Source: Dethiobacter alkaliphilus (GTDB lineage Bacteria > Bacillota > Dethiobacteria > DTU022 > UBA8154). Taken from it: DNA of 64,000 bases. Location of the stretch: the NCBI GenBank assembly GCA_016841605.1, contig JAENYV010000004.1, positions 1 to 64,000 on the forward strand, written 5' to 3'. The notes below the pieces were generated by a model. The model was not told the DNA's origin. It did no database searches and saw only the letters and a program-made list of their open reading frames with translations. The number at the start of each line of letters is the position of its first letter. The first letter of the stretch is position 1. A program made the translations under genes and the position numbers. Shown here one piece after another: positions 1 through 64,000 of this stretch.

Positions 1-66
1 TTAACATATTTTGCGTTTACAAAGACTTAAAAGCTTTATGCAACGGCACTGATTTTACTAAATAAG

Positions 67-261
67 ATGTTTACTTTTATGGCAGCCGAAAAAGAGGCGT
101 TCGAAAAGGCCGGTATTACTTTAGGGAGAGTTACGTTTACCTGTCCTCTTTGTGGAGGGGAGGCTGTTGGTAACAGATATAAGCATGAGAGCCTTGACGG
201 ATATTGTCGTGTCGGAGGCTTTGGAAGTGGCTGTACTAAATGTGGGTTTAGACATTCATAA
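67..261 (+). CDS. Small zinc-ribbon-like hypothetical protein
   Basis: A 64-residue ORF whose second half carries two Cys-x2-Cys pairs (CPLCGG near residue 26 and CTKCGF near residue 57), spaced like a small zinc ribbon. No clear ribosome site precedes the ATG at 67, and an internal ATG at 79 is an alternative start. An in-frame stop lies at 28-30, so the ORF does not extend off the window. It belongs to the mobile-element segment. I do not recognise a family; DNA binding or a structural zinc site would be a guess. Confidence 0.4.
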   Translation: MFTFMAAEKEAFEKAGITLGRVTFTCPLCGGEAVGNRYKHESLDGYCRVGGFGSGCTKCGFRHS

Positions 262-677
262 TAGAGCTTATGCAGCTAAAACTATTAATATTAAGAGAGG
301 AATGGTGGTTTTCATATGAGAAACATTATAAAAAATGCAATTGAAAAGTTAAATGCTAATGATTTTGCAATAGATTAATTGTGTTATGGATAATTTACTA
401 TAAATACCATTATTAAATGGTACGGTAGTTATTTTTTTATGGCTATAAATAAGCATATTGGTAGGAGAAGTGTCCTTTGAGCAAAAAATTTTCTATGTTT
501 AATAATCATACAGAAAGATGTGGGCGGGCAAGTATTTCTAATAGATAATCCTGCAACTACTATAGATATTTTAAAAAAATATCCGGATGGTAAAAGAAAT
601 ACAAAGCAGTTACATTATTGATATTCAGCCGATTTGAGGCTGTTTTTTTATTTACACAAAAAAAAGGAGGCGCTCTG
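262..677. other. A+T-rich spacer in the mobile element, no convincing gene
   Basis: No supported gene is seen in about 415 bases. A 20-codon ORF starts with ATG at 316 (MRNIIKNAIEKLNANDFAID) after an AGAGGAATGG stretch, but it is too short to call. The rest is A+T-rich. The last bases (661-670) hold the AAAAAGGAGG ribosome site of the following HTH gene. Confidence 0.5.
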
Positions 678-914
678 ATGAAACTGTTAAATGTACCGCA
701 AGTTATGGAAAAATTAAGTATGAGCAGGAGTAAGGTATATAGAATGGTTAATAACGGTACTCTTCCTTCCGTAATCATTGGTGGGTGCACTCGCATACCG
801 GAAGAAATTTTAGACGAAATGCTTATCAATAAGCTTAAAGAAGGAAAAAACAAGACAAAAATTGAAAATATCCATGTTCTTTCCGGTGGCTGGCGGGAAG
901 GAGGAAGTAGTTAG
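678..914 (+). CDS. Excisionase-type helix-turn-helix protein
   Basis: A 78-residue protein of the MerR/excisionase-like HTH family. The first 50 residues (VPQVMEKLSMSRSKVYRMV) read as the winged helix that binds att-site DNA and sets recombination direction in integrative elements. ATG 678 is chosen because AAAAGGAGG lies 8 bases upstream; the longer reading from 618 would start inside untranslated sequence. It ends 2 bases before the integrase start, so the two are probably co-translated. A basic C-terminal tail (KEGKNKTKIEN) is present. The xis role is inferred from neighbourhood. Confidence 0.8.
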   Translation: MKLLNVPQVMEKLSMSRSKVYRMVNNGTLPSVIIGGCTRIPEEILDEMLINKLKEGKNKTKIENIHVLSGGWREGGSS

Positions 915-916
915 TT

Positions 917-2413
917 ATGCCCGGTAAACCGAACGACATGGCAACAGGAAGATTTAGTCCTTTTAAGGACAGAAAAACAGGGGAGCAGGTAGTAGATTCT
1001 AAGAAAGGGAAAAAATGGGAAATAATTATTGAGTTACCACGACGCGGGAGCAAACAAAAACGGCCACGAAAATATATCAGTTTTTATGGTTCGGAACGTC
1101 AGGCAAAAAAAGAAATGGAAAGGTTGATTTTTGAGGTCAACACAGAAATTAATCGAAAAACTATTCCTAACGATATTATTCTCGATATAGACTCATCAAA
1201 AATTACTTTTGGTGAGTATGCAGAAACATGGTTGCAGGATAATGAAGTTGCAATGAAGAGGAATACCTGGGAGAGCTATGCCGGTATGGCGAGAAGCCAT
1301 ATTATTCCTGCACTGGGACATATATTGCTGTCTAATATGGCACCTCTTCACATTTCCCGTTACAGACAAATGAAGCTTAAAAACGGCAGGCTTGACGGTA
1401 AAGAAGGCGGCTTAGATCCGGGAACAGTAAATAAACATATTGCTGTTATTAGTAAAATCCTTGAAGATGCAGCTTCACCTGAAAAAAGGCTTATCGATTA
1501 TAATCCTACTATGATAGTTAAACGGGCAAAAGGTAAAAGTAGTAATAAGGACATTTCCCAGAGTAGCTACAGTATGTCCATGATTAACTGCCTGACAATA
1601 GAGCAACTCAATGATCTTTTATATAGGCTTAAGGTTTTATATTCTTTAAGCCGAGCGAATAAAGAAGTAAAAGACAAGCCGGAAACAAAAAAAACATTAA
1701 AGTGGTTGGGTTTCTCAGACAAAGAAATTGCTTCCCGAAATGCTTTGTTTAAGCTTAAAGTGACCATGCTTTACCCGGTCGTTTACTTGGCAGCAAGAAC
1801 AGGAATGCGCCGAAGTGAGTTACTTGCTTTAAAATGGTCAAATATTGATTTTCAAGGAAAAATCATAAAAGTTTACGCAAGTTCTCACTATGGCAAAAAA
1901 AGAGAGGGTGAAGAAAGTTCCCATTACTACAATACAACAAAAGAAGGTAGACCAAAATCCTATATAAAGATAACAGCCAGGGACGTAGAATTCTTGAAAC
2001 AGTTTAGAAAAGAACAGTTAAAGCAAGTTATGTTCAATAAGGCAAATTACAAAGATAATGGTTTGGTTTTTGCTAAGAATGACGGCACACATTTAAGAAA
2101 TGATACTATTGGTAAAGTGTTTACTAATTTCGCAAGGAGTAATGGTTTTAAAATTACTTTACATGGATTGCGCCATACGCACTGCAGCCTGCTTCTTGCT
2201 GCTGGGGTCCCTGATATGTTTGTCGCCAAGCGTGTCGGACACCAGAATCCTGCTACAACAAATAGTACTTATGCTCATGTTGATAAAGGAGTTGGTCCAA
2301 ACTTGGGTGAACTATTTGAGAAACTTTTAGAGGAAAACAAATATTTTTCTCCGGAAGAATTAATTGATGCTCAACAGAAGGCAGAATCTTTGTTGGACCG
2401 GATAGGCGGCTAA
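917..2413 (+). CDS. int: Tyrosine recombinase / phage-type integrase
   Basis: A 498-residue site-specific recombinase that would integrate and excise the element. An N-terminal arm-binding AP2-like region is followed by a SAM-like core-binding domain (about residues 95-180) and the catalytic domain. The catalytic residues are visible: Arg in ARTGMRRSELLALKW, the HGLRHTHCS box, the GHQNPATT histidine, and the nucleophile Tyr in STYAHV. A stretch of about 45 extra residues between domains and a C-terminal tail make it longer than a typical 370-400-residue integrase. Its 3' end faces the tRNA-Ala gene, the probable attachment site. The start ATG follows the HTH stop directly. Confidence 0.93.
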   Translation: MPGKPNDMATGRFSPFKDRKTGEQVVDSKKGKKWEIIIELPRRGSKQKRPRKYISFYGSERQAKKEMERLIFEVNTEINRKTIPNDIILDIDSSKITFGEYAETWLQDNEVAMKRNTWESYAGMARSHIIPALGHILLSNMAPLHISRYRQMKLKNGRLDGKEGGLDPGTVNKHIAVISKILEDAASPEKRLIDYNPTMIVKRAKGKSSNKDISQSSYSMSMINCLTIEQLNDLLYRLKVLYSLSRANKEVKDKPETKKTLKWLGFSDKEIASRNALFKLKVTMLYPVVYLAARTGMRRSELLALKWSNIDFQGKIIKVYASSHYGKKREGEESSHYYNTTKEGRPKSYIKITARDVEFLKQFRKEQLKQVMFNKANYKDNGLVFAKNDGTHLRNDTIGKVFTNFARSNGFKITLHGLRHTHCSLLLAAGVPDMFVAKRVGHQNPATTNSTYAHVDKGVGPNLGELFEKLLEENKYFSPEELIDAQQKAESLLDRIGG

Positions 2414-2525
2414 AGTTGACCGTACTTTGACCGTACGCAAGGTATAGTGTGAAGATGCTTGTTTTTGCAATAAAAAAAGATACCCTACAAAGCACGATAG
2501 AATGGGCATCTATTATCTTTAATTT

Positions 2526-2601
2526 TGGTGGACCCGAGGAGGCTCGAACTCCTGACCTCTAGAGTGCGATTCTAGCGCTCTCCCAGCTGAGCTACGGGCC
2601 C
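2526..2601 (-). tRNA. tRNA-Ala (anticodon CGC)
   Basis: A complete 76-base cloverleaf on the minus strand with encoded CCA. The acceptor stem is GGGCCCG/CGGGTCC and includes the G3:U70 pair that marks alanine tRNAs. The anticodon stem is CTAGA/TCTAG with loop ATCGCAC, giving anticodon CGC for codon GCG. The T arm GTTCGAG is normal. The 3' end points at the integrase gene, which makes it the likely attachment site of the element to the left. Confidence 0.95.
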
Positions 2602-2708
2602 GAATCGTTTAATCGGTTTTTGTTGCAACAGTTGCTTCATAGCGGATACACAAACTATTATAACAGGAGAAAAGAAGAAACACAAGAGATTTTTTGGATA
2701 ATAATATT

Positions 2709-3035
2709 TCAGGGTAGGAAGAGTCTCAGGAGTGCCATGCTTCCCATCCCGGTCAGGACTGACAGAACCATATTGCGTGTCAGCAGAGCAATGGTAAAAG
2801 TCGGCAAGGCTGCCCAGAAGTACGGGTTTGAGGAGAGGGTTAAGGTAAATTGTCCCTCTTTAATAAAGAGAACCGGGCCGAGTAGGGCAGATAAAACGGC
2901 AACCGGTACATACGAGAGCCAGTTCTCAGCCAGGGGAGATAGTTTTCGCTTTGCTAAAAAAAACAGTGGTAAAAAGCGCGGCAGAAAAGTGACAACCGAC
3001 ATTAATAAAATAGCGACGATAATTTTACTTTGCAT
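2709..3035 (-). CDS. azlD: AzlD-family branched-chain amino acid transport subunit
   Basis: A 108-residue, very hydrophobic protein with about four membrane segments. It matches the small AzlD partner of AzlC in branched-chain amino acid (and azaleucine) export, as seen in the TFLPRFLPL start and the LTRNMVLSVL end. It lies 19 bases downstream of the azlC-like gene on the same strand, so the pair forms an operon. Substrate specificity cannot be read from the sequence. Confidence 0.85.
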   Translation of the reverse strand: MQSKIIVAILLMSVVTFLPRFLPLFFLAKRKLSPLAENWLSYVPVAVLSALLGPVLFIKEGQFTLTLSSNPYFWAALPTFTIALLTRNMVLSVLTGMGSMALLRLFLP

Positions 3036-3054
3036 TTTCTTGTGCCCACCTTAT

Positions 3055-3849
3055 TTAAAGAGTATTCCCTGAATCTGAAGGCAATTTTGCTTTCAATTTT
3101 TTTTGCAAATAGTAATCAAGAGATGCCCCAACTGTAGCTCCTGCCAGAGTAGCGATCATAATATACCATTGGCCAACTGCCTGCCGGAAAAGGAGCGTTG
3201 AAACGAACATTGAAAATGCTCCAACAAGATATTTTTTTTTGTTTTCAAGTTGTATTACCAGGAGAGCAATAAACATTGCCGGAAGGGCATAATCAATACC
3301 CCAGGTATCAAGATTTTTAAAGAGTGCACCTGTATAAAAGCCTAAAAGGGAACTGCCGGCCCAGGAGAGATGAGCGAGGGCGTTGGTAGTAAATAATCTT
3401 ATTGCAGGTGGGTTTTTTTCTTCTTTAAAATCTCTGCTATGAACGGCAAAGGATTCATCTGTCAGTTCAAAAGTAAAAAAGGCCTGTTGCAGACGGTTTA
3501 AATGTCCCAAAGAGGGCGCAAGGGCGGCACTCATTAAGGTGTGCCGCAGATTAACCAAAAATGTTGTTATAGTAATAGCGAGGAGACCGGCTTGGTCCCC
3601 GAACAAACCCAGCGAAATTAGTTGAGCGGAGCCGGCATAAACAATAATTGACATGAAGGTCGTTTCAATAGAGCCGAATCCAACATTTGCCGCCAGAATA
3701 CCAAAAGCCAGTCCAACTGGAATGTATCCTAAGATAATGGGAAGACTCCGTATGGCACCTTCCTTAAAATTGCTTCTAAAAGATATTTTCTTATCGTTTG
3801 TTACAGACAATTGCTTAAGACCTTCTTTAAATATATTTTTAGATAGCAT
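3055..3849 (-). CDS. azlC: AzlC-family amino acid permease
   Basis: A 264-residue inner-membrane permease with several hydrophobic segments. The AzlC signature is visible: GYIPVGLAFGILA, YAGSAQLISL and NLRHTLMSAAL. With AzlD it exports branched-chain amino acids or analogues. The N-terminal 25 residues are polar and not typical of the family, so a later start is possible. It is the first gene of a two-gene minus-strand operon with the AzlD subunit. Confidence 0.9.
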   Translation of the reverse strand: MLSKNIFKEGLKQLSVTNDKKISFRSNFKEGAIRSLPIILGYIPVGLAFGILAANVGFGSIETTFMSIIVYAGSAQLISLGLFGDQAGLLAITITTFLVNLRHTLMSAALAPSLGHLNRLQQAFFTFELTDESFAVHSRDFKEEKNPPAIRLFTTNALAHLSWAGSSLLGFYTGALFKNLDTWGIDYALPAMFIALLVIQLENKKKYLVGAFSMFVSTLLFRQAVGQWYIMIATLAGATVGASLDYYLQKKLKAKLPSDSGNTL

Positions 3850-4030
3850 ATCGAACTTCGACGAATTTGTAAATAATAGGTCTTATGGATTTGAAATTTA
3901 AAGGAAGTGTAGAAAGTGTAGGAAGTGCAGCTCTCGTTCCATACAGTATGTTTGAAAAAAAAGGATTGATCAGTAACCTTTTCCTGTTTTTTTCGTTATT
4001 TATTATAAAGAGGATCATTTTAGGGGCGGG

Positions 4031-4864
4031 ATGAAAATGAAGTGGGGAAAGGTTCAAATTGTGTTTTTTATCTTTTTGTTTTGTATTCCGGCTTCTCTTG
4101 CTCTGGCGAACAGTGAACAGGATATGAAGATTTTTGTAAATCAGAAGGAGCTCATATTAAGCGTCTGTCCTCAGTTTCTTAATGAGCAACTGACCGTTCC
4201 TATGCGGCCATTCTTGGAGTCCTTAGGAGCAGAAGTAAGCTGGGATAGAGAAACCAATCTGGTAACAATACGGCGAGCTGAAAAAACCGATGTTTTTCGT
4301 GTTGATGATAGTTTGGTAGAAACAAATGAAGAAATGGCTTATGTCGGCGTTCCTGTAAAGGTTTATCAAGGGACGATGATGGTCCCCCTTAATTTCCTGG
4401 CAGAGCTTTTAGAACTGGATGTTCATTGGAATCGGGAGCAAGGAGTTGTGGAGGTGGAAAGTCCTGATTTTATCCCCTTAGAGAGATTTTCCGACGAGGA
4501 AAAAGAGTGCTTACCCGCATGGATAGAGCAATGGGTAGAAAGCTCAAGGGATTATCTTGATATTCAATTTCAGATTAAAGAGTATAAACTTTATCTGCTC
4601 AGCACTTTTGGAGAAAAAACTACGGGGGGGTATGCTGTCAGGATTTCTAGGATTACAAGGCAAGATGAGGTTTTTCTTGTTGAAGTCGATTATAAAGAGT
4701 CTTCATCTCTTCCTACAATACAGGTTATTACCAGACCTTACGATTTAGTCTATGTAGACTTGGATACGGTTGGTAAACCATCCGTATTGATTTTTAAAGT
4801 TCGCGGTTTAAAGAACGGCTCAACTCTTCCGGTCAGGGTTGAGCTGCCAAAGGTGACTCATTAA
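4031..4864 (+). CDS. Secreted copper-amine-oxidase N-terminal (stalk) domain protein
   Basis: A 277-residue exported protein. Residues 1-27 form a signal peptide (basic start, hydrophobic core, SLALA-N cleavage region). Residues 40-140 show two stalk-domain repeats (PMRPFLESLGAEVSWD and PLNFLAELLELDVHWN) like the copper amine oxidase N-terminal domain common in Clostridia and Bacillus surface proteins. The C-terminal half has no family I recognise. The gene stands alone between divergent azlC and a shared terminator. Its role is unknown, probably cell-envelope. Confidence 0.8.
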   Translation: MKMKWGKVQIVFFIFLFCIPASLALANSEQDMKIFVNQKELILSVCPQFLNEQLTVPMRPFLESLGAEVSWDRETNLVTIRRAEKTDVFRVDDSLVETNEEMAYVGVPVKVYQGTMMVPLNFLAELLELDVHWNREQGVVEVESPDFIPLERFSDEEKECLPAWIEQWVESSRDYLDIQFQIKEYKLYLLSTFGEKTTGGYAVRISRITRQDEVFLVEVDYKESSSLPTIQVITRPYDLVYVDLDTVGKPSVLIFKVRGLKNGSTLPVRVELPKVTH

Positions 4865-4910
4865 TCAAGTATCTAGTAATCAGATCTTCAAAAAAATAAG
4901 TACTGACAAG

Positions 4911-4950
4911 TTAACCGCTGTTAATCTATGGAAGTTTAACAGCGGTTTAA
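4911..4950. terminator. Bidirectional terminator between convergent genes
   Basis: The arms TTAACCGCTGTTAA and TTTAACAGCGGTTTAA form a stem of about 12 bp, with A/T-rich flanks on both sides. It sits between the stalk-domain gene (plus) and the anti-sigma-like gene (minus), so it can end both transcripts. Confidence 0.75.
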
Positions 4951-4991
4951 AATTATAGTCGGTATTTTTTAATCTTTTATTTTAGGCGGAT

Positions 4992-6131
4992 TCAAAATTT
5001 CTCTAAAAGAGTAAGGCATTCTTTTATTAAAGCATCTTCAATCTGTCCGGAAAGAGTTAGAACGCAGTTTCCGTCTCTCCAGGTTAAAGTTGTTATATTT
5101 CCAGGGGAACGGGTAATGTATCCGGTAAAAGTCTGATTTGTGTAGAGAGAGCCTTTTTCTTTTGCTCCTTCAACATTTTCAATTGCAGTTGTTTCTTCTT
5201 CAAAAAAGAGCTGCTCAAGCGATAACTTCAATCCGTCTTTATTCTCAAATTCCTGATATAATTTTAACAGGAGTTCGTTGGTTTTTGTTGCAGTTCCCAT
5301 CCGGAAAGAATACCCTGCCGGTAAAGAAGGGAAAAAGCGTATGGCGTTATTCCCTTGATCACGAAAATTATTCAGCTCATTGAGAAAGTCTTTTTCTTCT
5401 TGCCAAAAAATTTCTTTAGGGCCCTCTTCTGTTCTTAACCCTGCAATTTCAACGGTAGCACCTCTTTCTTTTTCAATTGCATTAACTTGGTTCCAATTTT
5501 CTTCATTTTCCTGGCTTGAACCATCGCCGGAGGCAACGGAATTTTCGTCAGAGGTAACGGGATGTTCCGGCAACACAGTGTTCTGCTTATCCGGAGGCTC
5601 GCTATTTTCTGCTAAAATTCCGTACGTGTCTGCTTCCGGGACAGCTCTCAATGTTCCGGTTGAGAAGGAGCGGTTCTGGTCGGAGAAGCGTTCAGTCGTA
5701 TTTTCTTTCGTCTCCAAGGCATCTTCCGAGATAAGTTTATCCGCTTGCTGGTCGCGCATACTTAGTGTTAAGTTCTGCTTTTCATCTTGCATTCCGGGAA
5801 AGAATCCTGAGAAAAAATTTCGCAATTCTGTGCCTTCCGGAGTTTTGCCAAAAAGAATTACCAGAAGCAGGCAGGCAGCAAGAACGGCCAAGTAACTTCG
5901 TTTTTTCCAAGTCTTAACGTATTTTTTTCTGTTTCCGTTTTTTAGAAGTTTTTCGCCAGGTTCCGTTTTCGGTGATTGTTCATCCCCTATTTTTCTAAGT
6001 TCTCTGTTTTCCAGTTGTTGTTGCAAATTATCCCATAAAATGGAACTGGAAGGGGGAACAATCCTTCGGGCTTCTTCCTGGAAGACCTGAATTAGTAAAT
6101 TGTCGAGTTTGTCAGGTTTCGGTCCATCCAT
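4992..6131 (-). CDS. Membrane-anchored putative anti-sigma / DUF4367-like protein
   Basis: A 379-residue protein. An acidic/amphipathic N-terminus of about 75 residues (probably cytoplasmic) is followed by one membrane segment at residues 79-94, a Ser/Glu-rich linker (about 95-215) and an extracytoplasmic C-terminal domain. That domain resembles DUF4367 (TLTWRDGNCVLTLSGQI then LIKECLTLLEKF). It lies 87 bases after an ECF sigma gene on the same strand, which suggests it restrains that sigma factor. No zinc-type H-x3-C-x2-C motif is visible in the N-terminus, so the anti-sigma call rests on context. Confidence 0.6.
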   Translation of the reverse strand: MDGPKPDKLDNLLIQVFQEEARRIVPPSSSILWDNLQQQLENRELRKIGDEQSPKTEPGEKLLKNGNRKKYVKTWKKRSYLAVLAACLLLVILFGKTPEGTELRNFFSGFFPGMQDEKQNLTLSMRDQQADKLISEDALETKENTTERFSDQNRSFSTGTLRAVPEADTYGILAENSEPPDKQNTVLPEHPVTSDENSVASGDGSSQENEENWNQVNAIEKERGATVEIAGLRTEEGPKEIFWQEEKDFLNELNNFRDQGNNAIRFFPSLPAGYSFRMGTATKTNELLLKLYQEFENKDGLKLSLEQLFFEEETTAIENVEGAKEKGSLYTNQTFTGYITRSPGNITTLTWRDGNCVLTLSGQIEDALIKECLTLLEKF

Positions 6132-6218
6132 GTTATTTCACCTTAAAAGTAAGAGTATTTCTTTAAATCAGAGTGCACAAGAGTCACGCAGATTCAAGTA
6201 AATTATTTAAGTAATTAT

Positions 6219-6764
6219 TTAAGTTGATCTTGCTTTATTAACTTTATTATAATGACGTTTTTTATTTCCCTTCGGTTGCAGAAGTTTGCGAACTTTTTCT
6301 CTGGCGCGGAAAAGACGGGATTTAATAGTGCCGGAAGGGAGGGAAACCAGTTCGGCAATTTCCTGAATACTTAATTCGTTAAAGTATTTAAGAACCAAAA
6401 TTTCTCTATCTTCAGGTTCTAGAGATAGAAGGGCTTTTCTAACTTCCTGGTAGGTTTCCTGTTGTTCCCAGTAATCCTGAGGAGAGTTTTCTGAACTTGA
6501 ATTAGAATAGCTTTCTTCTTTATCCGTTAAAATAATTCGTTTATTTTTACGAAGAATGTCAATGGCACAGTTTGTAGCGATGACGGAAATCCACGAGCCG
6601 AATTTGGTTGTCTCTTTTAAGGTATGAAAATTTGAGAAGGCCTTTAAAAAAGCCTCCTGAGTAGCATCTTCGGCCAATTGCGCATTTCCTGTAACCATGT
6701 ACGCGCTACGATAAGTTTTCGCAAAATGTTTATGGTAAAGTTGTTCAAGGGTGTCTCGGTCCAT
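6219..6764 (-). CDS. ECF-type RNA polymerase sigma factor
   Basis: A 181-residue sigma-70 family protein of the extracytoplasmic-function class. Region 2 covers roughly residues 8-78 (AEDATQEAFLKAFSNF and GSWISVIATNCAIDILRK). Region 4 covers about 110-165 (EDREILVLKYFNELSIQEIAEL and SGTIKSRLFRAREKVR). Regions 1 and 3 are absent, as expected. It is paired with the downstream membrane protein, so it probably answers an envelope or redox signal. The target promoters are unknown. Confidence 0.92.
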   Translation of the reverse strand: MDRDTLEQLYHKHFAKTYRSAYMVTGNAQLAEDATQEAFLKAFSNFHTLKETTKFGSWISVIATNCAIDILRKNKRIILTDKEESYSNSSSENSPQDYWEQQETYQEVRKALLSLEPEDREILVLKYFNELSIQEIAELVSLPSGTIKSRLFRAREKVRKLLQPKGNKKRHYNKVNKARST

Positions 6765-6912
6765 TGGCTAGTTTGACCCTGCCTTTTCACCCATTTTAGA
6801 GTAATGTTACTACTTGTCTTGCAAATTTTAAGCAGCTACAAAATATTTTATCATATTTTATACTTAACAGCAAAAGAAAAAATTCCTAAAAAAAGGGAAG
6901 GAAAGAGAAGTA

Positions 6913-6941
6913 TTGCGACTGAAAAGTAACTGGTATATAAT
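6913..6941 (+). promoter_or_regulatory. Sigma-A-type promoter of the first iclR gene
   Basis: TTGCGA at 6913-6918 and TATAAT at 6936-6941 are separated by exactly 17 bases. They lie about 50 bases before the iclR start. Confidence 0.65.
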
Positions 6942-6993
6942 GACCATGAAGAATATTTGCGTCGATTAAAACTAAAATGTTAAGGGGCATCTT

Positions 6994-7794
6994 ATGAACG
7001 ATAACGGTACAGAAGAAAAGGAAGGCAAACATGTTCAGTCACTGGAGAGAGCTTTAAATATTTTGGAGGTTATGGCTCAGGAAGGAGCGCCGATATCCGT
7101 AACGGAACTGGCGGAAAAAGTACATTTGAAAATAAGTACTGTGCACCGTCTCCTGGCTACCCTTTCCTATCGGGGTTATGTTGATCAGGGGCCGGAAGAT
7201 AACAAGTACAAGCTTGGTTTAAAACTGTTGGAAATTGGCAATTCCGTTCTGAACCTTTCTGATATTAGAACAATAAGCAGGCCTTACCTGGAAGAATTGG
7301 TAGAAAAGTGCAACGAAACTGCAAATCTTGCCGTCCTAGACGAAACTGATGTAGTTTATATTGATCAGGTTGAATCTAAAAATTTGATTATTGTCAGGAT
7401 GTTTGCTCAGGTGGGCAACCGGGGACCTGTTCATTGTACAGCCTCCGGTAAAGTACTTCTTGCCTTTAACCAGAAGGAAAAGGCAGATGAGATTATTAGC
7501 CAGCTCAATATGACTAAATACACCAATGAAACCATTGTTGAGCCCAATCATTTAAAAAAAGAGCTTCAGCGCATCAGGCGGGAGGGTTTTGCCCTGGATT
7601 GGGGTGAGAGGGAGGAGCACGTCCGCTGTATTGCTGCCCCAATTTTTAACCACGAAGGAAAGGCGGTCGCCAGCATCAGTATTTCCGGTCCCAGTACCAG
7701 AATAACCAACTACTATATGAAAAACGAACTGGTTGATATGATCAAGTCTACGGCTTATGAAGTTTCTAAAAAAATGGGTTTTAACGGAGAATAA
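6994..7794 (+). CDS. IclR-family transcriptional regulator (first copy)
   Basis: A 266-residue regulator. An N-terminal winged HTH (residues 12-65; VTELAEKVHLKISTVHRLLATL) is followed by the IclR effector domain (about 85-260), which binds a small carboxylate-type ligand in the family. It lies upstream of the first FMN glutamate-synthase-like gene and is separated from it by a terminator and a strong promoter, so it probably controls that promoter. A second IclR protein of exactly the same length follows 1.9 kb on; the two look like an old duplication. The ligand is unknown. Confidence 0.92.
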   Translation: MNDNGTEEKEGKHVQSLERALNILEVMAQEGAPISVTELAEKVHLKISTVHRLLATLSYRGYVDQGPEDNKYKLGLKLLEIGNSVLNLSDIRTISRPYLEELVEKCNETANLAVLDETDVVYIDQVESKNLIIVRMFAQVGNRGPVHCTASGKVLLAFNQKEKADEIISQLNMTKYTNETIVEPNHLKKELQRIRREGFALDWGEREEHVRCIAAPIFNHEGKAVASISISGPSTRITNYYMKNELVDMIKSTAYEVSKKMGFNGE

Positions 7795-7857
7795 GCAAAC
7801 CGGCTTTAAGCGAAAAGAATTTAGCGAACTCGTTGCCGGAAGCCCGGTAAATTATTT

Positions 7858-7890
7858 GTAGCTGCTTTTTTGAAGGCAGCTTTTTTATTT
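7858..7890 (+). terminator. Rho-independent terminator after iclR
   Basis: The arms AGCTGC (7860-7865) and GCAGCT (7876-7881) flank a T-rich loop and are followed by a run of T. It ends the first iclR transcript. Confidence 0.75.
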
Positions 7891-7935
7891 TGTTAAAAAA
7901 TGAGATCAACTTTTCACATGGTGGAAAATGGTTGC

Positions 7936-7964
7936 TTGACAGCTCTGTACAGGCCGTTTATAAT
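7936..7964 (+). promoter_or_regulatory. Consensus promoter of the first FMN glutamate-synthase-like gene
   Basis: A perfect TTGACA (7936-7941) and TATAAT (7959-7964) are 17 bases apart. An A/T-rich imperfect dyad (ATATAAATAGAAATATAT) lies just downstream at about 7969-7987 and is a plausible IclR operator, though that is a guess. The gene starts at 8024 after GGGAGGG. Confidence 0.8.
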
Positions 7965-8023
7965 TGCAATATAAATAGAAATATATTTCACAATGCGGAA
8001 TCTTAATTGGGAGGGTATTAGAA

Positions 8024-9607
8024 ATGAGTTTGAGTAAAGGCATTAACGCTTCCAACACTACTTTAACGAGGAACAGAACACCGGGGAGTATATCTCCTTT
8101 CTCGGGTCTTTGCAGCACTTGTTTGGAAGGCTGCCCGGGACTGTGTGAGGTCGGTAAATCTGCTTATCGCGGGAGGGAAGTTATCTACCCGCAACCGTAC
8201 GGAACTACGACTTTTGCATCCGAAAAGGATTATCCGGTGGATTTTTCTCACTTTAATATTATGGGGAGTGCTGTTGGGGCGTACGGTATGGAAGCGGACA
8301 GCAGCAAAGCTATTTTTCATGCCGTTGATACGGGTGTTTCAATCGGTAAAAATGATAAGATCAAGCTTAAATTTCCTGTTGTTATTCCGGGAATGGGTTC
8401 CACAAAAGTTGCCGCGGATAACTGGGAAGGATTGGCAGCAGGTGCTGCTCTTTCCGGAGTTATGATTGTGATTGGTGAAAATGTTTGCGGTATGGACTCC
8501 GAATCGGAGATGAAAAATGGGAGAGTAGTAAAGTCTCCGCAATTGATTAGAAGAATAGAGAGTTTTCGCCGCTGGTACGACGGATACGGTGTTATCGCCG
8601 TGCAGTCTAACGTTGAAGATACCGGTTTTGGCGTTTTTGAATATGCTCTGGGGGAACTGGGTGTTGAGGCTGTAGAACTAAAATGGGGTCAGGGAGCCAA
8701 ATCTATCGGAGGAGAAGTAAAAATTACCCAACTTGAAAAAGCACTTGAACTGAGCCGGAGAGGTTATCTTGTCTATCCCGACCCGGAAGATCCCACTGTT
8801 CAGGATCTCTTTAAAAAAGGAGTTATCCGGGAGTTTGAACGCCATTCACGTATCGGCATGGTCGAAGGAGAAGCTTTCATTCGCAAGGTAGAGGAACTTC
8901 GCAAATTGGGTGCCAAGTATGTTTTCCTCAAAACCGGCGCCTACAGGCCTCGTGATCTGGCTCTTGCCGTTAAACTGGCATCTGAGGCGGGAGTAGATCT
9001 CCTGACGATCGATGGTGCCGGCGGGGGAACAGGTATGAGCCCCTGGAGAATGATGAATGAGTGGGGTGTTCCCACTGTTTACCTGGCTGTTCTCTGTCGT
9101 CAATACATGAACATCCTGGATCAAAATAAGAAATATACTCCTCCTGTAGCTCTGGCCGGTGGAATTACGTTGGAAGATCACATTTTCAAAGCACTTGCCC
9201 TGGGAGCACCTTATTTTAAACTGGCCGGTATGGCCCGGGCTCCTCTAACGGCAGTAATGGTCGGAAATACGTTGGATAAAATGGTCAAGGAAGGCAAAGT
9301 CCCGTCGAATCTGGCGGATAAATACGGGTCTACGGAAGAAGAACTTTTTACCTACGCTTACAGTTTAAAGGAGCGGTTGGGAGATAGCTATGCCGATCTG
9401 CCTCCGGGAGCTCTGGCTCTTTACACTTATTTTGAAAGGATTACTACCGGGCTGCAACAGTTAATGTGCGGTGCAAGGAAATTTTCTCTGGAACATCTGC
9501 AAAGAGACGATATCGCTGCATTAACAGAAGAGGCAGCCCGTGCAACAGGCATCAAGTATGTTCTTGAAATGGATTCCCAGGAGGCGGAAGAGATCCTGAG
9601 AAGTTAA
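8024..9607 (+). CDS. FMN-binding glutamate synthase-like protein, paralog 1
   Basis: A 527-residue protein homologous to the FMN/Fe-S synthase domain of glutamate synthase (GltB domain 2), but with no glutaminase domain and no GXGXG domain. The FMN barrel is seen from ELKWGQGAKSIGGEVK through KTGAYRPRDLA and DGAGGGTGMSPWRMMNEWGVP to ALAGGITLEDHIFKALALGAP. The N-terminus has a four-cysteine motif, C-x2-C-x3-C-x3-C (residues 27-38), that could hold an Fe-S cluster; another conserved Cys is in LMCGARKF. It has its own strong promoter and lies between two iclR genes. The substrate is unknown. True glutamate synthase activity would need ammonia or a separate amidotransferase. Confidence 0.85.
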   Translation: MSLSKGINASNTTLTRNRTPGSISPFSGLCSTCLEGCPGLCEVGKSAYRGREVIYPQPYGTTTFASEKDYPVDFSHFNIMGSAVGAYGMEADSSKAIFHAVDTGVSIGKNDKIKLKFPVVIPGMGSTKVAADNWEGLAAGAALSGVMIVIGENVCGMDSESEMKNGRVVKSPQLIRRIESFRRWYDGYGVIAVQSNVEDTGFGVFEYALGELGVEAVELKWGQGAKSIGGEVKITQLEKALELSRRGYLVYPDPEDPTVQDLFKKGVIREFERHSRIGMVEGEAFIRKVEELRKLGAKYVFLKTGAYRPRDLALAVKLASEAGVDLLTIDGAGGGTGMSPWRMMNEWGVPTVYLAVLCRQYMNILDQNKKYTPPVALAGGITLEDHIFKALALGAPYFKLAGMARAPLTAVMVGNTLDKMVKEGKVPSNLADKYGSTEEELFTYAYSLKERLGDSYADLPPGALALYTYFERITTGLQQLMCGARKFSLEHLQRDDIAALTEEAARATGIKYVLEMDSQEAEEILRS

Positions 9608-9648
9608 TTTATGTCTGACCTCCGGGAACCCTATTAGGAGGGTTTAGC

Positions 9649-10449
9649 ATGGGAGAAACTGTGAAAAGCCATGTCACCGAAAAAGTAGTTCAATCTGTAG
9701 AGAGAACACTCCGTATTATGGAATTTATGGCATCCAGAGGTTCTCCCATGTCGTTGGGGGAAATAAGCAGTAATCTTGATTTAAAGCTTAGCACCGCCCA
9801 TCGGCTATTAAAAACGTTGATACTAAAAGGTTTTGCTGAACAAGATATAACTACCGGAAAGTACAAGCTGGGTATTAAAACGTTTTTGATCGGAAATACG
9901 GCTCTTTATAATCTTGATATCCGTGCCGTGGCAAGACCTTTTCTTGAAAAATTGGTAGAGACATTTAATGAAACGGCAAATTTGGCGGTTTTAGACCAGT
10001 TAGATGTTATCTATATCGACCAGATTGAGTCTCAAAAAATGGTTAAGATGCTCGCCAGGCTCGGCAGCAAAATTCCGGCCTATACAAATGCTGTGGGAAA
10101 GGTGCTTTTAGCCGGCTTAAGTAGTAGTGAATTAACTACTTATTTTAAAAATAACCAGTTTCAATTATTAACGAAAAAAACGGTTATTTCTTTTGAACAA
10201 TTTAAAAAAGAATTGGAGACGATTAAAAAACAGGGCTATGCCCTGGACCTGGAGGAAACAGACGAGGGGATAACTTGCGCGGCCTCGGCAATTTATAATC
10301 ACATGGGCAGAGTCATTGCGGCTCTCGGTGTTTCCGGTCCCAGCCATCGTATGAGAATATATTTTGAAAAAAAGGATCTCATTAATTCATTAAAAGAAGC
10401 TGCAAATGGGATTTCTTTCAAGCTGGGTTATCAAAGTTTCTCGAGATAA
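9649..10449 (+). CDS. IclR-family transcriptional regulator (second copy)
   Basis: A 266-residue protein with an N-terminal winged HTH (LGEISSNLDLKLSTAHRLLKTL, residues 25-50) and an IclR ligand domain. It shares extended stretches with the first copy (RPFLEKLVETFNETANLAVLD compares with RPYLEELVEKCNETANLAVLD). It starts 41 bases after the FMN protein with an AGGAGGG site, so it is probably in that transcript, and a terminator follows it. It may regulate the NuoE promoter just downstream or its own operon; both are inference. Confidence 0.92.
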   Translation: MGETVKSHVTEKVVQSVERTLRIMEFMASRGSPMSLGEISSNLDLKLSTAHRLLKTLILKGFAEQDITTGKYKLGIKTFLIGNTALYNLDIRAVARPFLEKLVETFNETANLAVLDQLDVIYIDQIESQKMVKMLARLGSKIPAYTNAVGKVLLAGLSSSELTTYFKNNQFQLLTKKTVISFEQFKKELETIKKQGYALDLEETDEGITCAASAIYNHMGRVIAALGVSGPSHRMRIYFEKKDLINSLKEAANGISFKLGYQSFSR

Positions 10450-10477
10450 TCGACTCAAAAAAGCTTTGAACAATATA

Positions 10478-10506
10478 AAGGACCTGTAAAAGGGTCCTTT
10501 TTTTAT
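10478..10506 (+). terminator. Rho-independent terminator
   Basis: The arms AAAGGACC and GGGTCCTTT flank a short A-rich loop and are followed by seven T. It separates the iclR transcript from the NuoE-like operon promoter. Confidence 0.85.
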
Positions 10507-10519
10507 GTTTCTGAAGTTG

Positions 10520-10548
10520 TTGACAGTGTTTTTCTCCATGGTTATAAT
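10520..10548 (+). promoter_or_regulatory. Consensus promoter of the NuoEFG-like/FMN operon
   Basis: TTGACA (10520-10525) and TATAAT (10543-10548) are 17 bases apart, a full sigma-A consensus. About 90 bases of leader follow, with a small hairpin (CATTTCTC/GGAAATG, about 10577-10597), before the gene starting at 10639. Confidence 0.85.
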
Positions 10549-10638
10549 AAAGGAAGCCTTTCCACAATATGAAAAGCATTTCTCTCTGAGGGAAATGGCA
10601 TTTTTTATAAAAACTTTTTTCAAAATTGAGGTGAAAAA

Positions 10639-11202
10639 ATGGAAGAAAAATATCAGGATGAATTTGAAGAGTTTTTGAAAGCATTGGAAAACGGAGAGGT
10701 AACTGCCGAATATGACGGGAAAGAGATTTCGGAGGCAGTGTGTCCGGCCAATGGTTCAGGGAAGGGAGATAATAACGAAGAAAATAATTCCATTGTTTCT
10801 TTGCTGCAGGAGATCCAGAAAGAACATCATTATCTACCCGCAGATGTTTTAAAAGAAGTGGCTGAGAAAAGAAACATACCGCTCATGGATATTTACAGTG
10901 TAGCTACCTTTTATAAGTCTTTCAGCCTTGAACCTGTCGGAAAACATAAAATTGTCTGTTGTTCAGGTACCGCATGTCATGTGAGGGGAGGCAAGAAGAT
11001 TACCGGTGAAATATCTCGTTTGCTGAAAATAAAACCTGGTGAGACTTCGAAGGACAGGCTATTCTCGCTGGAGACGGTAAGCTGCCTGGGGGCCTGTGCC
11101 CTGGCCCCGCTTGTGGTCGTTGATGGAGAGTACTGTGGGAATATGGCGACTTCCCGTATTGAATCATTTTTAGAAGAGCGTCTTCCCCTGCAGAAAGAAT
11201 AG
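10639..11202 (+). CDS. NuoE/HydC-like [2Fe-2S] thioredoxin-fold subunit
   Basis: A 187-residue homolog of the 24-kDa NADH dehydrogenase subunit (NuoE) and of subunits of NAD-linked hydrogenases and formate dehydrogenases. The four cluster ligands are seen as C-x4-C (CCSGTACHV) and C-x3-C (SCLGACALAP). An N-terminal extension of about 45 acidic residues precedes the family domain. It is the first gene of an operon with a NuoF-like, a short NuoG-like and an FMN glutamate-synthase-like gene. It should relay electrons to or from the NuoF flavin. No hydrogenase or complex I membrane genes are nearby. Confidence 0.9.
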   Translation: MEEKYQDEFEEFLKALENGEVTAEYDGKEISEAVCPANGSGKGDNNEENNSIVSLLQEIQKEHHYLPADVLKEVAEKRNIPLMDIYSVATFYKSFSLEPVGKHKIVCCSGTACHVRGGKKITGEISRLLKIKPGETSKDRLFSLETVSCLGACALAPLVVVDGEYCGNMATSRIESFLEERLPLQKE

Positions 11203-11298
11203 ACTCAACCTAAATCTTAAGTCCATGAATAAACGATTTGTGACAAAAACGGAACTGGGAAATATTGAAATCAGTCCGTTGCGGAAGGAGACCTGTCC

Positions 11299-13164
11299 AT
11301 GAGTTTATCCGGAATAAAAATTAAAGACCAGGAAGATTTAAATCGTCTTCAAAATGTTTTAAAAAAAAGAAGAAATGATGAGGAGTGTTCCGTTGCTATC
11401 TGCGGGGGAACTGGATGTCACAGCTCCGGATCTGAAAAAGTAAGGGAAGCTTTTCAAAGATACCTGGAAAGAAATGATCCGGAAGGAAAAATTAAGCTGC
11501 GTCTGACCGGGTGTCAGGGGCTCTGTGAACGGGGACCTCTGGTTGTTATTTTCCCCCAGGAAATTTTTTATCAAAAAGTAAGCGTTGACGATGTTGAAGA
11601 GATTATCGAAAAAACGGTCCTAAACGGAGAAATTTTGGAAAGGCTGCTTTTCACTGATCCCATAAGTGGAGAAAAGTATACTTATTCGCGGGAAATTCCA
11701 TTTTTACAAAAACAGAAACGTCTTCTCCTGGGTAACAACCGGCTGATAGAACCCACCAGCATTATGGATTATATTTCTCTTGGCGGCTACGGAGCTCTTG
11801 CGGGAGCGCTTACGAAAATGACAGGTGAAGAGATTATTCAGGAAATTAGTTATGCACTTTTAAGAGGACGAGGCGGAGCCGGATTTCCCACAGGGCAAAA
11901 GTGGAAAGAGTGTTATGAAGCAGTATCGGATGAAAAGTATATAATTTGTAATGCAGATGAAGGGGATCCCGGTGCTTTTATGGATAGAAGTTTGCTGGAG
12001 GGCAATCCCCATCTGGTTTTGGAAGGTTTGATCATCGGAGGGTACGCCGTTGGTGCCGGGGAAGGAATTGTTTATGTCCGGGCGGAGTATCCGATTGCAG
12101 TACAAAATATAAATAACGCCATTAAGCAGGCAGAAAAGCTGGGCTTATTAGGAGAAAATATCCTCGGCAGCGGCTTTAATTTTCATGTTCGGGTTGTTAC
12201 AGGTGCGGGAGCTTTCGTTTGCGGAGAAACATCCGCTCTTGTGGAGGCGGTTTACGGGAGAGTGGGAGAACCCAGACAAAAGCCTCCACATCTCGCTGAA
12301 CAGGGATATATGAATAAGCCGACAGTTGTCAATAATGTGGAATCTCTGGCCAATGTTACAGTTATTATCCGTGATGGGGCGGAACGTTACAGACAGGTAG
12401 GGACGGAAAAATCCAAAGGGACAAAAATTTTTTCACTAGTAGGGAAAGTAAACAATACCGGTCTGGTTGAGGTACCTCTCGGAATGAGTTTAAGGGAGAT
12501 TATTTTTGAAATAGGAGGGGGCGTTCAAGGAGGAAAAGAGTTTAAGGCGGTACAAACAGGGGGGCCTTCAGGCGGATGCATTCCTGAGTCCCTTTTGGAC
12601 ATGCCTACGGATTTTGACGAACTGGCTTCTGCCGGGTCAATGATGGGTTCCGGAGGCATGATTGTTATGGATGAAGATACCTGCATGGTGGATATTGCCC
12701 GGTATTTTTTAAATTTCTTAAAGGAAGAATCCTGTGGTCGTTGTTTCTCCTGCCGGGAGGGAATTAGCAGGATGCTTGAAATAGTTGAAGACATTTCCAG
12801 AGGGAGAAGCTCACTTGAACAATTGGAGCTTCTCATGGAGCTGGCTGATGTAGTTCAGGATTCAACGATGTGCGGCCTGGGGCAAACATCGGCTAATCCG
12901 GTCCTTTCCACTATTCGTTATTTTAAAGATGAGTATCTGGCCCATATTCTGGAGAAAAGGTGCCCGGCAGGAGTTTGCCATGATTTAATATCTTTTAGTA
13001 TTGATAAGGATCTCTGCACCGGATGCGGAGCCTGCGCTAAAAAATGTCCATCGAAAGCAATCGAAGGTGTGATAAAACAAGCTCATATGATTAATTTGCA
13101 GAAATGTACAAAGTGCGGGATTTGTTTTGAGATCTGCAAATTTGGTGCTGTGCAGAAAAGTTAG
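11299..13164 (+). CDS. NuoF/HydB-like NADH-binding flavoprotein subunit
   Basis: A 621-residue diaphorase subunit. Domains in order: a thioredoxin-like [2Fe-2S] domain (CGGTGC and CQGLC, residues 35-80), the FMN/NADH domain (RGRGGAGFPTGQKW and NADEGDPGAFMDRS), an SLBB domain, the NuoF [4Fe-4S] site (ESCGRCFSCREG plus MCGLG), and a C-terminal 2[4Fe-4S] ferredoxin (CTGCGACAKKC and CTKCGICFEIC). This is the HydB-type build of bifurcating hydrogenases and NAD-dependent formate dehydrogenases. It should exchange hydride with NAD(H). Its partner here is not a hydrogenase but an FMN glutamate-synthase-like protein. Confidence 0.93.
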   Translation: MSLSGIKIKDQEDLNRLQNVLKKRRNDEECSVAICGGTGCHSSGSEKVREAFQRYLERNDPEGKIKLRLTGCQGLCERGPLVVIFPQEIFYQKVSVDDVEEIIEKTVLNGEILERLLFTDPISGEKYTYSREIPFLQKQKRLLLGNNRLIEPTSIMDYISLGGYGALAGALTKMTGEEIIQEISYALLRGRGGAGFPTGQKWKECYEAVSDEKYIICNADEGDPGAFMDRSLLEGNPHLVLEGLIIGGYAVGAGEGIVYVRAEYPIAVQNINNAIKQAEKLGLLGENILGSGFNFHVRVVTGAGAFVCGETSALVEAVYGRVGEPRQKPPHLAEQGYMNKPTVVNNVESLANVTVIIRDGAERYRQVGTEKSKGTKIFSLVGKVNNTGLVEVPLGMSLREIIFEIGGGVQGGKEFKAVQTGGPSGGCIPESLLDMPTDFDELASAGSMMGSGGMIVMDEDTCMVDIARYFLNFLKEESCGRCFSCREGISRMLEIVEDISRGRSSLEQLELLMELADVVQDSTMCGLGQTSANPVLSTIRYFKDEYLAHILEKRCPAGVCHDLISFSIDKDLCTGCGACAKKCPSKAIEGVIKQAHMINLQKCTKCGICFEICKFGAVQKS

Positions 13165-13184
13165 AAAGAAAGGGAGGTGTTAAA

Positions 13185-13862
13185 ATGGTCAATCTAACGC
13201 TCAATGGGCTGGAGATCACTGTGGAGAAGGGGACAACCTTGCTTGAAGCAGCAAAATTTTATGGGATTGAAATTCCAACGCTGTGTTATGACGAGGCTTT
13301 AAGCCCTTATGGGGCCTGTCGGCTTTGCCTGGTGGAAGTGAGCAAACCCGGTGGCCGTTCCAAGTTAGTTAGTTCCTGTACATATCCTGCTATGGAGGGA
13401 TTGGTTGTCAGGACCCATTCTGAAAGGGTCATGAAAGCGAGAAGGTTGTTGATTGAACTCTATTTGGCGACCTGTCCTTCATCTAAGACCATTCAGGATC
13501 TGGCTTCCAAATATCATGTTACCAAAGTACGTTTTACTCAGAAGCACGAAGATTGTATTTTATGTGGACTTTGTGTCCGCATGTGTGAAGAGCAGATGCA
13601 GGCAAAAGCTATCGGTTTTGTAAACAGGGGAGCAGAAAGGCGCATTTCGACACCTTTTGACGCAAAATCGGATGAATGCAGACTTTGTGGCGGATGTATA
13701 TACATCTGTCCGGCTTGCCGGTTAAGGTGTCAGGGACCAAATGAAGAAAGTCCGGTTTGCAATGCCTGTCTGAATCTTTCCCCTCCCTGTCTTGATCAGT
13801 ATGATGATGCCATGTGTTATATGGATCCCTGTGTAGCTTGTGAACTTAAAATACAGAAATGA
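13185..13862 (+). CDS. Short NuoG-like Fe-S protein
   Basis: A 225-residue protein matching only the N-terminal Fe-S part of NuoG/HydA. A plant-type [2Fe-2S] domain (residues 1-80: CYDEALSPYGACRLC then SCTYP) is followed by two [4Fe-4S] motifs (CILCGLCVRMC and CRLCGGCIYIC) and an extra Cys-rich tail (CNACLNL, CVACELK). The usual His-x3-Cys-x2-Cys cluster stretch is reduced to ATCPSS, so that cluster is probably missing. There is no molybdopterin or H-cluster domain. It starts 21 bases after the NuoF-like gene and probably wires it to the FMN partner encoded next. Confidence 0.85.
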   Translation: MVNLTLNGLEITVEKGTTLLEAAKFYGIEIPTLCYDEALSPYGACRLCLVEVSKPGGRSKLVSSCTYPAMEGLVVRTHSERVMKARRLLIELYLATCPSSKTIQDLASKYHVTKVRFTQKHEDCILCGLCVRMCEEQMQAKAIGFVNRGAERRISTPFDAKSDECRLCGGCIYICPACRLRCQGPNEESPVCNACLNLSPPCLDQYDDAMCYMDPCVACELKIQK

Positions 13863-13895
13863 AAAAATGTTTTTATACAGAGAGGAGATAAATAA

Positions 13896-15479
13896 ATGAG
13901 TTATTCCAGGATGAATGCGTCAGCGGCAACTCTGACCAAAAATCGTACCGAAGGAGCGGTAAGCCCCTTTAGCGGTATGTGCGTAACTTGTGTGGACGGG
14001 TGTGTCGGTATGTGCGAAATCGGAAAATCCGCCTACCGGGGACATGAAACGATCTATCCTCAACCTTTTGGTATTATCACCACCGCTTCGGAAAAAAATT
14101 ACCCAGTAGATTATTCGCATTTTTCTATTATGGGTACTGCTGTCGGCGCTCATGGGATTGCCCCCGACAGCGATTTGGCAATTTTTCCTAATGTTAAGCT
14201 GGAGACCAAAGTGGGCCGCGGCGACGGGATCAAGTTAAAACTTCCCTTTGTAATTCCCGGTATTGGCTCCACCGATGTGGCCAAGAACAACTGGGATGGA
14301 TTGGCCATCGGTTCGGCACTGGCCGGAACAATCCTGACCATTGGAGAGAATGTCGTCGGTATGGATGAGAATTCGGTTATTGAAGACGGACGTATTGTCA
14401 GCACCGTTGATCTTGCCCGAAGAGTACGGCTCTTCCAGGATTGGCAGCGGGACGGGTACGGTGCCATTGTTGTACAGGCCAATGTAGAGGATACCAGGCT
14501 GGGAGTGCAGGAATATGCGGTCAACGAGCTTGGGGTTGAGGTAGTGGAGTTAAAGTGGGGACAGGGAGCGAAGGATATCGGCGGCGAGGTCAAGATAAAA
14601 AGTCTGGAAAAGGCACAGATGTTGAAAAAGCGCGGTTATGTCGTCCTGCCGGACCCGGAAAACCCCGCGGTCATAAAAGCTTTTCAAAAGGGTTCTTTTA
14701 AAGAATTCGAACGTCACTCCCGTGTGGGGATGGTTGAGCTGGAATCTTTCCTGCAAAGAGTCGAGGAGCTGCGCAGGGCAGGGGCCAAATATGTTTTCCT
14801 AAAAACAGGTGCATACCGTCCTGCGGATCTGGCCCGTGCGGTTAAATTTGCTTCCCTGGCTAAAATCGATATGCTGACCGTAGACGGAGCAGGCGGGGGG
14901 ACAGGGATGAGCCCATGGAGGATGATGAACGAGTGGGGAGTTCCCGTCGTGGAGCTGCATTCCCTTCTCTACCGGTACTGCCGTAAACTTGCCGACAAGG
15001 GAGAGTATGTTCCCGACATAGCTCTGGCGGGAGGTTTCACATTGGAGGATCAGATCTATAAGGGGCTGGCTCTGGGAGCTCCCTTTGTCAAGCTGATCGG
15101 AATGGCCCGTTCTCCCATCGCGGCAGCGATGGTGGGGAAAACAATTGGCAAGAGGATTGGGGATGGCAAGATTCCTGTTTATGTGGAGCGTTTCGGAAAT
15201 ACGGTGGAAGAGATATTTGTCACTGCCTCCGGACTGAAAGACGAACTGGGAGAGAGTGCTTTCAATGATGTGCCTCCCGGAGCTTTGGGGCTGTATACCT
15301 ATTATGAGCGTCTGGCCCAGGGATTAAAACAGTTGATGTGCGGCAGCCGGAAGTTTGCCCTTGATTATATTTCCAGAGATGATTTGGCTGCCCTGACCAG
15401 GGAAGCAGCCGACATTAGCGGGCTGAATTACGTGATGGACATTGACATGGAAGAAGCGGATAAAATCCTGGAAATTTAG
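13896..15479 (+). CDS. FMN-binding glutamate synthase-like protein, paralog 2
   Basis: A 527-residue paralog of the gene at 8024, with the same length and the same key stretches: N-terminal C-x2-C-x3-C-x3-C (CVTCVDGCVGMC), ELKWGQGAKDIGGEVK, DGAGGGTGMSPWRMMNEWGVP and LMCGSRKF. It is the last gene of the NuoE-NuoF-NuoG-like operon, 34 bases after the NuoG-like gene, and a terminator follows. The context says the FMN barrel is the catalytic end of an NADH- and/or ferredoxin-linked complex. No glutaminase is encoded nearby. The substrate is unknown; N-methylglutamate-synthase-type (MgsC) chemistry is one alternative within the family. Confidence 0.87.
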   Translation: MSYSRMNASAATLTKNRTEGAVSPFSGMCVTCVDGCVGMCEIGKSAYRGHETIYPQPFGIITTASEKNYPVDYSHFSIMGTAVGAHGIAPDSDLAIFPNVKLETKVGRGDGIKLKLPFVIPGIGSTDVAKNNWDGLAIGSALAGTILTIGENVVGMDENSVIEDGRIVSTVDLARRVRLFQDWQRDGYGAIVVQANVEDTRLGVQEYAVNELGVEVVELKWGQGAKDIGGEVKIKSLEKAQMLKKRGYVVLPDPENPAVIKAFQKGSFKEFERHSRVGMVELESFLQRVEELRRAGAKYVFLKTGAYRPADLARAVKFASLAKIDMLTVDGAGGGTGMSPWRMMNEWGVPVVELHSLLYRYCRKLADKGEYVPDIALAGGFTLEDQIYKGLALGAPFVKLIGMARSPIAAAMVGKTIGKRIGDGKIPVYVERFGNTVEEIFVTASGLKDELGESAFNDVPPGALGLYTYYERLAQGLKQLMCGSRKFALDYISRDDLAALTREAADISGLNYVMDIDMEEADKILEI

Positions 15480-15570
15480 GGACACGTTAAAAATTATTGA
15501 GAACGAAAGAAGCAAATATATAAACTTATCGCCTATACAAAATTTCCAATGTGTCCCGAAATTTTTTGAA

Positions 15571-15600
15571 AAAAGCCCTCCGCTAGGAGGGCTTTTTTAT
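15571..15600 (+). terminator. Rho-independent terminator of the NuoEFG-like operon
   Basis: The arms AAGCCCTCC and GGAGGGCTT flank the loop GCTA and are followed by T5-6. It ends the operon before cinA. Confidence 0.9.
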
Positions 15601-15680
15601 ATTTTTTTTAGTATTATAGTTGTTATCTTTACGGTTTTAAGTTATTAATATAGAGAGGAAGATATAGGGAGGGCGAATAA

Positions 15681-16943
15681 TTGCGCTGTGAAATAATTGC
15701 TGTGGGTACTGAGCTGCTTATGGGACAGATAACGAATACAAATGCCAGGGATATCGCCAGGGAACTTCTTTCCCTGGGAGTGGGCGTGTATTACCAGACG
15801 GTAGTGGGAGACAACGAGGAGAGGCTGACAGAGGTGGTAAAGCGAGCTATGGAAAGGGCGGATCTGATTGTTTTTTCCGGGGGGTTGGGTCCTACCGATG
15901 ACGATCTGACACGGGATACGGTGGCCCGGGTCCTGGGTATATCCATGGAAAAAAATGAGGAATGGGAAAAAAAACTGTTGGAGTTCTTTAGCCGTTTTAA
16001 AACGCCATTTGCTGAAAACAACCTGCGACAGACCATGATTCCCCGAGGAGCTTTGATGCTGCCTAATGACAGGGGTACTGCCCCGGGGATTTTTCTGGAA
16101 AAAGGGAGATATACTTTTGTGCTGCTGCCGGGTCCTCCCAGGGAGATGCTTCCCATGTTAAGGGCGCAGGTTATTCCCCTTCTGAAAAAAAAGCTGGAAA
16201 CGAGCGGAGAACTGGCTGTGTTGCAGTCCAGAATTTTACACGTTATTGGGTTGGGAGAATCGTTGCTGGTAGAGAAGCTCAAGGATATTCTTGATACCCA
16301 GGATAATCCTACTATTGCTCCACTCGCCAAAGGGACGGAAGTTCATCTGCGTCTGACTGCACATGGTCGTTTCCCCGGGGAAGTGCAGGCTCTTTTAACA
16401 CAAAAAGCAGAGGAGATTAAGTCTGTTCTCGGGGATTATGTTTACGGAGAAGATGAGGATACCCTGGAACTGGCAGTAGCCCGCCTGCTGAAAGCCAAGG
16501 GAAAAACCTTAGCCTTAGCAGAATCCTGTACTGGCGGCCTGTTAACTCACCGATTGACAAATATTCCCGGAAGCTCTGAATATCTTCTCTCCGGGCTGGT
16601 TACGTACAGTAATGAAGCGAAAGTTAATTTTTTGGGAGTTGATCCCGTCTCCATTCAGTCCAAAGGTGCCGTCAGCGCCGAAGTTGCGGCAGAGATGTCC
16701 GCAGGTGTTCGCCGGGTTTGCGGGGCGGATATTAGTTTAAGCATTACCGGAATAGCCGGTCCTGGAGGAGATACCCCGCAAAAACCGGTGGGTCTAACTT
16801 ATATCTCTCTGGAAGCGGAAAATTTTAGTTTAACACGTAAGTATCAGTTTTGGGGAAGCCGTGTGGAAATCAAGGAAAGAGCCGCACAGGCGGCGTTATA
16901 CCTCCTGCGCCGTTTTCTTCTGGATAAATTAAAGGAGGAGTAA
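15681..16943 (+). CDS. cinA: CinA-family protein (competence/damage-inducible; NMN deamidase domain)
   Basis: A 420-residue two-domain protein. The N-terminal MoeA/COG1058 domain (residues 1-170; GTELLMGQITNTNA, SGGLGPTDDDLTRD) has nucleotide (ADP-ribose) pyrophosphatase activity in the family. The C-terminal CinA/PncC domain (about 255-415; AESCTGGLLTHRLTNIPGSS, ITGIAGPGG) deamidates nicotinamide mononucleotide. The start is TTG at 15681, set by GGGAGGG seven bases upstream. The length is typical. It is a single gene between terminators. Confidence 0.93.
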   Translation: MRCEIIAVGTELLMGQITNTNARDIARELLSLGVGVYYQTVVGDNEERLTEVVKRAMERADLIVFSGGLGPTDDDLTRDTVARVLGISMEKNEEWEKKLLEFFSRFKTPFAENNLRQTMIPRGALMLPNDRGTAPGIFLEKGRYTFVLLPGPPREMLPMLRAQVIPLLKKKLETSGELAVLQSRILHVIGLGESLLVEKLKDILDTQDNPTIAPLAKGTEVHLRLTAHGRFPGEVQALLTQKAEEIKSVLGDYVYGEDEDTLELAVARLLKAKGKTLALAESCTGGLLTHRLTNIPGSSEYLLSGLVTYSNEAKVNFLGVDPVSIQSKGAVSAEVAAEMSAGVRRVCGADISLSITGIAGPGGDTPQKPVGLTYISLEAENFSLTRKYQFWGSRVEIKERAAQAALYLLRRFLLDKLKEE

Positions 16944-16960
16944 ACTACTCTTTGTGATAA

Positions 16961-16999
16961 AAAAGTGCCGGTAGGCTTCCCCGCCCGGCCTTTTTCTTC
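16961..16999 (+). terminator. Probable terminator after cinA
   Basis: GCCGG and CCGGC arms around a 13-base loop are followed by CTTTTTC and a later T run. Confidence 0.55.
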
Positions 17000-17167
17000 G
17001 TTTTTTTTTTGAGTTGAAAAATAAAGGAATTTTAAGATTATTGTAGAAAAAAATTATCTGTAGGAAATTTTATAATAAAGGGACGAAAAACAAAAACCGG
17101 GAAGTGCATTAACCAGTAGGAGAAGTACATGCAGGGAAAAAATAAAGATTAGGGATGAGCGAAAGAT

Positions 17168-18148
17168 ATGAAAGATATACCGGCTGATTTTCCCTTCTCT
17201 GAAACAGTTGGAGATATTGATATTATTAACGAAGAGATAGCAGGGGTGAAGAATTTGGAAGAGGTCAAGCTTTTTACTCCTGAACTTGTGGATCAGGAAG
17301 CCCGGGAGATTTACATTCAGGCTTGTCTGATAATGAATAAAATTTGCTGCAGCAGGAAAATAAAACCTTATCTTCACGAACTCTATATGGTCCTTGACAA
17401 TTTGGTAGGGAAACTCTTAATTCATCCGGAGATGATGATTTATGCAGCCCTACAAAAAAAGAGTGACACTTTTACCTTTTACCATGCTGTCAATGTTTGT
17501 GTCTTTAGTGTTTTTTTGGGCAGGATTACCGGTATAAAGAAAACCGAATTGAGGGAACTTGCTTTGGCAGGAATAATGCATGATATCGGCAAGCTGGATA
17601 TCCCCGCAGAGATTTGGAATAAAAAAGGCTTGCTTTCCGAATTGGAATATAAGAAGGTAAAGGAACACAGCCTCCGCAGTTTTTTTCATCTGGTTAACCT
17701 GGAACAGGTTGATCGGCAAAGTCTTATCGGTATCCTGCAGCATCATGAAAGATTGGACGGGAGCGGCTATCCCCACGGAATTAAAGAAGACGAGTTGCAT
17801 TTATGGGGCAGAATCCTCGGTATCGCAGATGTATTTGATGCCTACACCAGCGAGAGGGTATACCGCAAAGCACACTCCCATTACCAGGGATTGGAGTATC
17901 TTTGGCAAAATTCATCCCGGTTCGACAAGAGGCTGTTAAAAACTTTTATCCGCAATCTTTCCTTTTTCCCTATTGGTTCCCGTGTTCTTTTAAACACCGG
18001 GGAAAGCGGAATAATTATGGGTTTTCACAAATATGCTCCTCACCGGCCGATTGTCAGAGTTAAGAAAAAGGACGGGATTGGCGAAAATTTATTGGACCTT
18101 GCCGAAAACCAAACTATTTTTATTCAAAAGCTGGTGCAAGATGCCTAA
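17168..18148 (+). CDS. HD-GYP domain protein, probable cyclic-di-GMP phosphodiesterase
   Basis: A 326-residue protein. After about 90 residues without a recognised domain it has an HD-GYP domain with the metal-binding HDIGKL (residues 138-143) and the HHERLDGSGYP signature (about 195-205), followed by GRILGIADVFDAYTSERVYR. The family degrades c-di-GMP. No membrane segment or receiver domain is visible, so the input signal is unknown. It is a single gene, convergent with the carbonic anhydrase-like gene. Confidence 0.9.
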   Translation: MKDIPADFPFSETVGDIDIINEEIAGVKNLEEVKLFTPELVDQEAREIYIQACLIMNKICCSRKIKPYLHELYMVLDNLVGKLLIHPEMMIYAALQKKSDTFTFYHAVNVCVFSVFLGRITGIKKTELRELALAGIMHDIGKLDIPAEIWNKKGLLSELEYKKVKEHSLRSFFHLVNLEQVDRQSLIGILQHHERLDGSGYPHGIKEDELHLWGRILGIADVFDAYTSERVYRKAHSHYQGLEYLWQNSSRFDKRLLKTFIRNLSFFPIGSRVLLNTGESGIIMGFHKYAPHRPIVRVKKKDGIGENLLDLAENQTIFIQKLVQDA

Positions 18149-18167
18149 TTCTCTGCGCGGCAAACTG

Positions 18168-18704
18168 TTATTTTTCAGTTACCACTCCAATTCCCTGTTT
18201 TAAGTATTCATCCCTCAATTCATGGTACGTCTTGTATCCAATCTGCACATACCAGAGTGAGGTCCCGGATATCTCTTTCTTTACTTTGGCCGGGACTCCT
18301 GCTGCCAGGTGCCGGGGAGGGATGACGGAGTTGTCTCCGACGACGCTTCCTGCTGCAACAATAGCTTCTTCTCCTACGTTGGCGAAATCAAGAACCACTG
18401 AGTTAATTCCTATGATGGCCCCTTTACCGATAGTGCAATCATGTAAAATTGCTCCATGCCCGATGGTGGCATTTTCACCGATGGTGGCAACACTGCCCTC
18501 CAGCTTCAGGTGAACTACCGTGTTATCCTGAATATTTGCTCCTTTTTTGACTACGATGGAACCGATATCTCCGCGCAGGACTGCACCGAACCAGATACTG
18601 GCCCCTTCTTCAACTGTGACATCTCCGATTAGAGCAGCAGTAGGGGCAATAAAAGCACTGCTTGCTACACGCGGCATTTTGCCCTTATAAGGTAGTAGGA
18701 TCAT
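18168..18704 (-). CDS. Gamma-carbonic anhydrase family hexapeptide-repeat protein
   Basis: A 178-residue left-handed beta-helix protein built from hexapeptide repeats (VTVEEGASIWFGAVLRGD onwards). The three zinc-type histidines of gamma-carbonic anhydrases are present in VVHL and IGHGAILHDC. The length is typical of the YrdA/PaaY-like branch. It may hydrate CO2, but many family members are of unproven activity. The start ATG at 18704 gives MILLPYKGKMP. Confidence 0.85.
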   Translation of the reverse strand: MILLPYKGKMPRVASSAFIAPTAALIGDVTVEEGASIWFGAVLRGDIGSIVVKKGANIQDNTVVHLKLEGSVATIGENATIGHGAILHDCTIGKGAIIGINSVVLDFANVGEEAIVAAGSVVGDNSVIPPRHLAAGVPAKVKKEISGTSLWYVQIGYKTYHELRDEYLKQGIGVVTEK

Positions 18705-18913
18705 TAACGATAGGCTGACTTTATTATAAAGACAGCCAACCCCCTTTCTTTTCTTCCTTCTCTTTCTACGAATGCTATTATAATTTCTCCTTCCTGCCCT
18801 GGAATTCCTTTTTATTGCCTACGATAAGATCAGACAAGAAGCAGGAATTATTTCATAAAGAAGAGAATTTGTTTTAGTGGTATGAGACGGATTGTTTAAA
18901 AAGGAGTAGCAAA

Positions 18914-21016
18914 ATGTGGAAGAGCAGAAGCCGGGTAAAAGAAGAATCCCCTAGTGTCCCGCCCTGCCAGGACGCTTGTCCCATACATCAGGAGGTTCGG
19001 GAATATCTCCGTCTGATTGCTGCCGGTGAATTTAGCCGTTCTCTGGAGGTTATCAGGAAAAACAATCCCCTTGCTTCTGTTTGCGGGACCATTTGCCCCC
19101 ATTACTGTGAAAATGCCTGCCGCCGTCAAAATATTGATGAGCCCCTCTCCATCAGAGGCTTGAAACGGGCTGCGGTGGAATATGGAGAGGCGTCTTACCC
19201 TGCCCCTCCGGCAGATCCAGGGAAAAAAGTTGCGGTTATTGGTTCCGGACCCGCAGGAATAAGCGCTGCTTTTGATCTGGTTATGCAGGGTTGCACGGTC
19301 ACTGTTCTTGAGCGTGAAGCTCTTGCCGGGGGTGCTCCCCGCAACTTTATCCCCCTGTACCGCCTTCCCGATGAAACTATTGACCGGGATATTGAGCTGC
19401 TGCAAAAGCTGGGGATTGAGTTTAAAACAGGTATCGAATTCGGCACGGACGTTAACCTGGATGACTTGAAAAAAGATGGTTTTAAAGCTATCCTTCTCGC
19501 CGTAGGCCTTACTGCCGGCCGTGGGCTTTCCATTCCGGGAGCTGATCACAGAGATATTCTCATGGCCCTTCATTTTTTAAAAGCTTCCAAGCGGGAAGGA
19601 TTTTACCTTGACGGCCGGGAGGTCATTGTTGTCGGCGGCGGGAATGTGGCCATAGATGTAGCCCGCTCGGCAGTTCGTTGTGGCGCTGCCAGGGTTAGGC
19701 TGGTCTGTCTAGAGAAAAAAGAAGAAATGCCTGCTTTTCCCCAGGAGATCGAAGAAGCCGGGGAAGAGGGTGTGGAGTTTAACTGCTCCTGGGGACCTGC
19801 AGGGATTCGAGTTGAAGATGGGAGAATTTCCGGTCTGGATCTCCATGAGTGCATCTCTGTTTTTGATGACCGGCAAACATTTAATCCCTGTTTTAATGAA
19901 TTGCATCAGACTTTTATTCCCGGAGATCTAGTTATTGTGTCCATTGGACAGACGCAAGATTTAGAAACCGTCAGTAGAGCCGGGGTCCAGGTGGATAATC
20001 GGGGCTGCCTGAAGTTCGATCCTGGTACCATGAAAACTCCCGTTGAAGGGGTCTTCGCCTGCGGGGAAATCGTCACAGGGCCCGTTACGGCCGTAAAAGC
20101 TATGGCTCATGGAAAGGTGGCGGCCATCTCTATTGCCGCTTACCTGGAAGGAAAATCATTTGCCGGTTCCCTGCTTGATTCGGAAGATCCCCTTCCCGAG
20201 CTGGAAGCTGATGTAGCCGCGAATGTGCTGAAGATTACCCGTGAGGAGATCCCCATGCTTACTGTTCAGGAGCGTACCCATAATTTTCTTCCCGTGGAAA
20301 AAGGTTATACCATGGCCATGGCGGTCTGGGAGAGCCTGCGCTGCCTGGGTTGCGCTGCCGGAGCCCGGCAGATTGTGGAAAAATGCGTCAATTGTCTGAC
20401 CTGCTTGCGGACCTGTCCTTATCATGTGCCGGTTGTGAGCGGGATGGGTGATGTGATGATCCGGGATCATCAGTGCCAGGCCTGCGGCCTTTGTCTTACC
20501 GTCTGTCCCAACCTGGCTATTGAGTTTCGGACGCCATATATTGCCGAGGCTGAAGAGAAACTGGAGTATGAGATTAAAGAACTGACGACTTTCAACGGCA
20601 ATGATCCGGCAGTTTTGATCCTGGCCTGCGGGCTGGGGGCTTTTGCCCTTCCGGAGTTTAACGAAGGTTTTATTAAGAACAAGCCGGAGAACGTGTCTAT
20701 GGTAAAATTTCCCTGTATTTCTAAGATCGATACAACCCATGTCCTTCAGGCCTTTAAACTGGGGGTTGACAGTGTTGTCACAGTCGGTTGTGCAGAGGAC
20801 GAAAGAGATGCTTGTCCCTTTGGGAAGACCATGTTTTGGGCCGGGCAGCGGGCAAAACGTATTAAGTACCTGTTAAATGAGTCCGGTATCGAAGAAGAAA
20901 GGTTCGTTCTCCTCGGCCTCTCTGCAAAAGATGCGGCTCGTTTTAGCAATACCATCAGTGAAGTCCTGGCCGAAATACAAAAACTAGGCAAAAGAAACAG
21001 TAGCAATACAGTTTAA
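18914..21016 (+). CDS. GltD-like flavoprotein fused to ferredoxin and FlpD/MvhD-like domains
   Basis: A 700-residue fusion. Residues 1-90 resemble the Fe-S N-terminus of glutamate synthase small subunit (CQDACPIHQEVREYL, CGTICPHYCENACRR). Next come FAD and NAD(P)H Rossmann motifs (VIGSGPAGISA, VVGGGNVAIDVARSA), then two [4Fe-4S] motifs (CVNCLTCLRTC, CQACGLCLTVC; about 490-540). Residues 560-690 resemble FlpD/MvhD, the delta subunit that feeds electrons to heterodisulfide reductases. The usual FlpD cysteine at the start (CSYAG-type) is reduced to ILACGLG, but VGCAEDERDACPFGKT keeps Cys residues. No hdr or mvh genes are adjacent, so the partner is unknown. It is probably cytoplasmic. Confidence 0.85.
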   Translation: MWKSRSRVKEESPSVPPCQDACPIHQEVREYLRLIAAGEFSRSLEVIRKNNPLASVCGTICPHYCENACRRQNIDEPLSIRGLKRAAVEYGEASYPAPPADPGKKVAVIGSGPAGISAAFDLVMQGCTVTVLEREALAGGAPRNFIPLYRLPDETIDRDIELLQKLGIEFKTGIEFGTDVNLDDLKKDGFKAILLAVGLTAGRGLSIPGADHRDILMALHFLKASKREGFYLDGREVIVVGGGNVAIDVARSAVRCGAARVRLVCLEKKEEMPAFPQEIEEAGEEGVEFNCSWGPAGIRVEDGRISGLDLHECISVFDDRQTFNPCFNELHQTFIPGDLVIVSIGQTQDLETVSRAGVQVDNRGCLKFDPGTMKTPVEGVFACGEIVTGPVTAVKAMAHGKVAAISIAAYLEGKSFAGSLLDSEDPLPELEADVAANVLKITREEIPMLTVQERTHNFLPVEKGYTMAMAVWESLRCLGCAAGARQIVEKCVNCLTCLRTCPYHVPVVSGMGDVMIRDHQCQACGLCLTVCPNLAIEFRTPYIAEAEEKLEYEIKELTTFNGNDPAVLILACGLGAFALPEFNEGFIKNKPENVSMVKFPCISKIDTTHVLQAFKLGVDSVVTVGCAEDERDACPFGKTMFWAGQRAKRIKYLLNESGIEEERFVLLGLSAKDAARFSNTISEVLAEIQKLGKRNSSNTV

Positions 21017-21087
21017 GATCAACTATTTGCTCGACCTTCGACATTTATAAATTTAAATTTGGCTTATATATCAGGGGTGGTAGTGTA

Positions 21088-22344
21088 TTGGCAAATGAAG
21101 TTTTTTATTCTTACTTACATAATTTTACACTGGATGATGTTTTATCACTATTAGACAATGATAATGGAGAGCAGAAAACACAGGTTGAAAATGTTCTGCT
21201 TGATGGTGAGGCAGTTAAGTATTTTATTAATGAATTTTGGACCTCAGGACAGAGAAAAGCCTCCAACCTTCATGAAATTTCTTACAGGGCTTGTTTTAAG
21301 CCCCAACTCCCCCGTTTTTTTATTCAGTCGCTGACCGGGGAAGGTGATCTTGTTTACGATCCTTTTATGGGCAGGGGAACCACTGTTTTAGAAGCAGCCA
21401 TTTTAAAGAGGAGAGTCGCGGGGAATGATATTAATCCCCTGAGCCGGGTCCTGGTAGAGCCGCGCCTCAATATACCCCTTTATCAAGAAATCGCCGAACG
21501 AATTAATAGGATACCTTTTAATGATCAAGCCGGAGCGGACAGAGATTTATCCATGTTTTACCACCCCCGGACTGAGGGGGAGATCGTTTCCCTGCGCCGT
21601 TACCTTGAGGAAAAAAGAAGAAATAGGGAAGAAGACAAGGTTGATAGCTGGATTCGCATGGTGGCAACCAACAGGCTGACCGGGCATTCTCCCGGTTTTT
21701 TTTCTGTTTACACGCTTCCGCCAAACCAGGCGGTATCTCCGCAAAGACAGATAAAGATTAACATGAAAAGAAATCAGCAGCCGGAATATCGGGATGTGGG
21801 GAAGCTTATTTTAAAAAAGACCAAAACTCTGCTGAAGGATATTACGGAAGAAAAAAGAAAAGAAATAAACGCCTGCGGGGAAAAGGCTCTTTTGCTCAGT
21901 GAGCATGCCGGGTTTACCCGGGAAATAACCGCAGAAAGTGTTAAACTTACGGTAACGTCTCCTCCGTTTCTGGATGTGGTTCAATATTCCTATGATAACT
22001 GGCTGCGCTGTTGGTTTAATGGGATTGATGAGCGGATTATCGATAAGCGGATTACTGTGACCCGCAATATCAGGCAGTGGAGCGGTGTGATGCAGGATGT
22101 CTTCGCAGAACTTTACCGTATTACTGTAAAGGGAGGCTGGGTGGCCTTTGAGGTCGGCGAGGTAAAAGGCGGCCGTATTAAATTGGAAGAGTATGTTGTT
22201 CCCCTGGGGAAAAGAGCACGCTTCCATTGTTTTTGCGTGCTTATCAACCGGCAGCAATTTACAAAGACATCCAATATCTGGGGAATCGGCAACAATGCCA
22301 AGGGGACAAACACCAACCGCATCGTTCTTTTTTACAAAAGTTAG
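21088..22344 (+). CDS. Orphan DNA methyltransferase, probably N4-cytosine or N6-adenine
   Basis: A 418-residue SAM-dependent DNA methylase. Motif I is DPFMGRGTTVLEAA with GNDINPLS (about residues 91-117) and the catalytic motif is TSPPFLDVVQYSYDNW (about 290). TSPPF is most common in N4-cytosine enzymes. The 170 residues between the motifs are the probable target recognition region. The start is TTG at 21088, after GGGGTGG. No restriction endonuclease is adjacent, so it looks like a solitary methylase, either regulatory or a remnant of a restriction system. Confidence 0.83.
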   Translation: MANEVFYSYLHNFTLDDVLSLLDNDNGEQKTQVENVLLDGEAVKYFINEFWTSGQRKASNLHEISYRACFKPQLPRFFIQSLTGEGDLVYDPFMGRGTTVLEAAILKRRVAGNDINPLSRVLVEPRLNIPLYQEIAERINRIPFNDQAGADRDLSMFYHPRTEGEIVSLRRYLEEKRRNREEDKVDSWIRMVATNRLTGHSPGFFSVYTLPPNQAVSPQRQIKINMKRNQQPEYRDVGKLILKKTKTLLKDITEEKRKEINACGEKALLLSEHAGFTREITAESVKLTVTSPPFLDVVQYSYDNWLRCWFNGIDERIIDKRITVTRNIRQWSGVMQDVFAELYRITVKGGWVAFEVGEVKGGRIKLEEYVVPLGKRARFHCFCVLINRQQFTKTSNIWGIGNNAKGTNTNRIVLFYKS

Positions 22345-22825
22345 AGAAACCGTTTTTATTACGCTATAGTTAGCGGTACCATGGGACGGTTCGAGCGTAA
22401 CTCGGGGCGCTCGGGCAAAGCGCCGGACCGGTGGCTTCGGTTTTCCTGCCTGCAAGTCCTGCGGCTCCTCTTTAGCCCTCCGCTTACCTACCCGGCAAGC
22501 TGCCCTCCATGGCAGCGAGCCGGCTGCAGACGTCCTGTCTGCAGGGTAAGCTTCAGGTCTGCGCTTCGCCGGGACTTTGCACGGCCGGAAAAAGTCGCAC
22601 CTTGTCCGGCTGCTTCACCCGAGCGCTTGGTGTATATGCAAGGAAAAAGGAAATTTACGGCTTAGTTGTTTAACAAAGCAAGCAATTTTTTGCTATTGTG
22701 TTAAATATTCCGTTATAAAAGTGGGAACTTTTTCCCTTGAAGAACGTTACTAGTATATAACGAAAAACTTTATTATCAAAAAGGGGGTAGTTCCCGCGGT
22801 TCTGTCTACCGCCGGAGCAGCAAAG
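22345..22825. other. GC-rich structured spacer, no supported gene
   Basis: About 480 bases without a convincing gene. 22370-22640 is GC-rich and full of short inverted repeats: GGCGC-TCGGGCAAA-GCGCC near 22407, and CTGCAGAC/GTCTGCAG near 22525-22545. GCGCTCGGG at about 22408 is complementary to CCCGAGCGC at about 22619, so the whole segment could fold on itself. The first 55 bases resemble a second spacer at 49720. The rest (22665-22825) is A+T-rich leader of the next gene. Confidence 0.55.
22370..22425 (+). repeat. Intergenic repeat/RNA-like motif, copy A
   Basis: TTAGCGGTACCATGGGACGG followed by GCTCGGGCAAAGCGCCGG matches copy B at 49720-49773 (TTAGCGGCGCCATAGAGACCG then GCTTGGGTAAAGCGCCGG), with a variable middle. 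The 3' part forms a hairpin with GGCGC/GCGCC arms. The function is unknown. Confidence 0.5.
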
Positions 22826-23833
22826 ATGTTAGACGGAAAAAGAAAGAGTTTTTTAGGAAAAGCTGCAATTTTATTAATATTTGTTTTTCTTTTTATCTGG
22901 GTTGCCGGTTGTGCGTCTTCCGGTTCCCTACCCAAAGATGCCATGGATGAAGCTGCCGCCGAGCCTTCTGCTTCATCCCGAACGCAAGCTGCCATGGGTG
23001 AAATTGCCGGGTATTCCATGAACTCTCAGGTAAATCAGGTTGCCTTTGATGATCATGACGGCAGTTTTTCGAAAGAGTTGGAAGAAGTTGATCGGCTTCC
23101 GGACAGCAGTGAAAGGCGTTATATTATCCAGAATGCCTCACTTACTTTGGAAATTACTGATATCGAAGAAGCGGCGGAGTCAATCCGGGGACTTGTCGAA
23201 CAGATGGACGGATATATCGCCTCCCTGAACTTTTATGACCTGACCAGGGAACGCCGGATGGGGCAGATTTCTCTCAGAGTACCGGCAGATAAGTATTCTC
23301 AGCTGATGCTTCTGCTGCAGGAGCAGGGTGAGGTTAAAAACATAGAGGAATCGACAAACGATGTTTCCATGGAATATATTGACCTCGAAGCCCGCATTGC
23401 GAATCTCCAGGCCCAGGAACAGAGGATACGGGAGCTTTTGGAAAAAGCGAAGGAGATCGAGGATATACTGGCTATCGAAAAAGAACTGACGAGAATTCGT
23501 GGGGATCTGGAATCCATGCAGGGGGAGTTTAAGTATCTCCAGGAGAAGGTTACTTTTTCTTCCATCCATGTCTCCCTGGAGGAAAAGGATCCCCGGGAGT
23601 ATGCCGTGGTCGATGAATTCACTACTTTTGGCGAAGAACTGGGCGAACGTTTCTCCCTTAATACCAACCGGGTGATCAAAGGCCTGACCGGATTGGTGCT
23701 GGCTTTCCTCGGTTCGCTGCCTCTTCTCCTCACTCTGGCTGTTTTAGGCTTGCTTTTGTGGAAAGGGATTATTTTCTTTAGGAGAAAAAATGAGAAAAAG
23801 CAACTGGAAGAAGAAAAGAAGACAACACCGTAA
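22826..23833 (+). CDS. DUF4349 lipoprotein
   Basis: A 335-residue exported protein. It has a lipobox VAGC with Cys at residue 29 after a strong hydrophobic segment, then a polar linker and the DUF4349 domain from about residue 90 (RRYIIQNASLTLEITDIEEA, GYIASLNFYD). A long coiled-coil stretch (about 185-240, LEARIANLQAQEQRIRELLEK) and a C-terminal membrane segment (about 280-310) follow, ending in a Lys/Glu-rich tail. The family function is unknown. The start at ATG 22826 is not preceded by a clear ribosome site. Confidence 0.85.
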   Translation: MLDGKRKSFLGKAAILLIFVFLFIWVAGCASSGSLPKDAMDEAAAEPSASSRTQAAMGEIAGYSMNSQVNQVAFDDHDGSFSKELEEVDRLPDSSERRYIIQNASLTLEITDIEEAAESIRGLVEQMDGYIASLNFYDLTRERRMGQISLRVPADKYSQLMLLLQEQGEVKNIEESTNDVSMEYIDLEARIANLQAQEQRIRELLEKAKEIEDILAIEKELTRIRGDLESMQGEFKYLQEKVTFSSIHVSLEEKDPREYAVVDEFTTFGEELGERFSLNTNRVIKGLTGLVLAFLGSLPLLLTLAVLGLLLWKGIIFFRRKNEKKQLEEEKKTTP

Positions 23834-23850
23834 GAAGTTATAACACTGTA

Positions 23851-23887
23851 AAAAAGTGGAACGCTCCCCAGGCGTTCCACTTTTTTT
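23851..23887 (+). terminator. Rho-independent terminator
   Basis: The arms AAGTGGAACGC and GCGTTCCACTT flank CTCCCCAG-type loop bases and are followed by T7. It ends the DUF4349 gene. Confidence 0.92.
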
Positions 23888-24077
23888 ACGGGCTGAAAAG
23901 TAAGTGAAAATAAGTTCTTTCTACGTGAATAAATTTATTTTGTTTCTCCTTTTAATTTTTGTGTTATAATAAATGGAAAATGGTTCTGGTAAAATTCTGG
24001 TATTTTGCAAATTACGGGATGTACTAATTTTCGTTTTAAATAAAATATTTAATTAATAGCAAATAAGGAGGTCTTGT

Positions 24078-24677
24078 ATGTTTAGCAAAGACCTGATGGA
24101 AATTCGCTTTCACGGCAGGGGAGGGCAGGGTGCCGTTCTCTCCGCAACATTGGCGGCAGAAGTGGCCTTTCGGATGGGCTATTATCCCCAGGCCTTCCCA
24201 TTTTTCGGAGCGGAAAGGCGTGGTGCCCCGGTTATCGCTTTTCTGCGTTACAGCAGTTTTCCTCTCATGCCCCGTTGCCGGATTTATGAACCCCATTGTG
24301 TCGTCGTTTTTGACCCGGAACTTCCCCGGGAAGCACTTTGGGAAGGCCTAAAAAGAGAAGGAGGAATTATGCTGGTAAATGCCGACAAGAATCATCCCTA
24401 CTGGTCCCAAGGAATAAATGGCGGCAAGCTCTATACTGTAGATGCCTCCAGGATTGCCGCCGGTGCCGGCCTGATATCTTCAGGGATGCCTCTGGTCAGC
24501 AGTGTCATGCTGGGCGCTTTGGTGAAAGTTCTCGGGCTGGCTCCTTTTCATGTCTTGGAGGAATGTTTCCAAGGGAAAATTCCGAAATTGCAGGAAAATG
24601 TTCTTGTTGCCGCACAGGGGTATCAAGACGTAAAGGAGGTAGAGATAGAAGATGAAGATGCAAATGCCGGGCAGTAA
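24078..24677 (+). CDS. 2-oxoacid:ferredoxin oxidoreductase, gamma subunit
   Basis: A 199-residue gamma subunit of the pyruvate/2-ketoisovalerate ferredoxin oxidoreductase family. The signature RFHGRGGQGAVLSATLAAEVAF is at the N-terminus, followed by FPFFGAERRGAPVIAFLR. It is the first gene of a four-gene operon (gamma, GltD-delta fusion, alpha, beta) and overlaps the next gene by 26 bases. AAGGAGG sets the start. The substrate cannot be read from this subunit. Confidence 0.9.
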   Translation: MFSKDLMEIRFHGRGGQGAVLSATLAAEVAFRMGYYPQAFPFFGAERRGAPVIAFLRYSSFPLMPRCRIYEPHCVVVFDPELPREALWEGLKREGGIMLVNADKNHPYWSQGINGGKLYTVDASRIAAGAGLISSGMPLVSSVMLGALVKVLGLAPFHVLEECFQGKIPKLQENVLVAAQGYQDVKEVEIEDEDANAGQ

Positions 24678-26316
24678 TCATACTTTTCCTCTCTCTCCTG
24701 TCATAGAAACGATTCCGACGCCGGTCAATAAAACGGGCTTGTGGAGATTTTTAACTCCGGTCCGCAAAGAGCTGGTATCTCCCTGTCGGGCACTTTGCCC
24801 GCTGGAAAGTAAAATTCCTTTGTGGATGGAAGAAATTAAAAAGGGGAACTGGGAACAGGCATGGCAGGTGATGGAACAATTTAATCCCTTTCCCGCGCTC
24901 ACAGGATACGCGTGCTACCAGTTTTGCCGGAGTCAGTGCAGCAGAGGAGAGTGGGACGAACCCGTTGCCATTCGCGATGTTGAGAAGGCTCTGGGGCTTT
25001 GGCGGCAGAAAAACTACCGCTCTTCCGGACTTGCCGGAGGCCAAAAGAAAAAGCAATCTACCGGCGAAAAAACGGATGCTCCCCGGATAATTATTGTAGG
25101 CTCCGGGCCTGCCGGACTGAGCAGTGCCTACTATCTGAACCGGATGGGTACAAAAGTAACCGTGTTGGAGAAAGAGCCTGTCGCCGGCGGTCTTCTGGCC
25201 ACTGGTATTCCCCGTCACCGTCTTCCCAGGGAAATTCTGGAGAAGGAACTCCTGATTCTGCAGGAGGAAGGGATTGTCATCAAGACAGGCCGGGAAATGG
25301 GCAGGGATTTTCTGCTTAAAGATCTCACAGCAGACTGTGAAGCACTTTTACTGTGTGTGGGAGCCGGTGAGATTAATCCTCTCGGTGTTCCGGGGGATAA
25401 CCTTCCAGGTGTTATCGGGGCTATTGATTTTCTCAAAGAGGTCCATCTGGAAAGCCGGCCGGTTGTTAGCGGAGTTGTTCTCGTTATCGGCGGCGGGAAT
25501 GCAGCTGTAGACGCGTCGACTGTTGCCGCGCTTAGTGGAGCAGAAGAGGTTATTCTGGCCTATCGTCGCTCCGAGGAAGTGATGCCTGCCCACCCTGAGG
25601 AGGTCAAAGCAGCCGGGGACGCAAACGTGAAGTTTCTTTTTAATGTTGTTTTGGATGAGATCCACGGCAGCGGGAGTGTTGAGAAAGTAACTTTATCCCG
25701 GGTCCGGCCTGCGGAGCGAGGAGAAGAGGTCCGGCGGATTTCCGGTTCAAGTTTTACGCTGGAATGCCAAATGATTATCAATGCGACAGGACAGAAAAGC
25801 AGTTTGCCCGGACTTGTCTCCCTGCCGGAGAGCGGGGAGGCGAAAGCGGTCGGTTTTATTGGAGAGGGCTGCTCTGTTTCTGCCGCTGGTGATGCTGTGA
25901 CCGGTCCCTCCAACATCGCTGCAGCCATTTTTAGCGGCCGGCAGGCTGCCTTAAATCTGGCCGGAGTCCTTTTTAATACGTCGGAGTTGGGGGAGTTTCT
26001 CCTGCCGGCTCCCGCGCTGGAGAAGAAGGATGAGCCGGTGCCTTTTGAAACCCTGAACCCTTACCTTTATGCGCACCGGGAAGTATCCGTGCTTCCGGAG
26101 AAGGAAGCAGCACGCTGTTTTAGCTGTGGGAACTGCAATAACTGTGGTGTCTGCTGGGCTTTCTGTCCGGAACTGGCTATGGTGTATGAAAAGGGAGTCT
26201 ACGAGCTGCAATTGGATTATTGCAAGGGATGCGGGATCTGCGCGGCTGAATGCCCGACCGGCGTCCTGTTTATGGAGGAGGTGAGCGATTCTGGAACGCA
26301 AATTAATGAACGGTAA
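24652..26316 (+). CDS. GltD-like flavoprotein fused to oxidoreductase delta (2[4Fe-4S]) ferredoxin
   Basis: A 554-residue fusion. The N-terminus has glutamate-synthase-small-subunit-like cysteines (CRALCPLESKIPLWM, CYQFCRSQC). FAD and NAD(P)H Rossmann motifs follow (IVGSGPAGLSSAYYLNRMG about residue 145; VIGGGNAAVDAST about 280), then FAD-closing GDAVTGPSNIA. The last 70 residues are a ferredoxin (CFSCGNCNNCGVC and CKGCGICAAEC) replacing the separate delta subunit of this enzyme family. Placed between gamma and alpha genes, it should link the oxidoreductase to NAD(P)H. It overlaps both neighbours, which suggests translational coupling. Confidence 0.88.
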   Translation: MKMQMPGSNHTFPLSPVIETIPTPVNKTGLWRFLTPVRKELVSPCRALCPLESKIPLWMEEIKKGNWEQAWQVMEQFNPFPALTGYACYQFCRSQCSRGEWDEPVAIRDVEKALGLWRQKNYRSSGLAGGQKKKQSTGEKTDAPRIIIVGSGPAGLSSAYYLNRMGTKVTVLEKEPVAGGLLATGIPRHRLPREILEKELLILQEEGIVIKTGREMGRDFLLKDLTADCEALLLCVGAGEINPLGVPGDNLPGVIGAIDFLKEVHLESRPVVSGVVLVIGGGNAAVDASTVAALSGAEEVILAYRRSEEVMPAHPEEVKAAGDANVKFLFNVVLDEIHGSGSVEKVTLSRVRPAERGEEVRRISGSSFTLECQMIINATGQKSSLPGLVSLPESGEAKAVGFIGEGCSVSAAGDAVTGPSNIAAAIFSGRQAALNLAGVLFNTSELGEFLLPAPALEKKDEPVPFETLNPYLYAHREVSVLPEKEAARCFSCGNCNNCGVCWAFCPELAMVYEKGVYELQLDYCKGCGICAAECPTGVLFMEEVSDSGTQINER

Positions 26317-27448
26317 CCAGGCTGCCGCCCTGGCTGTCAAGCTTTCCAGGGTGCAGGTGGTCTGCGCGTATCCCATTACGCCCCAGACCTCTCTGGTGGA
26401 AAATATCGCTGAAATGTGGGCCACAGGAACTTTCCCGGGTGAGTACATAAGTGTGGAATCGGAATATTCAGCTCTATCCTACCTTGTGGGCGCGGCTTAT
26501 GCCGGAGCGCGCACCTTTACCGCTACTTCCTGCCAGGGTTTGGCCTATATGCACGAATTATTGCACTGGGCCGGCGGAGCCCGGCTGCCCATTGTCATGG
26601 TCAATGTGAACCGGACTCTGGGAGCTCCGTGGAGCCTGGAGCCGGATCAGCGTGATAGCCTTTCCCAGCGTGATACAGGCTGGATTCAGTTATACTGCTG
26701 TGACGTTCAGGAAATTATGGATACTGTTCTTTTGTCTTTTCGCCTGGTTGAAGAGGCAAAAATTCCCTGTATGGTTGTTTATGATGGTTTTTCTCTCTCC
26801 CATACCTATGAGGTGGTGGAGCTTCCCCTGCAGGAGCAGGCGGACTTATTTCTCTCCCCTCCACCGCAGGAAGCACTGTTCCATCCCTCCCGGCCCCAGA
26901 CGATTCAGCCGGTAACCGATTATCGCTATATGGCCAGGGTTATCCAGGCCGGGCACCGGGCCATGCTGCAGGTCCCCGCTGCTCTGGAAGAAATTAATCG
27001 CTCATTTGCCGGGATTTTTGGCCGGGATTATCCCCTGGCGGAGAAGACAGGGCCGGAAAATGCCGAGACAATTTTTGTGGCCGCAGGAGCTGTAGCCCAG
27101 ACAGTAAAAAGTTTTCTCCCCTTGTTGGATGGAGGGGTGGAGAAAAACGGGCTTTTGCGGTTGAGGCTTTTTAAACCCTTGCCGGAAGAAGAAATTGTCT
27201 CCTTTTTGAGCAGGGAGAGTATTAAGAGCCTGGTAGTCATTGACCGGAATCTCTCCATGGGGACGGGAGGAATTTTTGCCCAGGAAATAAGGGCACTTCT
27301 CCAGGGGACTTCCTTTCAAGGGGAGATATTTGAGTTAAATTTGGCCGGCGGGATTGACCTGACGCTGGAACTGTTGCGCAAGAGTATGGAGAAAATAGGC
27401 GCATCTCCGGCCGGAGATGAGAAGATTATCTGGGGGGTGGATCTCTAA
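26291..27448 (+). CDS. 2-oxoacid:ferredoxin oxidoreductase, alpha subunit
   Basis: The alpha subunit (380 residues from ATG 26306; 385 from 26291). The thiamine-pyrophosphate pyrimidine-binding domain is seen in YPITPQTSLVENIAE and SVESEYSALSYLVGAAYAGART; a domain II Rossmann-like part follows. The only strong ribosome site, GGAGGAGGTG at 26274-26283, is 22 bases before ATG 26306 but about 7 bases before an in-frame CTG at 26291 (ATT at 26288), so a non-ATG start giving LERKLMNGNQ is likely. It overlaps the upstream gene. The substrate is pyruvate or a branched/aromatic 2-oxoacid; not decided. Confidence 0.87.
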   Translation: MERKLMNGNQAAALAVKLSRVQVVCAYPITPQTSLVENIAEMWATGTFPGEYISVESEYSALSYLVGAAYAGARTFTATSCQGLAYMHELLHWAGGARLPIVMVNVNRTLGAPWSLEPDQRDSLSQRDTGWIQLYCCDVQEIMDTVLLSFRLVEEAKIPCMVVYDGFSLSHTYEVVELPLQEQADLFLSPPPQEALFHPSRPQTIQPVTDYRYMARVIQAGHRAMLQVPAALEEINRSFAGIFGRDYPLAEKTGPENAETIFVAAGAVAQTVKSFLPLLDGGVEKNGLLRLRLFKPLPEEEIVSFLSRESIKSLVVIDRNLSMGTGGIFAQEIRALLQGTSFQGEIFELNLAGGIDLTLELLRKSMEKIGASPAGDEKIIWGVDL

Positions 27449-28359
27449 TGGGAAATGTGCCTGTCTTTAAGGAAACTCTGTTGGGTAACCTTCCGCAAGA
27501 AGAATATATGCTCAGCGGTCATAATGCCTGCCCCGGATGCGGAGCAGTTTTGGCCGTGCGCTATATGATGAAGGTTTTGCAAGATAAAGCGGTAATCGTT
27601 ATACCTGCCTCCTGCTGGAGTATTATTTCCGGGGTAAACCCCCTGCGCTCTCTGGAAACTGTTGTCTTACACTGTCCTTTTCCGGCAGCGGCTGCCGTGG
27701 GAAGCGGGATCAGGAAGGGATTGCAGGCTGTGGGGGATTTACAAACCCAGGTTGTGGTTTTGGCCGGCGACGGAGGCACCTTTGATATCGGTCTCCAGGG
27801 ATTATCCGGGGCTGCGGAACGGAACGAGGATATTATTTTTGTCTGTTATGACAATGAAGCATACATGAACACCGGAATGCAGAAAAGCTCCGCGACTCCT
27901 TACGGGTCGGCTTCAACGACAACGCCGGCTCCTCGTGTCAAACAGAATCCCAAAAAAGATATTATGAAAATCATGGCTGCCCACCAGATTCCCTATGCAG
28001 CGACTGCGACCATTGCTTTTCCCGGGGACCTGATCGCCAAGGTCCGCCGGGCGATGGAAATACGGGGTTTTCGTTTTCTGCACATTTTAGCCCCCTGTCC
28101 GCAGGGATGGGGGAGTCCTGTTGAAAAAACTGTGGAGCTGTCCCGCCTGGCGGTGCTGACGCATGTTTTTCCCCTTTTCGAGATCCAAGACGGAAAACAG
28201 TATCGCCTGACTTATCATCCGGAGGACCCCCTACCTCTGGAAGAATACTTCCGCCCCCAGCGGCGTTTTGCCTCCCTTGAGCCGGAGCAGGTGGAACTGG
28301 TCCGGGAAAATGTGGCATACTCTTGGGAGGAACTCTGCCGGAAAGCCGGAATACTGTAG
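27448..28359 (+). CDS. 2-oxoacid:ferredoxin oxidoreductase, beta subunit
   Basis: A 303-residue thiamine-diphosphate subunit. It shows CPGCGAVLAVRYMMK, the ThDP/Mg motif GDGGTFDIGLQGLSGAAERNEDI, and the DNEAYMNTGMQKSSATP stretch typical of pyruvate and 2-ketoisovalerate ferredoxin oxidoreductases. Its ATG overlaps the alpha subunit's stop (TAATG). It is the last gene of the operon. The enzyme decarboxylates a 2-oxoacid to the acyl-CoA and reduces ferredoxin, or runs in reverse. Confidence 0.9.
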   Translation: MGNVPVFKETLLGNLPQEEYMLSGHNACPGCGAVLAVRYMMKVLQDKAVIVIPASCWSIISGVNPLRSLETVVLHCPFPAAAAVGSGIRKGLQAVGDLQTQVVVLAGDGGTFDIGLQGLSGAAERNEDIIFVCYDNEAYMNTGMQKSSATPYGSASTTTPAPRVKQNPKKDIMKIMAAHQIPYAATATIAFPGDLIAKVRRAMEIRGFRFLHILAPCPQGWGSPVEKTVELSRLAVLTHVFPLFEIQDGKQYRLTYHPEDPLPLEEYFRPQRRFASLEPEQVELVRENVAYSWEELCRKAGIL

Positions 28360-28370
28360 TACTCAGTAAT

Positions 28371-28428
28371 ATTCAGGACCCAGGAGCCGAACATTTTGAA
28401 TTTGAATTTGGACTCCTGAGTTCTGAAT
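28371..28428. repeat. Imperfect inverted repeat between convergent genes
   Basis: ATTCAGGACCCAGGAGCC and GGACTCCTGAGTTCTGAAT are nearly complementary, with a 21-base A/T-rich loop. It sits between the beta subunit gene and carB (convergent), so it may end transcription from both sides. Similar CAGGAG/CTCCTG fragments occur near 33065 and 48120. Confidence 0.5.
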
Positions 28429-28464
28429 ACCTTCTTGAAAAGTTTCAGCTTGCTGCAGACAAGT

Positions 28465-31400
28465 TTACCTGGTATGGCTCTTTTTCCTGGAGAACTGCTC
28501 CAGGTATTCCTGGATAGAGAGGATTGGCGCTTCATCATCCCCATCTTTGAGCCGGTCCAGGATTTCCCCGGCGGCCAGGGCTGTATCCAGGGAGGTAAAA
28601 CAGGGGATATTGTTTTCCACGGCAACCCGCCGGATGCGAAAACCGTCTGTTTTGGGCATTTTCCCTTTTGTCAGGGTATTAATAACCAGACGGATTTTTC
28701 CTGAATTGATTAAATCGACAACATGAGGAGAACCCTCCCGGATTTTATTAACCCGTTGTACCTGCAGCCCCTTTTCTTCCAGAAAAAGGGCTGTTCCTCT
28801 GGTTGCAAAAAACTGAAAACCCAGATGGAGAAGCTTTTTTAGTAAGGGAAGAGCTTCTTCTTTATCTTTATCGGCAATAGTGACCAGAACATTGCCGCCG
28901 GAGGGAAGGTCCAGTCCTGAACCCAGCAGGGCTTTGTACAGGCTCCTTGAAAAATGGTTGTTAATCCCCATAACTTCACCGGTCGATTTCATCTCCGGGC
29001 CCAGGGAAGTTTCCAACTGGTAGAGTTTAGCAAAAGAGAAGACAGGCGCTTTCACGCTGACATAATCCGGGGTTTCGTTGAGCCCTCCGGAGTAGCCCAA
29101 CTGCGCCAGGCTTTTCCCCAGAGAAATGCGAGTCGCCAGGTTAATCATGGGAATGCCCGTCACTTTGCTTAAAAAAGGAATGGTCCGGCTTGACCTCGGG
29201 TTTACTTCCAGGACATAGAGACAATCCTCATGATAGACGTACTGAATATTTAGAGCGCCTTTTATTTTCAGTGCCTTGGCCAGCTGCAGAGTAGAGGCAA
29301 CAATCTTATCCTTGAGCTCACCGGAGGCGTTGACCGGGGGATAGACCGCGATGCTGTCACCGGAATGAATCCCTGCCTTTTCCACATGCTCCATGATCCC
29401 GGGAATAAGACATTCATTTCCGTCGGAAATCCCGTCTACCTCCAGTTCTACACCTTTCAGGTATTTGTCGATAAGCACGGGATGGTTGGGCGACACTTTT
29501 ACTGCGGTGGTCATATAATTGCGGAGGTCTTTAATATTGTAAACTATTTCCATTGCCCTCCCCCCCAGAACATAAGAGGGGCGGACCAGGACAGGAAAGC
29601 CGATTTCCTCAGCAACCTTCTCCGCCTGGCCGGTGGAGATAGCGGTTCCCCCACGTGGCCGGGGGATTTGCAGATCCTCAAGAAGCTTGTCAAAACGCCG
29701 GCGATCTTCCGCGGTATCAATATCCTCCAGGGCTGTACCAATGATCTTCACTCCGTTTTTGACCAGGGGTTCAGCCAGATTGATGGCAGTTTGCCCGCCG
29801 AACTGCACGACTGCTCCCGCGGGATTCTCTATTTCCATGATGTTCAAAACGTCTTCGGGGACCAGGGGTTCAAAGTAAAGACGGTCCGAAGTATCGAAAT
29901 CAGTACTGACTGTTTCCGGATTATTATTAATAATGATGGATTCGATCCCTTCATCTTTCAGCGCCCAGGAAGCGTGGACAGAGCAGTAATCAAATTCAAC
30001 CCCCTGGCCGATGCGGATCGGTCCCGATCCCAAGACGACCATTTTCTTTCTGTCGGAAGGGAGAGCTTCGTTTTCACTGTCATAGGTGGAATAATAGTAT
30101 GGAGTTTCCGCATCAAATTCCGCGGCGCAGGTATCAACCATCTTATAAGCAGGAGTGATCTCGTATTTTTTCCGCAGCTCGCGGATTTCATCTTCCTCCA
30201 CCTGAAAAATGCGGGCCAGCGTCTGATCCGCGAAGCCGTAGTACTTTGCTTTAAAAAGGAGCTCTCTGGTTAAGGCTTCTTTTCCCGCTGTTTGCAGTTC
30301 GTTTTCCAGCTGGATAAGCTGCTCTATCTTGTAGAGGAAGAAAGGATCGATCAGTGAGAGATGATGAATTTCCTCCATGGAAAAGTCCCGACGGAAGGCT
30401 TCGGCGACGGCAAAGAGACGCAGATCGGTTGCATGGGAAAGTTCATAACGCAAGGCATGGTCAGAGTAACTTTCCAGCTCGGAAAGTTCCAGATGCTGTG
30501 CGCCGATCTCCAGTGAGCGTACAGCCTTGAGGAGGGCTTCCTGGAAATTGCGCCCGAGGGACATGACCTCTCCGGTGGCTTTCATCTGTGTTCCCAGGAT
30601 GCGGTCCGCGGTGGCAAATTTGTCAAAAGGCCAGCGGGGAAACTTAATGACGCAGTAATCGATAGAAGGTTCAAAACACGCGGAGGTTTTGCCGGTGACC
30701 GCGTTGTTGATCTCGTCCAGTCTCAAACCGATGGCAATTTTACTGGCAACCTTGGCGATGGGGTAACCGGTAGCTTTGGAGGCCAGGGCACTGGAGCGGC
30801 TGACCCGCGGGTTAACTTCAATAACATAATAATTGAAACTGGAGGTATCCATGGCCAGCTGGACATTGCAGCCTCCTTCTATTTTCAGAGCACGTATTAT
30901 TTTCAGCGAGGCGCTGCGCAACATCTGGTACTCCTGATCCGTCAGGGTAAGGGCCGGTGCGACGACAACGCTGTCTCCGGTATGAATACCCATGGGATCA
31001 ACATTTTCCATGCTGCAGATGGTGATGCAATTGTCGGCTTTGTCCCGCATTACTTCAAATTCAATTTCTTTCCAGCCCACAACGCTTTTTTCCACCAATA
31101 TCTGATGGATCGGGCTGTAGCTAAGGCCCCTACGAGCTACCTCCCGGAGGTCCTGCGCATCCCCCGCCATGCCTCCTCCGGTGCCTCCCATGGTATAAGC
31201 AGGTCTGACGATAACCGGGTAGCCTATTTCTTCGGCCAGTTTCAGTGCATCCTCCACGTTGGAGACGATTCCGCTGGGGGGGACCGGTTCTTCAATTTCT
31301 TCCAGCATTTGCTTGAACTTTTCCCGGTCTTCCGCTTTTTCAATTGTTTCCAGGGCTGTTCCGATAAGCTTTACACCCAGGCGGTCAAGAACTCCCTGAG

Positions 31401-31710
31401 AAGCGATCTCCTTGGCAATATTAAGCGCTATCTGTCCGCCGAGGGAAGGAAGGAGAGCGTCCGGACGCTCTTTTTCCAAAATTCGGGTGACAAATTCTTC
31501 AGTCAATGGTTCCAGGTAAACGCGATGGGCCATATTGACATCAGTCATAATGGTGGCGGGGTTGCTGTTGACCAGCACCACTTCTATCCCTTCTTCTCGC
31601 AGGGAACGGCAGGCCTGCGAACCGGCATAGTCGAACTCCGCGGCCTGGCCGATAACAATGGGGCCGGATCCGATGACCATTACTTTTTTTATATCAGGGT
31701 TTACGGGCAT
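28465..31710 (-). CDS. carB: Carbamoyl-phosphate synthase large subunit
   Basis: A 1081-residue full-length CarB. There are two homologous ATP-grasp halves, each starting with a biotin-carboxylase-like N domain ([37 protein letters not shown]). ATP-grasp motifs are seen in [13 protein letters not shown] and [14 protein letters not shown]-terminal MGS-like allosteric domain of about 130 residues follows. It makes carbamoyl phosphate from bicarbonate, ATP and glutamine-derived ammonia for pyrimidines and arginine. It lies 37 bases after carA; the pair shares the PyrR attenuator upstream. Confidence 0.97.
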
Positions 31711-31747
31711 GAGGCGCGCCTCCTTTTATTGTGGCGGTTCTTTCCGC

Positions 31748-32815
31748 TCAGGCTTCGATTTCTTCTAGAAAACGTTGAAAAAGGTACCCCGAGTCCCTGG
31801 GACCCGAGCAAGCTTCAGGGTGATACTGAACGGTAATAATTTTCTTTGTTTTTTCCGTCAGGCCCTCCACCGTCCCGTCGTTAAGGTTGCGCTGGGTAAC
31901 CTGCAGGCCGGCGGGAAGACTGTTCTCATCTACGGCGAAACCATGATTCTGGGAAGAGATATAGACTTTGTCCTGTAATAGATCTTTTACCGGATGGTTG
32001 GCTCCTCTGTGTCCGAATTTTAATTTGTATGTTTTGGCCCCCAGTGCCAGGGCGATAATTTGATGGCCCAGGCAGATTCCCATCATGGGGATTTTACCCG
32101 CCAGTTCTCCTGCTGTCCGGATAGCTCCGGGAACATTCTCCGGATCTCCCGGCCCGTTGGAGAGAACGACCCCGGAGGGTTTTAAAGCCATAATCCTTCC
32201 TGCCGAAAAATCTGCGGGGACAACGGTTACACGGCAGCCGGCATTGTGGAAAGAACGGGCAATGGAAAGCTTAAGGCCCAGGTCGATAATAACAATGTGC
32301 AAACCCCCATTTTCCCAGGTATACGGCTTGTCAATGGTGACTTCCGGGGTAAAAACAACCTCGGAGATGGTCGGAGTTTTTCTTACCTTCTCCAACAGGG
32401 TTTGGGCCGGAGTATCTTCCGTGGTGATAATTCCTCTCATCGTTCCTTTCTCCCGCAGGTGCCTGGTGAGAGCCCTGGTGTCAATTCCATCCATGGCGAT
32501 GATATTGTTTTCTTTCAGATATTCACCGATATTCATAACCTGGCGCCAGTTGTTGGGTGCCGTGCAAAATTCACGCGCAATAAAGCCCCTTAAAAAGGGG
32601 CGTCTCGATTCGAAATCTTCATTATTAATGCCGTAATTGCCAATCAAGGGAAATGTCATGGTCAGGATCTGGCCGCAATAAGAGGGGTCAGTTAATATTT
32701 CCTGATAACCGGTCATGCTGGTATTAAAAACAACTTCACCCCACATTTCTCCTCTGGCTCCCCGGGAAAAACCCCGGAATAAGGAGCCGTCTTCAAGAAC
32801 AAGTCTGGCTTCCAT
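31748..32815 (-). CDS. carA: Carbamoyl-phosphate synthase small (glutaminase) subunit
   Basis: A 355-residue CarA. The N-terminal CPSase domain (ARLVLEDGSLFRG, NTSMTGYQEILTDPSY) is followed by a class I glutamine amidotransferase domain with the nucleophile Cys in MGICLGHQ and the His-x-Glu pair in YHPEACSGP. It hydrolyses glutamine and channels ammonia to CarB. A good GGAGGC ribosome site lies upstream on the minus strand. It is the first gene of the carAB operon, under an attenuator with a PyrR-binding sequence. Confidence 0.97.
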   Translation of the reverse strand: MEARLVLEDGSLFRGFSRGARGEMWGEVVFNTSMTGYQEILTDPSYCGQILTMTFPLIGNYGINNEDFESRRPFLRGFIAREFCTAPNNWRQVMNIGEYLKENNIIAMDGIDTRALTRHLREKGTMRGIITTEDTPAQTLLEKVRKTPTISEVVFTPEVTIDKPYTWENGGLHIVIIDLGLKLSIARSFHNAGCRVTVVPADFSAGRIMALKPSGVVLSNGPGDPENVPGAIRTAGELAGKIPMMGICLGHQIIALALGAKTYKLKFGHRGANHPVKDLLQDKVYISSQNHGFAVDENSLPAGLQVTQRNLNDGTVEGLTEKTKKIITVQYHPEACSGPRDSGYLFQRFLEEIEA

Positions 32816-32883
32816 TAATATTGCCTCCTTTGTTCAAATTAGCCTGCTGTTTCTTTAGCACCATACTGTAATCCTAAACGTAA

Positions 32884-32917
32884 AAGCCTCCTGCCCCGGA
32901 AGAAGGGCAGGAGGCTT
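32884..32917 (-). terminator. Attenuator terminator in the carAB leader
   Basis: On the minus strand, AAGCCTCCTGCCC and GGGCAGGAGGCTT form a 13-bp GC-rich stem followed by TTTTA. It sits about 70 bases before the carA start and after the PyrR-type site, as expected for PyrR-controlled attenuation. Confidence 0.85.
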
Positions 32918-32954
32918 GGAAGCCATCCGCATAAACGACGACTTAAACCCGTAA

Positions 32955-32985
32955 CTCCTTTCCAGCCTCTCCGGACCGGTTTAAA
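32955..32985 (-). promoter_or_regulatory. PyrR-binding loop of the carAB leader
   Basis: The minus strand reads ACCGGTCCGGAGAGGCTGGAAAGG. The core GTCCGGAGAGGCT (about 32964-32977) fits the established PyrR anti-antiterminator loop consensus ARUCCNGNGAGGYU except for the first base. Binding with UMP would favour the downstream terminator and lower carAB expression when pyrimidines are plentiful. Confidence 0.82.
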
Positions 32986-33005
32986 GGTGCTTTTCTTTTT
33001 TACTT

Positions 33006-33034
33006 ATTTTAGCAAGCATGAGGCAAGATGTCAA
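33006..33034 (-). promoter_or_regulatory. carAB promoter
   Basis: On the minus strand TTGACA (33034-33029) and TAAAAT (33011-33006) are 17 bases apart. It lies immediately upstream of the PyrR leader. Confidence 0.82.
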
Positions 33035-33186
33035 TAAGCAAACTTTCAACAAAACTTTCCGGAGTCAGGGATCAGGAGGCAGAAATAAAAAACAGCAAAA
33101 AAAAGCATGTAAAGATTTTTTCTGTTCTGGAAAACCTTCCTGTTACCTGATAAAATACGAGTAAAATATTATTTGTCACGATTAAA

Positions 33187-33951
33187 TTGGAAAGGCTGAA
33201 GTTCTTGAATCCTAACTACAGCAAGTGGTTCCTGTCTACAGTAAAAAAAACAATTATTAAATACGGGATGATCAGGGAAGGAGACAGGATCGCCCTGGGT
33301 GTCTCCGGAGGTAAGGACAGCAGCGCTCTTTTGTATATCCTTTCCCTGGTCCGGGCGCATGCCCCGTTTCCCTTTTCTCTCCAGGCCATTTTCGTAGACC
33401 TGGGATGGGAGATGGATTTCCCTTCCCTGGAACAGTACTGTTCCAGCCTGCAGATCCCCTTTTATCGGGAAAAAACGCAGATTGCCAAGATTGTTTTTGA
33501 AATGAGGAAAGAAAAAAATCCCTGCTCCCTTTGCGCCAAGCTCAGAAGAGGAGCGCTGCACAAAGCTGCACAGGATCTGGGCTGCAATCGGGTTGCCCTG
33601 GGGCATCACCTGGATGACGCGGCTGAAACATTTTTTCTTAATTTACTTTTTAGCGGGAGGCTTGATACTTTTAAGCCCCATACGTATTTAAGCCGCCGCG
33701 ATCTTTACCTCATCAGGCCGCTAATTGCCGTAACACAAAGAACACTGGCTTCTCTGGTCCGGATTGAAAGGCTCCCGGTGCTCAGCAACCCCTGCCCGGT
33801 TGCCGGGGAGACCAGGAGGAAAGAGATGGGCGAAATTGTTCATTATTTTGTTTCCCGCTACCCGGTTTTTTATCAGCGTTTTATTACTTCAATGGAGAAG
33901 AGCAATCTTTGGCCGGGGGAAGCCTTTATTTTTGAAGCCGGAGGGGAATAA
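33187..33951 (+). CDS. TtcA/TilS-like PP-loop ATPase, probable tRNA 2-thiolation protein
   Basis: A 254-residue N-type ATP pyrophosphatase. The PP-loop SGGKDSSALLYIL is at residues 38-50. A CSLC motif (about 116-119) and GHHLDDAAETFFLNLL match the TtcA group, which adds sulfur to cytidine 32 of tRNA using an Fe-S cluster. The start is TTG at 33187 with no strong ribosome site; a nearby TTG (about 33205) is an alternative. The exact tRNA target is inferred from the family. Confidence 0.8.
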   Translation: MERLKFLNPNYSKWFLSTVKKTIIKYGMIREGDRIALGVSGGKDSSALLYILSLVRAHAPFPFSLQAIFVDLGWEMDFPSLEQYCSSLQIPFYREKTQIAKIVFEMRKEKNPCSLCAKLRRGALHKAAQDLGCNRVALGHHLDDAAETFFLNLLFSGRLDTFKPHTYLSRRDLYLIRPLIAVTQRTLASLVRIERLPVLSNPCPVAGETRRKEMGEIVHYFVSRYPVFYQRFITSMEKSNLWPGEAFIFEAGGE

Positions 33952-33979
33952 TATGCGGCAGTTAATTAAACCAATATTA

Positions 33980-34008
33980 TTGTCAGGATAGTGAAGATGT
34001 GTTAGAAT
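33980..34008 (+). promoter_or_regulatory. Probable tig-clp operon promoter
   Basis: TTGTCA (33980-33985) and TAGAAT (34003-34008) are 17 bases apart, about 210 bases upstream of tig. A CGCC/GGCG hairpin followed by T7 lies at about 34038-34060. No CtsR- or HrcA-type repeat was recognised in the leader. Confidence 0.55.
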
Positions 34009-34217
34009 GTGATCAAGTCTAAATGGTCTTTTTGTTATCGCCTTTACCGGCGTTTTTTTACGGTAGGCTTGAAATATAAATGATAATGTGGTAAATAGAA
34101 AAGCAAACCCAAAAAAAGGGTAAAGGGGCCGGAATCGTCACCATTTTCTGCGGGTGCAGAAATGTCCGTTGTTGCCTATTTGACGAGTTGGCTTAAAAAG
34201 GGAGGTTAGCATAATAA

Positions 34218-35624
34218 GTGTTTAAGATGGAGAAAATAGAAACCAATAAAGTAAGCCTGGAGATCGAAGTACCCAAGGAAAAAGTTAATGAAGCACTGGA
34301 TGATGCCTATAAAAAGGTGGTCAAAACCGTTTCTGTTCCGGGTTTCCGTAAGGGGAAAGTACCCCGGAGGATTCTGGAAGTTCGTTTTGGCCCCGAAATT
34401 CTTTATAATGAAGCACTTGATATTCTGGTTGACCCGGCTTACAACGAGGCGATCAAGGAGTATGAACTGGAGCCGATTAACCAGCCGGAGATGGAACTTA
34501 TACAGCTAAAAAAAGATGAGCCTCTTATTTTTAAAGTCAGCGTCGAAGTAAAGCCGGAGGTAGATCTTTGTGAATATAAGGGAGTTGTTGTGCAACAAGC
34601 TAAAAAGGAGATTGCCCCGGAAGAAATTGATAAGTATTTGAGTTCTTTACGGGAACAACATGCCCGTCTTGTTGTCATAGAGGAAGGAGAGCTCCAGGAA
34701 AAAGACCTGGCTGTCATTGACTTTGAAGGAAGTATTGACGGCGAATTATTTGAAGGTGGAAAGGGAGAGAATTATTCCCTGGAAATCGGTTCGGGAACAT
34801 TTGTGGAAGGTTTTGAGAAACAGCTTATCGGTGCCCGCGCAGGAGAAGAAAGGGAAGTTCAGGTTACTTTTCCGGATGACTATCAAAAAGAAGAACTGGC
34901 AGGAAAAGAGGCCTGTTTTAACGTTACGGTGAAAGAGATCAAAAGACCCCAGCTGCCGGATCTAGACGATGCTTTCGTCCAGGAATTGTCGGAGAAATTT
35001 TCCACATTAGAGGAGTTCAGGGCCGACGTAGAGAAAAATCTTACAGATAATCTCAAGCGCAGACAAAAATTTGAATTGGAGAACAAGATCGTCCAAAAAG
35101 TTGCCGCAGAATCCCAGGTAGAGATCCCGGAAGTCCTGGTGGAAAGAGAGCTTAGCACTATGCTGATGGAATTCGAATACTATCTTAATATGCAGGGTCT
35201 TAGCCTGGAAACGCTCGCCCAGATGACTGAAGGGGGTTTGGATAAACTCAAGGAAGAAAGACAGGAAGAAGCGAGGAGAAGAGTCCGCTCTAATCTGGTC
35301 CTTGAGGCGATTATTAAAAAAGAAGCCTTTGAAGTCGCAGACGAGGAGATCGAGACCAAAATTAAGGAACTCTCCGACGAGCAGGATGTTGATGTTGATG
35401 AAATAAAAGAGCGGCTTGCCCAAAATGGACGTCTGGAGATGATCCCTCGAGAAATACGTTATCGTAAAGCTATCGATTTTCTGGTGGAAAATGCCGTTGT
35501 TGAAGAGGAAACAGAGAGCAGTAGCAGTGGGCAGGAAGAGGAGAAAGTCCGGGAACAGAATATCAACCTGGATATGCTGGAAACGGAGGACGAAAACAGT
35601 AACAAGTCCGTGGATTTGCCATAA
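34218..35624 (+). CDS. tig: Trigger factor (ribosome-bound chaperone)
   Basis: A 468-residue trigger factor. The N-terminal ribosome-binding domain has the signature VPGFRKGKVPRRILEVRFG (about residues 36-55). The FKBP-type prolyl isomerase domain follows (DFEGSIDGELFEGGKGENYSLEIGSGTFVEGFEKQLIGA, about 165-205 in shortened form), then the long helical C-terminal chaperone domain. The acidic Ser-rich tail of about 40 residues is longer than in many homologs. The start is GTG 34218 (or ATG 34227) after GGGAGG. It heads the tig-clpP-clpX-lonB-lonA-ysxC set. Confidence 0.96.
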   Translation: MFKMEKIETNKVSLEIEVPKEKVNEALDDAYKKVVKTVSVPGFRKGKVPRRILEVRFGPEILYNEALDILVDPAYNEAIKEYELEPINQPEMELIQLKKDEPLIFKVSVEVKPEVDLCEYKGVVVQQAKKEIAPEEIDKYLSSLREQHARLVVIEEGELQEKDLAVIDFEGSIDGELFEGGKGENYSLEIGSGTFVEGFEKQLIGARAGEEREVQVTFPDDYQKEELAGKEACFNVTVKEIKRPQLPDLDDAFVQELSEKFSTLEEFRADVEKNLTDNLKRRQKFELENKIVQKVAAESQVEIPEVLVERELSTMLMEFEYYLNMQGLSLETLAQMTEGGLDKLKEERQEEARRRVRSNLVLEAIIKKEAFEVADEEIETKIKELSDEQDVDVDEIKERLAQNGRLEMIPREIRYRKAIDFLVENAVVEEETESSSSGQEEEKVREQNINLDMLETEDENSNKSVDLP

Positions 35625-35689
35625 AATAGCCATACAATAATATCCACGGTAATAATTAAAATTACGTAAAAATGAAAGGAGATAATAAA

Positions 35690-36286
35690 ATGAATTTAGT
35701 TCCCATTGTTGTTGAACAAACAAGCCGTGGAGAAAGATCCTATGACATTTATTCACGGCTTTTAAAAGATAGAATTATCTTTATCGGTACTCCTATTGAC
35801 GATAATGTAGCCAATCTGGTTATCGCGCAGTTGCTCTTTTTAGAGTCCGAAGACCCGGACAAAGATATTAATATTTATATTAATTCGCCGGGCGGGGTTA
35901 TTTATGCCGGATTGGCCATTTATGATACCATGCAGTATATTAAGCCGGATGTTTCCACGATCTGTGTCGGTCTTGCCGCAAGCATGGGCGCAGTTCTATT
36001 GACTGCAGGGACAAAGGGAAAACGCTATGCCCTCCCCAACTCTCGTATGATGATGCACCAGCCTTTAGGTGGGGCACAGGGGCAGGCTGTGGATATTGAA
36101 ATACATGCCAAAGAAATTTTGCGCATCAGAGAATCTCTGAACGGTATTCTCGCTTCTCATACGGGACAGTCGGTTGAGCGTATTGCCCAGGATACGGACC
36201 GGGATTATTACATGTCCGCCCAGCAGGCCGTGGAATACGGCCTCGTGGATGCTGTCTTCGAAAAAAGGGAAAGTTTAAAGAGGTGA
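35690..36286 (+). CDS. clpP: ATP-dependent Clp protease proteolytic subunit
   Basis: A 198-residue ClpP. The catalytic Ser is in [11 protein letters not shown], the His in [15 protein letters not shown], and the Asp about 50 residues on. ATG 35690 is chosen because AAAGGAGAT lies 8 bases upstream and [10 protein letters not shown] is the usual family start; a longer reading from 35672 would translate the ribosome site. It lies between tig and clpX, 7 bases before the latter, and forms the protease chamber fed by ClpX. Confidence 0.97.
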
Positions 36287-36293
36287 AAGGCTC

Positions 36294-37553
36294 ATGTTTA
36301 AGTTTAGCGACGAGAAGGGACAGTTAAAGTGTTCCTTTTGCGGAAAAACCCAGGAACAGGTGCGTAAACTGGTGGCCGGTCCGGGGGTGTATATCTGCGA
36401 CGAATGCATTGAGCTTTGCAACGAAATTATTGAAGAAGAAATTGAAGACGAACTGGAGCTCAACCTGGTGGACTTGCCCAAGCCGGCAGAAATTCATGCA
36501 GTTCTGGATAAATATGTAATCGGGCAGAATGATGCCAAAAAAGTTCTCTCCGTTGCCGTTTATAATCATTATAAACGGGTCAATGCCGCTCAGAAAATTG
36601 ATGATGTGGAGCTGCAAAAAAGTAACATTATTCTGATCGGTCCCACTGGAGTCGGGAAAACGCTCCTGGCACAGACTATGGCCAGGCTGTTAAATGTCCC
36701 CTTTGCCATCGCGGATGCAACCTCCCTGACAGAAGCCGGTTATGTGGGGGAGGATGTGGAAAATATCCTGCTGAAGCTTATTCAGGCTGCTGATTATGAT
36801 TTAGAGAAAGCGGAAAAGGGTATTGTATATATTGATGAGTTTGATAAAATTGCCCGTAAGAGTGAGAACCCTTCGATTACCCGGGATGTTTCGGGAGAGG
36901 GAGTGCAGCAGGCACTTTTAAAAATTCTGGAAGGAACGGTTGCCAGTGTTCCTCCCCAGGGCGGCAGAAAGCACCCTCATCAGGAATTTATGCAGATCGA
37001 TACCACTGATATACTCTTTATCTGCGGTGGAGCTTTCGACGGCCTGGAAAAATTGATCCTTAAGCGTACCGGTGCCGGAGGAATGGGCTTCGGCGCTGAA
37101 GTCAGACCCAGGGTAGATATGCAAATCGGTGATCTTCTCAGACAGGTCCGCCCGGAGGATCTGATTAAATATGGCTTAATACCGGAATGCGTGGGACGTC
37201 TGCAAGTGATCGCGGTTCTGGATGCTCTCGATCGTCAGGCTCTGGTTCAAATATTAACGGAACCGGTCAATGCTCTGGTGAAGCAATACCGTAAAATGTT
37301 TGAACTTGACGGCGTGCAGCTGGAATTTAAAGAGGGGTCACTGGATGCAATTGCCGATGAAGCTATCTTGCACAAGACCGGAGCAAGGGGATTGCGCAGT
37401 ATTATGGAAGGGATACTACTTGAGATTATGTACGATATCCCTTCGAGAGATGATATAGATAAATGCATTATTACTCCCGGGGTGGTCAGGAAAGAAGAGA
37501 AGCCGAAACTTTTAACCTCAGGGAAGAAGAAAAAAGAGGTTTCGGCATCGTAA
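36294..37553 (+). CDS. clpX: ClpX unfoldase, ATP-binding subunit of Clp protease
   Basis: A 419-residue AAA+ unfoldase. The N-terminal zinc-binding domain has four Cys (CSFCGKT and CDEC). Walker A is [14 protein letters not shown], Walker [12 protein letters not shown], followed by the ISREV-type [21 protein letters not shown]. The length and order are standard. It recognises substrates and threads them into ClpP. Confidence 0.97.
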
Positions 37554-37558
37554 ATTCC

Positions 37559-37584
37559 AAGGGGTGGCCCGAGGGTCATCCCTT
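37559..37584 (+). terminator. Possible terminator/hairpin after clpX
   Basis: AAGGGGTGGCCC and GGGTCATCCCTT pair over 12 positions with two G-U pairs and a 2-base loop; TTTCTC follows. It may end or attenuate transcription between clpX and lonB. Confidence 0.45.
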
Positions 37585-37655
37585 TCTCTAATAATTACTT
37601 GCTTTCCAGGAAATAATAACGTGTAAAGAAAAGTGCCTGGAAAGGGGTATGTTTT

Positions 37656-39344
37656 GTGTATGGTTGGATGGGAATTGCCGGGTTAATACAATTATTTTTT
37701 GCTGTGATTATTGGACTCTACTTCTGGAACCTGCTAAAAAACCAGAGGGGAAGCAAGGTGGCAATCAACCGGGAATCGTCCCGAGAGATGGATGAATTGA
37801 GGCGCCTGCGTTCCCTTTCTTTAACAGAACCCCTGGCGGAAAAAGTGCGACCTTCTTCTTTTCAGGAGATTATCGGGCAGGACGATGGCTTAAAGGCTTT
37901 ACGAGCTGCGCTTTGCGGCCCAAATCCCCAGCACGTTTTGCTTTACGGTCCTCCAGGGGTTGGAAAGACAGCTGCGGCTCGTCTGATTTTAGAGGAAGCG
38001 AAAAAAAATTCGCTTTCTCCTTTTACCACTGAAGCCAAGTTTGTGGAGGTAGATGCAACTACAGTTCGTTTTGATGAAAGGGGCATTGCCGATCCGCTGA
38101 TGGGTACAGTTCATGACCCTATTTATCAGGGCGCAGGCCCTTTGGGTATGGCCGGTGTTCCGCAGCCCAAACCCGGAGCGGTAACCAAGGCTCACGGAGG
38201 TATTCTTTTTATCGACGAAATTGGGGAACTGCATCCTATTCAGATTAATAAACTGCTTAAAGTACTGGAAGACCGCAAGGTATTTTTGGAGAGCGCGTAT
38301 TACAATTCTGAAGACAACAGTGTGCCCCGGCATATCCACGATATTTTCCAAAATGGATTGCCTGCAGATTTTCGTTTAATCGGCGCCACGACACGACAAC
38401 CGGAAGATATTCCGCCGGCTGTGCGTTCCCGTTGCCTGGAGATTTATTTTCGGGAACTTTCACAGGAAATGATTGGTCGTATTGCGCTTAACGCAGTGGA
38501 ACGAATCGGTTTTCAGCTACAACCGGAGGCCCTGGAAGTGGTGACTACCTTTGCCCACAACGGCAGAGAAGCGGTTAATATGGTGCAAATTGCGGCCGGT
38601 GTCGTTCAGGGAGAAGGGAAAACCATTCTTGAAGCCGAAAATATGGAATGGGTAGTCAATAACAGTAAGCTTTCTCCCCGGCGAGAAAAACGTATTCCCG
38701 ATTTTCCCCAGGTCGGCGTGGTTAATGGCCTGGCGGTCTATGGGCCTTATATGGGAGCATTACTGGAAATAGAAGCTGCGGTCACTCCCGTAGGCAAAGG
38801 GGAAGGGCGTCTTTTTATTACGGGGATTGTGGAGGAAGAGGAAATGGGCGGTATGGGGCGGACATTGCGACGTAAAGGGACAGCGCGGGGGTCCGTGGAG
38901 AATGTTCTGACAGTCCTGGGAAGATCGTTGGAGATAAATTTACGGGATTATGATATTCATCTTAATTTTCCGGGAGGTATACCTGTTGACGGTCCATCTG
39001 CCGGAGCGGGAATTGCTACCGCCATCTGGTCTGCTTTGCAGGGAATTCCCGTGGATAATACCGTGGCTATGACGGGAGAAATTTCTATTAGAGGTTTAAT
39101 TTGTCCGGTTGGAGGGGTTTCGACAAAAATAAATGCGGCTCGGGAAGCAGGTGTCAAAAGAGTATTTATACCCCAGAAAAACTGGCAGCATAGTTATGGA
39201 CATATAAAGGAGATGAAAGTTATCCCTGTTTCTTCCCTTGAAGAGATTTTCGATGGTCTTTTTCTCTTTAAGAAGAACAAGAGCTTTGGGCAACCGGTTG
39301 AAAAAGAATTGTTTCCCGCCCACGCCCAGGTTCATCTTCCTTAA
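37656..39344 (+). CDS. lonB: LonB-type membrane-associated ATP-dependent protease
   Basis: A 562-residue Lon-family protease lacking the LonA N-terminal domain. One membrane segment is at residues 5-25 (IAGLIQLFFAVIIGLYFWNLL). An AAA domain has Walker [15 protein letters not shown] and Walker B GGILFIDEIGELHP. The C-terminal protease domain has the catalytic Ser in DGPSAGAGIATA and the Lys in STKINAAREAGVKRV. In Bacillus LonB acts during sporulation, so this hints at a spore-former. The start is GTG 37656. It precedes lonA as in many Firmicutes. Confidence 0.94.
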   Translation: MYGWMGIAGLIQLFFAVIIGLYFWNLLKNQRGSKVAINRESSREMDELRRLRSLSLTEPLAEKVRPSSFQEIIGQDDGLKALRAALCGPNPQHVLLYGPPGVGKTAAARLILEEAKKNSLSPFTTEAKFVEVDATTVRFDERGIADPLMGTVHDPIYQGAGPLGMAGVPQPKPGAVTKAHGGILFIDEIGELHPIQINKLLKVLEDRKVFLESAYYNSEDNSVPRHIHDIFQNGLPADFRLIGATTRQPEDIPPAVRSRCLEIYFRELSQEMIGRIALNAVERIGFQLQPEALEVVTTFAHNGREAVNMVQIAAGVVQGEGKTILEAENMEWVVNNSKLSPRREKRIPDFPQVGVVNGLAVYGPYMGALLEIEAAVTPVGKGEGRLFITGIVEEEEMGGMGRTLRRKGTARGSVENVLTVLGRSLEINLRDYDIHLNFPGGIPVDGPSAGAGIATAIWSALQGIPVDNTVAMTGEISIRGLICPVGGVSTKINAAREAGVKRVFIPQKNWQHSYGHIKEMKVIPVSSLEEIFDGLFLFKKNKSFGQPVEKELFPAHAQVHLP

Positions 39345-39414
39345 TTAAATGCAGAAGTCGGGAATCAGAATGAGGGTATTCTGAATACCTGTATATAGGT
39401 GGGAGGGAATAAGT

Positions 39415-41784
39415 ATGAATGAAATAAAAGATCTGCCTTTATTACCCTTAAGGGGTGTTGTTGTTTTTCCCAATGTGGTACTTCATCTGGATGTGGGCAG
39501 GGAACGTTCACTTAACGCCTTGAATGAGGCCACGGTGAAAGATAATTTAATCCTGCTGATTGCCCAGAAGGAAGCAAAGATAGAAGAACCTGAAGAGGAC
39601 GATCTATACCCTGTGGGGACGATCGCTAACATAAAGCAAATTTTGAAACTTCCCGGAGGCACAAACCGCATCCTGGTGGAAGGAACCAGCCGCGCCCGCA
39701 TCAAACGTGTCCTGTCGACAAAGCCGTTTTTTTCTGTTGAAGTGGAAGAATTGCCTGATGAAGAGCTAAAAAACACGGAGACAGAAGCTTTTATGCGTAA
39801 TGTATTTCTTCAATTTGAAGAGTATGCCAAACTGACCAAAAAAATTTCCACCGAGGCTGTCACCAGTATCTCATCGATTGAGGAACCGGGAAGATTTGCC
39901 GATATCATTGCATCACATCTATCTTTGAAACTCGAACAGAAACAGGGGATTCTGGAAGCTTTCAATGCGGATGAAAGGCTTGATAAGTTGGCTGAGATTC
40001 TTAATCATGAGATGGAGATCCTGGAACTGGAGAAAAAAATTAGTTTGCGGGTCCGTAAACAGATGGAGAAGACGCAAAAGGAATATTATCTTCGGGAACA
40101 GGTGAAAGCGATTCAAAAAGAATTAGGCGAAAAAGACGATCGCACGGAAGAAGCAGAAGAATACCGGGAAAAGATTAAAGAAAGCAAACTTCCGGAAGAA
40201 GTGGAGAAAAAGGCTGTTAAAGAACTGGAACGTCTGGAAAAAATGCCTCCGGCCGCAGCAGAAGCAGTTGTTATCCGGACGTACCTGGACTGGATTCTGG
40301 AGCTTCCCTGGTCCGTTATTACTGAAGATCAACTGGATCTGGATATAGTTGAGCAGATACTGGATGAAGATCACTACGGTCTGGAGAAAGTAAAAGAACG
40401 GATTGTGGAATACCTGGCTGTCCGGCGCCTGACGCAAAAGATAAAAGGCCCTATTTTGTGTTTAATTGGGCCTCCGGGAGTGGGTAAAACGTCTCTCGCC
40501 CGTTCTATTGCCAGAGCCCTGCAGAGAAAGTTCGTCCGCATTTCCCTGGGTGGGGTGCGGGATGAAGCGGAGATCAGAGGACACCGCAGAACTTATGTGG
40601 GGGCACTTCCGGGAAGGATTATACAGGGCATCCGCCAGGCCAAATCCCGCAATCCTGTTTTTCTGCTGGACGAAGTTGATAAAATGTCAACGGATTTTCG
40701 AGGTGATCCCTCCGCCGCTCTTTTAGAGGTTCTTGACCCGGAACAAAACAATACTTTTAGCGATCATTATATGGAGATTCCCTTCGATCTTTCCCAGGTT
40801 ATGTTTATTACAACCGCCAATAACCGCTTTACGATTCCCCAGCCGCTTCTGGACCGGATGGAAGCGATTCATCTGCCGGGGTATACGGAAGAAGAAAAAG
40901 TCAGGATTGCCCAGAGGCATCTGATTCCCAAGCAGTTGGAGGAGAACGGGCTTTCCGGGGAATATATCCGTATTTCCGAAGGGACTTTGCGGCATATTGT
41001 GCGTGAGTACACCCGGGAAGCGGGCGTCAGGAACCTGGAGAGGGAGATTGCCAACATCTACCGTAAGATAGCCAAAGAAGTTGTTAAAAAGAAGACTTTG
41101 CGCGTAACTGTAACCCGCAGCAACCTGCATAAATTTTTAGGGCCGCCTCGCTATCGCTTTGGTCTGGCCGAAAAAGAGAACGAGGTAGGGGTCGCCACCG
41201 GAGTTGCCTGGACAGAAGCCGGCGGGGATCTGCTGGCTATTGAAGTCACCTTAATGAAAGGGAAAGGGAAACTTACTCTCACCGGCAAGCTGGGGGATGT
41301 CATGCAGGAGTCCGCTCAAGCCGCGTTAAGCTACATCCGTTCCCGTGCGGTTTCCCTATCTATTGATGAAAATTTTTACGAGGAATATGATATCCATATC
41401 CATGTTCCTGAAGGTGCCATCCCCAAGGATGGACCTTCAGCCGGAGTGACAATAGCTACGGCCTTAATTTCCGCGCTGACACATACGCCGACTCACCGCC
41501 ATGTAGCCATGACCGGTGAGATTACTCTAAGGGGAAGAGTTCTCCCTGTCGGGGGAATAAAGGAAAAAGTCCTTGCTGCTCACAGGGCCGGAATTAAGAC
41601 TATGCTCCTCCCTTTGGATAATAAGAAGGACCTGGCTGAGATTCCGGGAAATGTGCGGCGCCGCCTGGAATTTGTCCTGGTTGAACATGTTGATCAAATT
41701 TTAGAGAAAGCGCTGGCTAAAGATAAAAATAAAGAGAGCACGAGCGATGAAAATAAAGAAAGCGGAGTTCTTCAAGTTTGCTAA
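39415..41784 (+). CDS. lon: ATP-dependent protease La (LonA)
   Basis: A 789-residue LonA. The N-terminal substrate-binding domain starts at [24 protein letters not shown] coiled coil (about 190-260) precedes the AAA domain with Walker [17 protein letters not shown] and the protease domain with Ser in [14 protein letters not shown] and Lys in [14 protein letters not shown]. Length and architecture are standard. Its last 38 bases overlap ysxC. Confidence 0.97.
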
Positions 41785-42358
41785 TTCACAAGATGATTTT
41801 CCCCCGGAGCATTACCCTGAAATTGCCCTGGCCGGACGCTCAAATGTGGGGAAATCTTCTTTTATTAATGCCCTAACGGGTCAAAAAAACCTGGCCCGGA
41901 CCAGCGGTACCCCGGGCAAAACCCGTGCCATTCATTTTTACCTGATTAACGAAACTTTTTGTTTTGTGGATCTTCCCGGTTACGGATATGCCAGGGTTTC
42001 CAGAGAGATGAAAGAAAAATGGTCCTCCTTGCTGGATATTTTTTTTGCTACAAGAAAAACATTGGTCTTGATTATTCAGATGGTGGATTTGCGCCATGAG
42101 CCGACCAAAGAGGACAAGCAAATGGCTGCCTGGATTCGCCATTATTCTTTTGCACACCTGGTCGTGGCCACCAAAGCAGATAAAGTGCCGCGGGGAAAAA
42201 GGCAGAAGCAGCAGCGGATGATTGCGGAAGCTCTTGAACTGCCCCCGGAAGCTTTAATTATTTTTTCAGCGGAGACAAGAGAAGGAAGAGACAATCTGCT
42301 CAAAGCTATCTCTCCCAGTTTAACCAACGAGAGTTTTCCAAGACAAACTTTGGAGTGA
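41747..42358 (+). CDS. ysxC: YsxC/EngB ribosome-biogenesis GTPase
   Basis: A 203-residue TRAFAC GTPase. It shows G1 [17 protein letters not shown]3 [11 protein letters not shown] and G4 TKADKVPR. The family helps assemble the large ribosomal subunit and is usually essential. The start ATG 41747 lies inside the end of lon, so translation is probably coupled; the lon-ysxC order is conserved in Firmicutes. Confidence 0.95.
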
Positions 42359-42386
42359 CGACAACAGCCTCGGTGGAGGGATGAAG

Positions 42387-43550
42387 ATGCCGGATGCGAA
42401 TATCTTTTTAGAGTTGGAAAAGGATCAGATTCTTTTTTCCGAGGGTGAAGAAGGGAAGGAAATGTATATCGTCCTGAGCGGAGAAGTTCAGGTGTTTCTG
42501 CTCCGGGAAGGACTTCAGGTTATCCTGGCCAAAATGAGTGCCGGACATTTTTTTGGAGAAATGTCCCTTTTGGAACAGGAACCTCGCAGTGCCGGCGTTG
42601 TTGCCCTGGAACCGACCAAACTTCTGGTTATCAACAATGATAACTTTCAGAACTTTATCTGCCAAAATCCCTTATTGGTTATCAGGTTATTAAAAGGTTT
42701 AAGCGGAAGAGTCAGATCCGGCAATGGACAGATCTCCCTCCTTGAGCGGGAATTGCACAAGATGGCAGCAAAAACTACAGATCTGGAAAAATACGGCGAT
42801 ACATGGGAAGGTGCCGGCCGGATTCAAAAAATGATTACCTCCAGGGATTTAGAACAACGAATGAAAGAAAACCTGAAAAAGGTCGGTAAAGAGGATTTTT
42901 CCTGTCCCCTTTGTTATAATACATTTCAAGCCTACCTGATGCGAGAAAAAAATGTACCCCTCAGATCCAGAAATTACTGGTTAAGAGAATATTATGAAGG
43001 CATAGAGCCCCTTCTTTTTAAGCAGGTTGGCTGTCCCCGATGCTGTTTTGCCGCACCGGGTGAAAAATTTATGGAGATTGGAGAGACGGAAAGGGACTAC
43101 TTGAAGGAGAAAGAGCAATCCCGTAAAAGTTTGACGGACCTTTCTTCTTTTGCGGAATATAATTATGAATACGTTCTGGGTCTTTACCGGTTAGCTCTTC
43201 TATCTCTGGAGAAAAAAGAAGAAAACTTTGAAATGCTTGCCCAGACTGCTCTGGAGCTCTCCTGGTTATACCGGGACATGCAGAACCGGGAAGGGGAGCA
43301 GGAAGCGCTGACAAAAGCATTCGGCTTTTTTGAGGAGATTAATTCCCTGGACTATTTTCAAAAGCCGGGTCTGCTGCAAAAATGCCTCTACTTTCAGGGG
43401 TTAATTCAATTGCGCTTACAAGACAATGAAAGGGCAAAAGCTTTTTTTCATCAAACCCTGGAGGCGGAAGTAGGCCACAAAACTCTGGTATTTTTCTTCG
43501 CCAGAAACATTCTGGAGAACCTTTTATTGGACAGGCCGGTCAAAATATAA
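42387..43550 (+). CDS. Cyclic-nucleotide-binding domain fused to DUF2225
   Basis: About 387 residues. Residues 1-115 form a CRP-like cyclic-nucleotide-binding fold (LEKDQILFSEGEEGKEMYIVLSGEVQVF, GHFFGEMSLLE). From about 165 comes DUF2225, with zinc-type cysteines (FSCPLCYNTFQ, VGCPRCCFAAP) and TPR-like helices to the end. There is no DNA-binding HTH. ATG 42387 is preferred because GGAGG ends 7 bases upstream; ATG 42381 is only 1-2 bases away. The function is unknown. The ligand is not certain, since the phosphate-binding Arg is not clear. Confidence 0.8.
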   Translation: MPDANIFLELEKDQILFSEGEEGKEMYIVLSGEVQVFLLREGLQVILAKMSAGHFFGEMSLLEQEPRSAGVVALEPTKLLVINNDNFQNFICQNPLLVIRLLKGLSGRVRSGNGQISLLERELHKMAAKTTDLEKYGDTWEGAGRIQKMITSRDLEQRMKENLKKVGKEDFSCPLCYNTFQAYLMREKNVPLRSRNYWLREYYEGIEPLLFKQVGCPRCCFAAPGEKFMEIGETERDYLKEKEQSRKSLTDLSSFAEYNYEYVLGLYRLALLSLEKKEENFEMLAQTALELSWLYRDMQNREGEQEALTKAFGFFEEINSLDYFQKPGLLQKCLYFQGLIQLRLQDNERAKAFFHQTLEAEVGHKTLVFFFARNILENLLLDRPVKI

Positions 43551-43556
43551 ACGCTT

Positions 43557-44093
43557 TTACATCAATCCGGCTTTTTCCAGACGCTTGCGGACCGTCAGGC
43601 TCAGACCGGCCGCGGCAAGGAGCTTGACAATATCCAGGGGAATAAAGGGAATAACTCCTAAAAGGAGAGCCTGGTGAAGGTTTAAGCCGGCTATGAAGGC
43701 CAGATAGAGCGCCCCCACGGTGAAGTATGTACTCATACAGAGGAACATCCCCAGGATCATCGTTCCGTAAGAAATCTTTTTCTCTAAGATTTTTCCTAGA
43801 AAATAACAACCGAGGACAAAACCCCATAGAAAACCCCCGGTGGGTCCGAAAATAATATGTAATCCCCCCTGAAACTGGTGGAAAACAGGCAGGCCGACGG
43901 CTCCGAGAAGAATATAAATGAGGACGGAGACCGCACTCCATTTTCCGCCCAGGAGCGATCCCACTAAAAAAATGCCGAAGGTTTGACCGGTAATAGGAAC
44001 AGGGCTAAAAGGCAGAGGAATGGATATTTGGGCCAGTAGGGCTATTAAAGCTGCAAAAAGGCTGCTGAGAGCAAGTTTCTTTACGGGGATCAT
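43557..44093 (-). CDS. bioY: BioY biotin transporter S component
   Basis: A 178-residue membrane protein with about six segments and BioY-type motifs (PLPFSPVPITGQTFGIFLVGSLLG, GPTGGFLWGFVLG). It captures biotin and works alone or with an ECF energizing module. It overlaps the end of birA by 4 bases on the same strand, so the two are translated together and share the BirA operator upstream. Confidence 0.93.
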   Translation of the reverse strand: MIPVKKLALSSLFAALIALLAQISIPLPFSPVPITGQTFGIFLVGSLLGGKWSAVSVLIYILLGAVGLPVFHQFQGGLHIIFGPTGGFLWGFVLGCYFLGKILEKKISYGTMILGMFLCMSTYFTVGALYLAFIAGLNLHQALLLGVIPFIPLDIVKLLAAAGLSLTVRKRLEKAGLM

Positions 44094-45097
44094 TTCGGAA
44101 CCTCCTGTGCAATAATTTCGCCTGCAACGAAGCGTCTTCTTTCTCCTCCGGGGCCGGCAATAATTAATGCTCCGTATTTATCAATATCCAGAGCTTTGCC
44201 TGAAAAAGAGCCGCCGAGGCTTTTTAAGGTAATCGTTTTACCCAGCGTAACGTTTTGCGCTTTCCACTGAACTAAAATATCATCTGTCCCGACAGTTAAA
44301 TATTTTTGATAGATGACATCAATCTCCCGAAGAATTTCCCCGGCCATCTCCTTGCGGGAAAGGAGATGGCTGCCATCTCCCGCGAAAATAGATGTGGCGC
44401 TGTTTTTTAACTCCGGGGTAAAATCCGATCTTGTGAAGTTAAAGTTAAGGCCTAGTCCGGTAACGAGATAATGCAGACGGTCTGCTTCGGCTTTTAATTC
44501 GGTAAGAATCCCGCAGACCTTGCGATCTTGAATGAGAATATCATTGGGCCATTTTATCCCGGCTTCAATGTCCGGGAGTTTATTCTTCAGAGCGTTTGCT
44601 ACGGCAACGGCAGTTAAAAGGGTGAATACGGAAATTTCCTCCATAGGTTTCGGAGGCCTGAGCAGAAAGGAAAGCCAGATTCCCTTTCCGCCGGGCGACA
44701 ACCATGAACGTCCTAATCTTCCTTTTCCCGCGGTTTGTTCTTCTGCAATAACGACAGTCCCTTCGGGAGCTCCTTCTTCAGCCAGCAATTTTAAGCGATT
44801 GTTGGTGGAATCCACCTGCATAAAATGATGAATCAAATTGGGCCTGTTGGCAATGATTTTTGTTTGAAGTCCTTCAGAAATTTCGGCAGGGTAGAGAAGA
44901 TCCGGTATTTCCAGAAGCCGGTATCCCCGGCGGGGGCTTCCTTCCACATTGTAACCGGACTTTTGCAACAATTTTATGCTTTTCCAGATCGATGTCCTGC
45001 TGGTTTTTAGTTTAGCAGCCATCTCTTCCCCGGAGAGGTAGGAAGGGGCGGCATTTTTTAGTAGCTTTAAAATAGTTTCTTTCATTTCTGCCCTCAC
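44090..45097 (-). CDS. birA: BirA bifunctional biotin ligase / repressor
   Basis: A 335-residue protein. The N-terminal winged HTH (SGEEMAAKLKTSRTSIWKSIKLLQKSG, residues 20-46) marks the regulatory class. The ligase core has the biotin/ATP loop GKGRLGRSWLSPGG and the KWPNDILI motif, followed by a C-terminal SH3-like domain. It attaches biotin to carboxylase carrier proteins and, as biotinyl-AMP-bound dimer, represses. A matching operator is found just upstream, so it is autoregulated together with bioY. Confidence 0.95.
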   Translation of the reverse strand: MRAEMKETILKLLKNAAPSYLSGEEMAAKLKTSRTSIWKSIKLLQKSGYNVEGSPRRGYRLLEIPDLLYPAEISEGLQTKIIANRPNLIHHFMQVDSTNNRLKLLAEEGAPEGTVVIAEEQTAGKGRLGRSWLSPGGKGIWLSFLLRPPKPMEEISVFTLLTAVAVANALKNKLPDIEAGIKWPNDILIQDRKVCGILTELKAEADRLHYLVTGLGLNFNFTRSDFTPELKNSATSIFAGDGSHLLSRKEMAGEILREIDVIYQKYLTVGTDDILVQWKAQNVTLGKTITLKSLGGSFSGKALDIDKYGALIIAGPGGERRRFVAGEIIAQEVPK

Positions 45098-45143
45098 TCT
45101 TACTAGTACTTAGTTTCTTGCAATTGTATCTAAATAAAGAAGG

Positions 45144-45177
45144 ATTGTCAACTATTAAAACTAAAATGGTTAACAAT
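45144..45177 (-). promoter_or_regulatory. BirA operator upstream of birA-bioY
   Basis: TTGTCAACT (45145-45153) and GGTTAACAA (45168-45176) form an interrupted palindrome with a 14-base A/T spacer. The established BirA box is TTGTTAACC-N14/15-GGTTAACAA; one arm is exact and the other has two changes. It lies about 50 bases before the birA start. Confidence 0.85.
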
Positions 45178-45471
45178 AAAGAACAAACATGTTTTCCATA
45201 GTTTGGGGACAGAATACTTTAAGATGATAATTTTTTTCTTATGCTGACTACTGACCCCGGAGCGGGTTTGGCTGCTTTTGTTTCCAAGTTGACTTAGCTT
45301 CAGGAAAAATGTAATATAGATTTGAACAGGTAAAGGCTTCTTTAGTTACCCTCCCTATTCTTTCTTAAAGCTGTTCGTTTTTAAAAAAATAACTTTATAA
45401 GAATTGCCTGCTTTGCGCGGCTATGGAGATGGAAATTGAATCCGGAAATTATTGAAGAAGGGGATTAAAAA
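45178..45471. other. valS upstream region
   Basis: About 290 bases before valS. I looked for a T-box leader (AGGGTGGNACCGCG-type element) and did not find one. GGACC-type fragments occur (CTGACCCCGGAGCGGG at about 45255), but no terminator with a T run is clear. The ribosome site GAAGGGGATT precedes ATG 45472. Confidence 0.4.
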
Positions 45472-48111
45472 ATGAGCATTAACCTCCCACCTGTCTATGA
45501 ACCCGCCGAGGTGGAGAAAAAAATTTATCGTTTCTGGCTGGACGGGGATTTTTTTAAGGCGCCATTGAAAAAAGGAAAAAATGTTTTTTCTGTTGTCATT
45601 CCGCCGCCCAATGTAACCGGTATGTTACATATGGGCCATGCCCTGAACAATACCGTTCAGGACGTGCTGGTAAGGTGGAAACGCATGCAGGGTTACGATA
45701 CTCTCTGGCTTCCGGGAACGGATCATGCCGGGATCGCTACGCAAAACAAAGTGGAAGAGCATCTGGCTTTGGAAGGTTTATCACGCTATGATGTAGGCCG
45801 GGAAAAGTTTCTGGAAAAAGCATGGCAGTGGAAGGAAGATTACCATGCCCGCATTCTCAAACAACTGTATAAATTGGGTGTTTCCTGTGATTGGTCCCGG
45901 GAACGTTTTACGCTGGACGAGGGCTGTTCTAAGGCGGTGCGGGAGGTATTTGTCTCCCTTTACAAGCGGGGTCTGATCTATCGGGGAGACTACATGGTTA
46001 ACTGGTGTCCCCGATGCCATACGGCTATTTCCGATATTGAGGTGGAGCATGAGGATAAACCTTCGACAATTACCCATATTCGTTACCCCGGTATCGGCTG
46101 GGACGGTTCTATTTCCGTGGCCACGACCAGGCCGGAAACGATGCTGGGTGATACTGCGGTTGCCGTTCACCCGGAAGATGAGCGTTACCGGAATCTGGTC
46201 GGTAAAAAAGTTCTACTTCCCCTTGTTAATAGGGAAATTCCAATTATTGCCGATGAATATGTGGACCCTGAATTCGGCTCCGGGGCTGTAAAAATTACTC
46301 CGGCTCATGACCCCAATGACTTTGCCATCGGCCAGAGACACGGCCTGGAGACGATCAGCGCGATCGGCAGTGACGGACGGATGACTGCTGAAATGGGGAA
46401 ATATGCCGGGCTTGACCGTTATGAAGCCCGCGGGGAAGTTCTCCGGGACCTGCAGGCCCTCTCCCTGGTAGAAAAAATCGAGGATTATGAACATGCCGTG
46501 GGTCATTGCCAGCGGTGCGGGACAGAAATTGAGCCACTTGTTTCCCTGCAGTGGTTTGTTAAAATGAAGCCCCTGGCCGAGGAAGCCATTAACAAAGTTA
46601 AAAAGGGTGAGATTTCCTTTATCCCGGAACGTTTTACTAAAATTTATCTCAACTGGATGGAGAATATCCGCGACTGGTGCATCTCCCGGCAGATCTGGTG
46701 GGGACACCGTATCCCGGCCTGGTACTGTTCTTGTGGGGAGATGATCGTTTCCCGGGAAACGCCCGCTACATGTCCGGCTTGCGGTGGAAGCGAACTTAAG
46801 CAAGACCCGGATGTCCTTGATACCTGGTTCAGTTCCGCTCTCTGGCCTTTTTCCACTATGGGGTGGCCGGAAAGGACGCTCGATCTGGAACACTACTTCC
46901 CCACCAGTGTCCTTGTTACTGCTTACGACATACTTACTTTTTGGGTGGCCAGGATGATTTTTATGTCGTTGGCTTTTATGCAAGAAATTCCGTTTAAAGA
47001 TGTCTGTGTTCACGGCCTGGTGAGGGATGCTCAGGGGAGAAAAATGAGCAAATCTCTGGGAAACGGGATCGATCCCCTGGAGATTATTAAAGAATACGGG
47101 GCGGATACGCTGCGTTTTACCCTGATTACAGGACAGGCTCCCGGAAACGATCAGAGATTTCGGGGTGAAAATGTGGAGGCCAGCAGGAATTTTGCCAATA
47201 AAATTTGGAATGCTTCCCGCTTCCTCCTGATGAATCTGCAAGGTGAGCAGACCTTGGGCCTGCCGGAAAAATTAAACCGCCATGACCGCTGGATTTTGGA
47301 TAGTTTTAATGTTGCTGTAGATAAGACAACGGCTCTTCTGGAAAAATATGAGCTTGGGGAAGCAGCTCGCGTTGTCTACGATTTTTTCTGGGGAGATTTT
47401 TGCGACTGGTATATTGAGCTAAGCAAGATTCCTCTCTATAGCGATAACGATATGGAAAAAACGGGAACAAAAAGAGTTCTTTCCTATGTCCTGGAGGGAA
47501 CACTCAGACTGCTTCATCCGTTTATGCCCTTTATTTCCGAGGAAATATGGCAGCAGCTGAACCGGGAGGAAGGCCCTGCTTTAATTAGGGCTACCTGGCC
47601 TGTCCTTGAGGAAAAATTGATTGATAGAGAGGCCAGGGAAGAGATGAACCTGGTCATGGGAGTTATCAGGTCGATTCGTAACTTGCGCAGCGAGGTCGGT
47701 CTTTCGCCCGGGAAAAAATCTCCCATTGTCCTTCGAACTCCGGAAAAGGATCTTTCGCTTTTTACCGCGGAGAAGATTTTTATCGAAAAATTAGCCTGGG
47801 CGGAACCGGTGACAATCTTAAAAAATACGGAAGAAAAGCCCCCCCGCTCCTTAACCGCCCTGGTTGATGAGGTGGAGATCTACCTGCCTCTGGAGGGAGT
47901 CGTCGATTTGGGGCAAGAAATTTCCCGCCTGGAGAAAGAGCTCCGGGAAGTGAAAAAGGAGAGGCAAAAGACGGAAGCAAAGCTCAGTAATCAAAGCTTT
48001 CTGCAACGTGCTCCCGCGGAGGTTGTTCAGAAAGAAAAAACAAAAAATGAGGAATATAGTCTTAAGCAATCTAAACTTCAGTCCAGGTTGGATGAATTGA
48101 AAAGCCTCTAG
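45472..48111 (+). CDS. valS: Valyl-tRNA synthetase
   Basis: An 879-residue class I synthetase. The HIGH-type motif is MLHMGHALNNT (about residues 47-57) and KMSKSLGNGIDP is the KMSKS loop (about 523). Editing domain motifs (TTRPETMLGDTAVAVHPED) and the anticodon-binding domain are intact. The C-terminal coiled coil (LEKELREVKKERQKTEAKLS) is typical for ValRS. It charges tRNA-Val. The position before folC is usual in Firmicutes. Confidence 0.97.
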   Translation: MSINLPPVYEPAEVEKKIYRFWLDGDFFKAPLKKGKNVFSVVIPPPNVTGMLHMGHALNNTVQDVLVRWKRMQGYDTLWLPGTDHAGIATQNKVEEHLALEGLSRYDVGREKFLEKAWQWKEDYHARILKQLYKLGVSCDWSRERFTLDEGCSKAVREVFVSLYKRGLIYRGDYMVNWCPRCHTAISDIEVEHEDKPSTITHIRYPGIGWDGSISVATTRPETMLGDTAVAVHPEDERYRNLVGKKVLLPLVNREIPIIADEYVDPEFGSGAVKITPAHDPNDFAIGQRHGLETISAIGSDGRMTAEMGKYAGLDRYEARGEVLRDLQALSLVEKIEDYEHAVGHCQRCGTEIEPLVSLQWFVKMKPLAEEAINKVKKGEISFIPERFTKIYLNWMENIRDWCISRQIWWGHRIPAWYCSCGEMIVSRETPATCPACGGSELKQDPDVLDTWFSSALWPFSTMGWPERTLDLEHYFPTSVLVTAYDILTFWVARMIFMSLAFMQEIPFKDVCVHGLVRDAQGRKMSKSLGNGIDPLEIIKEYGADTLRFTLITGQAPGNDQRFRGENVEASRNFANKIWNASRFLLMNLQGEQTLGLPEKLNRHDRWILDSFNVAVDKTTALLEKYELGEAARVVYDFFWGDFCDWYIELSKIPLYSDNDMEKTGTKRVLSYVLEGTLRLLHPFMPFISEEIWQQLNREEGPALIRATWPVLEEKLIDREAREEMNLVMGVIRSIRNLRSEVGLSPGKKSPIVLRTPEKDLSLFTAEKIFIEKLAWAEPVTILKNTEEKPPRSLTALVDEVEIYLPLEGVVDLGQEISRLEKELREVKKERQKTEAKLSNQSFLQRAPAEVVQKEKTKNEEYSLKQSKLQSRLDELKSL

Positions 48112-48207
48112 TTAGAGGTCAGGTGCCAGGCGACAGGAGCCGGAAGAAGACCCGCAATATATAAAATGAAGACTTTGAAACCTGTAGAACCGAGGGGGTA
48201 CTCTTTT

Positions 48208-49512
48208 TTGCAATACCGGGAAGCCCTATCCTGGATTCACAGTAGGGAACGTTTTGGGATGAACCAGGGACTGCAGAGAATCGAGGCCCTTCTCGGTTAT
48301 CTGGGAGATCCTCATAAAAAGTTGAATTTCCTGCATATCGGGGGGACCAACGGCAAAGGTTCCACCGCTGCGCTGGCGGCTTCCGTTCTGCAGTCCGCGG
48401 GTTATCAGGTAGGTCTGTACACTTCTCCATACTTGGAGCAATTTACCGACCGCATGTCTGTTAACGGAAAAGAGATTCCCAGGGAACGCCTGATAGACCT
48501 TGTTTCTAAAGTTAGACCGCTGACAGAAAAGATAGCAAAGGATTCTTACCTGGGCCAACCTACTGAATTTGAAGTGGTAACTGCCATTGCCTTTACTTTT
48601 TTTGCAGAAGTTAAGCCTGATCTTGTGGTCCTGGAGGTAGGCCTGGGGGGGAGGCTGGATGCAACGAACGTTGTCTCCCCACTGGTTTCGGTCATCACAA
48701 CTGTGAGTCCGGAACATACCCAGGTTCTGGGAAATACTGTTGAAGCCATTGCCTTCGAGAAAGCGGGGATTATCAAGAAAAAGACGGATGTGGTCACCCA
48801 GGTGACGGGAGGTGCCCTCACCGTTATTGAGCAAATCTGCCGGGAAAAGAAGGCCCATCTTTACAACCTGGGGCGAGACTTCAGGGGAGAGAAGATTTAC
48901 GGCGATCTTGACGGACAGATATTTTATTACCACGGGATGACAAGGGAATTGACCTCACTGAAAATTCCCTTGTTGGGAGAATACCAGATTAACAATGCCT
49001 GCGTGGCTCTGGCAGCGCTGGAACTTCTGGGGAAAAAAGGATTCACCCTCCCGGAAGAAGCTTTTCGCCGGGGGCTTCAGGCTGTTCGCTGGCCCGGCCG
49101 TCTGGAAATTTTGGGGCGTGACCCACTGGTGGTAATCGATGGCGCCCATAATTTAGAAGCTTTTCAGGGACTGCGGCAGGCGCTGACGCAAGTATTTTCT
49201 TACCGGAAGCTAATTCTAGTTCTGGGAATCCTGGCGGACAAAGCCGTGGAGGATATCCTGCTGGAAATTGTTCCTGTAGCTGATAAACTGGTTATTACCC
49301 GTCCTAACAGTCCGCGGGCAGCCGAGCCCGCTGATCTGGGAAGGACAGTCCGGGCATTATCAAAGAAACCGGTTTTTATTGAAGAAAAAATTGCTTCTGC
49401 TCTGAAGAGAGCCTTCTCCCTGGCCTCCCCGGAGGATATGGTTCTTATCGCGGGTTCTTTGTACCTGGTCAGTGAGTCGCGCCAAATTTTGCAGAAAGCA
49501 ATCATCCGGTAA
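48208..49512 (+). CDS. folC: Folylpolyglutamate / dihydrofolate synthase
   Basis: A Mur-ligase-fold enzyme that adds glutamate to folates. It has the P-loop HIGGTNGKGSTAALAA, the family stretch YTSPYLEQFTDRMSVNG, and the C-terminal DGAHNLEAFQGL motif. The start is TTG 48208 (434 residues), because GAGGGGG lies 9 bases upstream and MQYREALSWIH fits the family start. An in-frame ATG at 48166 (448 residues) has no ribosome site. It follows valS. Confidence 0.93.
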   Translation: MQYREALSWIHSRERFGMNQGLQRIEALLGYLGDPHKKLNFLHIGGTNGKGSTAALAASVLQSAGYQVGLYTSPYLEQFTDRMSVNGKEIPRERLIDLVSKVRPLTEKIAKDSYLGQPTEFEVVTAIAFTFFAEVKPDLVVLEVGLGGRLDATNVVSPLVSVITTVSPEHTQVLGNTVEAIAFEKAGIIKKKTDVVTQVTGGALTVIEQICREKKAHLYNLGRDFRGEKIYGDLDGQIFYYHGMTRELTSLKIPLLGEYQINNACVALAALELLGKKGFTLPEEAFRRGLQAVRWPGRLEILGRDPLVVIDGAHNLEAFQGLRQALTQVFSYRKLILVLGILADKAVEDILLEIVPVADKLVITRPNSPRAAEPADLGRTVRALSKKPVFIEEKIASALKRAFSLASPEDMVLIAGSLYLVSESRQILQKAIIR

Positions 49513-49546
49513 TTTGTTCATGTTTCTTTTTACTTTTCCGTATAAC

Positions 49547-49577
49547 TGTCGGCTTTTGTTTTTGCCGGCTTTTTTTT
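49547..49577 (+). terminator. Terminator after folC
   Basis: GTCGGC and GCCGGC arms around a T-rich loop are followed by T8. Confidence 0.7.
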
Positions 49578-49719
49578 ACCTCCAGGGTTGGAGATCAATA
49601 AAAGCGTGCCTACTTAACGGCAGACAAAATATCAGTTCTTTGTATAAGAACGGGAAGATGGGGAAAGATGTTAAAGGCTATTTTTACTATTTTAGTAACA
49701 CTACAATGAATAATAGTAA

Positions 49720-49773
49720 TTAGCGGCGCCATAGAGACCGTTTGCCGGTCGCTTGGGTAAAGCGCCGGGCTTA
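49720..49773 (+). repeat. Intergenic repeat/RNA-like motif, copy B
   Basis: TTAGCGGCGCCATAGAGACCG then GCTTGGGTAAAGCGCCGG. It can fold as an outer stem CGGCGC/GCGCCG enclosing a hairpin GACCG-TTTGC-CGGTC. It resembles copy A at 22370 at both ends and lies in the 5' leader of the HTH-nrdJ genes, so it may be a regulatory RNA or a repeat. It does not match the riboswitch consensus sequences I know. Confidence 0.5.
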
Positions 49774-49775
49774 GG

Positions 49776-50012
49776 ATGTTTAGGAACGCTTTTCCAAAAG
49801 GGGAGGTCAGCAGCGTTTTGGCGGATCAAAATTTATTAACACCAGAGGAAGCTTCAAGGTATTTACGGCTTTCCGTGGGGAGTGTTTATAATTTGCTCCA
49901 TCAGGGTGAGTTGGAAGGTAAAAAAAAGGCTGGTCAGGGATGGGTTATTGAACGGTCGCACCTGGAATCTTTACTTGAAGCCTGGGGAGAGAGGGAGGAA
50001 TTGCCGGATTGA
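49776..50012 (+). CDS. Small excisionase-like HTH protein preceding nrdJ
   Basis: A 78-residue protein with a MerR/excisionase-type HTH (LTPEEASRYLRLSVGSVYNLLHQGELEGKK, residues 21-50). It resembles the DNA-binding domains of excisionases but stands outside any mobile element. The start is uncertain: ATG 49776 has no usable ribosome site, while TTG 49818 (MADQNLLTPEE, 64 residues) has GGGGAGG 12 bases upstream. Its stop overlaps the nrdJ start (TTGA), so the two are translationally coupled. It may sense or regulate nucleotide reduction, but this is a guess. Confidence 0.7.
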   Translation: MFRNAFPKGEVSSVLADQNLLTPEEASRYLRLSVGSVYNLLHQGELEGKKKAGQGWVIERSHLESLLEAWGEREELPD

Positions 50013-52345
50013 AGGGGAAATTTACAAAATTAGCTGCATTGGTTCAGGAAAGGAGAGACCAAAAGTTTTCTGAAGATGAGCTTGACAATTTTGCGGAGAC
50101 ACTGGTCAGGGTAGAGCCGACGAAAAATGCTTTAAAGGTAGCTGAAAACCGGTATTTTCGCCGGGATGTTGATGGAAATGTCTGTGAAGATTGGGACGAA
50201 ATGCTGCAGCGGGTCTCCAGGGATATCGCCACCGAACCTGATGGAGAGGTAAAGGAAAAGCCGGCCTTTCTTTTTCAAAAAGTAATGGAGGCCGGCCTCT
50301 TTTTTCCCAATAGCCCAACGTTAATGAATGCGGGAACGCCTGTTCAGCAGTTGCAAGCCTGCTTTGTTCTTCCCATTGAAGATTCCATGGAAAGTATTTT
50401 TGAGACACTTAAATATTCTGCGCTAATCCAGAAAAGTGGGGGTGGTGTGGGGTATTTTATCGGAAAAATCCGTCATAAAGGGGCTGTTGTCCGCTCTACC
50501 GGTGGACAGGCCTCAGGTCCCCTTTCATTTCTTTCCATCTACAATAAAGTCAGCAACGAGATAAAGCAGGGGGGCAGAAGACGCGGGGCCAGTCTGGCTA
50601 CTTTAAACTATGACCATCCCGATATTATCGATTTTATTGACAATAAAAGACGGGGTGGAGAGTTAAGCAATTTTAACATTTCTGTCCGCGTGGACAATCG
50701 TTTTATGAAGGCGGTAGAAAAAGATGAGGAGTATGATCTCCTCGATCCGACCGATAACCGTCCCACCGGACGAAAACTGAGAGCCAAAGATGTCTTTGAG
50801 CGTATTATTCAAAACGCACACCTGAACGGAGAGCCGGGTCTTCTTTTTTTTGATGCCATTAATGATGAGAATCCTACTCCGCACCTGGGAGCGATTGAAA
50901 CGACCAATCCCTGTGGAGAACAGCCTCTTCTTCCCTTCGAGAGCTGTAATCTGGGAAGCTTAAATCTGGCCCGGATGCTTAAGAAGGAGGGTCCCCGCTA
51001 TGTCCCGGACTGGGAGAAAATCCGCCTGGTCACACATATTGCCACTGTTTTTTTGGATAGGGTCATTGACCGGAGCAGGGCACCGATTTCCCAGATAGAG
51101 ACAATTATGAAAGGAAACAGGAAGATTGGCCTGGGCATCATGGGGCTGGCTCAATATCTTATCAGGCAGGGCCTTTCTTACAACTCGGAAGAAGGTTTTC
51201 GCTCCGCATCTCTGGTTATGAAGGAAATAGCACTGCAATCCAAAGTAACCTCCCTGCAGCTTGCCGAAGAAAAAGGACCCTTTCCCAATTACGCGGGATC
51301 TGTCTGGGACAGGCTCAAGCTCATGCAGCGGAATGCGGTAACTACTACCATCGCTCCAACCGGTTCTCTCTCCATTTTTGCCGATGCTTCTCCCAGTGCT
51401 GAACCTCTTTTCGGGGTTGGTTTTGCGCGCCATATTCTTGAGGGGCGCATTGTGCAGATAGATAATATATTTGAGGAAATGTGGCGGGAACATACGGGGC
51501 AAGAACTGAGCGACCGGTTAAGAGAGAAAATCGGAGAGAAAGGTCCTCAAGGGATCCAGGATTTGCAGGAAATTCCCGAAGAACTGCGCCGTATTTTTCT
51601 CTGTGCCCACGATATTCATCCCCTGGATCATATACGGATGCAGACCGCGATGCAGGAATGGGTGGATAATGCAGTCTCAAAAACTATCAATGCACCCATG
51701 GGGGCAACCCTGGAGGATTGCCGCGAGGCTTTTTGGCAGGCCTGGAAATCGGGCGTTAAGGGTATTACCTATTACCGGGACGGCTCCAGGGATGATCAGG
51801 TAATTACCTCCACAGTAGACGAAGACGCGATCCGGGAAGAGATCCTTGCCGCCTCAAACAGGGGGGTTGTCCCTCGGGTACGTCCTGAAACCACTTATGG
51901 ACAAACGACCCGCAAAAGGATCGGTTTTTGTGGTAAGCTTTACGTAACAGTGAACAAGGAGATAACCCCGGAAGGAGAGGAACGTATCTGTGAAGTATTT
52001 ACTTCTGTGGGTGAAGAAGGGTGTCCTCCTCTTTCCAATGCCTTGGCCAAAATAATTTCCATTTCTATTCGTGCCGGGGTAGATATCGACGAAATTGTGG
52101 AAAATTTGCGGGAGGAGAAATGTCCTTCCTGTATCATGCATCCGGAGACAACAGTGCTTTCCTGTACGGATTTTATCGGGCAGGAGCTGGCCAAAGCAGC
52201 GAAGGGAAAAATATCCTACCGCCTTGGCGTTGCCGGTGGACCGAAAAATATTCGTATCTGTCCGAGCTGTAAAATAGGCTACATGATTCCGGATGCTCTC
52301 TGCAGCTATTGTGAGCATTGCGGTTATACTACCTGCGGAGGTTAG
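50009..52345 (+). CDS. nrdJ: Adenosylcobalamin-dependent (class II) ribonucleotide reductase
   Basis: A 778-residue class II enzyme reducing ribonucleotides to deoxyribonucleotides with B12 as radical source. It shows NPCGEQPLLPFESCNLGSLNLA (active-site Cys and Glu region), APTGSLSIFADASPSAEP, and a C-terminal zinc-finger-like tail with CPSC, CSYCEHC and TTC Cys pairs. The usual separate NrdB radical subunit is not needed. The start is TTG 50009, overlapping the HTH gene stop, after GGGAGG. A long perfect hairpin follows. Confidence 0.95.
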   Translation: MKGKFTKLAALVQERRDQKFSEDELDNFAETLVRVEPTKNALKVAENRYFRRDVDGNVCEDWDEMLQRVSRDIATEPDGEVKEKPAFLFQKVMEAGLFFPNSPTLMNAGTPVQQLQACFVLPIEDSMESIFETLKYSALIQKSGGGVGYFIGKIRHKGAVVRSTGGQASGPLSFLSIYNKVSNEIKQGGRRRGASLATLNYDHPDIIDFIDNKRRGGELSNFNISVRVDNRFMKAVEKDEEYDLLDPTDNRPTGRKLRAKDVFERIIQNAHLNGEPGLLFFDAINDENPTPHLGAIETTNPCGEQPLLPFESCNLGSLNLARMLKKEGPRYVPDWEKIRLVTHIATVFLDRVIDRSRAPISQIETIMKGNRKIGLGIMGLAQYLIRQGLSYNSEEGFRSASLVMKEIALQSKVTSLQLAEEKGPFPNYAGSVWDRLKLMQRNAVTTTIAPTGSLSIFADASPSAEPLFGVGFARHILEGRIVQIDNIFEEMWREHTGQELSDRLREKIGEKGPQGIQDLQEIPEELRRIFLCAHDIHPLDHIRMQTAMQEWVDNAVSKTINAPMGATLEDCREAFWQAWKSGVKGITYYRDGSRDDQVITSTVDEDAIREEILAASNRGVVPRVRPETTYGQTTRKRIGFCGKLYVTVNKEITPEGEERICEVFTSVGEEGCPPLSNALAKIISISIRAGVDIDEIVENLREEKCPSCIMHPETTVLSCTDFIGQELAKAAKGKISYRLGVAGGPKNIRICPSCKIGYMIPDALCSYCEHCGYTTCGG

Positions 52346-52349
52346 GATC

Positions 52350-52379
52350 TACCGGGAGCCGGGTGCCCGGCTCCCGGTA
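52350..52379. terminator. Perfect 14-bp hairpin after nrdJ
   Basis: TACCGGGAGCCGGG and CCCGGCTCCCGGTA pair perfectly around a 2-base loop (TG). No T run follows on the plus strand. It lies between convergent nrdJ and lnt and probably stops or stabilises the nrdJ message. Confidence 0.6.
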
Positions 52380-52402
52380 AGGAGAGAAAGTTTATGGTCT
52401 CA

Positions 52403-53932
52403 TTATATTCTGAAAGCTTTTTTAAAGGTCAAACCAGCCGAGAATAACAGGAAGAAAAGGCAGACAAAGAGGAAATAATCTCCCCAAAGACGGTAGAGAG
52501 TCAGACGTCGGGGAAATGTTGTTTCTAGTATGGAAAATCCTTCTTGCTGAAGGGGCATGCGCAGTATTTCTTTGCCGCGATAGTCGAAGGAGATCGTATA
52601 GCCGGTGTTGGCCGCCTGGGTTACTCCCAAACCTGTCTCCACAGCCCGGAAAGCGGCTGCGCGGGCATGCTGGTCCAGGCCGATACTGTTAAGGAACCAG
52701 GCATTATTGGTCAGCACAAAGATATGCTCTGCTCCTTTTCGGGCCAAACCCAGAGCAGGACGGGGAAAATACGACTCAAAGCAGACTATCCCTCCAAAGG
52801 TACTACCATCCAGGGAAAATACCGGAGTTTTTTGGCCGGGTGTATATGTTCCCAGGGAAACATTTAAATTAAGCAGACTATTAAGAAAAGCAGAGAGGGG
52901 AAAATACTCGGCCAAAGGAACAAGGCGGATCTTATCGTAACGGGTAGTTTCCCAGGATTTTTGGCCGGGAACCTGTAGAAGGATGGAGTTGTAGACTTTT
53001 CCCGTTATTTTTTCAGTGTGCATAGCCCCAAAAAAGATGGCGGCCCCCGTTTTTTGTGCTAGCCGGGCGAGTTTATCTTTTGCCTCGGGATAACGGCTAA
53101 TGACATTGGTTGAGAGAACAGTTTCCGGCCAGACCATGAGATCCGGACGGCTGTTTTGTGAGGAGGCCTTTTCAGCCAGCTCGACGTAGCGGGTAAAATT
53201 GCGGACAGCCATTGCATCGTCCAGGATTTCTTCCTGAGGAATATTGCCCTGAAAAAGGGCCAGGCGAAGAGGCTGCTCCCTTTCTTCCGCGGGGAAAAGA
53301 GGGGGTAGGATTGACCCGCAAAGGAAAAGCAGGAGAAACAATGTGGTAGGCAGGATGAGTTTTCGTCCTGCCTTTTGCCAGGCCAGAAAGATAATAACTT
53401 GAAAGAGGACCATCATGAAAGCCAGGCCCCAGTAACCGTAAAGAGCAATATTCTGCAGAATAAAAGAATAATCAGCCTGGCTATACCCCAGGAAGCCTCC
53501 CGTATGTCCCAACAGACCTGCAGAACGCAACTTTTCCAGCAAGACCCATAAAGACGGTACCCCGCAAGATAGAAAAAGCGGAGTTCCTTTTTTTAAAAAC
53601 CAGGAAAATCCTACAGCAAAGAGAGCAAGAAAAAAGGAAGAATAAAGAGCGGCAATCATTACGAGAAGATAACCGTAAAACGGTGGAAGAAGAAAATTTA
53701 CAGAAAGAGACATGTAGGCAAATAGATATGCGAAAAAGAGAAGCCCGGCCAGCGCACCGCCAAAGAAGCAATGTTTCCAGGATGCTTTTTTTTGCTGGCA
53801 GTAAAAGAAAAGAGGCAGGAGAGAAAACCAGGCTAGAAAACCCATATTCCAGCGAGGGAAGCTTAGTATAAGGAGAAATGCCGACAGTAGGGGGAGATAA
53901 TATCCTTCACGGAAAAAGTTCAGGCGTAGCAA
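52403..53932 (-). CDS. lnt: Apolipoprotein N-acyltransferase
   Basis: A 509-residue membrane enzyme with six or more N-terminal membrane segments and a nitrilase-fold periplasmic domain. The catalytic Glu-Lys-Cys is visible: MVWPETVLS, RYDKIRLVPLAEYFPL and GGIVCFESYFPR. A last membrane segment closes the protein. It adds a third acyl chain to lipoproteins. The gene is known mainly from outer-membrane bacteria and actinobacteria, but Lnt-like genes also occur in some Clostridia. It is a single gene on the minus strand. Confidence 0.9.
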   Translation of the reverse strand: MLRLNFFREGYYLPLLSAFLLILSFPRWNMGFLAWFSLLPLFFYCQQKKASWKHCFFGGALAGLLFFAYLFAYMSLSVNFLLPPFYGYLLVMIAALYSSFFLALFAVGFSWFLKKGTPLFLSCGVPSLWVLLEKLRSAGLLGHTGGFLGYSQADYSFILQNIALYGYWGLAFMMVLFQVIIFLAWQKAGRKLILPTTLFLLLFLCGSILPPLFPAEEREQPLRLALFQGNIPQEEILDDAMAVRNFTRYVELAEKASSQNSRPDLMVWPETVLSTNVISRYPEAKDKLARLAQKTGAAIFFGAMHTEKITGKVYNSILLQVPGQKSWETTRYDKIRLVPLAEYFPLSAFLNSLLNLNVSLGTYTPGQKTPVFSLDGSTFGGIVCFESYFPRPALGLARKGAEHIFVLTNNAWFLNSIGLDQHARAAAFRAVETGLGVTQAANTGYTISFDYRGKEILRMPLQQEGFSILETTFPRRLTLYRLWGDYFLFVCLFFLLFSAGLTFKKAFRI

Positions 53933-54156
53933 ATAATTACCCCCTCAAAATAATGCCCTTCTTTCTTGTATTGTAACAAAACTTTTTTTCTTCGTGAAGA
54001 AGAAGTGTTTTATATTAATTTGGTGGTATTGTTCTGCATAATGAGGATAATTTTTTATAAAAGTTATTGACGATTAATCATAAATGTGTTTTAATTAAAA
54101 TTGATTTATTCGCCCTGCTTATGATAATCTAAATTTATTCCTGGGAGGGGAAGATT

Positions 54157-54330
54157 GTGCCGGCAAAAGTTGATCCAAATAAGTGTAGCGGTTGTGGAAC
54201 TTGTGCAGATGTTTGTCCCATCGAATGTATTAAAGTAGATGAAGTTGCCGTTGTTGACGAAAATGAATGTACTGAGTGCGGTTCCTGTGTTGATGAATGT
54301 CCTGAGGAAGCCATTGAATTGATCGATTAA
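54157..54330 (+). CDS. 2[4Fe-4S] ferredoxin
   Basis: A 57-residue clostridial-type ferredoxin. Both cluster motifs are complete: CSGCGTCADVCP near the start and CTECGSCVDECP in the second half. The start is GTG 54157, after CTGGGAGGGG. It has its own terminator. It is a likely low-potential electron carrier for the oxidoreductases in this window. Confidence 0.95.
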   Translation: MPAKVDPNKCSGCGTCADVCPIECIKVDEVAVVDENECTECGSCVDECPEEAIELID

Positions 54331-54352
54331 TTTATTTTAAAAACACATACCC

Positions 54353-54379
54353 AAATACGCCGCTTTTGCGGCGTATTTT
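54353..54379 (+). terminator. Ferredoxin terminator
   Basis: AAATACGCCGC and GCGGCGTATTTT form an 11-bp stem with a TTTT loop, followed by TTTTC. Confidence 0.93.
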
Positions 54380-54452
54380 CTGTATTTATAAATAGCAATT
54401 CAACGGTAGTTATGAATAAAAAAACTTACCGTTTTGAAAGGAGGTGAAAAAA

Positions 54453-54773
54453 ATGAAGAGATTCCACAAAGGGCTAATCCTGTTAATGGCGATGTTTCTT
54501 CTGATTGCCATGGTGGTCGGTTGCTCAAGCCCAACTTCCGTACCGGAAAATGGGGATGATGCTACCGAGCAGACTCCTGGTGATGATGCTACAGAATTAA
54601 CCCCCGGTGATGAAACTACCGATCAGACTTCCGGAGATGAAGCTATCGAGCAGACACCCGAGGATGACGCTGCCGAGCAGACAACTGGGGATGACGTTGT
54701 AGAGCAAACAACCGGTGATGACGCTACCGAGTTGACTCCCAGTGATGATGCTGCCGAGTCGGTAACAGAGTAA
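54453..54773 (+). CDS. Lipoprotein made of acidic tandem repeats
   Basis: A 106-residue exported lipoprotein. The lipobox VVGC has Cys at residue 24 after a hydrophobic core. The rest is a low-complexity run of about seven repeats of the type GDDATEQTP (about 10 residues, 30 bases each; roughly 54555-54760). ATG 54453 is chosen because AAAGGAGGTG lies 6 bases upstream; GTG 54444 would overlap that site. There is no folded domain. The decayed FMN-binding domain just downstream suggests this is the leftover N-terminus and linker of a larger lipoprotein. Confidence 0.7.
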   Translation: MKRFHKGLILLMAMFLLIAMVVGCSSPTSVPENGDDATEQTPGDDATELTPGDETTDQTSGDEAIEQTPEDDAAEQTTGDDVVEQTTGDDATELTPSDDAAESVTE

Positions 54774-54847
54774 GAACTTGTGAAATTCAGGAGAGGGTCA
54801 GAAGGTCATAACGCCGATGTTCCTTTCAGGAGCATAAAGAGACTAGA

Positions 54848-54970
54848 GAAGGAGTCTGCTATCTTGCTATAGAGACGATTCCACAGGCGATTATTGACAC
54901 TCAAAGTACGGGGGTAACTATGACCTCCGAGGAGATTGTGAGGGCAGTTGCCAATGCGACCGGCGAGTAA
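54848..54970 (+). pseudogene. Decayed C-terminal FMN-binding domain fragment
   Basis: A 40-codon stretch ending in TAA reads AIETIPQAIIDTQSTGV then TMTSEEIVRAVANATGE. This matches the end of FMN-binding domain proteins (usually AQSTDVDAVSGATxTS), with the SGA part lost. Just upstream the frame reads EHKETRE, like the family's HKETPG motif. There is no start or intact upstream frame. It is probably the remnant of the domain once fused to the repeat lipoprotein before it. Confidence 0.6.
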
Positions 54971-55021
54971 TATTTGTATCTTTGCCGGGTCAGATGACAA
55001 CTGTGTAGGAATTTATACTTA

Positions 55022-55053
55022 GGAAAAGCGCCGGGAAACCCCGGCGCTTTTCC
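55022..55053. terminator. Strong terminator hairpin
   Basis: GGAAAAGCGCCGGGG-type arms (55022-55035 and 55040-55053) pair over 14 bases around an A-rich loop, with A4 on one side and T4 on the other. It can work in both directions. Confidence 0.85.
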
Positions 55054-55136
55054 CCATAATTATTTTAATTATTAAATTGGAGTTGACAGTTAGACAGGAT
55101 ACCTTTATAATAAGAAGTGCGCAGAAAATAGAATAT

Positions 55137-55212
<76 letters not shown>

Positions 55213-55271
55213 AAACAAAACCCGCTGAAATCGAAAACCGGCGGGTTTTTGCATGCCCAAAAGGACAAAAA

Positions 55272-55565
55272 GACAAGGAATGACAAGGGGACAGGGACTT
55301 GTCTGGGATAAATGAAGAAGGTATACTCTTGCCGAGGTGGTAGAATATGCCAAGACAAGCGCGAAAAAAGAGTAAAACAGGAATTTATCATATCATGCCA
55401 AGAGAAATTTTTCCATTTATTGGGAAGGAAAGAATAAGATACTGAAAAATTTAAAGTCAATAAACGGTGTAACAAGGCAGCTTGTTCGAGTAACAGGGGT
55501 AAGCAAGTTTTTGGCTGAAAAAAGGCATAGCAGACAAGTCCCTGTTCCCTTGTCATTCCCTTGTC
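55272..55565 (+). mobile_element. MITE-like element derived from a Y1 (IS200/REP-type) transposase gene
   Basis: Terminal inverted repeats of about 34 bases (55272-55305 and 55531-55565) differ at only two positions (GACAAGGAATGACAAGGGGA versus GACAAGGGAATGACAAGGGA in the opposite sense). Inside lies a Y1 transposase start (MPRQARKKSKTGIYHIM from ATG 55347) followed, after a large deletion, by its C-terminal end (ILKNLKSINGVTRQLVRVTG, about 55435-55530). The catalytic His and Tyr regions are missing, so it cannot move on its own. Confidence 0.75.
55434..55565 (+). repeat. Direct repeat copy 1 (Y1 transposase 3' end)
   Basis: GATACTGAAAAATTTAAAGTCAATAAAC to GACAAGTCCCTGTTCCCTTGTC. It matches 59623-59742 almost base for base, apart from a 3-base loss (ATA) and a few changes. 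The two copies flank the BlaI/BlaR1 pair in the same orientation. Confidence 0.8.
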
Positions 55566-55714
55566 ATTTGTCTTAACCAGCCGTCATCCATTTTTTCAAA
55601 GTTCCTTTTTTTCGTAAATATTTCTTTTGAATAACGTTTATTTTAAACAGTACTGCGCCGCTGTGGTGATCTCCCAGAGGGTCGTTGAGCGCGACTGTAC
55701 CAAATAAGTAGAGC

Positions 55715-55843
55715 ATGGGTGTTTTGTTCACTGTTGTCGATATGTACACGGTGATGTGGGGGCTTATGGTAATTTGTTTAGTTTATTTTCGGCTCTCTCA
55801 TAAGATAAAGTATATTATTGACAATCGAGGTTTAATCCGTTAA
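55715..55843 (+). other. Short hydrophobic ORF of doubtful status
   Basis: ATG 55715 opens a 42-codon frame with one membrane-like stretch (MWGLMVICLVYFRLSHK). It ends inside the promoter of the blaI-like gene and has no good ribosome site. It may be a leftover of an older gene. Confidence 0.3.
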
Positions 55844-55846
55844 ACT
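55818..55846 (+). promoter_or_regulatory. blaI-blaR1-like operon promoter
   Basis: TTGACA (55818-55823) and TAAACT (55841-55846) are 17 bases apart. The first operator palindrome covers the -10 region. Confidence 0.75.
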
Positions 55847-55872
55847 TACAATGAGGTTTAACAAATTAAACC
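55829..55872 (+). promoter_or_regulatory. Two BlaI-type operator palindromes
   Basis: GGTTTAA-TCCG-TTAAACT at 55829-55846 and GGTTTAA-CAAA-TTAAACC at 55855-55872. The second is a perfect dyad and the first differs at one base. Centres are 26 bases apart, about 2.5 helical turns. One covers the -10 and the other the early transcript, so a bound repressor would block transcription. This is the usual autoregulation scheme of BlaI/MecI repressors, but with a distinct sequence. Confidence 0.75.
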
Positions 55873-55890
55873 TTGTGGGAGGTTTTACGA

Positions 55891-56253
55891 ATGGCAACGC
55901 CGAAGGTTTTTGAAAGTGAATACCGTTTTTGTCTGATTCTCTGGGAGAATGAGCCGGTGGGCAGTACACAGTTGGTCAGGCTTTGCAAGGAAAGGTTGGG
56001 ATGGACAAAAGCAACGACATACACGGTCATCCGCAGGCTGGCCGAACGCAGCGTTTTAAAAAATGAGAACGCCGTTGTTACATCACTCGTATCGAAGGAA
56101 GAAGTGCAGGCCGCGGAGATCAACGAACTGGTGGAAAAAACGTTCGACGGGTCGCTTCCGGCGTTTATCGCTGCATTTACAAAGCATAACTTGCTTTCTC
56201 CGGAAGAGGCTGCGCAGCTCCGGCAAATGATCGACGCGCATCAGGAGGAATGA
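55891..56253 (+). CDS. BlaI/MecI/CopY-family repressor
   Basis: A 120-residue winged-HTH repressor (SEYRFCLILWENEPVGSTQLVRLCKERLGWTKATTYTVIRRLAERS, shown here as the family core, residues 8-53). A C-terminal dimer and cleavage region follows (SLPAFIAAFTKHNLLSPEEAAQLRQMI). ATG 55891 is set by GGGAGG; a TTG at 55873 would overlap the operator. The stop overlaps the next gene's start (ATGA). It should bind the two palindromes upstream until its sensor partner triggers cleavage or release. Confidence 0.92.
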   Translation: MATPKVFESEYRFCLILWENEPVGSTQLVRLCKERLGWTKATTYTVIRRLAERSVLKNENAVVTSLVSKEEVQAAEINELVEKTFDGSLPAFIAAFTKHNLLSPEEAAQLRQMIDAHQEE

Positions 56254-59200
56254 GTATGGAAGCTGTATTTATCAAGCTCCTCAATATGAGTATCGCCGCA
56301 AGCTGGCTCATTCTCGCCGTTGTACTGCTTCGGGCAATCCTTAATAAGGCGCCGAAAGCCATCCGCCGAATTCTATGGGCGCTGGTGGGGATCCGCCTTG
56401 TTTTGCCGTTTTCACCCGAGAGTTTTTTAAGTCTGATCCCCAGCGCGGAAACGATCAGCCCGGATATCCTGTATACCGGAACGCCGAAGATACATAGCGG
56501 TGTTTCCGCGTTCAACACATACGTTAATCCTGTGGTTTCCGATTCCCTCACGCCGGCGGCGGGCGCCGGCATCAACCCGCTGCAGATCGTCGCATCCATC
56601 GCATCCGTCGTCTGGATCGCGGGTATGGCAGTCCTGCTGCTGTATGCCGCGGTGAGCTATATCCGCCTGCGCCGCAAAGTAGCCGAGGCCGTCCCGCTCA
56701 GAGATAACCTCTGGCAGAGCGAGGTTGTTGTATCACCCTTTGTGCTCGGCTTTTTCCGTCCGCGCATCTATCTGCCCTTCGGCATAGACGAGGAAACCAT
56801 GGCCTATGTTGTCGCCCATGAAAATGAGCATATCAACCGTTACGACCACTGGATCAAACCTATCGGCTTTCTGCTGCTCGTCATACACTGGTTCAATCCG
56901 CTTATCTGGCTTGCGTATATCCTGCTCTGCCGGGATATTGAACTTGCCTGCGATGAGCATGTGGTAAAGCGGATGAGCGCCGACGATAAGAAGGCGTATT
57001 TAAAGGCGCTGCTTACATGCAGCGTGGACCGCCGCTCTATCGCCTCGTGCCCTCTGGCCTTTGGTGAGGTGGGCGTGAAGCAGAGAATCAAAAACGTACT
57101 GAATTACAAAAAGCCCGCATTTTGGATCATTATCGTGGCGCTGGCTTCCTGTGTTGTGGTAGCGGTGTGCTTTCTGACGAATCCCAAAACAGCCGAAGAT
57201 CCGGCGAAGGTCGTGGGCGAATACGACGCCAGTTCATTGGGCGGCGCGTTTGTGACCTCCGGAAACCCTGCCTATAAAATTGGAATGAACGCTTACGGCA
57301 TGCCGGTTTTTGTGGATACGGACGCGGCTTTTGATGCAATTCTGGAAGACTGTGCCGACGGCTTTGCCTGCCTTTCAAACGAATTCGACTTGCCTGCCGT
57401 AACAAAGCAAAACTATAAAGTCTATAAGACCTATGGCTGGCAAACAGGCGCGAGTGACGAAGCCGTGCGAAAGCAATGCGTGGAGATCAGTCAGTTTTTT
57501 GATATCTATGAGAACAGCTTTTCCACCGACCGGGCTGTCGTAACGACACCGACGGCGAAAACGGCCACGGAGGCTGGAAACGGCGTCTATACCGCCGGGG
57601 TGTTGCTAGGTCAAAACGGCGGTTTGTCCTATTTGCCGGAGGACGGCAACTATTATGCGCAGATCATCCTGTCCAATTATTTACTGTCCGTCATAAACGA
57701 CAAAGGACAGACCATCTTTGAGAATGGCAACTCAAAGGTTTCGCATATGACCCGTGTGGTGCTCATTGACAAGCTGAACGAGGCGTATATATTGGGAATG
57801 GACGAAGCTGATGTGCCGGAGTATGACAGCCTCCATGATATGACGGTTTATTCCTACTATGCCTCGGACGGCGATGATAACGACATAAAGTACAGCATAT
57901 ACTGGTTCAACGGTGAGCCTAAATGGTTCGCGGAGGGCGAGATGCTGCGGATCTACGAACTTGAACCGACAACGCCGGTCACCGCCTATATCTCCCAGAG
58001 CTGTCTTTATATGACCCCACTCAGTTCAACGGTGAGCCTAGACGGTGACAGCGGTTGCCGCTATTTCATCGGCGAGGACAGCGTTACGATCATGAACAAG
58101 CAGACCGGTGATATTATAGCCGTTTCCTCGCCGGTCAGTTGGGACTGGCAGCCCATAAGCGGAGATGAGTGGAAGGCGCTGTTCTTTGGAGGCTACGCGC
58201 CGGATATCAATATCTATAAAAATCCTCAGGCGATAAAGTTTTCGAGCAGGTATTACCTGTTCAACATGGATGGTGAGCTGTGGATTGGCGACTACGGCAG
58301 TGACAAGGTCGGCATGGGAAGCATATATTCGCTGGTACTGGAAAGCAGTGCGGGCGTCGAATGGGAGTACACGCCGGTGCTCAGTTCCCGCGTCCCGGCC
58401 TTTCCGTTTCGCTTCAAACTGGAGTACACACGTATCGAAGCGGAATGTACCGGCGGACATCTCATCGGCTTTGACGATCACGACGGTACGGGATATCCGC
58501 AGGGCAAAGCCCTGACCGTACCGACAGGCAGTGCGCTCTACTGGTCGCCTACAGCGGCGGACGCTGACCCGGCCCTCGTTCTGACAGCGCAAATCAGTTT
58601 TACCGTTTACAGCGGAGACGAGGCGATCTATTCGGGTGCTATATTCATTTCCGGAACGACCGGCACGGGGTCTGCCGCGGCCATATACAACGCGGTGCTG
58701 TCCGAAGGCGATGGCCTGATGCTGATCCGGGCGCCGGATACCGACGGAGCGCTGATTCAGGCGGCGGGAACGTACTCAACCTCCTCAGTCGGCGGTATCG
58801 GCTGGCCGCAGCACTTAGCCGTCGCGCAGGCCGATCTTGACGGCGACGGAGCCGACGAGTCCGTCACTGTAACGAAGGAAGAGGATGACTTCTATGTTCT
58901 GAGCGTGCTGAAAGCAAACGGCTCTGAGCTGTTGTGGAGCGAGGAAATGTCAACGGCGCATCCCGGCTGGGATTCCCTATTCCTCTGCACGCTGGACGGG
59001 AGAGACTGTCTCTTGCGTTATAATCCTACGATGTACCAGGGCGAATGTTCCTACCGCTACACACTTTTTACACTTGAAAATGGACGTGAAAACATCAAGC
59101 AGACCCGCACGGTTGCGTTTGACGCCAACGGAACAAATCTCCTTGATGTGGATGAAATGACTTCCTTTGCCGACGAGGTGAACGCCATGCTGGAAAAGAG

Positions 59201-59573
59201 CATCCTGCTGCTCAAGACGGAGGGGGGAATCGCCGCAATTGGGCCGTCTGGCGCCGAGGAATATTCGGAAAACTACGCAGTACTTTTCGCAAGCGGAGCT
59301 TCAAACCTGACCGAAGCGGCAATTATCCGCGCCGCGCAGGTCTTTATCCGTCAGGAAGCAGATTTTGATACAATATGGAACTTTACCTCACCGGAATTAA
59401 ACGAGATCGATGCCTCGCGTTTTGCGGGTATGCCCCTGTTCACCAAGGACTACGATGCGGACAGCAAACTCTATGAGGTTACCTTTAATACCTCGGATGA
59501 CGCCGTTCTGGGCCCGATTATCCTTTTCGTGGACGATCACGGAACGGTGTTTGGTTCCCCCGGGCGGGATTAA
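56250..59573 (+). CDS. BlaR1-like M56 metallopeptidase sensor with a large unusual extracellular region
   Basis: A 1107-residue membrane protein. Residues 1-310 are the M56/BlaR1 part: about four membrane segments and the zinc-protease motif HENEH (VAHENEHINRYDHW, about residue 190), then a conserved ELACDEHVVKRM. After the last membrane segment (about 290-310) come about 790 extracellular residues. I see no penicillin-binding (SxxK/SxN/KTG) sensor. A calcium-loop-like DLDGDGADE lies at about residue 870. It is richer in GC than its surroundings, which suggests transfer. It probably senses an unknown envelope signal and inactivates the upstream repressor. Confidence 0.87.
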   Translation: MSMEAVFIKLLNMSIAASWLILAVVLLRAILNKAPKAIRRILWALVGIRLVLPFSPESFLSLIPSAETISPDILYTGTPKIHSGVSAFNTYVNPVVSDSLTPAAGAGINPLQIVASIASVVWIAGMAVLLLYAAVSYIRLRRKVAEAVPLRDNLWQSEVVVSPFVLGFFRPRIYLPFGIDEETMAYVVAHENEHINRYDHWIKPIGFLLLVIHWFNPLIWLAYILLCRDIELACDEHVVKRMSADDKKAYLKALLTCSVDRRSIASCPLAFGEVGVKQRIKNVLNYKKPAFWIIIVALASCVVVAVCFLTNPKTAEDPAKVVGEYDASSLGGAFVTSGNPAYKIGMNAYGMPVFVDTDAAFDAILEDCADGFACLSNEFDLPAVTKQNYKVYKTYGWQTGASDEAVRKQCVEISQFFDIYENSFSTDRAVVTTPTAKTATEAGNGVYTAGVLLGQNGGLSYLPEDGNYYAQIILSNYLLSVINDKGQTIFENGNSKVSHMTRVVLIDKLNEAYILGMDEADVPEYDSLHDMTVYSYYASDGDDNDIKYSIYWFNGEPKWFAEGEMLRIYELEPTTPVTAYISQSCLYMTPLSSTVSLDGDSGCRYFIGEDSVTIMNKQTGDIIAVSSPVSWDWQPISGDEWKALFFGGYAPDINIYKNPQAIKFSSRYYLFNMDGELWIGDYGSDKVGMGSIYSLVLESSAGVEWEYTPVLSSRVPAFPFRFKLEYTRIEAECTGGHLIGFDDHDGTGYPQGKALTVPTGSALYWSPTAADADPALVLTAQISFTVYSGDEAIYSGAIFISGTTGTGSAAAIYNAVLSEGDGLMLIRAPDTDGALIQAAGTYSTSSVGGIGWPQHLAVAQADLDGDGADESVTVTKEEDDFYVLSVLKANGSELLWSEEMSTAHPGWDSLFLCTLDGRDCLLRYNPTMYQGECSYRYTLFTLENGRENIKQTRTVAFDANGTNLLDVDEMTSFADEVNAMLEKSILLLKTEGGIAAIGPSGAEEYSENYAVLFASGASNLTEAAIIRAAQVFIRQEADFDTIWNFTSPELNEIDASRFAGMPLFTKDYDADSKLYEVTFNTSDDAVLGPIILFVDDHGTVFGSPGRD

Positions 59574-59622
59574 GCGCCGCCAGTTATTAACATTGTTTAT
59601 ATTGATACAATTACGGGAGGAT

Positions 59623-59742
59623 AAGATACTGAAAAATTTAAAGTCAATAAACAGTGTAACAATAAGGCAGCTTGTGCGAGTAACAGGGGTAAGCAAGTTT
59701 ATGGTTGAAAAGGTATAGCAGACAAGTCCCTGTCCCCTTGTC
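59623..59742 (+). pseudogene. Y1 transposase 3'-end remnant, direct repeat copy 2
   Basis: The frame reads ILKNLKSINSVTIRQLVRVTGVSKFMVEKV then stop, the C-terminus of an IS200/REP-type Y1 transposase. The right terminal sequence CAGACAAGTCCCTGTCCCCTTGTC (59719-59742) follows. The left end and the rest of the gene are absent. It is nearly identical to 55434-55565. Confidence 0.78.
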
Positions 59743-59773
59743 TTCCATTTTAGAACACCAATAAAAGTTAGGC

Positions 59774-60433
59774 TTATAAAAGCTGGAACTGATTTTTATG
59801 AAAATTCAGAACGCCGTCATTTCTGAGTTTTGAAAGCTCTGCCGACATGGCGCTGCGTTCGACAGAAAGATAGTCCGCAAGCTCTTGACGATTGAATGGG
59901 ATGTTGAAACGGTTGCTCCTTGCTTTCTTCGCTTCGGCTGAAAGGTAAGCAAGGAGCTTTTCACGGGTCGTGCGCTTTGAGGTAATTTCGATTTTCTGAG
60001 TCAGCAGTATATTTTTCATTGATACGATATTCAGCAAATTCTGAATGAGCCTGCTATGAAAACTGCATGCCTTGGTGCACGGAACGGCAAGTCTGCGACA
60101 GTCAATAAACAGAAGCTCGCTTCCAGTCGTTGTGATTACACTGACCGGAAGCGTTTTTATTTCCGCGCAGGCAAAGGATTCCCCAAACATATTCCCTGAG
60201 CCTATTTTGGCGAAGATACTTCTGTTTCCCTGATAGTCATCCTGAACGACCTGAATCTGCCCTGATAAAACGATACCGAATTGCTTTATGCTTTGACCGC
60301 TGAAAAATACAGTCTGGCCTTTTTCATAATGAGCCGTTGTCGCGGATAGGCACGACAGAAGCGGCTGCAGTTCCGATTCTTCAATACCTGTGAACAAATT
60401 TACCTCTTTCAGTACATCTAAATATTTCTTCAT
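59774..60433 (-). CDS. Crp/Fnr-family transcriptional regulator
   Basis: A 219-residue regulator. An N-terminal cyclic-nucleotide-type domain (YEKGQTVFFSGQSIKQFGIVLSG, GNMFGESFACAE) is followed by a C-terminal HTH (NRQELADYLSVERSAMSAELSKLRNDG). Start ATG 60433 (MKKYLDVLKEV) is chosen because it gives the family start; the longer reading adds a hydrophobic non-family leader. Scattered Cys (CLSATT, CAEIK, CRRLAVPCTKAC) could bind a cluster, but no Fnr-type Cys spacing is clear. It faces a ferredoxin-like gene away from it, with a palindrome in its own leader. Confidence 0.9.
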   Translation of the reverse strand: MKKYLDVLKEVNLFTGIEESELQPLLSCLSATTAHYEKGQTVFFSGQSIKQFGIVLSGQIQVVQDDYQGNRSIFAKIGSGNMFGESFACAEIKTLPVSVITTTGSELLFIDCRRLAVPCTKACSFHSRLIQNLLNIVSMKNILLTQKIEITSKRTTREKLLAYLSAEAKKARSNRFNIPFNRQELADYLSVERSAMSAELSKLRNDGVLNFHKNQFQLL

Positions 60434-60447
60434 AAGAACTCTCTTTC

Positions 60448-60461
60448 GTTGGAATTCCAAC
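60448..60461 (-). promoter_or_regulatory. 14-bp perfect palindrome, candidate operator of the Crp/Fnr gene
   Basis: GTTGGAATTCCAAC is fully symmetric and lies between the -10 and the start codon of the Crp/Fnr gene. It probably allows autorepression. Confidence 0.6.
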
Positions 60462-60476
60462 AGAATTATTAGCCTA

Positions 60477-60505
60477 AGTATAGTAAACTTAAGACAGAAA
60501 ATCAA
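60477..60505 (-). promoter_or_regulatory. Promoter of the Crp/Fnr-family gene
   Basis: On the minus strand TTGATT (60505-60500) and TATACT (60482-60477) are 17 bases apart. Confidence 0.65.
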
Positions 60506-60554
60506 CAACAATATGAAGCACACACTCCAAGAATAAGAAGGAGGTAAGAAAAAT

Positions 60555-61259
60555 ATGATTAGAAAAATAATCAGAATTGACGAAGAGAAATGCAATGGCT
60601 GTGGTTTATGCGCTGAAGCCTGTCATGAAGGAGCGATCGGTATAGTAAACGGAAAGGCAAAGCTTCTCCGTGACGATTACTGTGACGGCCTTGGCGACTG
60701 TCTTCCGGTCTGCCCTACGGGAGCCATCAGCTTTGAGGAGCGTGAAGCAGCGGAATACGATGAAGCTGCGACTAAGAAGAACAAGCTGAAAAGACAGGAA
60801 GAAGTGCTGCCCTGCGGTTGCCCCGGCACACAGACTAAAGCCATCCGTCGGGTAACCGGACGTGAAACCGTCCGCAACAATGTCTACGAAAATGATAGTC
60901 AACTGTCACAGTGGCCCGTCCAAATAAAGCTCGCACCGGTCAACGCGCCTTATTTTGCGGACGCAAATCTCTTGATTGCCGCGGACTGTACAGCGTATGC
61001 TTACGGTGATTTTCACAGCAAGTTTATTCGGAACCGGGTAACGCTGATTGGCTGCCCCAAGCTTGATGAAGGGGATTACAGTGACAAGCTGACGGCGATT
61101 ATTAAGAACAACAGTATCAAAAGCGTTACAGTCGTCCGCATGGAGGTGCCATGTTGCGGTGGCATTGAAAACTCGGTAAAAAAGGCTCTTCAGGCCAGTG
61201 GGAAATTCATTCCCTGGCAGGTAGTGACAATTTCAACCGACGGCAAAATTCTTGATTAA
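60555..61259 (+). CDS. 4Fe-4S ferredoxin-domain protein
   Basis: A 234-residue protein. The N-terminal 2[4Fe-4S] ferredoxin domain has CNGCGLCAEAC and a second, modified motif CDGLGDCLPVC. A middle Cys-rich stretch (LPCGCPG) and a C-terminal region with ADCTAYAYGDFH, IGCPKLDEGDY and VPCCGGIEN follow. Such proteins commonly sit beside Crp/Fnr regulators and hybrid-cluster proteins in anaerobes. AAGGAGGTAAG sets the start. It probably shares regulation with the divergent Crp/Fnr gene. The role is redox, details unknown. Confidence 0.87.
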   Translation: MIRKIIRIDEEKCNGCGLCAEACHEGAIGIVNGKAKLLRDDYCDGLGDCLPVCPTGAISFEEREAAEYDEAATKKNKLKRQEEVLPCGCPGTQTKAIRRVTGRETVRNNVYENDSQLSQWPVQIKLAPVNAPYFADANLLIAADCTAYAYGDFHSKFIRNRVTLIGCPKLDEGDYSDKLTAIIKNNSIKSVTVVRMEVPCCGGIENSVKKALQASGKFIPWQVVTISTDGKILD

Positions 61260-61274
61260 CGGGGGATACAAACA

Positions 61275-61589
61275 ATGATAGAAAAAGAGTATAAACTGTC
61301 CAAACCTACTGAAAAAGTGATAGAAAAAGTCATATTTGATGAAAACATTCATTATCTACACATGGTGTTTAATAAAGACGAGGGACTGCCGGAGCACTTT
61401 TCCAATTCAAACGTGTATATGACCGTTATTAGAGGAAGGCTCTCCATTGGCCTAAATGAACAGGATATTCATGAGTACGAGGCCGGGACTCTGTTAAAAA
61501 TTCCTTTTCAGACAAAAATGAATGTTAAAAACTTACATCCGGAAAAATTGGAGCTAATCGTCGTAAAGGCGCCCGCTCCAAAAAACTGA
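61275..61589 (+). CDS. Cupin-domain protein
   Basis: A 104-residue small beta-barrel protein with the cupin core (LPEHFSNSNVYMTVIRGRLSIGLNEQDIHEYEAGTLLKIPF, shown only as its two conserved strands, residues 36-78). One motif-1 His (EHFSNSN) is present; a full metal triad is not evident. It lies 15 bases after the ferredoxin-like gene with a GGGGG site, so the two form an operon. The ligand is unknown. Confidence 0.85.
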   Translation: MIEKEYKLSKPTEKVIEKVIFDENIHYLHMVFNKDEGLPEHFSNSNVYMTVIRGRLSIGLNEQDIHEYEAGTLLKIPFQTKMNVKNLHPEKLELIVVKAPAPKN

Positions 61590-61609
61590 GGAGAAAAAAT
61601 ACTGTGATA

Positions 61610-61777
61610 ATTAGCTTGGAAGAGGCTAACGCACGCGAATATGGCTTATCGGCAGTTGTTGGAGTAGAAAATGCTACCAAACTGATAAAAGACAGACAGA
61701 GAATCTGCGTACATTGGGAACTGCTTGACAATTCAATCCGTATTTTCAAGATACTCCTGAACTTGTTCATCATTTAA
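61610..61777 (+). pseudogene. Fragment of a PEP-utilising enzyme mobile domain
   Basis: A 55-codon open frame without a start reads ANAREYGLSAVVGVENATKLI then a short tail. It is the swivelling domain of PEP synthase or rifampicin phosphotransferase-type enzymes (usually SHAAIVARELGIPAVVGxxNAT). The phospho-His part is missing. It follows the cupin gene. Confidence 0.6.
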
Positions 61778-61942
61778 AGTTTGATGAATTTTTATTGTAC
61801 CTGCATCCAAAGCTTTCTTGTAATACCAGCATTTATAGTTTATTCGTTCAAGTGCTTTTTGCAATTCTAAAATCTGTGTTTCCACAGAATCTTTTCTTTC
61901 GAGAAACATTTCATATCTTTCTTTTAGGGTGGTATCACCGAG
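61733..61942 (-). pseudogene. C-terminal fragment of a MerR-family regulator
   Basis: The minus strand reads LGDTTLKERYEMFLERKDSV and then QILELQKALERINYKCWYY, the dimerisation helix region and tail of a MerR-type regulator, ending in TGA at 61733. The N-terminal HTH is absent and stops lie upstream. It overlaps the tail of the PEP-domain fragment. Confidence 0.65.
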
Positions 61943-62012
61943 CTAACTCTAAGAGATAGAATAACTATATCAACGGGTAACACAAATGTCAACGAGGAAG
62001 GAGGAATAAGAG

Positions 62013-62150
62013 ATGAAAAAGCAAACAGCAGGCAGAGATGCCCTTGGAGCGTTTGCACCAAAATTTGCCGAAATTAACGATGAGGTGCTTTTTGGACAGG
62101 TACATGGTCACGTGAAGATTAATAAGAGAAAGGATGAAAACGATGAATAA
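62013..62150 (+). pseudogene. Truncated carboxymuconolactone decarboxylase-like gene
   Basis: After a good GAAGGAGGAATA site, ATG 62013 opens 45 codons (MKKQTAGRDALGAFAPKFAE then INDEVLFGQV). This matches the N-terminus of carboxymuconolactone decarboxylase/AhpD-like proteins. It breaks off at residue 30 into unrelated sequence and stops at 62150, overlapping the alcohol dehydrogenase start. The catalytic Cys region is missing. Confidence 0.65.
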
Positions 62151-63312
62151 TTTCGTATATGACATTCCTACAAAAGTGTATTTTGGAGAAAATCAGCTGG
62201 GAAACCTGGGAGTTGAATTAAGCAAATACGGCAAAAGGGTGCTTCTTACTTATGGTGGTGGTTCTATCAAGAAGATTGGGCTATACGACAAAATCGTAGA
62301 GGAGATTAAAAAGGCGGGATTAGAACTTTATGAATTGTCCGGAATTGCCCCCAATCCAAGAGTATCCTCAGTAAATGCAGGTGCTGATATCTGCAAAAGA
62401 GAGAATATTGATGTTCTACTGGCAGTAGGTGGCGGATCTGTGTTGGATTGTACAAAATATATCGGTGCAGCCGCTTATTATGAAGGAGACGCCTGGGATA
62501 TCAGCCTTCAGAAGACACCTGTAGAAAGATGTCTGCCAATTATCACAGTGCTGACTCTAGCAGCGACAGGATCTGAAATGGATGCCGGCGGAGTAATCAG
62601 CAATCCTGAAACGATTGATAAAATCGGTCTGCTTTTTCCGGTCATGCAACCAAAGGTATCGTTCCTCGATCCGACTGCCACCTATACCGTAAATAAATTT
62701 CATACAGCCTGCGGTGCTGCAGACATAATAAGTCATGTTCTGGAAGTATATTTTAATATGGATCAGGATCTATATATGCTGGATACTGTGATGGAAGGCC
62801 TCATAAAGACTGTAATCAAATATACACCCGTTGCATTGGAAGAACCTGATAATTATGAGGCACGTGCAAACCTGATGTGGACCTCCTCGTGGGCAATCAA
62901 TGGTTTTATCAATGGTGGGAAACGTCAGGCATGGAGCTGCCATCCAATGGAACATGAGCTATCGGCATTTTATGATATTACACACGGTCTGGGTCTTGCC
63001 ATTCTAACTCCAAGATGGATGGAATATACGCTGAATGAAAAGACAGTCAGCAAGTTTTATCAGTTTGGCGTTAATGTATTTGAGATTGATGGGTCCTTAC
63101 CACAAATAGAAGTCGCTAAGAAGAGCATTGGGTTGCTGAAAAAATTCTTCTTTGAGACGCTGGGGCTGCAGAGCACCCTTACTGAAATCGGTATTGATGA
63201 GACAAACTTTAAAAGTATGGCTAAAAAAGCAGAAACATTGGGAAGCACAAAATATGCATTCCAGCCTTTAGCAGCTGAAGATATTGAAAATATTTTCAGG
63301 ATGTGTCTGTAG
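62143..63312 (+). CDS. Iron-containing (butanol-type) alcohol dehydrogenase
   Basis: A 389-residue type III alcohol dehydrogenase. The NAD(P) motif GGGSVLDCTKYIGA (about residues 92-105) and the Fe-binding region DIISHVLEVYF, HPMEHELSAFYDITHGLGLAIL carry the expected Asp/His ligands. ATG 62143 has AAAGGATG 8 bases upstream; ATG 62134 is an alternative. It reduces aldehydes to alcohols or the reverse with NAD(P)H. The upstream MerR and CMD fragments are probably its former partners. Confidence 0.93.
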   Translation: MNNFVYDIPTKVYFGENQLGNLGVELSKYGKRVLLTYGGGSIKKIGLYDKIVEEIKKAGLELYELSGIAPNPRVSSVNAGADICKRENIDVLLAVGGGSVLDCTKYIGAAAYYEGDAWDISLQKTPVERCLPIITVLTLAATGSEMDAGGVISNPETIDKIGLLFPVMQPKVSFLDPTATYTVNKFHTACGAADIISHVLEVYFNMDQDLYMLDTVMEGLIKTVIKYTPVALEEPDNYEARANLMWTSSWAINGFINGGKRQAWSCHPMEHELSAFYDITHGLGLAILTPRWMEYTLNEKTVSKFYQFGVNVFEIDGSLPQIEVAKKSIGLLKKFFFETLGLQSTLTEIGIDETNFKSMAKKAETLGSTKYAFQPLAAEDIENIFRMCL

Positions 63313-64000
63313 AAAGGGATCTTTATCAAAAGATTTGTGGTTTTAAGTTTCGGGTAGAGAAACCTATTCGAAAAAAACTTCCTGCTTGCATTTGCTCTTT
63401 ATTAAGTTTCATTGGGTCGGCTCCTTTCCGGGTGTCAAGGTGACGGTTTGCTGGCTTTTGAGCAGATGATCTCATAGATATTGCAGATCATCTCTATTAA
63501 TTTAACTCGCTGGCAGCGATGGAAACTGGAAAAGAGGTAAGTCCGGCAGATTCTCGGACAAAAAAAGAGCCGCTAAGAAAGCGGCAAGAACAAATGAAAA
63601 CTGTAACTCAAGTATAGCATAACTGGAACAGAATGGCAACAAGAAAACGGTGGAGACATGAAGCCTATTAATGGGAGGAATGTAAAATGTTTGCTAGATA
63701 AAAAAAACGGACTACGGTGTGGTCCTTAAAGGGAACCATGAGACAAGGCATAATGAAGTTAGGGAAGATGCATGTGTTGATAAAAAACTTAACGGAGGGA
63801 ACCCAAAATTGGTTTCCATCGTCTGGCAACAAGAAACGGCGAAAACTCCGTCAGACTCTGATTTTCTAAATCTAACAAAATTTCGTTTTCGTTGTAATAG
63901 AATAGGCTGATAAAACTAATAATAAACCTGAGTTTTCTATCCATATGCTTTTCTTTTTCAGCATCTCCTTTACGAAAGAGGAAGAAGAAACGCACAAGGA
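63313..64000. other. Gene-poor tail with decayed sequence
   Basis: No convincing gene is found in about 690 bases. On the minus strand a GGAAAGGAG site precedes ATG at about 63411, which opens only 28 codons (MKLNKEQMQAGSFFRIG). Upstream of it a fragment reads KLIEMICNIYEIICSKASK to a stop near 63440. On the plus strand AGCCGC/GCGGC forms a small hairpin at about 63571-63586. TGGCAACAAGAAA occurs twice (63634 and 63824). It looks like degraded mobile-element DNA, but I cannot name it. Confidence 0.45.

What the first reader, a model, noticed from the sequence alone, without database searches (positions are those of the whole stretch)
18914..21016. GltD-ferredoxin-FlpD fusion without Hdr or Mvh neighbours
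A single 700-residue protein joins an FAD/NAD(P)H reductase, two [4Fe-4S] sites and a modified FlpD/MvhD domain. FlpD normally passes electrons to heterodisulfide reductase. Here no hdr genes are seen and the domain's first cysteine motif is altered, so the acceptor is unknown.
Basis: partly seen in the sequence, partly recalled or inferred. Interest (0 to 1): 0.6.

Follow-up and report, generated by a model that had tools for sequence, protein, structure and literature searches.

The report
NADH-input subunit for methylene-folate reductase
A 700-residue bacterial protein that looks like an orphan electron-transfer fusion is most likely the part that feeds electrons from NADH into the enzyme making methyl-folate in the Wood-Ljungdahl CO2-fixation pathway, a job done in known acetogens by the larger Hdr/MvhD or RnfC2 modules.

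Summary
ORF 18914-21016 encodes a GltD-type FAD/NAD(P)H reductase, an 8-Cys ferredoxin and an FlpD/MvhD domain that lacks the usual CxxC start. No Hdr genes were found in the window, though the genome has Hdr and six other FlpD hits elsewhere. Full-length orthologs occur in 85 of 93 genomes of seven related families. In one family (f7) the gene sits in the Wood-Ljungdahl operon, acsE - fusion - metV - metF, with metV directly after the fusion in 18 of 19 genomes. Distant relatives fill that same slot with hdrA-mvhD, or with Moorella-type GltD-HdrA plus mvhD. The fusion also precedes metVF in a Chloroflexota and a Coriobacteriia MAG. In the window's own family the gene stands apart: the acs operon runs acsE-metV-metF with the slot empty. 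Nineteen invariant Cys plus one invariant Lys match four [4Fe-4S] and one [2Fe-2S]. An acidic 'CLE' motif points to NADH, and the Lys resembles the non-bifurcating StnC flavin site. This looks like an HdrA-free variant of the Hdr-type (type IV) reductase. Caveats: nothing was tested biochemically, and three fairly complete genomes keep the fusion with no detectable MetF.

The parts
18914..21016 (+). GltD-ferredoxin-FlpD fusion protein, 700 aa
   Evidence: ORF and Pfam domains; more than 50 full-length orthologs; AlphaFold2 mean pLDDT 90, pTM 0.89
18959..19186 (+). N-terminal GltD-type Fe-S domain (Fer4_20; residues 16-91); invariant C18, C22, C61, C65, C69 and K84
   Evidence: Pfam; invariance in 53/53
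19163..19165 (+). K84, aligned without gaps to StnC K170, which ligates the FAD-proximal [4Fe-4S] of the non-bifurcating GltD domain
   Evidence: phmmer alignment to 8oh5_C; StnC K170 from PMC10482914; invariant in A2
19223..20113 (+). FAD/NAD(P)H two-Rossmann domain (Pyr_redox_2; residues 104-400)
   Evidence: Pfam; closest folds are the NfnABC and StnABC GltD-type subunits
19706..19714 (+). 'CLE' (residues 265-267) at the end of the nucleotide-binding strand; acidic E267 suggests NADH rather than NADPH
   Evidence: E267 nearly invariant, C265 in 52/53; Moorella-type HdrA GltD also CLE, NuoF-GltD proteins YRR; specificity is inference
20342..20353 (+). RCLxC motif (C477, C480), probably completing a second GltD-side [4Fe-4S]
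   Evidence: invariant 53/53; cluster assignment is inference
20381..20518 (+). 8-Cys dicluster ferredoxin domain (residues 490-535)
   Evidence: Pfam; eight invariant Cys
20597..20998 (+). FlpD/MvhD domain (residues 562-695) with four invariant Cys (C572, C601, C626, C634)
   Evidence: Pfam

Best explanation
The protein is the electron-input subunit of a MetVF-type methylene-THF reductase. NADH reduces the FAD in the GltD domain (inferred from fold and motif). Electrons pass one at a time through the GltD-side [4Fe-4S] clusters, the ferredoxin domain and the FlpD [2Fe-2S] (inferred from invariant ligands). FlpD docks on MetV, the Fe-S/zinc subunit of MetVF, which passes electrons to the flavin of MetF that reduces methylene-THF to methyl-THF, or works in reverse during methyl-group oxidation (inferred from operon position). 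It replaces the HdrA(BC)-MvhD module of Moorella- and Sporomusa-type reductases and lacks the HdrA flavin core, so it is probably a simple, non-bifurcating NADH link. In the window's own lineage the gene is apart from the acs-metVF operon and would act in trans on the single MetVF pair at C31.
For: (1) Family f7: fusion directly upstream of metV-metF and downstream of acsE in the acs operon, metV immediately downstream in 18 of 19 genomes, gaps of 0 to -4 bp where measured. (2) The same adjacency in a Chloroflexota and a Coriobacteriia MAG, each with a 4-bp overlap. The Chloroflexota GltD falls outside the fusion clade and has a YRR motif, which suggests a separate assembly. (3) The same slot holds hdrA-mvhD in f8, G101 and G107, and GltD-HdrA + mvhD in the Moorella type; there MvhD usually overlaps metV by the same 4 bp. 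(4) All three f8 genomes with MetV use hdrA-mvhD, and none of the five f8 genomes has the fusion. (5) Own genome: one intact metV-metF pair, 19 bp after acsE, with no partner gene between; fusion and MetV co-occur in f1-f7, 71/14/3/5, Fisher p 0.008 without phylogenetic correction. (6) The best non-fusion matches to the fusion's FlpD profile are MvhDs beside MetVF, and loss of the second Cys of CNWC is shared with MetVF-linked MvhDs of f8, G101, G107 and G098. (7) Published: S. ovata MvhD and HdrA pull down MetF; M. thermoacetica HdrA oxidises NADH; MetV and MetF have no conserved NADH site (PMC9430772, PMC8760232). (8) K84 corresponds to K170 of StnC, whose GltD flavin does not bifurcate.
Against: No biochemistry and no modelled complex. 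In the window's own family the gene is not next to metVF, so assignment there rests on orthology. Three genomes at 91-97% completeness (G036, G038, G053) keep the fusion but have no MetV or MetF hit, and MetV is missing in more f1-f7 genomes (19) than incompleteness alone predicts (about 10). G351 and G330 have a divergent fusion, without the C601 cysteine in G351, besides an hdrA-mvhD-metVF cluster. G016, G020 and G046 have metV but no fusion found.
Confidence: 0.68

Rival explanations
1. Where it is outside the operon (window's family and order) the protein is a general NADH oxidoreductase passing electrons to another partner, such as a soluble ferredoxin/flavodoxin or an unidentified enzyme that docks on FlpD.
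For: Gene apart from metVF in f1-f5 and placed by ppdk/dnaG/rpoD in f3; kept in G036, G038 and G053 without MetF; FlpD domains serve several partners in general; the divergent fusions of G351/G330 coexist with Hdr-type MetVF.
Against: All 19 ligand cysteines, including the four of FlpD, stay invariant outside the operon; no alternative partner gene is conserved beside it across families.
Confidence: 0.2
2. Ordinary Hdr electron-input protein: it passes electrons to an HdrABC encoded elsewhere in the genome.
For: Own genome has HdrA genes, CCG proteins and MvhDs; FlpD normally contacts HdrA; the C-terminal part matches the HdrA2 model.
Against: The Hdr loci already carry their own FlpD with the full CNWC (or Sec) motif; no ortholog neighbourhood was seen to hold hdrB/C; the operonic orthologs adjoin metVF without Hdr.
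Confidence: 0.06
3. Partner of the GltB-like FMN proteins and NuoEFG-like subunits at 8-15 kb (a glutamate-synthase-like complex).
For: GltD domains pair with GltB in glutamate synthase; the cluster lies a few genes upstream here and, in part, in several relatives of the same family.
Against: The association is absent in families f3 and f7; the cluster has its own NuoE/NuoF-type module; FlpD and ferredoxin domains are not part of glutamate synthase (established knowledge).
Confidence: 0.04

Closest known systems
Type IV (Hdr-type) methylene-THF reductase HdrCBA-MvhD-MetVF of Moorella thermoacetica and Sporomusa ovata (PMC8760232, PMC9430772)
   Same: FlpD/MvhD immediately upstream of metV-metF; in Moorella stamsii and Moorella-like genomes the GltD inserted in HdrA is about 40-45% identical to this GltD, with the same CLE motif and a similar C-terminal ferredoxin
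   Different: No HdrA flavin core and no HdrB/C; GltD, ferredoxin and FlpD are one polypeptide; predicted non-bifurcating
Type III methylene-THF reductase RnfC2-MetVF of Acetobacterium woodii (PMC8760232)
   Same: One extra subunit makes MetVF NADH-dependent
   Different: Unrelated NADH module (RnfC-like) instead of GltD-Fd-FlpD
StnC / NfnA-type subunits of StnABC and NfnABC transhydrogenases (8oh5, 9bov, 9n5u)
   Same: Closest fold over the GltD-ferredoxin part, about residues 11-543 (Z 37-40); same PPCxxxCP...LK pattern; StnC GltD FAD is non-bifurcating (PMC10482914)
   Different: No FlpD; large NuoG-type extension; HydBC-type partners
HdrA2 (HdrA with fused C-terminal MvhD) and archaeal type III HdrA with inserted GltD (PMC12054007)
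   Same: Ferredoxin-MvhD C-terminus (NCBIfam HdrA2 hit at 485-695); GltD insertion in type III
   Different: The HdrA FAD domain itself is absent here

Membership tests
Type IV (Hdr-type) MetVF methylene-THF reductase module | mvhD/FlpD adjacent to metV-metF | tested here: met
   For orthologs in f7, Chloroflexota and Coriobacteriia; not adjacent in the window's own genome
Type IV (Hdr-type) MetVF methylene-THF reductase module | HdrA flavin core plus HdrB and HdrC | tested here: not met
   No HdrA core in the fusion; no hdr genes seen in ortholog neighbourhoods
Type IV (Hdr-type) MetVF methylene-THF reductase module | NADH oxidation and electron transfer to MetF | not testable with these tools
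   needs enzyme assay
MvhD/FlpD (PF02662) | Pfam score above curated cut-off and four conserved Cys | tested here: met
   74.8 bits vs 22.3; four Cys invariant
MvhD/FlpD (PF02662) | usual N-terminal C-N-W-C motif | tested here: not met
   second Cys replaced by G575; also missing in several MetVF-linked MvhDs
GltD / NAD(P)H glutamate synthase small subunit | GltD fold with FAD and NAD(P) sites | tested here: met
GltD / NAD(P)H glutamate synthase small subunit | pairs with GltB | tested here: inconclusive
   GltB-like genes nearby only in part of the window's family
Nfn-type bifurcating GltD subunit (NfnB) | Glu ligand on the FAD-proximal cluster | tested here: not met
   invariant K84, as StnC K170, at that place
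HdrA / HdrA2 | HdrA FAD domain | tested here: not met
   HdrA2 model matches only residues 485-695

The most novel reading that the evidence does not exclude
The fusion-MetVF enzyme is itself an electron-bifurcating reductase without HdrA: the GltD FAD splits the NADH electrons, one path to methylene-THF via FlpD-MetV and one to ferredoxin via the dicluster domain, which would tie the methyl branch of the Wood-Ljungdahl pathway to energy conservation in a new way. The invariant lysine (StnC-like, non-bifurcating) argues against this but does not exclude it.
Probability: 0.1. Interest if true: 0.8.

Novelty: new variant of a known kind. Interest (0 to 1): 0.58.

Why it matters
What reduces MetVF-type methylene-THF reductases in acetogens and syntrophic acetate oxidisers is an acknowledged open question, and it bears on the ATP budget of these organisms (PMC8760232). 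A compact single-subunit NADH module that stands where HdrA-MvhD stands offers a simple soluble system to test whether the reaction needs bifurcation at all. It also suggests that FlpD is a plug onto MetV to which different donors have been attached (HdrA, GltD-HdrA, GltD-ferredoxin, an old-yellow-enzyme-type protein). I found no description of this form in the papers searched and read; the library holds open-access papers only.

Tried and rejected
Hdr partner: rejected because no ortholog was seen beside hdr genes and Hdr loci carry their own FlpD. GltB partner: link limited to part of one family. The first structure model from 14 sequences was poor in the ferredoxin part; the 53-sequence model is good, but coordinates are not given, so Cys distances could not be measured. 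The structure searches list only the GltD-ferredoxin part; absence of MvhD among those rows means nothing because one domain fills the list. MetV absence in several genomes was traced to contig ends (G054, G057, G023: acsB or acsC at the contig edge), so those are not real counter-examples. An FlpD domain tree is too short and noisy to show one origin. Five paper searches found no earlier description of a GltD-FlpD-MetVF system.

Full report
What is there. The ORF at 18914-21016 (+) encodes 700 aa. Domains from N to C: GltD-type Fe-S domain (Fer4_20), FAD/NAD(P)H two-Rossmann domain, 8-Cys ferredoxin, FlpD/MvhD. The adjacent genes look unrelated: a 178-aa ORF on the other strand upstream and a DNA methylase-like gene downstream. 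No Hdr CCG domain lies on this contig. The genome does have six other FlpD hits, several beside HdrA, on other contigs, and three of the six contain an in-frame TGA.

Conservation. Full-length orthologs (about 42-72% identical) occur in 85 of 93 genomes of families f1-f7 of the same class, and in none of five genomes of family f8. In 53 aligned orthologs, including a Chloroflexota and a Coriobacteriia protein, 19 cysteines and K84 are invariant. Nineteen Cys plus one Lys make 20 ligands, which fits four [4Fe-4S] (two on the GltD side: C18, C22, C61, C65, C69, C477, C480 and K84; two in the ferredoxin: eight Cys) and one [2Fe-2S] (C572, C601, C626, C634). This count is an inference; the GltD-side assignment follows StnC, where three Cys and K170 bind the FAD-proximal cluster (PMC10482914). 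K84 aligns without gaps to K170.

Context. In family f7 the order is acsB - acsC - ASKHA protein - acsD - acsE - fusion - metV - metF, or a variant of it, all on one strand. Of 19 f7 genomes with the fusion, 18 have metV directly after it; in 16 the spacing was measured and is 0, -1 or -4 bp, and in two the MetV hit lies just downstream. In the nineteenth (G084) the fusion follows acsE but no metV follows. In other lineages the slot between acsE and metV holds hdrA + mvhD (f8: G073, G076 and, on a contig that starts there, G082; also G101, G107), and Moorella-type genomes hold a 1485-1488 aa GltD-HdrA (G099, G109, named Moorella stamsii L167), followed by mvhD where called. There MvhD usually overlaps metV by 4 bp. 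A Chloroflexota MAG (L165) has fusion - metV - metF, and a Coriobacteriia MAG (L166) has acsB - acsC - fusion - metV - metF - cooC-like - acsE. A Dehalococcoidia MAG (L164) has a metF-like ORF next to the fusion, whose ORF is interrupted there.

The window's own lineage. In G000 and eight further examined f1-f5 genomes acsE is followed by metV with nothing between (19 bp in G000). The closed genome G184 from another family shows the same arrangement and also has the fusion elsewhere. So the gene has left the operon (or joined it only in some lineages); either way the MetVF there has no other neighbouring donor. In f3 the fusion lies between pyruvate phosphate dikinase and dnaG-rpoD.

Origin of parts. 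A tree of GltD domains puts the class's fusions, the Dehalococcoidia one and, less firmly, the Coriobacteriia one together, while the Chloroflexota fusion falls elsewhere and carries YRR instead of CLE, which suggests a second assembly. The best non-fusion matches to the fusion's FlpD profile are MvhDs beside MetVF.

Mechanism. NADH -> FAD (GltD) -> [4Fe-4S] clusters -> ferredoxin domain -> FlpD [2Fe-2S] -> MetV -> MetF flavin -> methylene-THF. Shown here: domains, invariant ligands, operon position, fold (AlphaFold2 pLDDT 90; closest solved folds NfnABC/StnABC). Inferred: nucleotide preference, cluster types, docking, direction. NADH is favoured because E267 stands where NADPH-type relatives have YRR, and because the Moorella HdrA, whose GltD is about 40-45% identical and has the same CLE, is reported to oxidise NADH (PMC8760232). 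With potentials of about -320 mV (NADH) and -200 mV (methylene-THF) as quoted in PMC6295475 and PMC9430772, no bifurcation is needed for the forward reaction.

Limits. Co-occurrence of fusion and MetV in f1-f7 is 71/14/3/5 (Fisher p 0.008), without correction for relatedness. G036, G038 and G053 (96, 91 and 97% complete) have the fusion but no MetV or MetF hit, so either these MAGs miss the acs-met locus or the protein has another use there. G351 and G330 carry a divergent fusion alongside an hdrA-mvhD-metVF cluster; the G351 copy lacks C601. The taxon is not named by the tools; f8 genome G073 (closed, 3.56 Mb, two metV loci, hdrA-mvhD in the acs operon) resembles the published 'Ca. Contubernalis alkaliaceticus' of class Dethiobacteria (PMC10608574), but I did not verify this.

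Filing. It works like, and is probably a variant of, the Hdr-type (type IV) MetVF methylene-THF reductase, with the defining HdrA core and HdrBC tested and not found. In function it would resemble type III (RnfC2-MetVF).

Noticed in passing
24078-28359: PorC-like, GltD-ferredoxin fusion (554 aa), PorA-like and TPP-subunit genes in a row: a 2-oxoacid:ferredoxin oxidoreductase with an NAD(P)H-type GltD fused to its delta-type ferredoxin, resembling NADH-dependent phenylglyoxylate dehydrogenase.
   Followed up: partly
8024-15479: Two GltB-like FMN proteins (527 aa each) with an IclR regulator and NuoE/NuoF/NuoG-like subunits; parts of this cluster recur upstream of the fusion in several relatives of the same family.
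   Followed up: partly
L157:8533-10164: Old-yellow-enzyme-type FMN protein fused to ferredoxin and FlpD (543 aa) directly upstream of a second metV-metF pair: another donor delivered through FlpD.
   Followed up: partly
L146:2463-10268, L147, L156: Molybdopterin/NuoG-like subunit, NuoE-like protein and a NuoF-GltD fusion (947-1027 aa) directly upstream of a second metV-metF pair: a possible formate-linked or bifurcating donor for MetVF without FlpD.
   Followed up: partly
L110, L113 (own genome C8 and C11): MvhD genes with an in-frame TGA at the second Cys of the first motif (CxWU), probably selenocysteine, near HdrA and aldehyde:ferredoxin oxidoreductase-like genes; L110 holds near-identical repeated gene pairs that may be a duplication or an assembly artefact.
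   Followed up: no
L160:12409-19829: HdrA-like (684 and 1035 aa) and further MvhD genes just downstream of an hdrA-mvhD-metVF cluster, a dense Hdr gene island.
   Followed up: no
L269:8487-10523, L270:8850-10895: Divergent GltD-ferredoxin-FlpD fusions (678-681 aa) in genomes that also have hdrA-mvhD-metVF; in L269 one FlpD cysteine is lost, so these may have another acceptor.
   Followed up: partly
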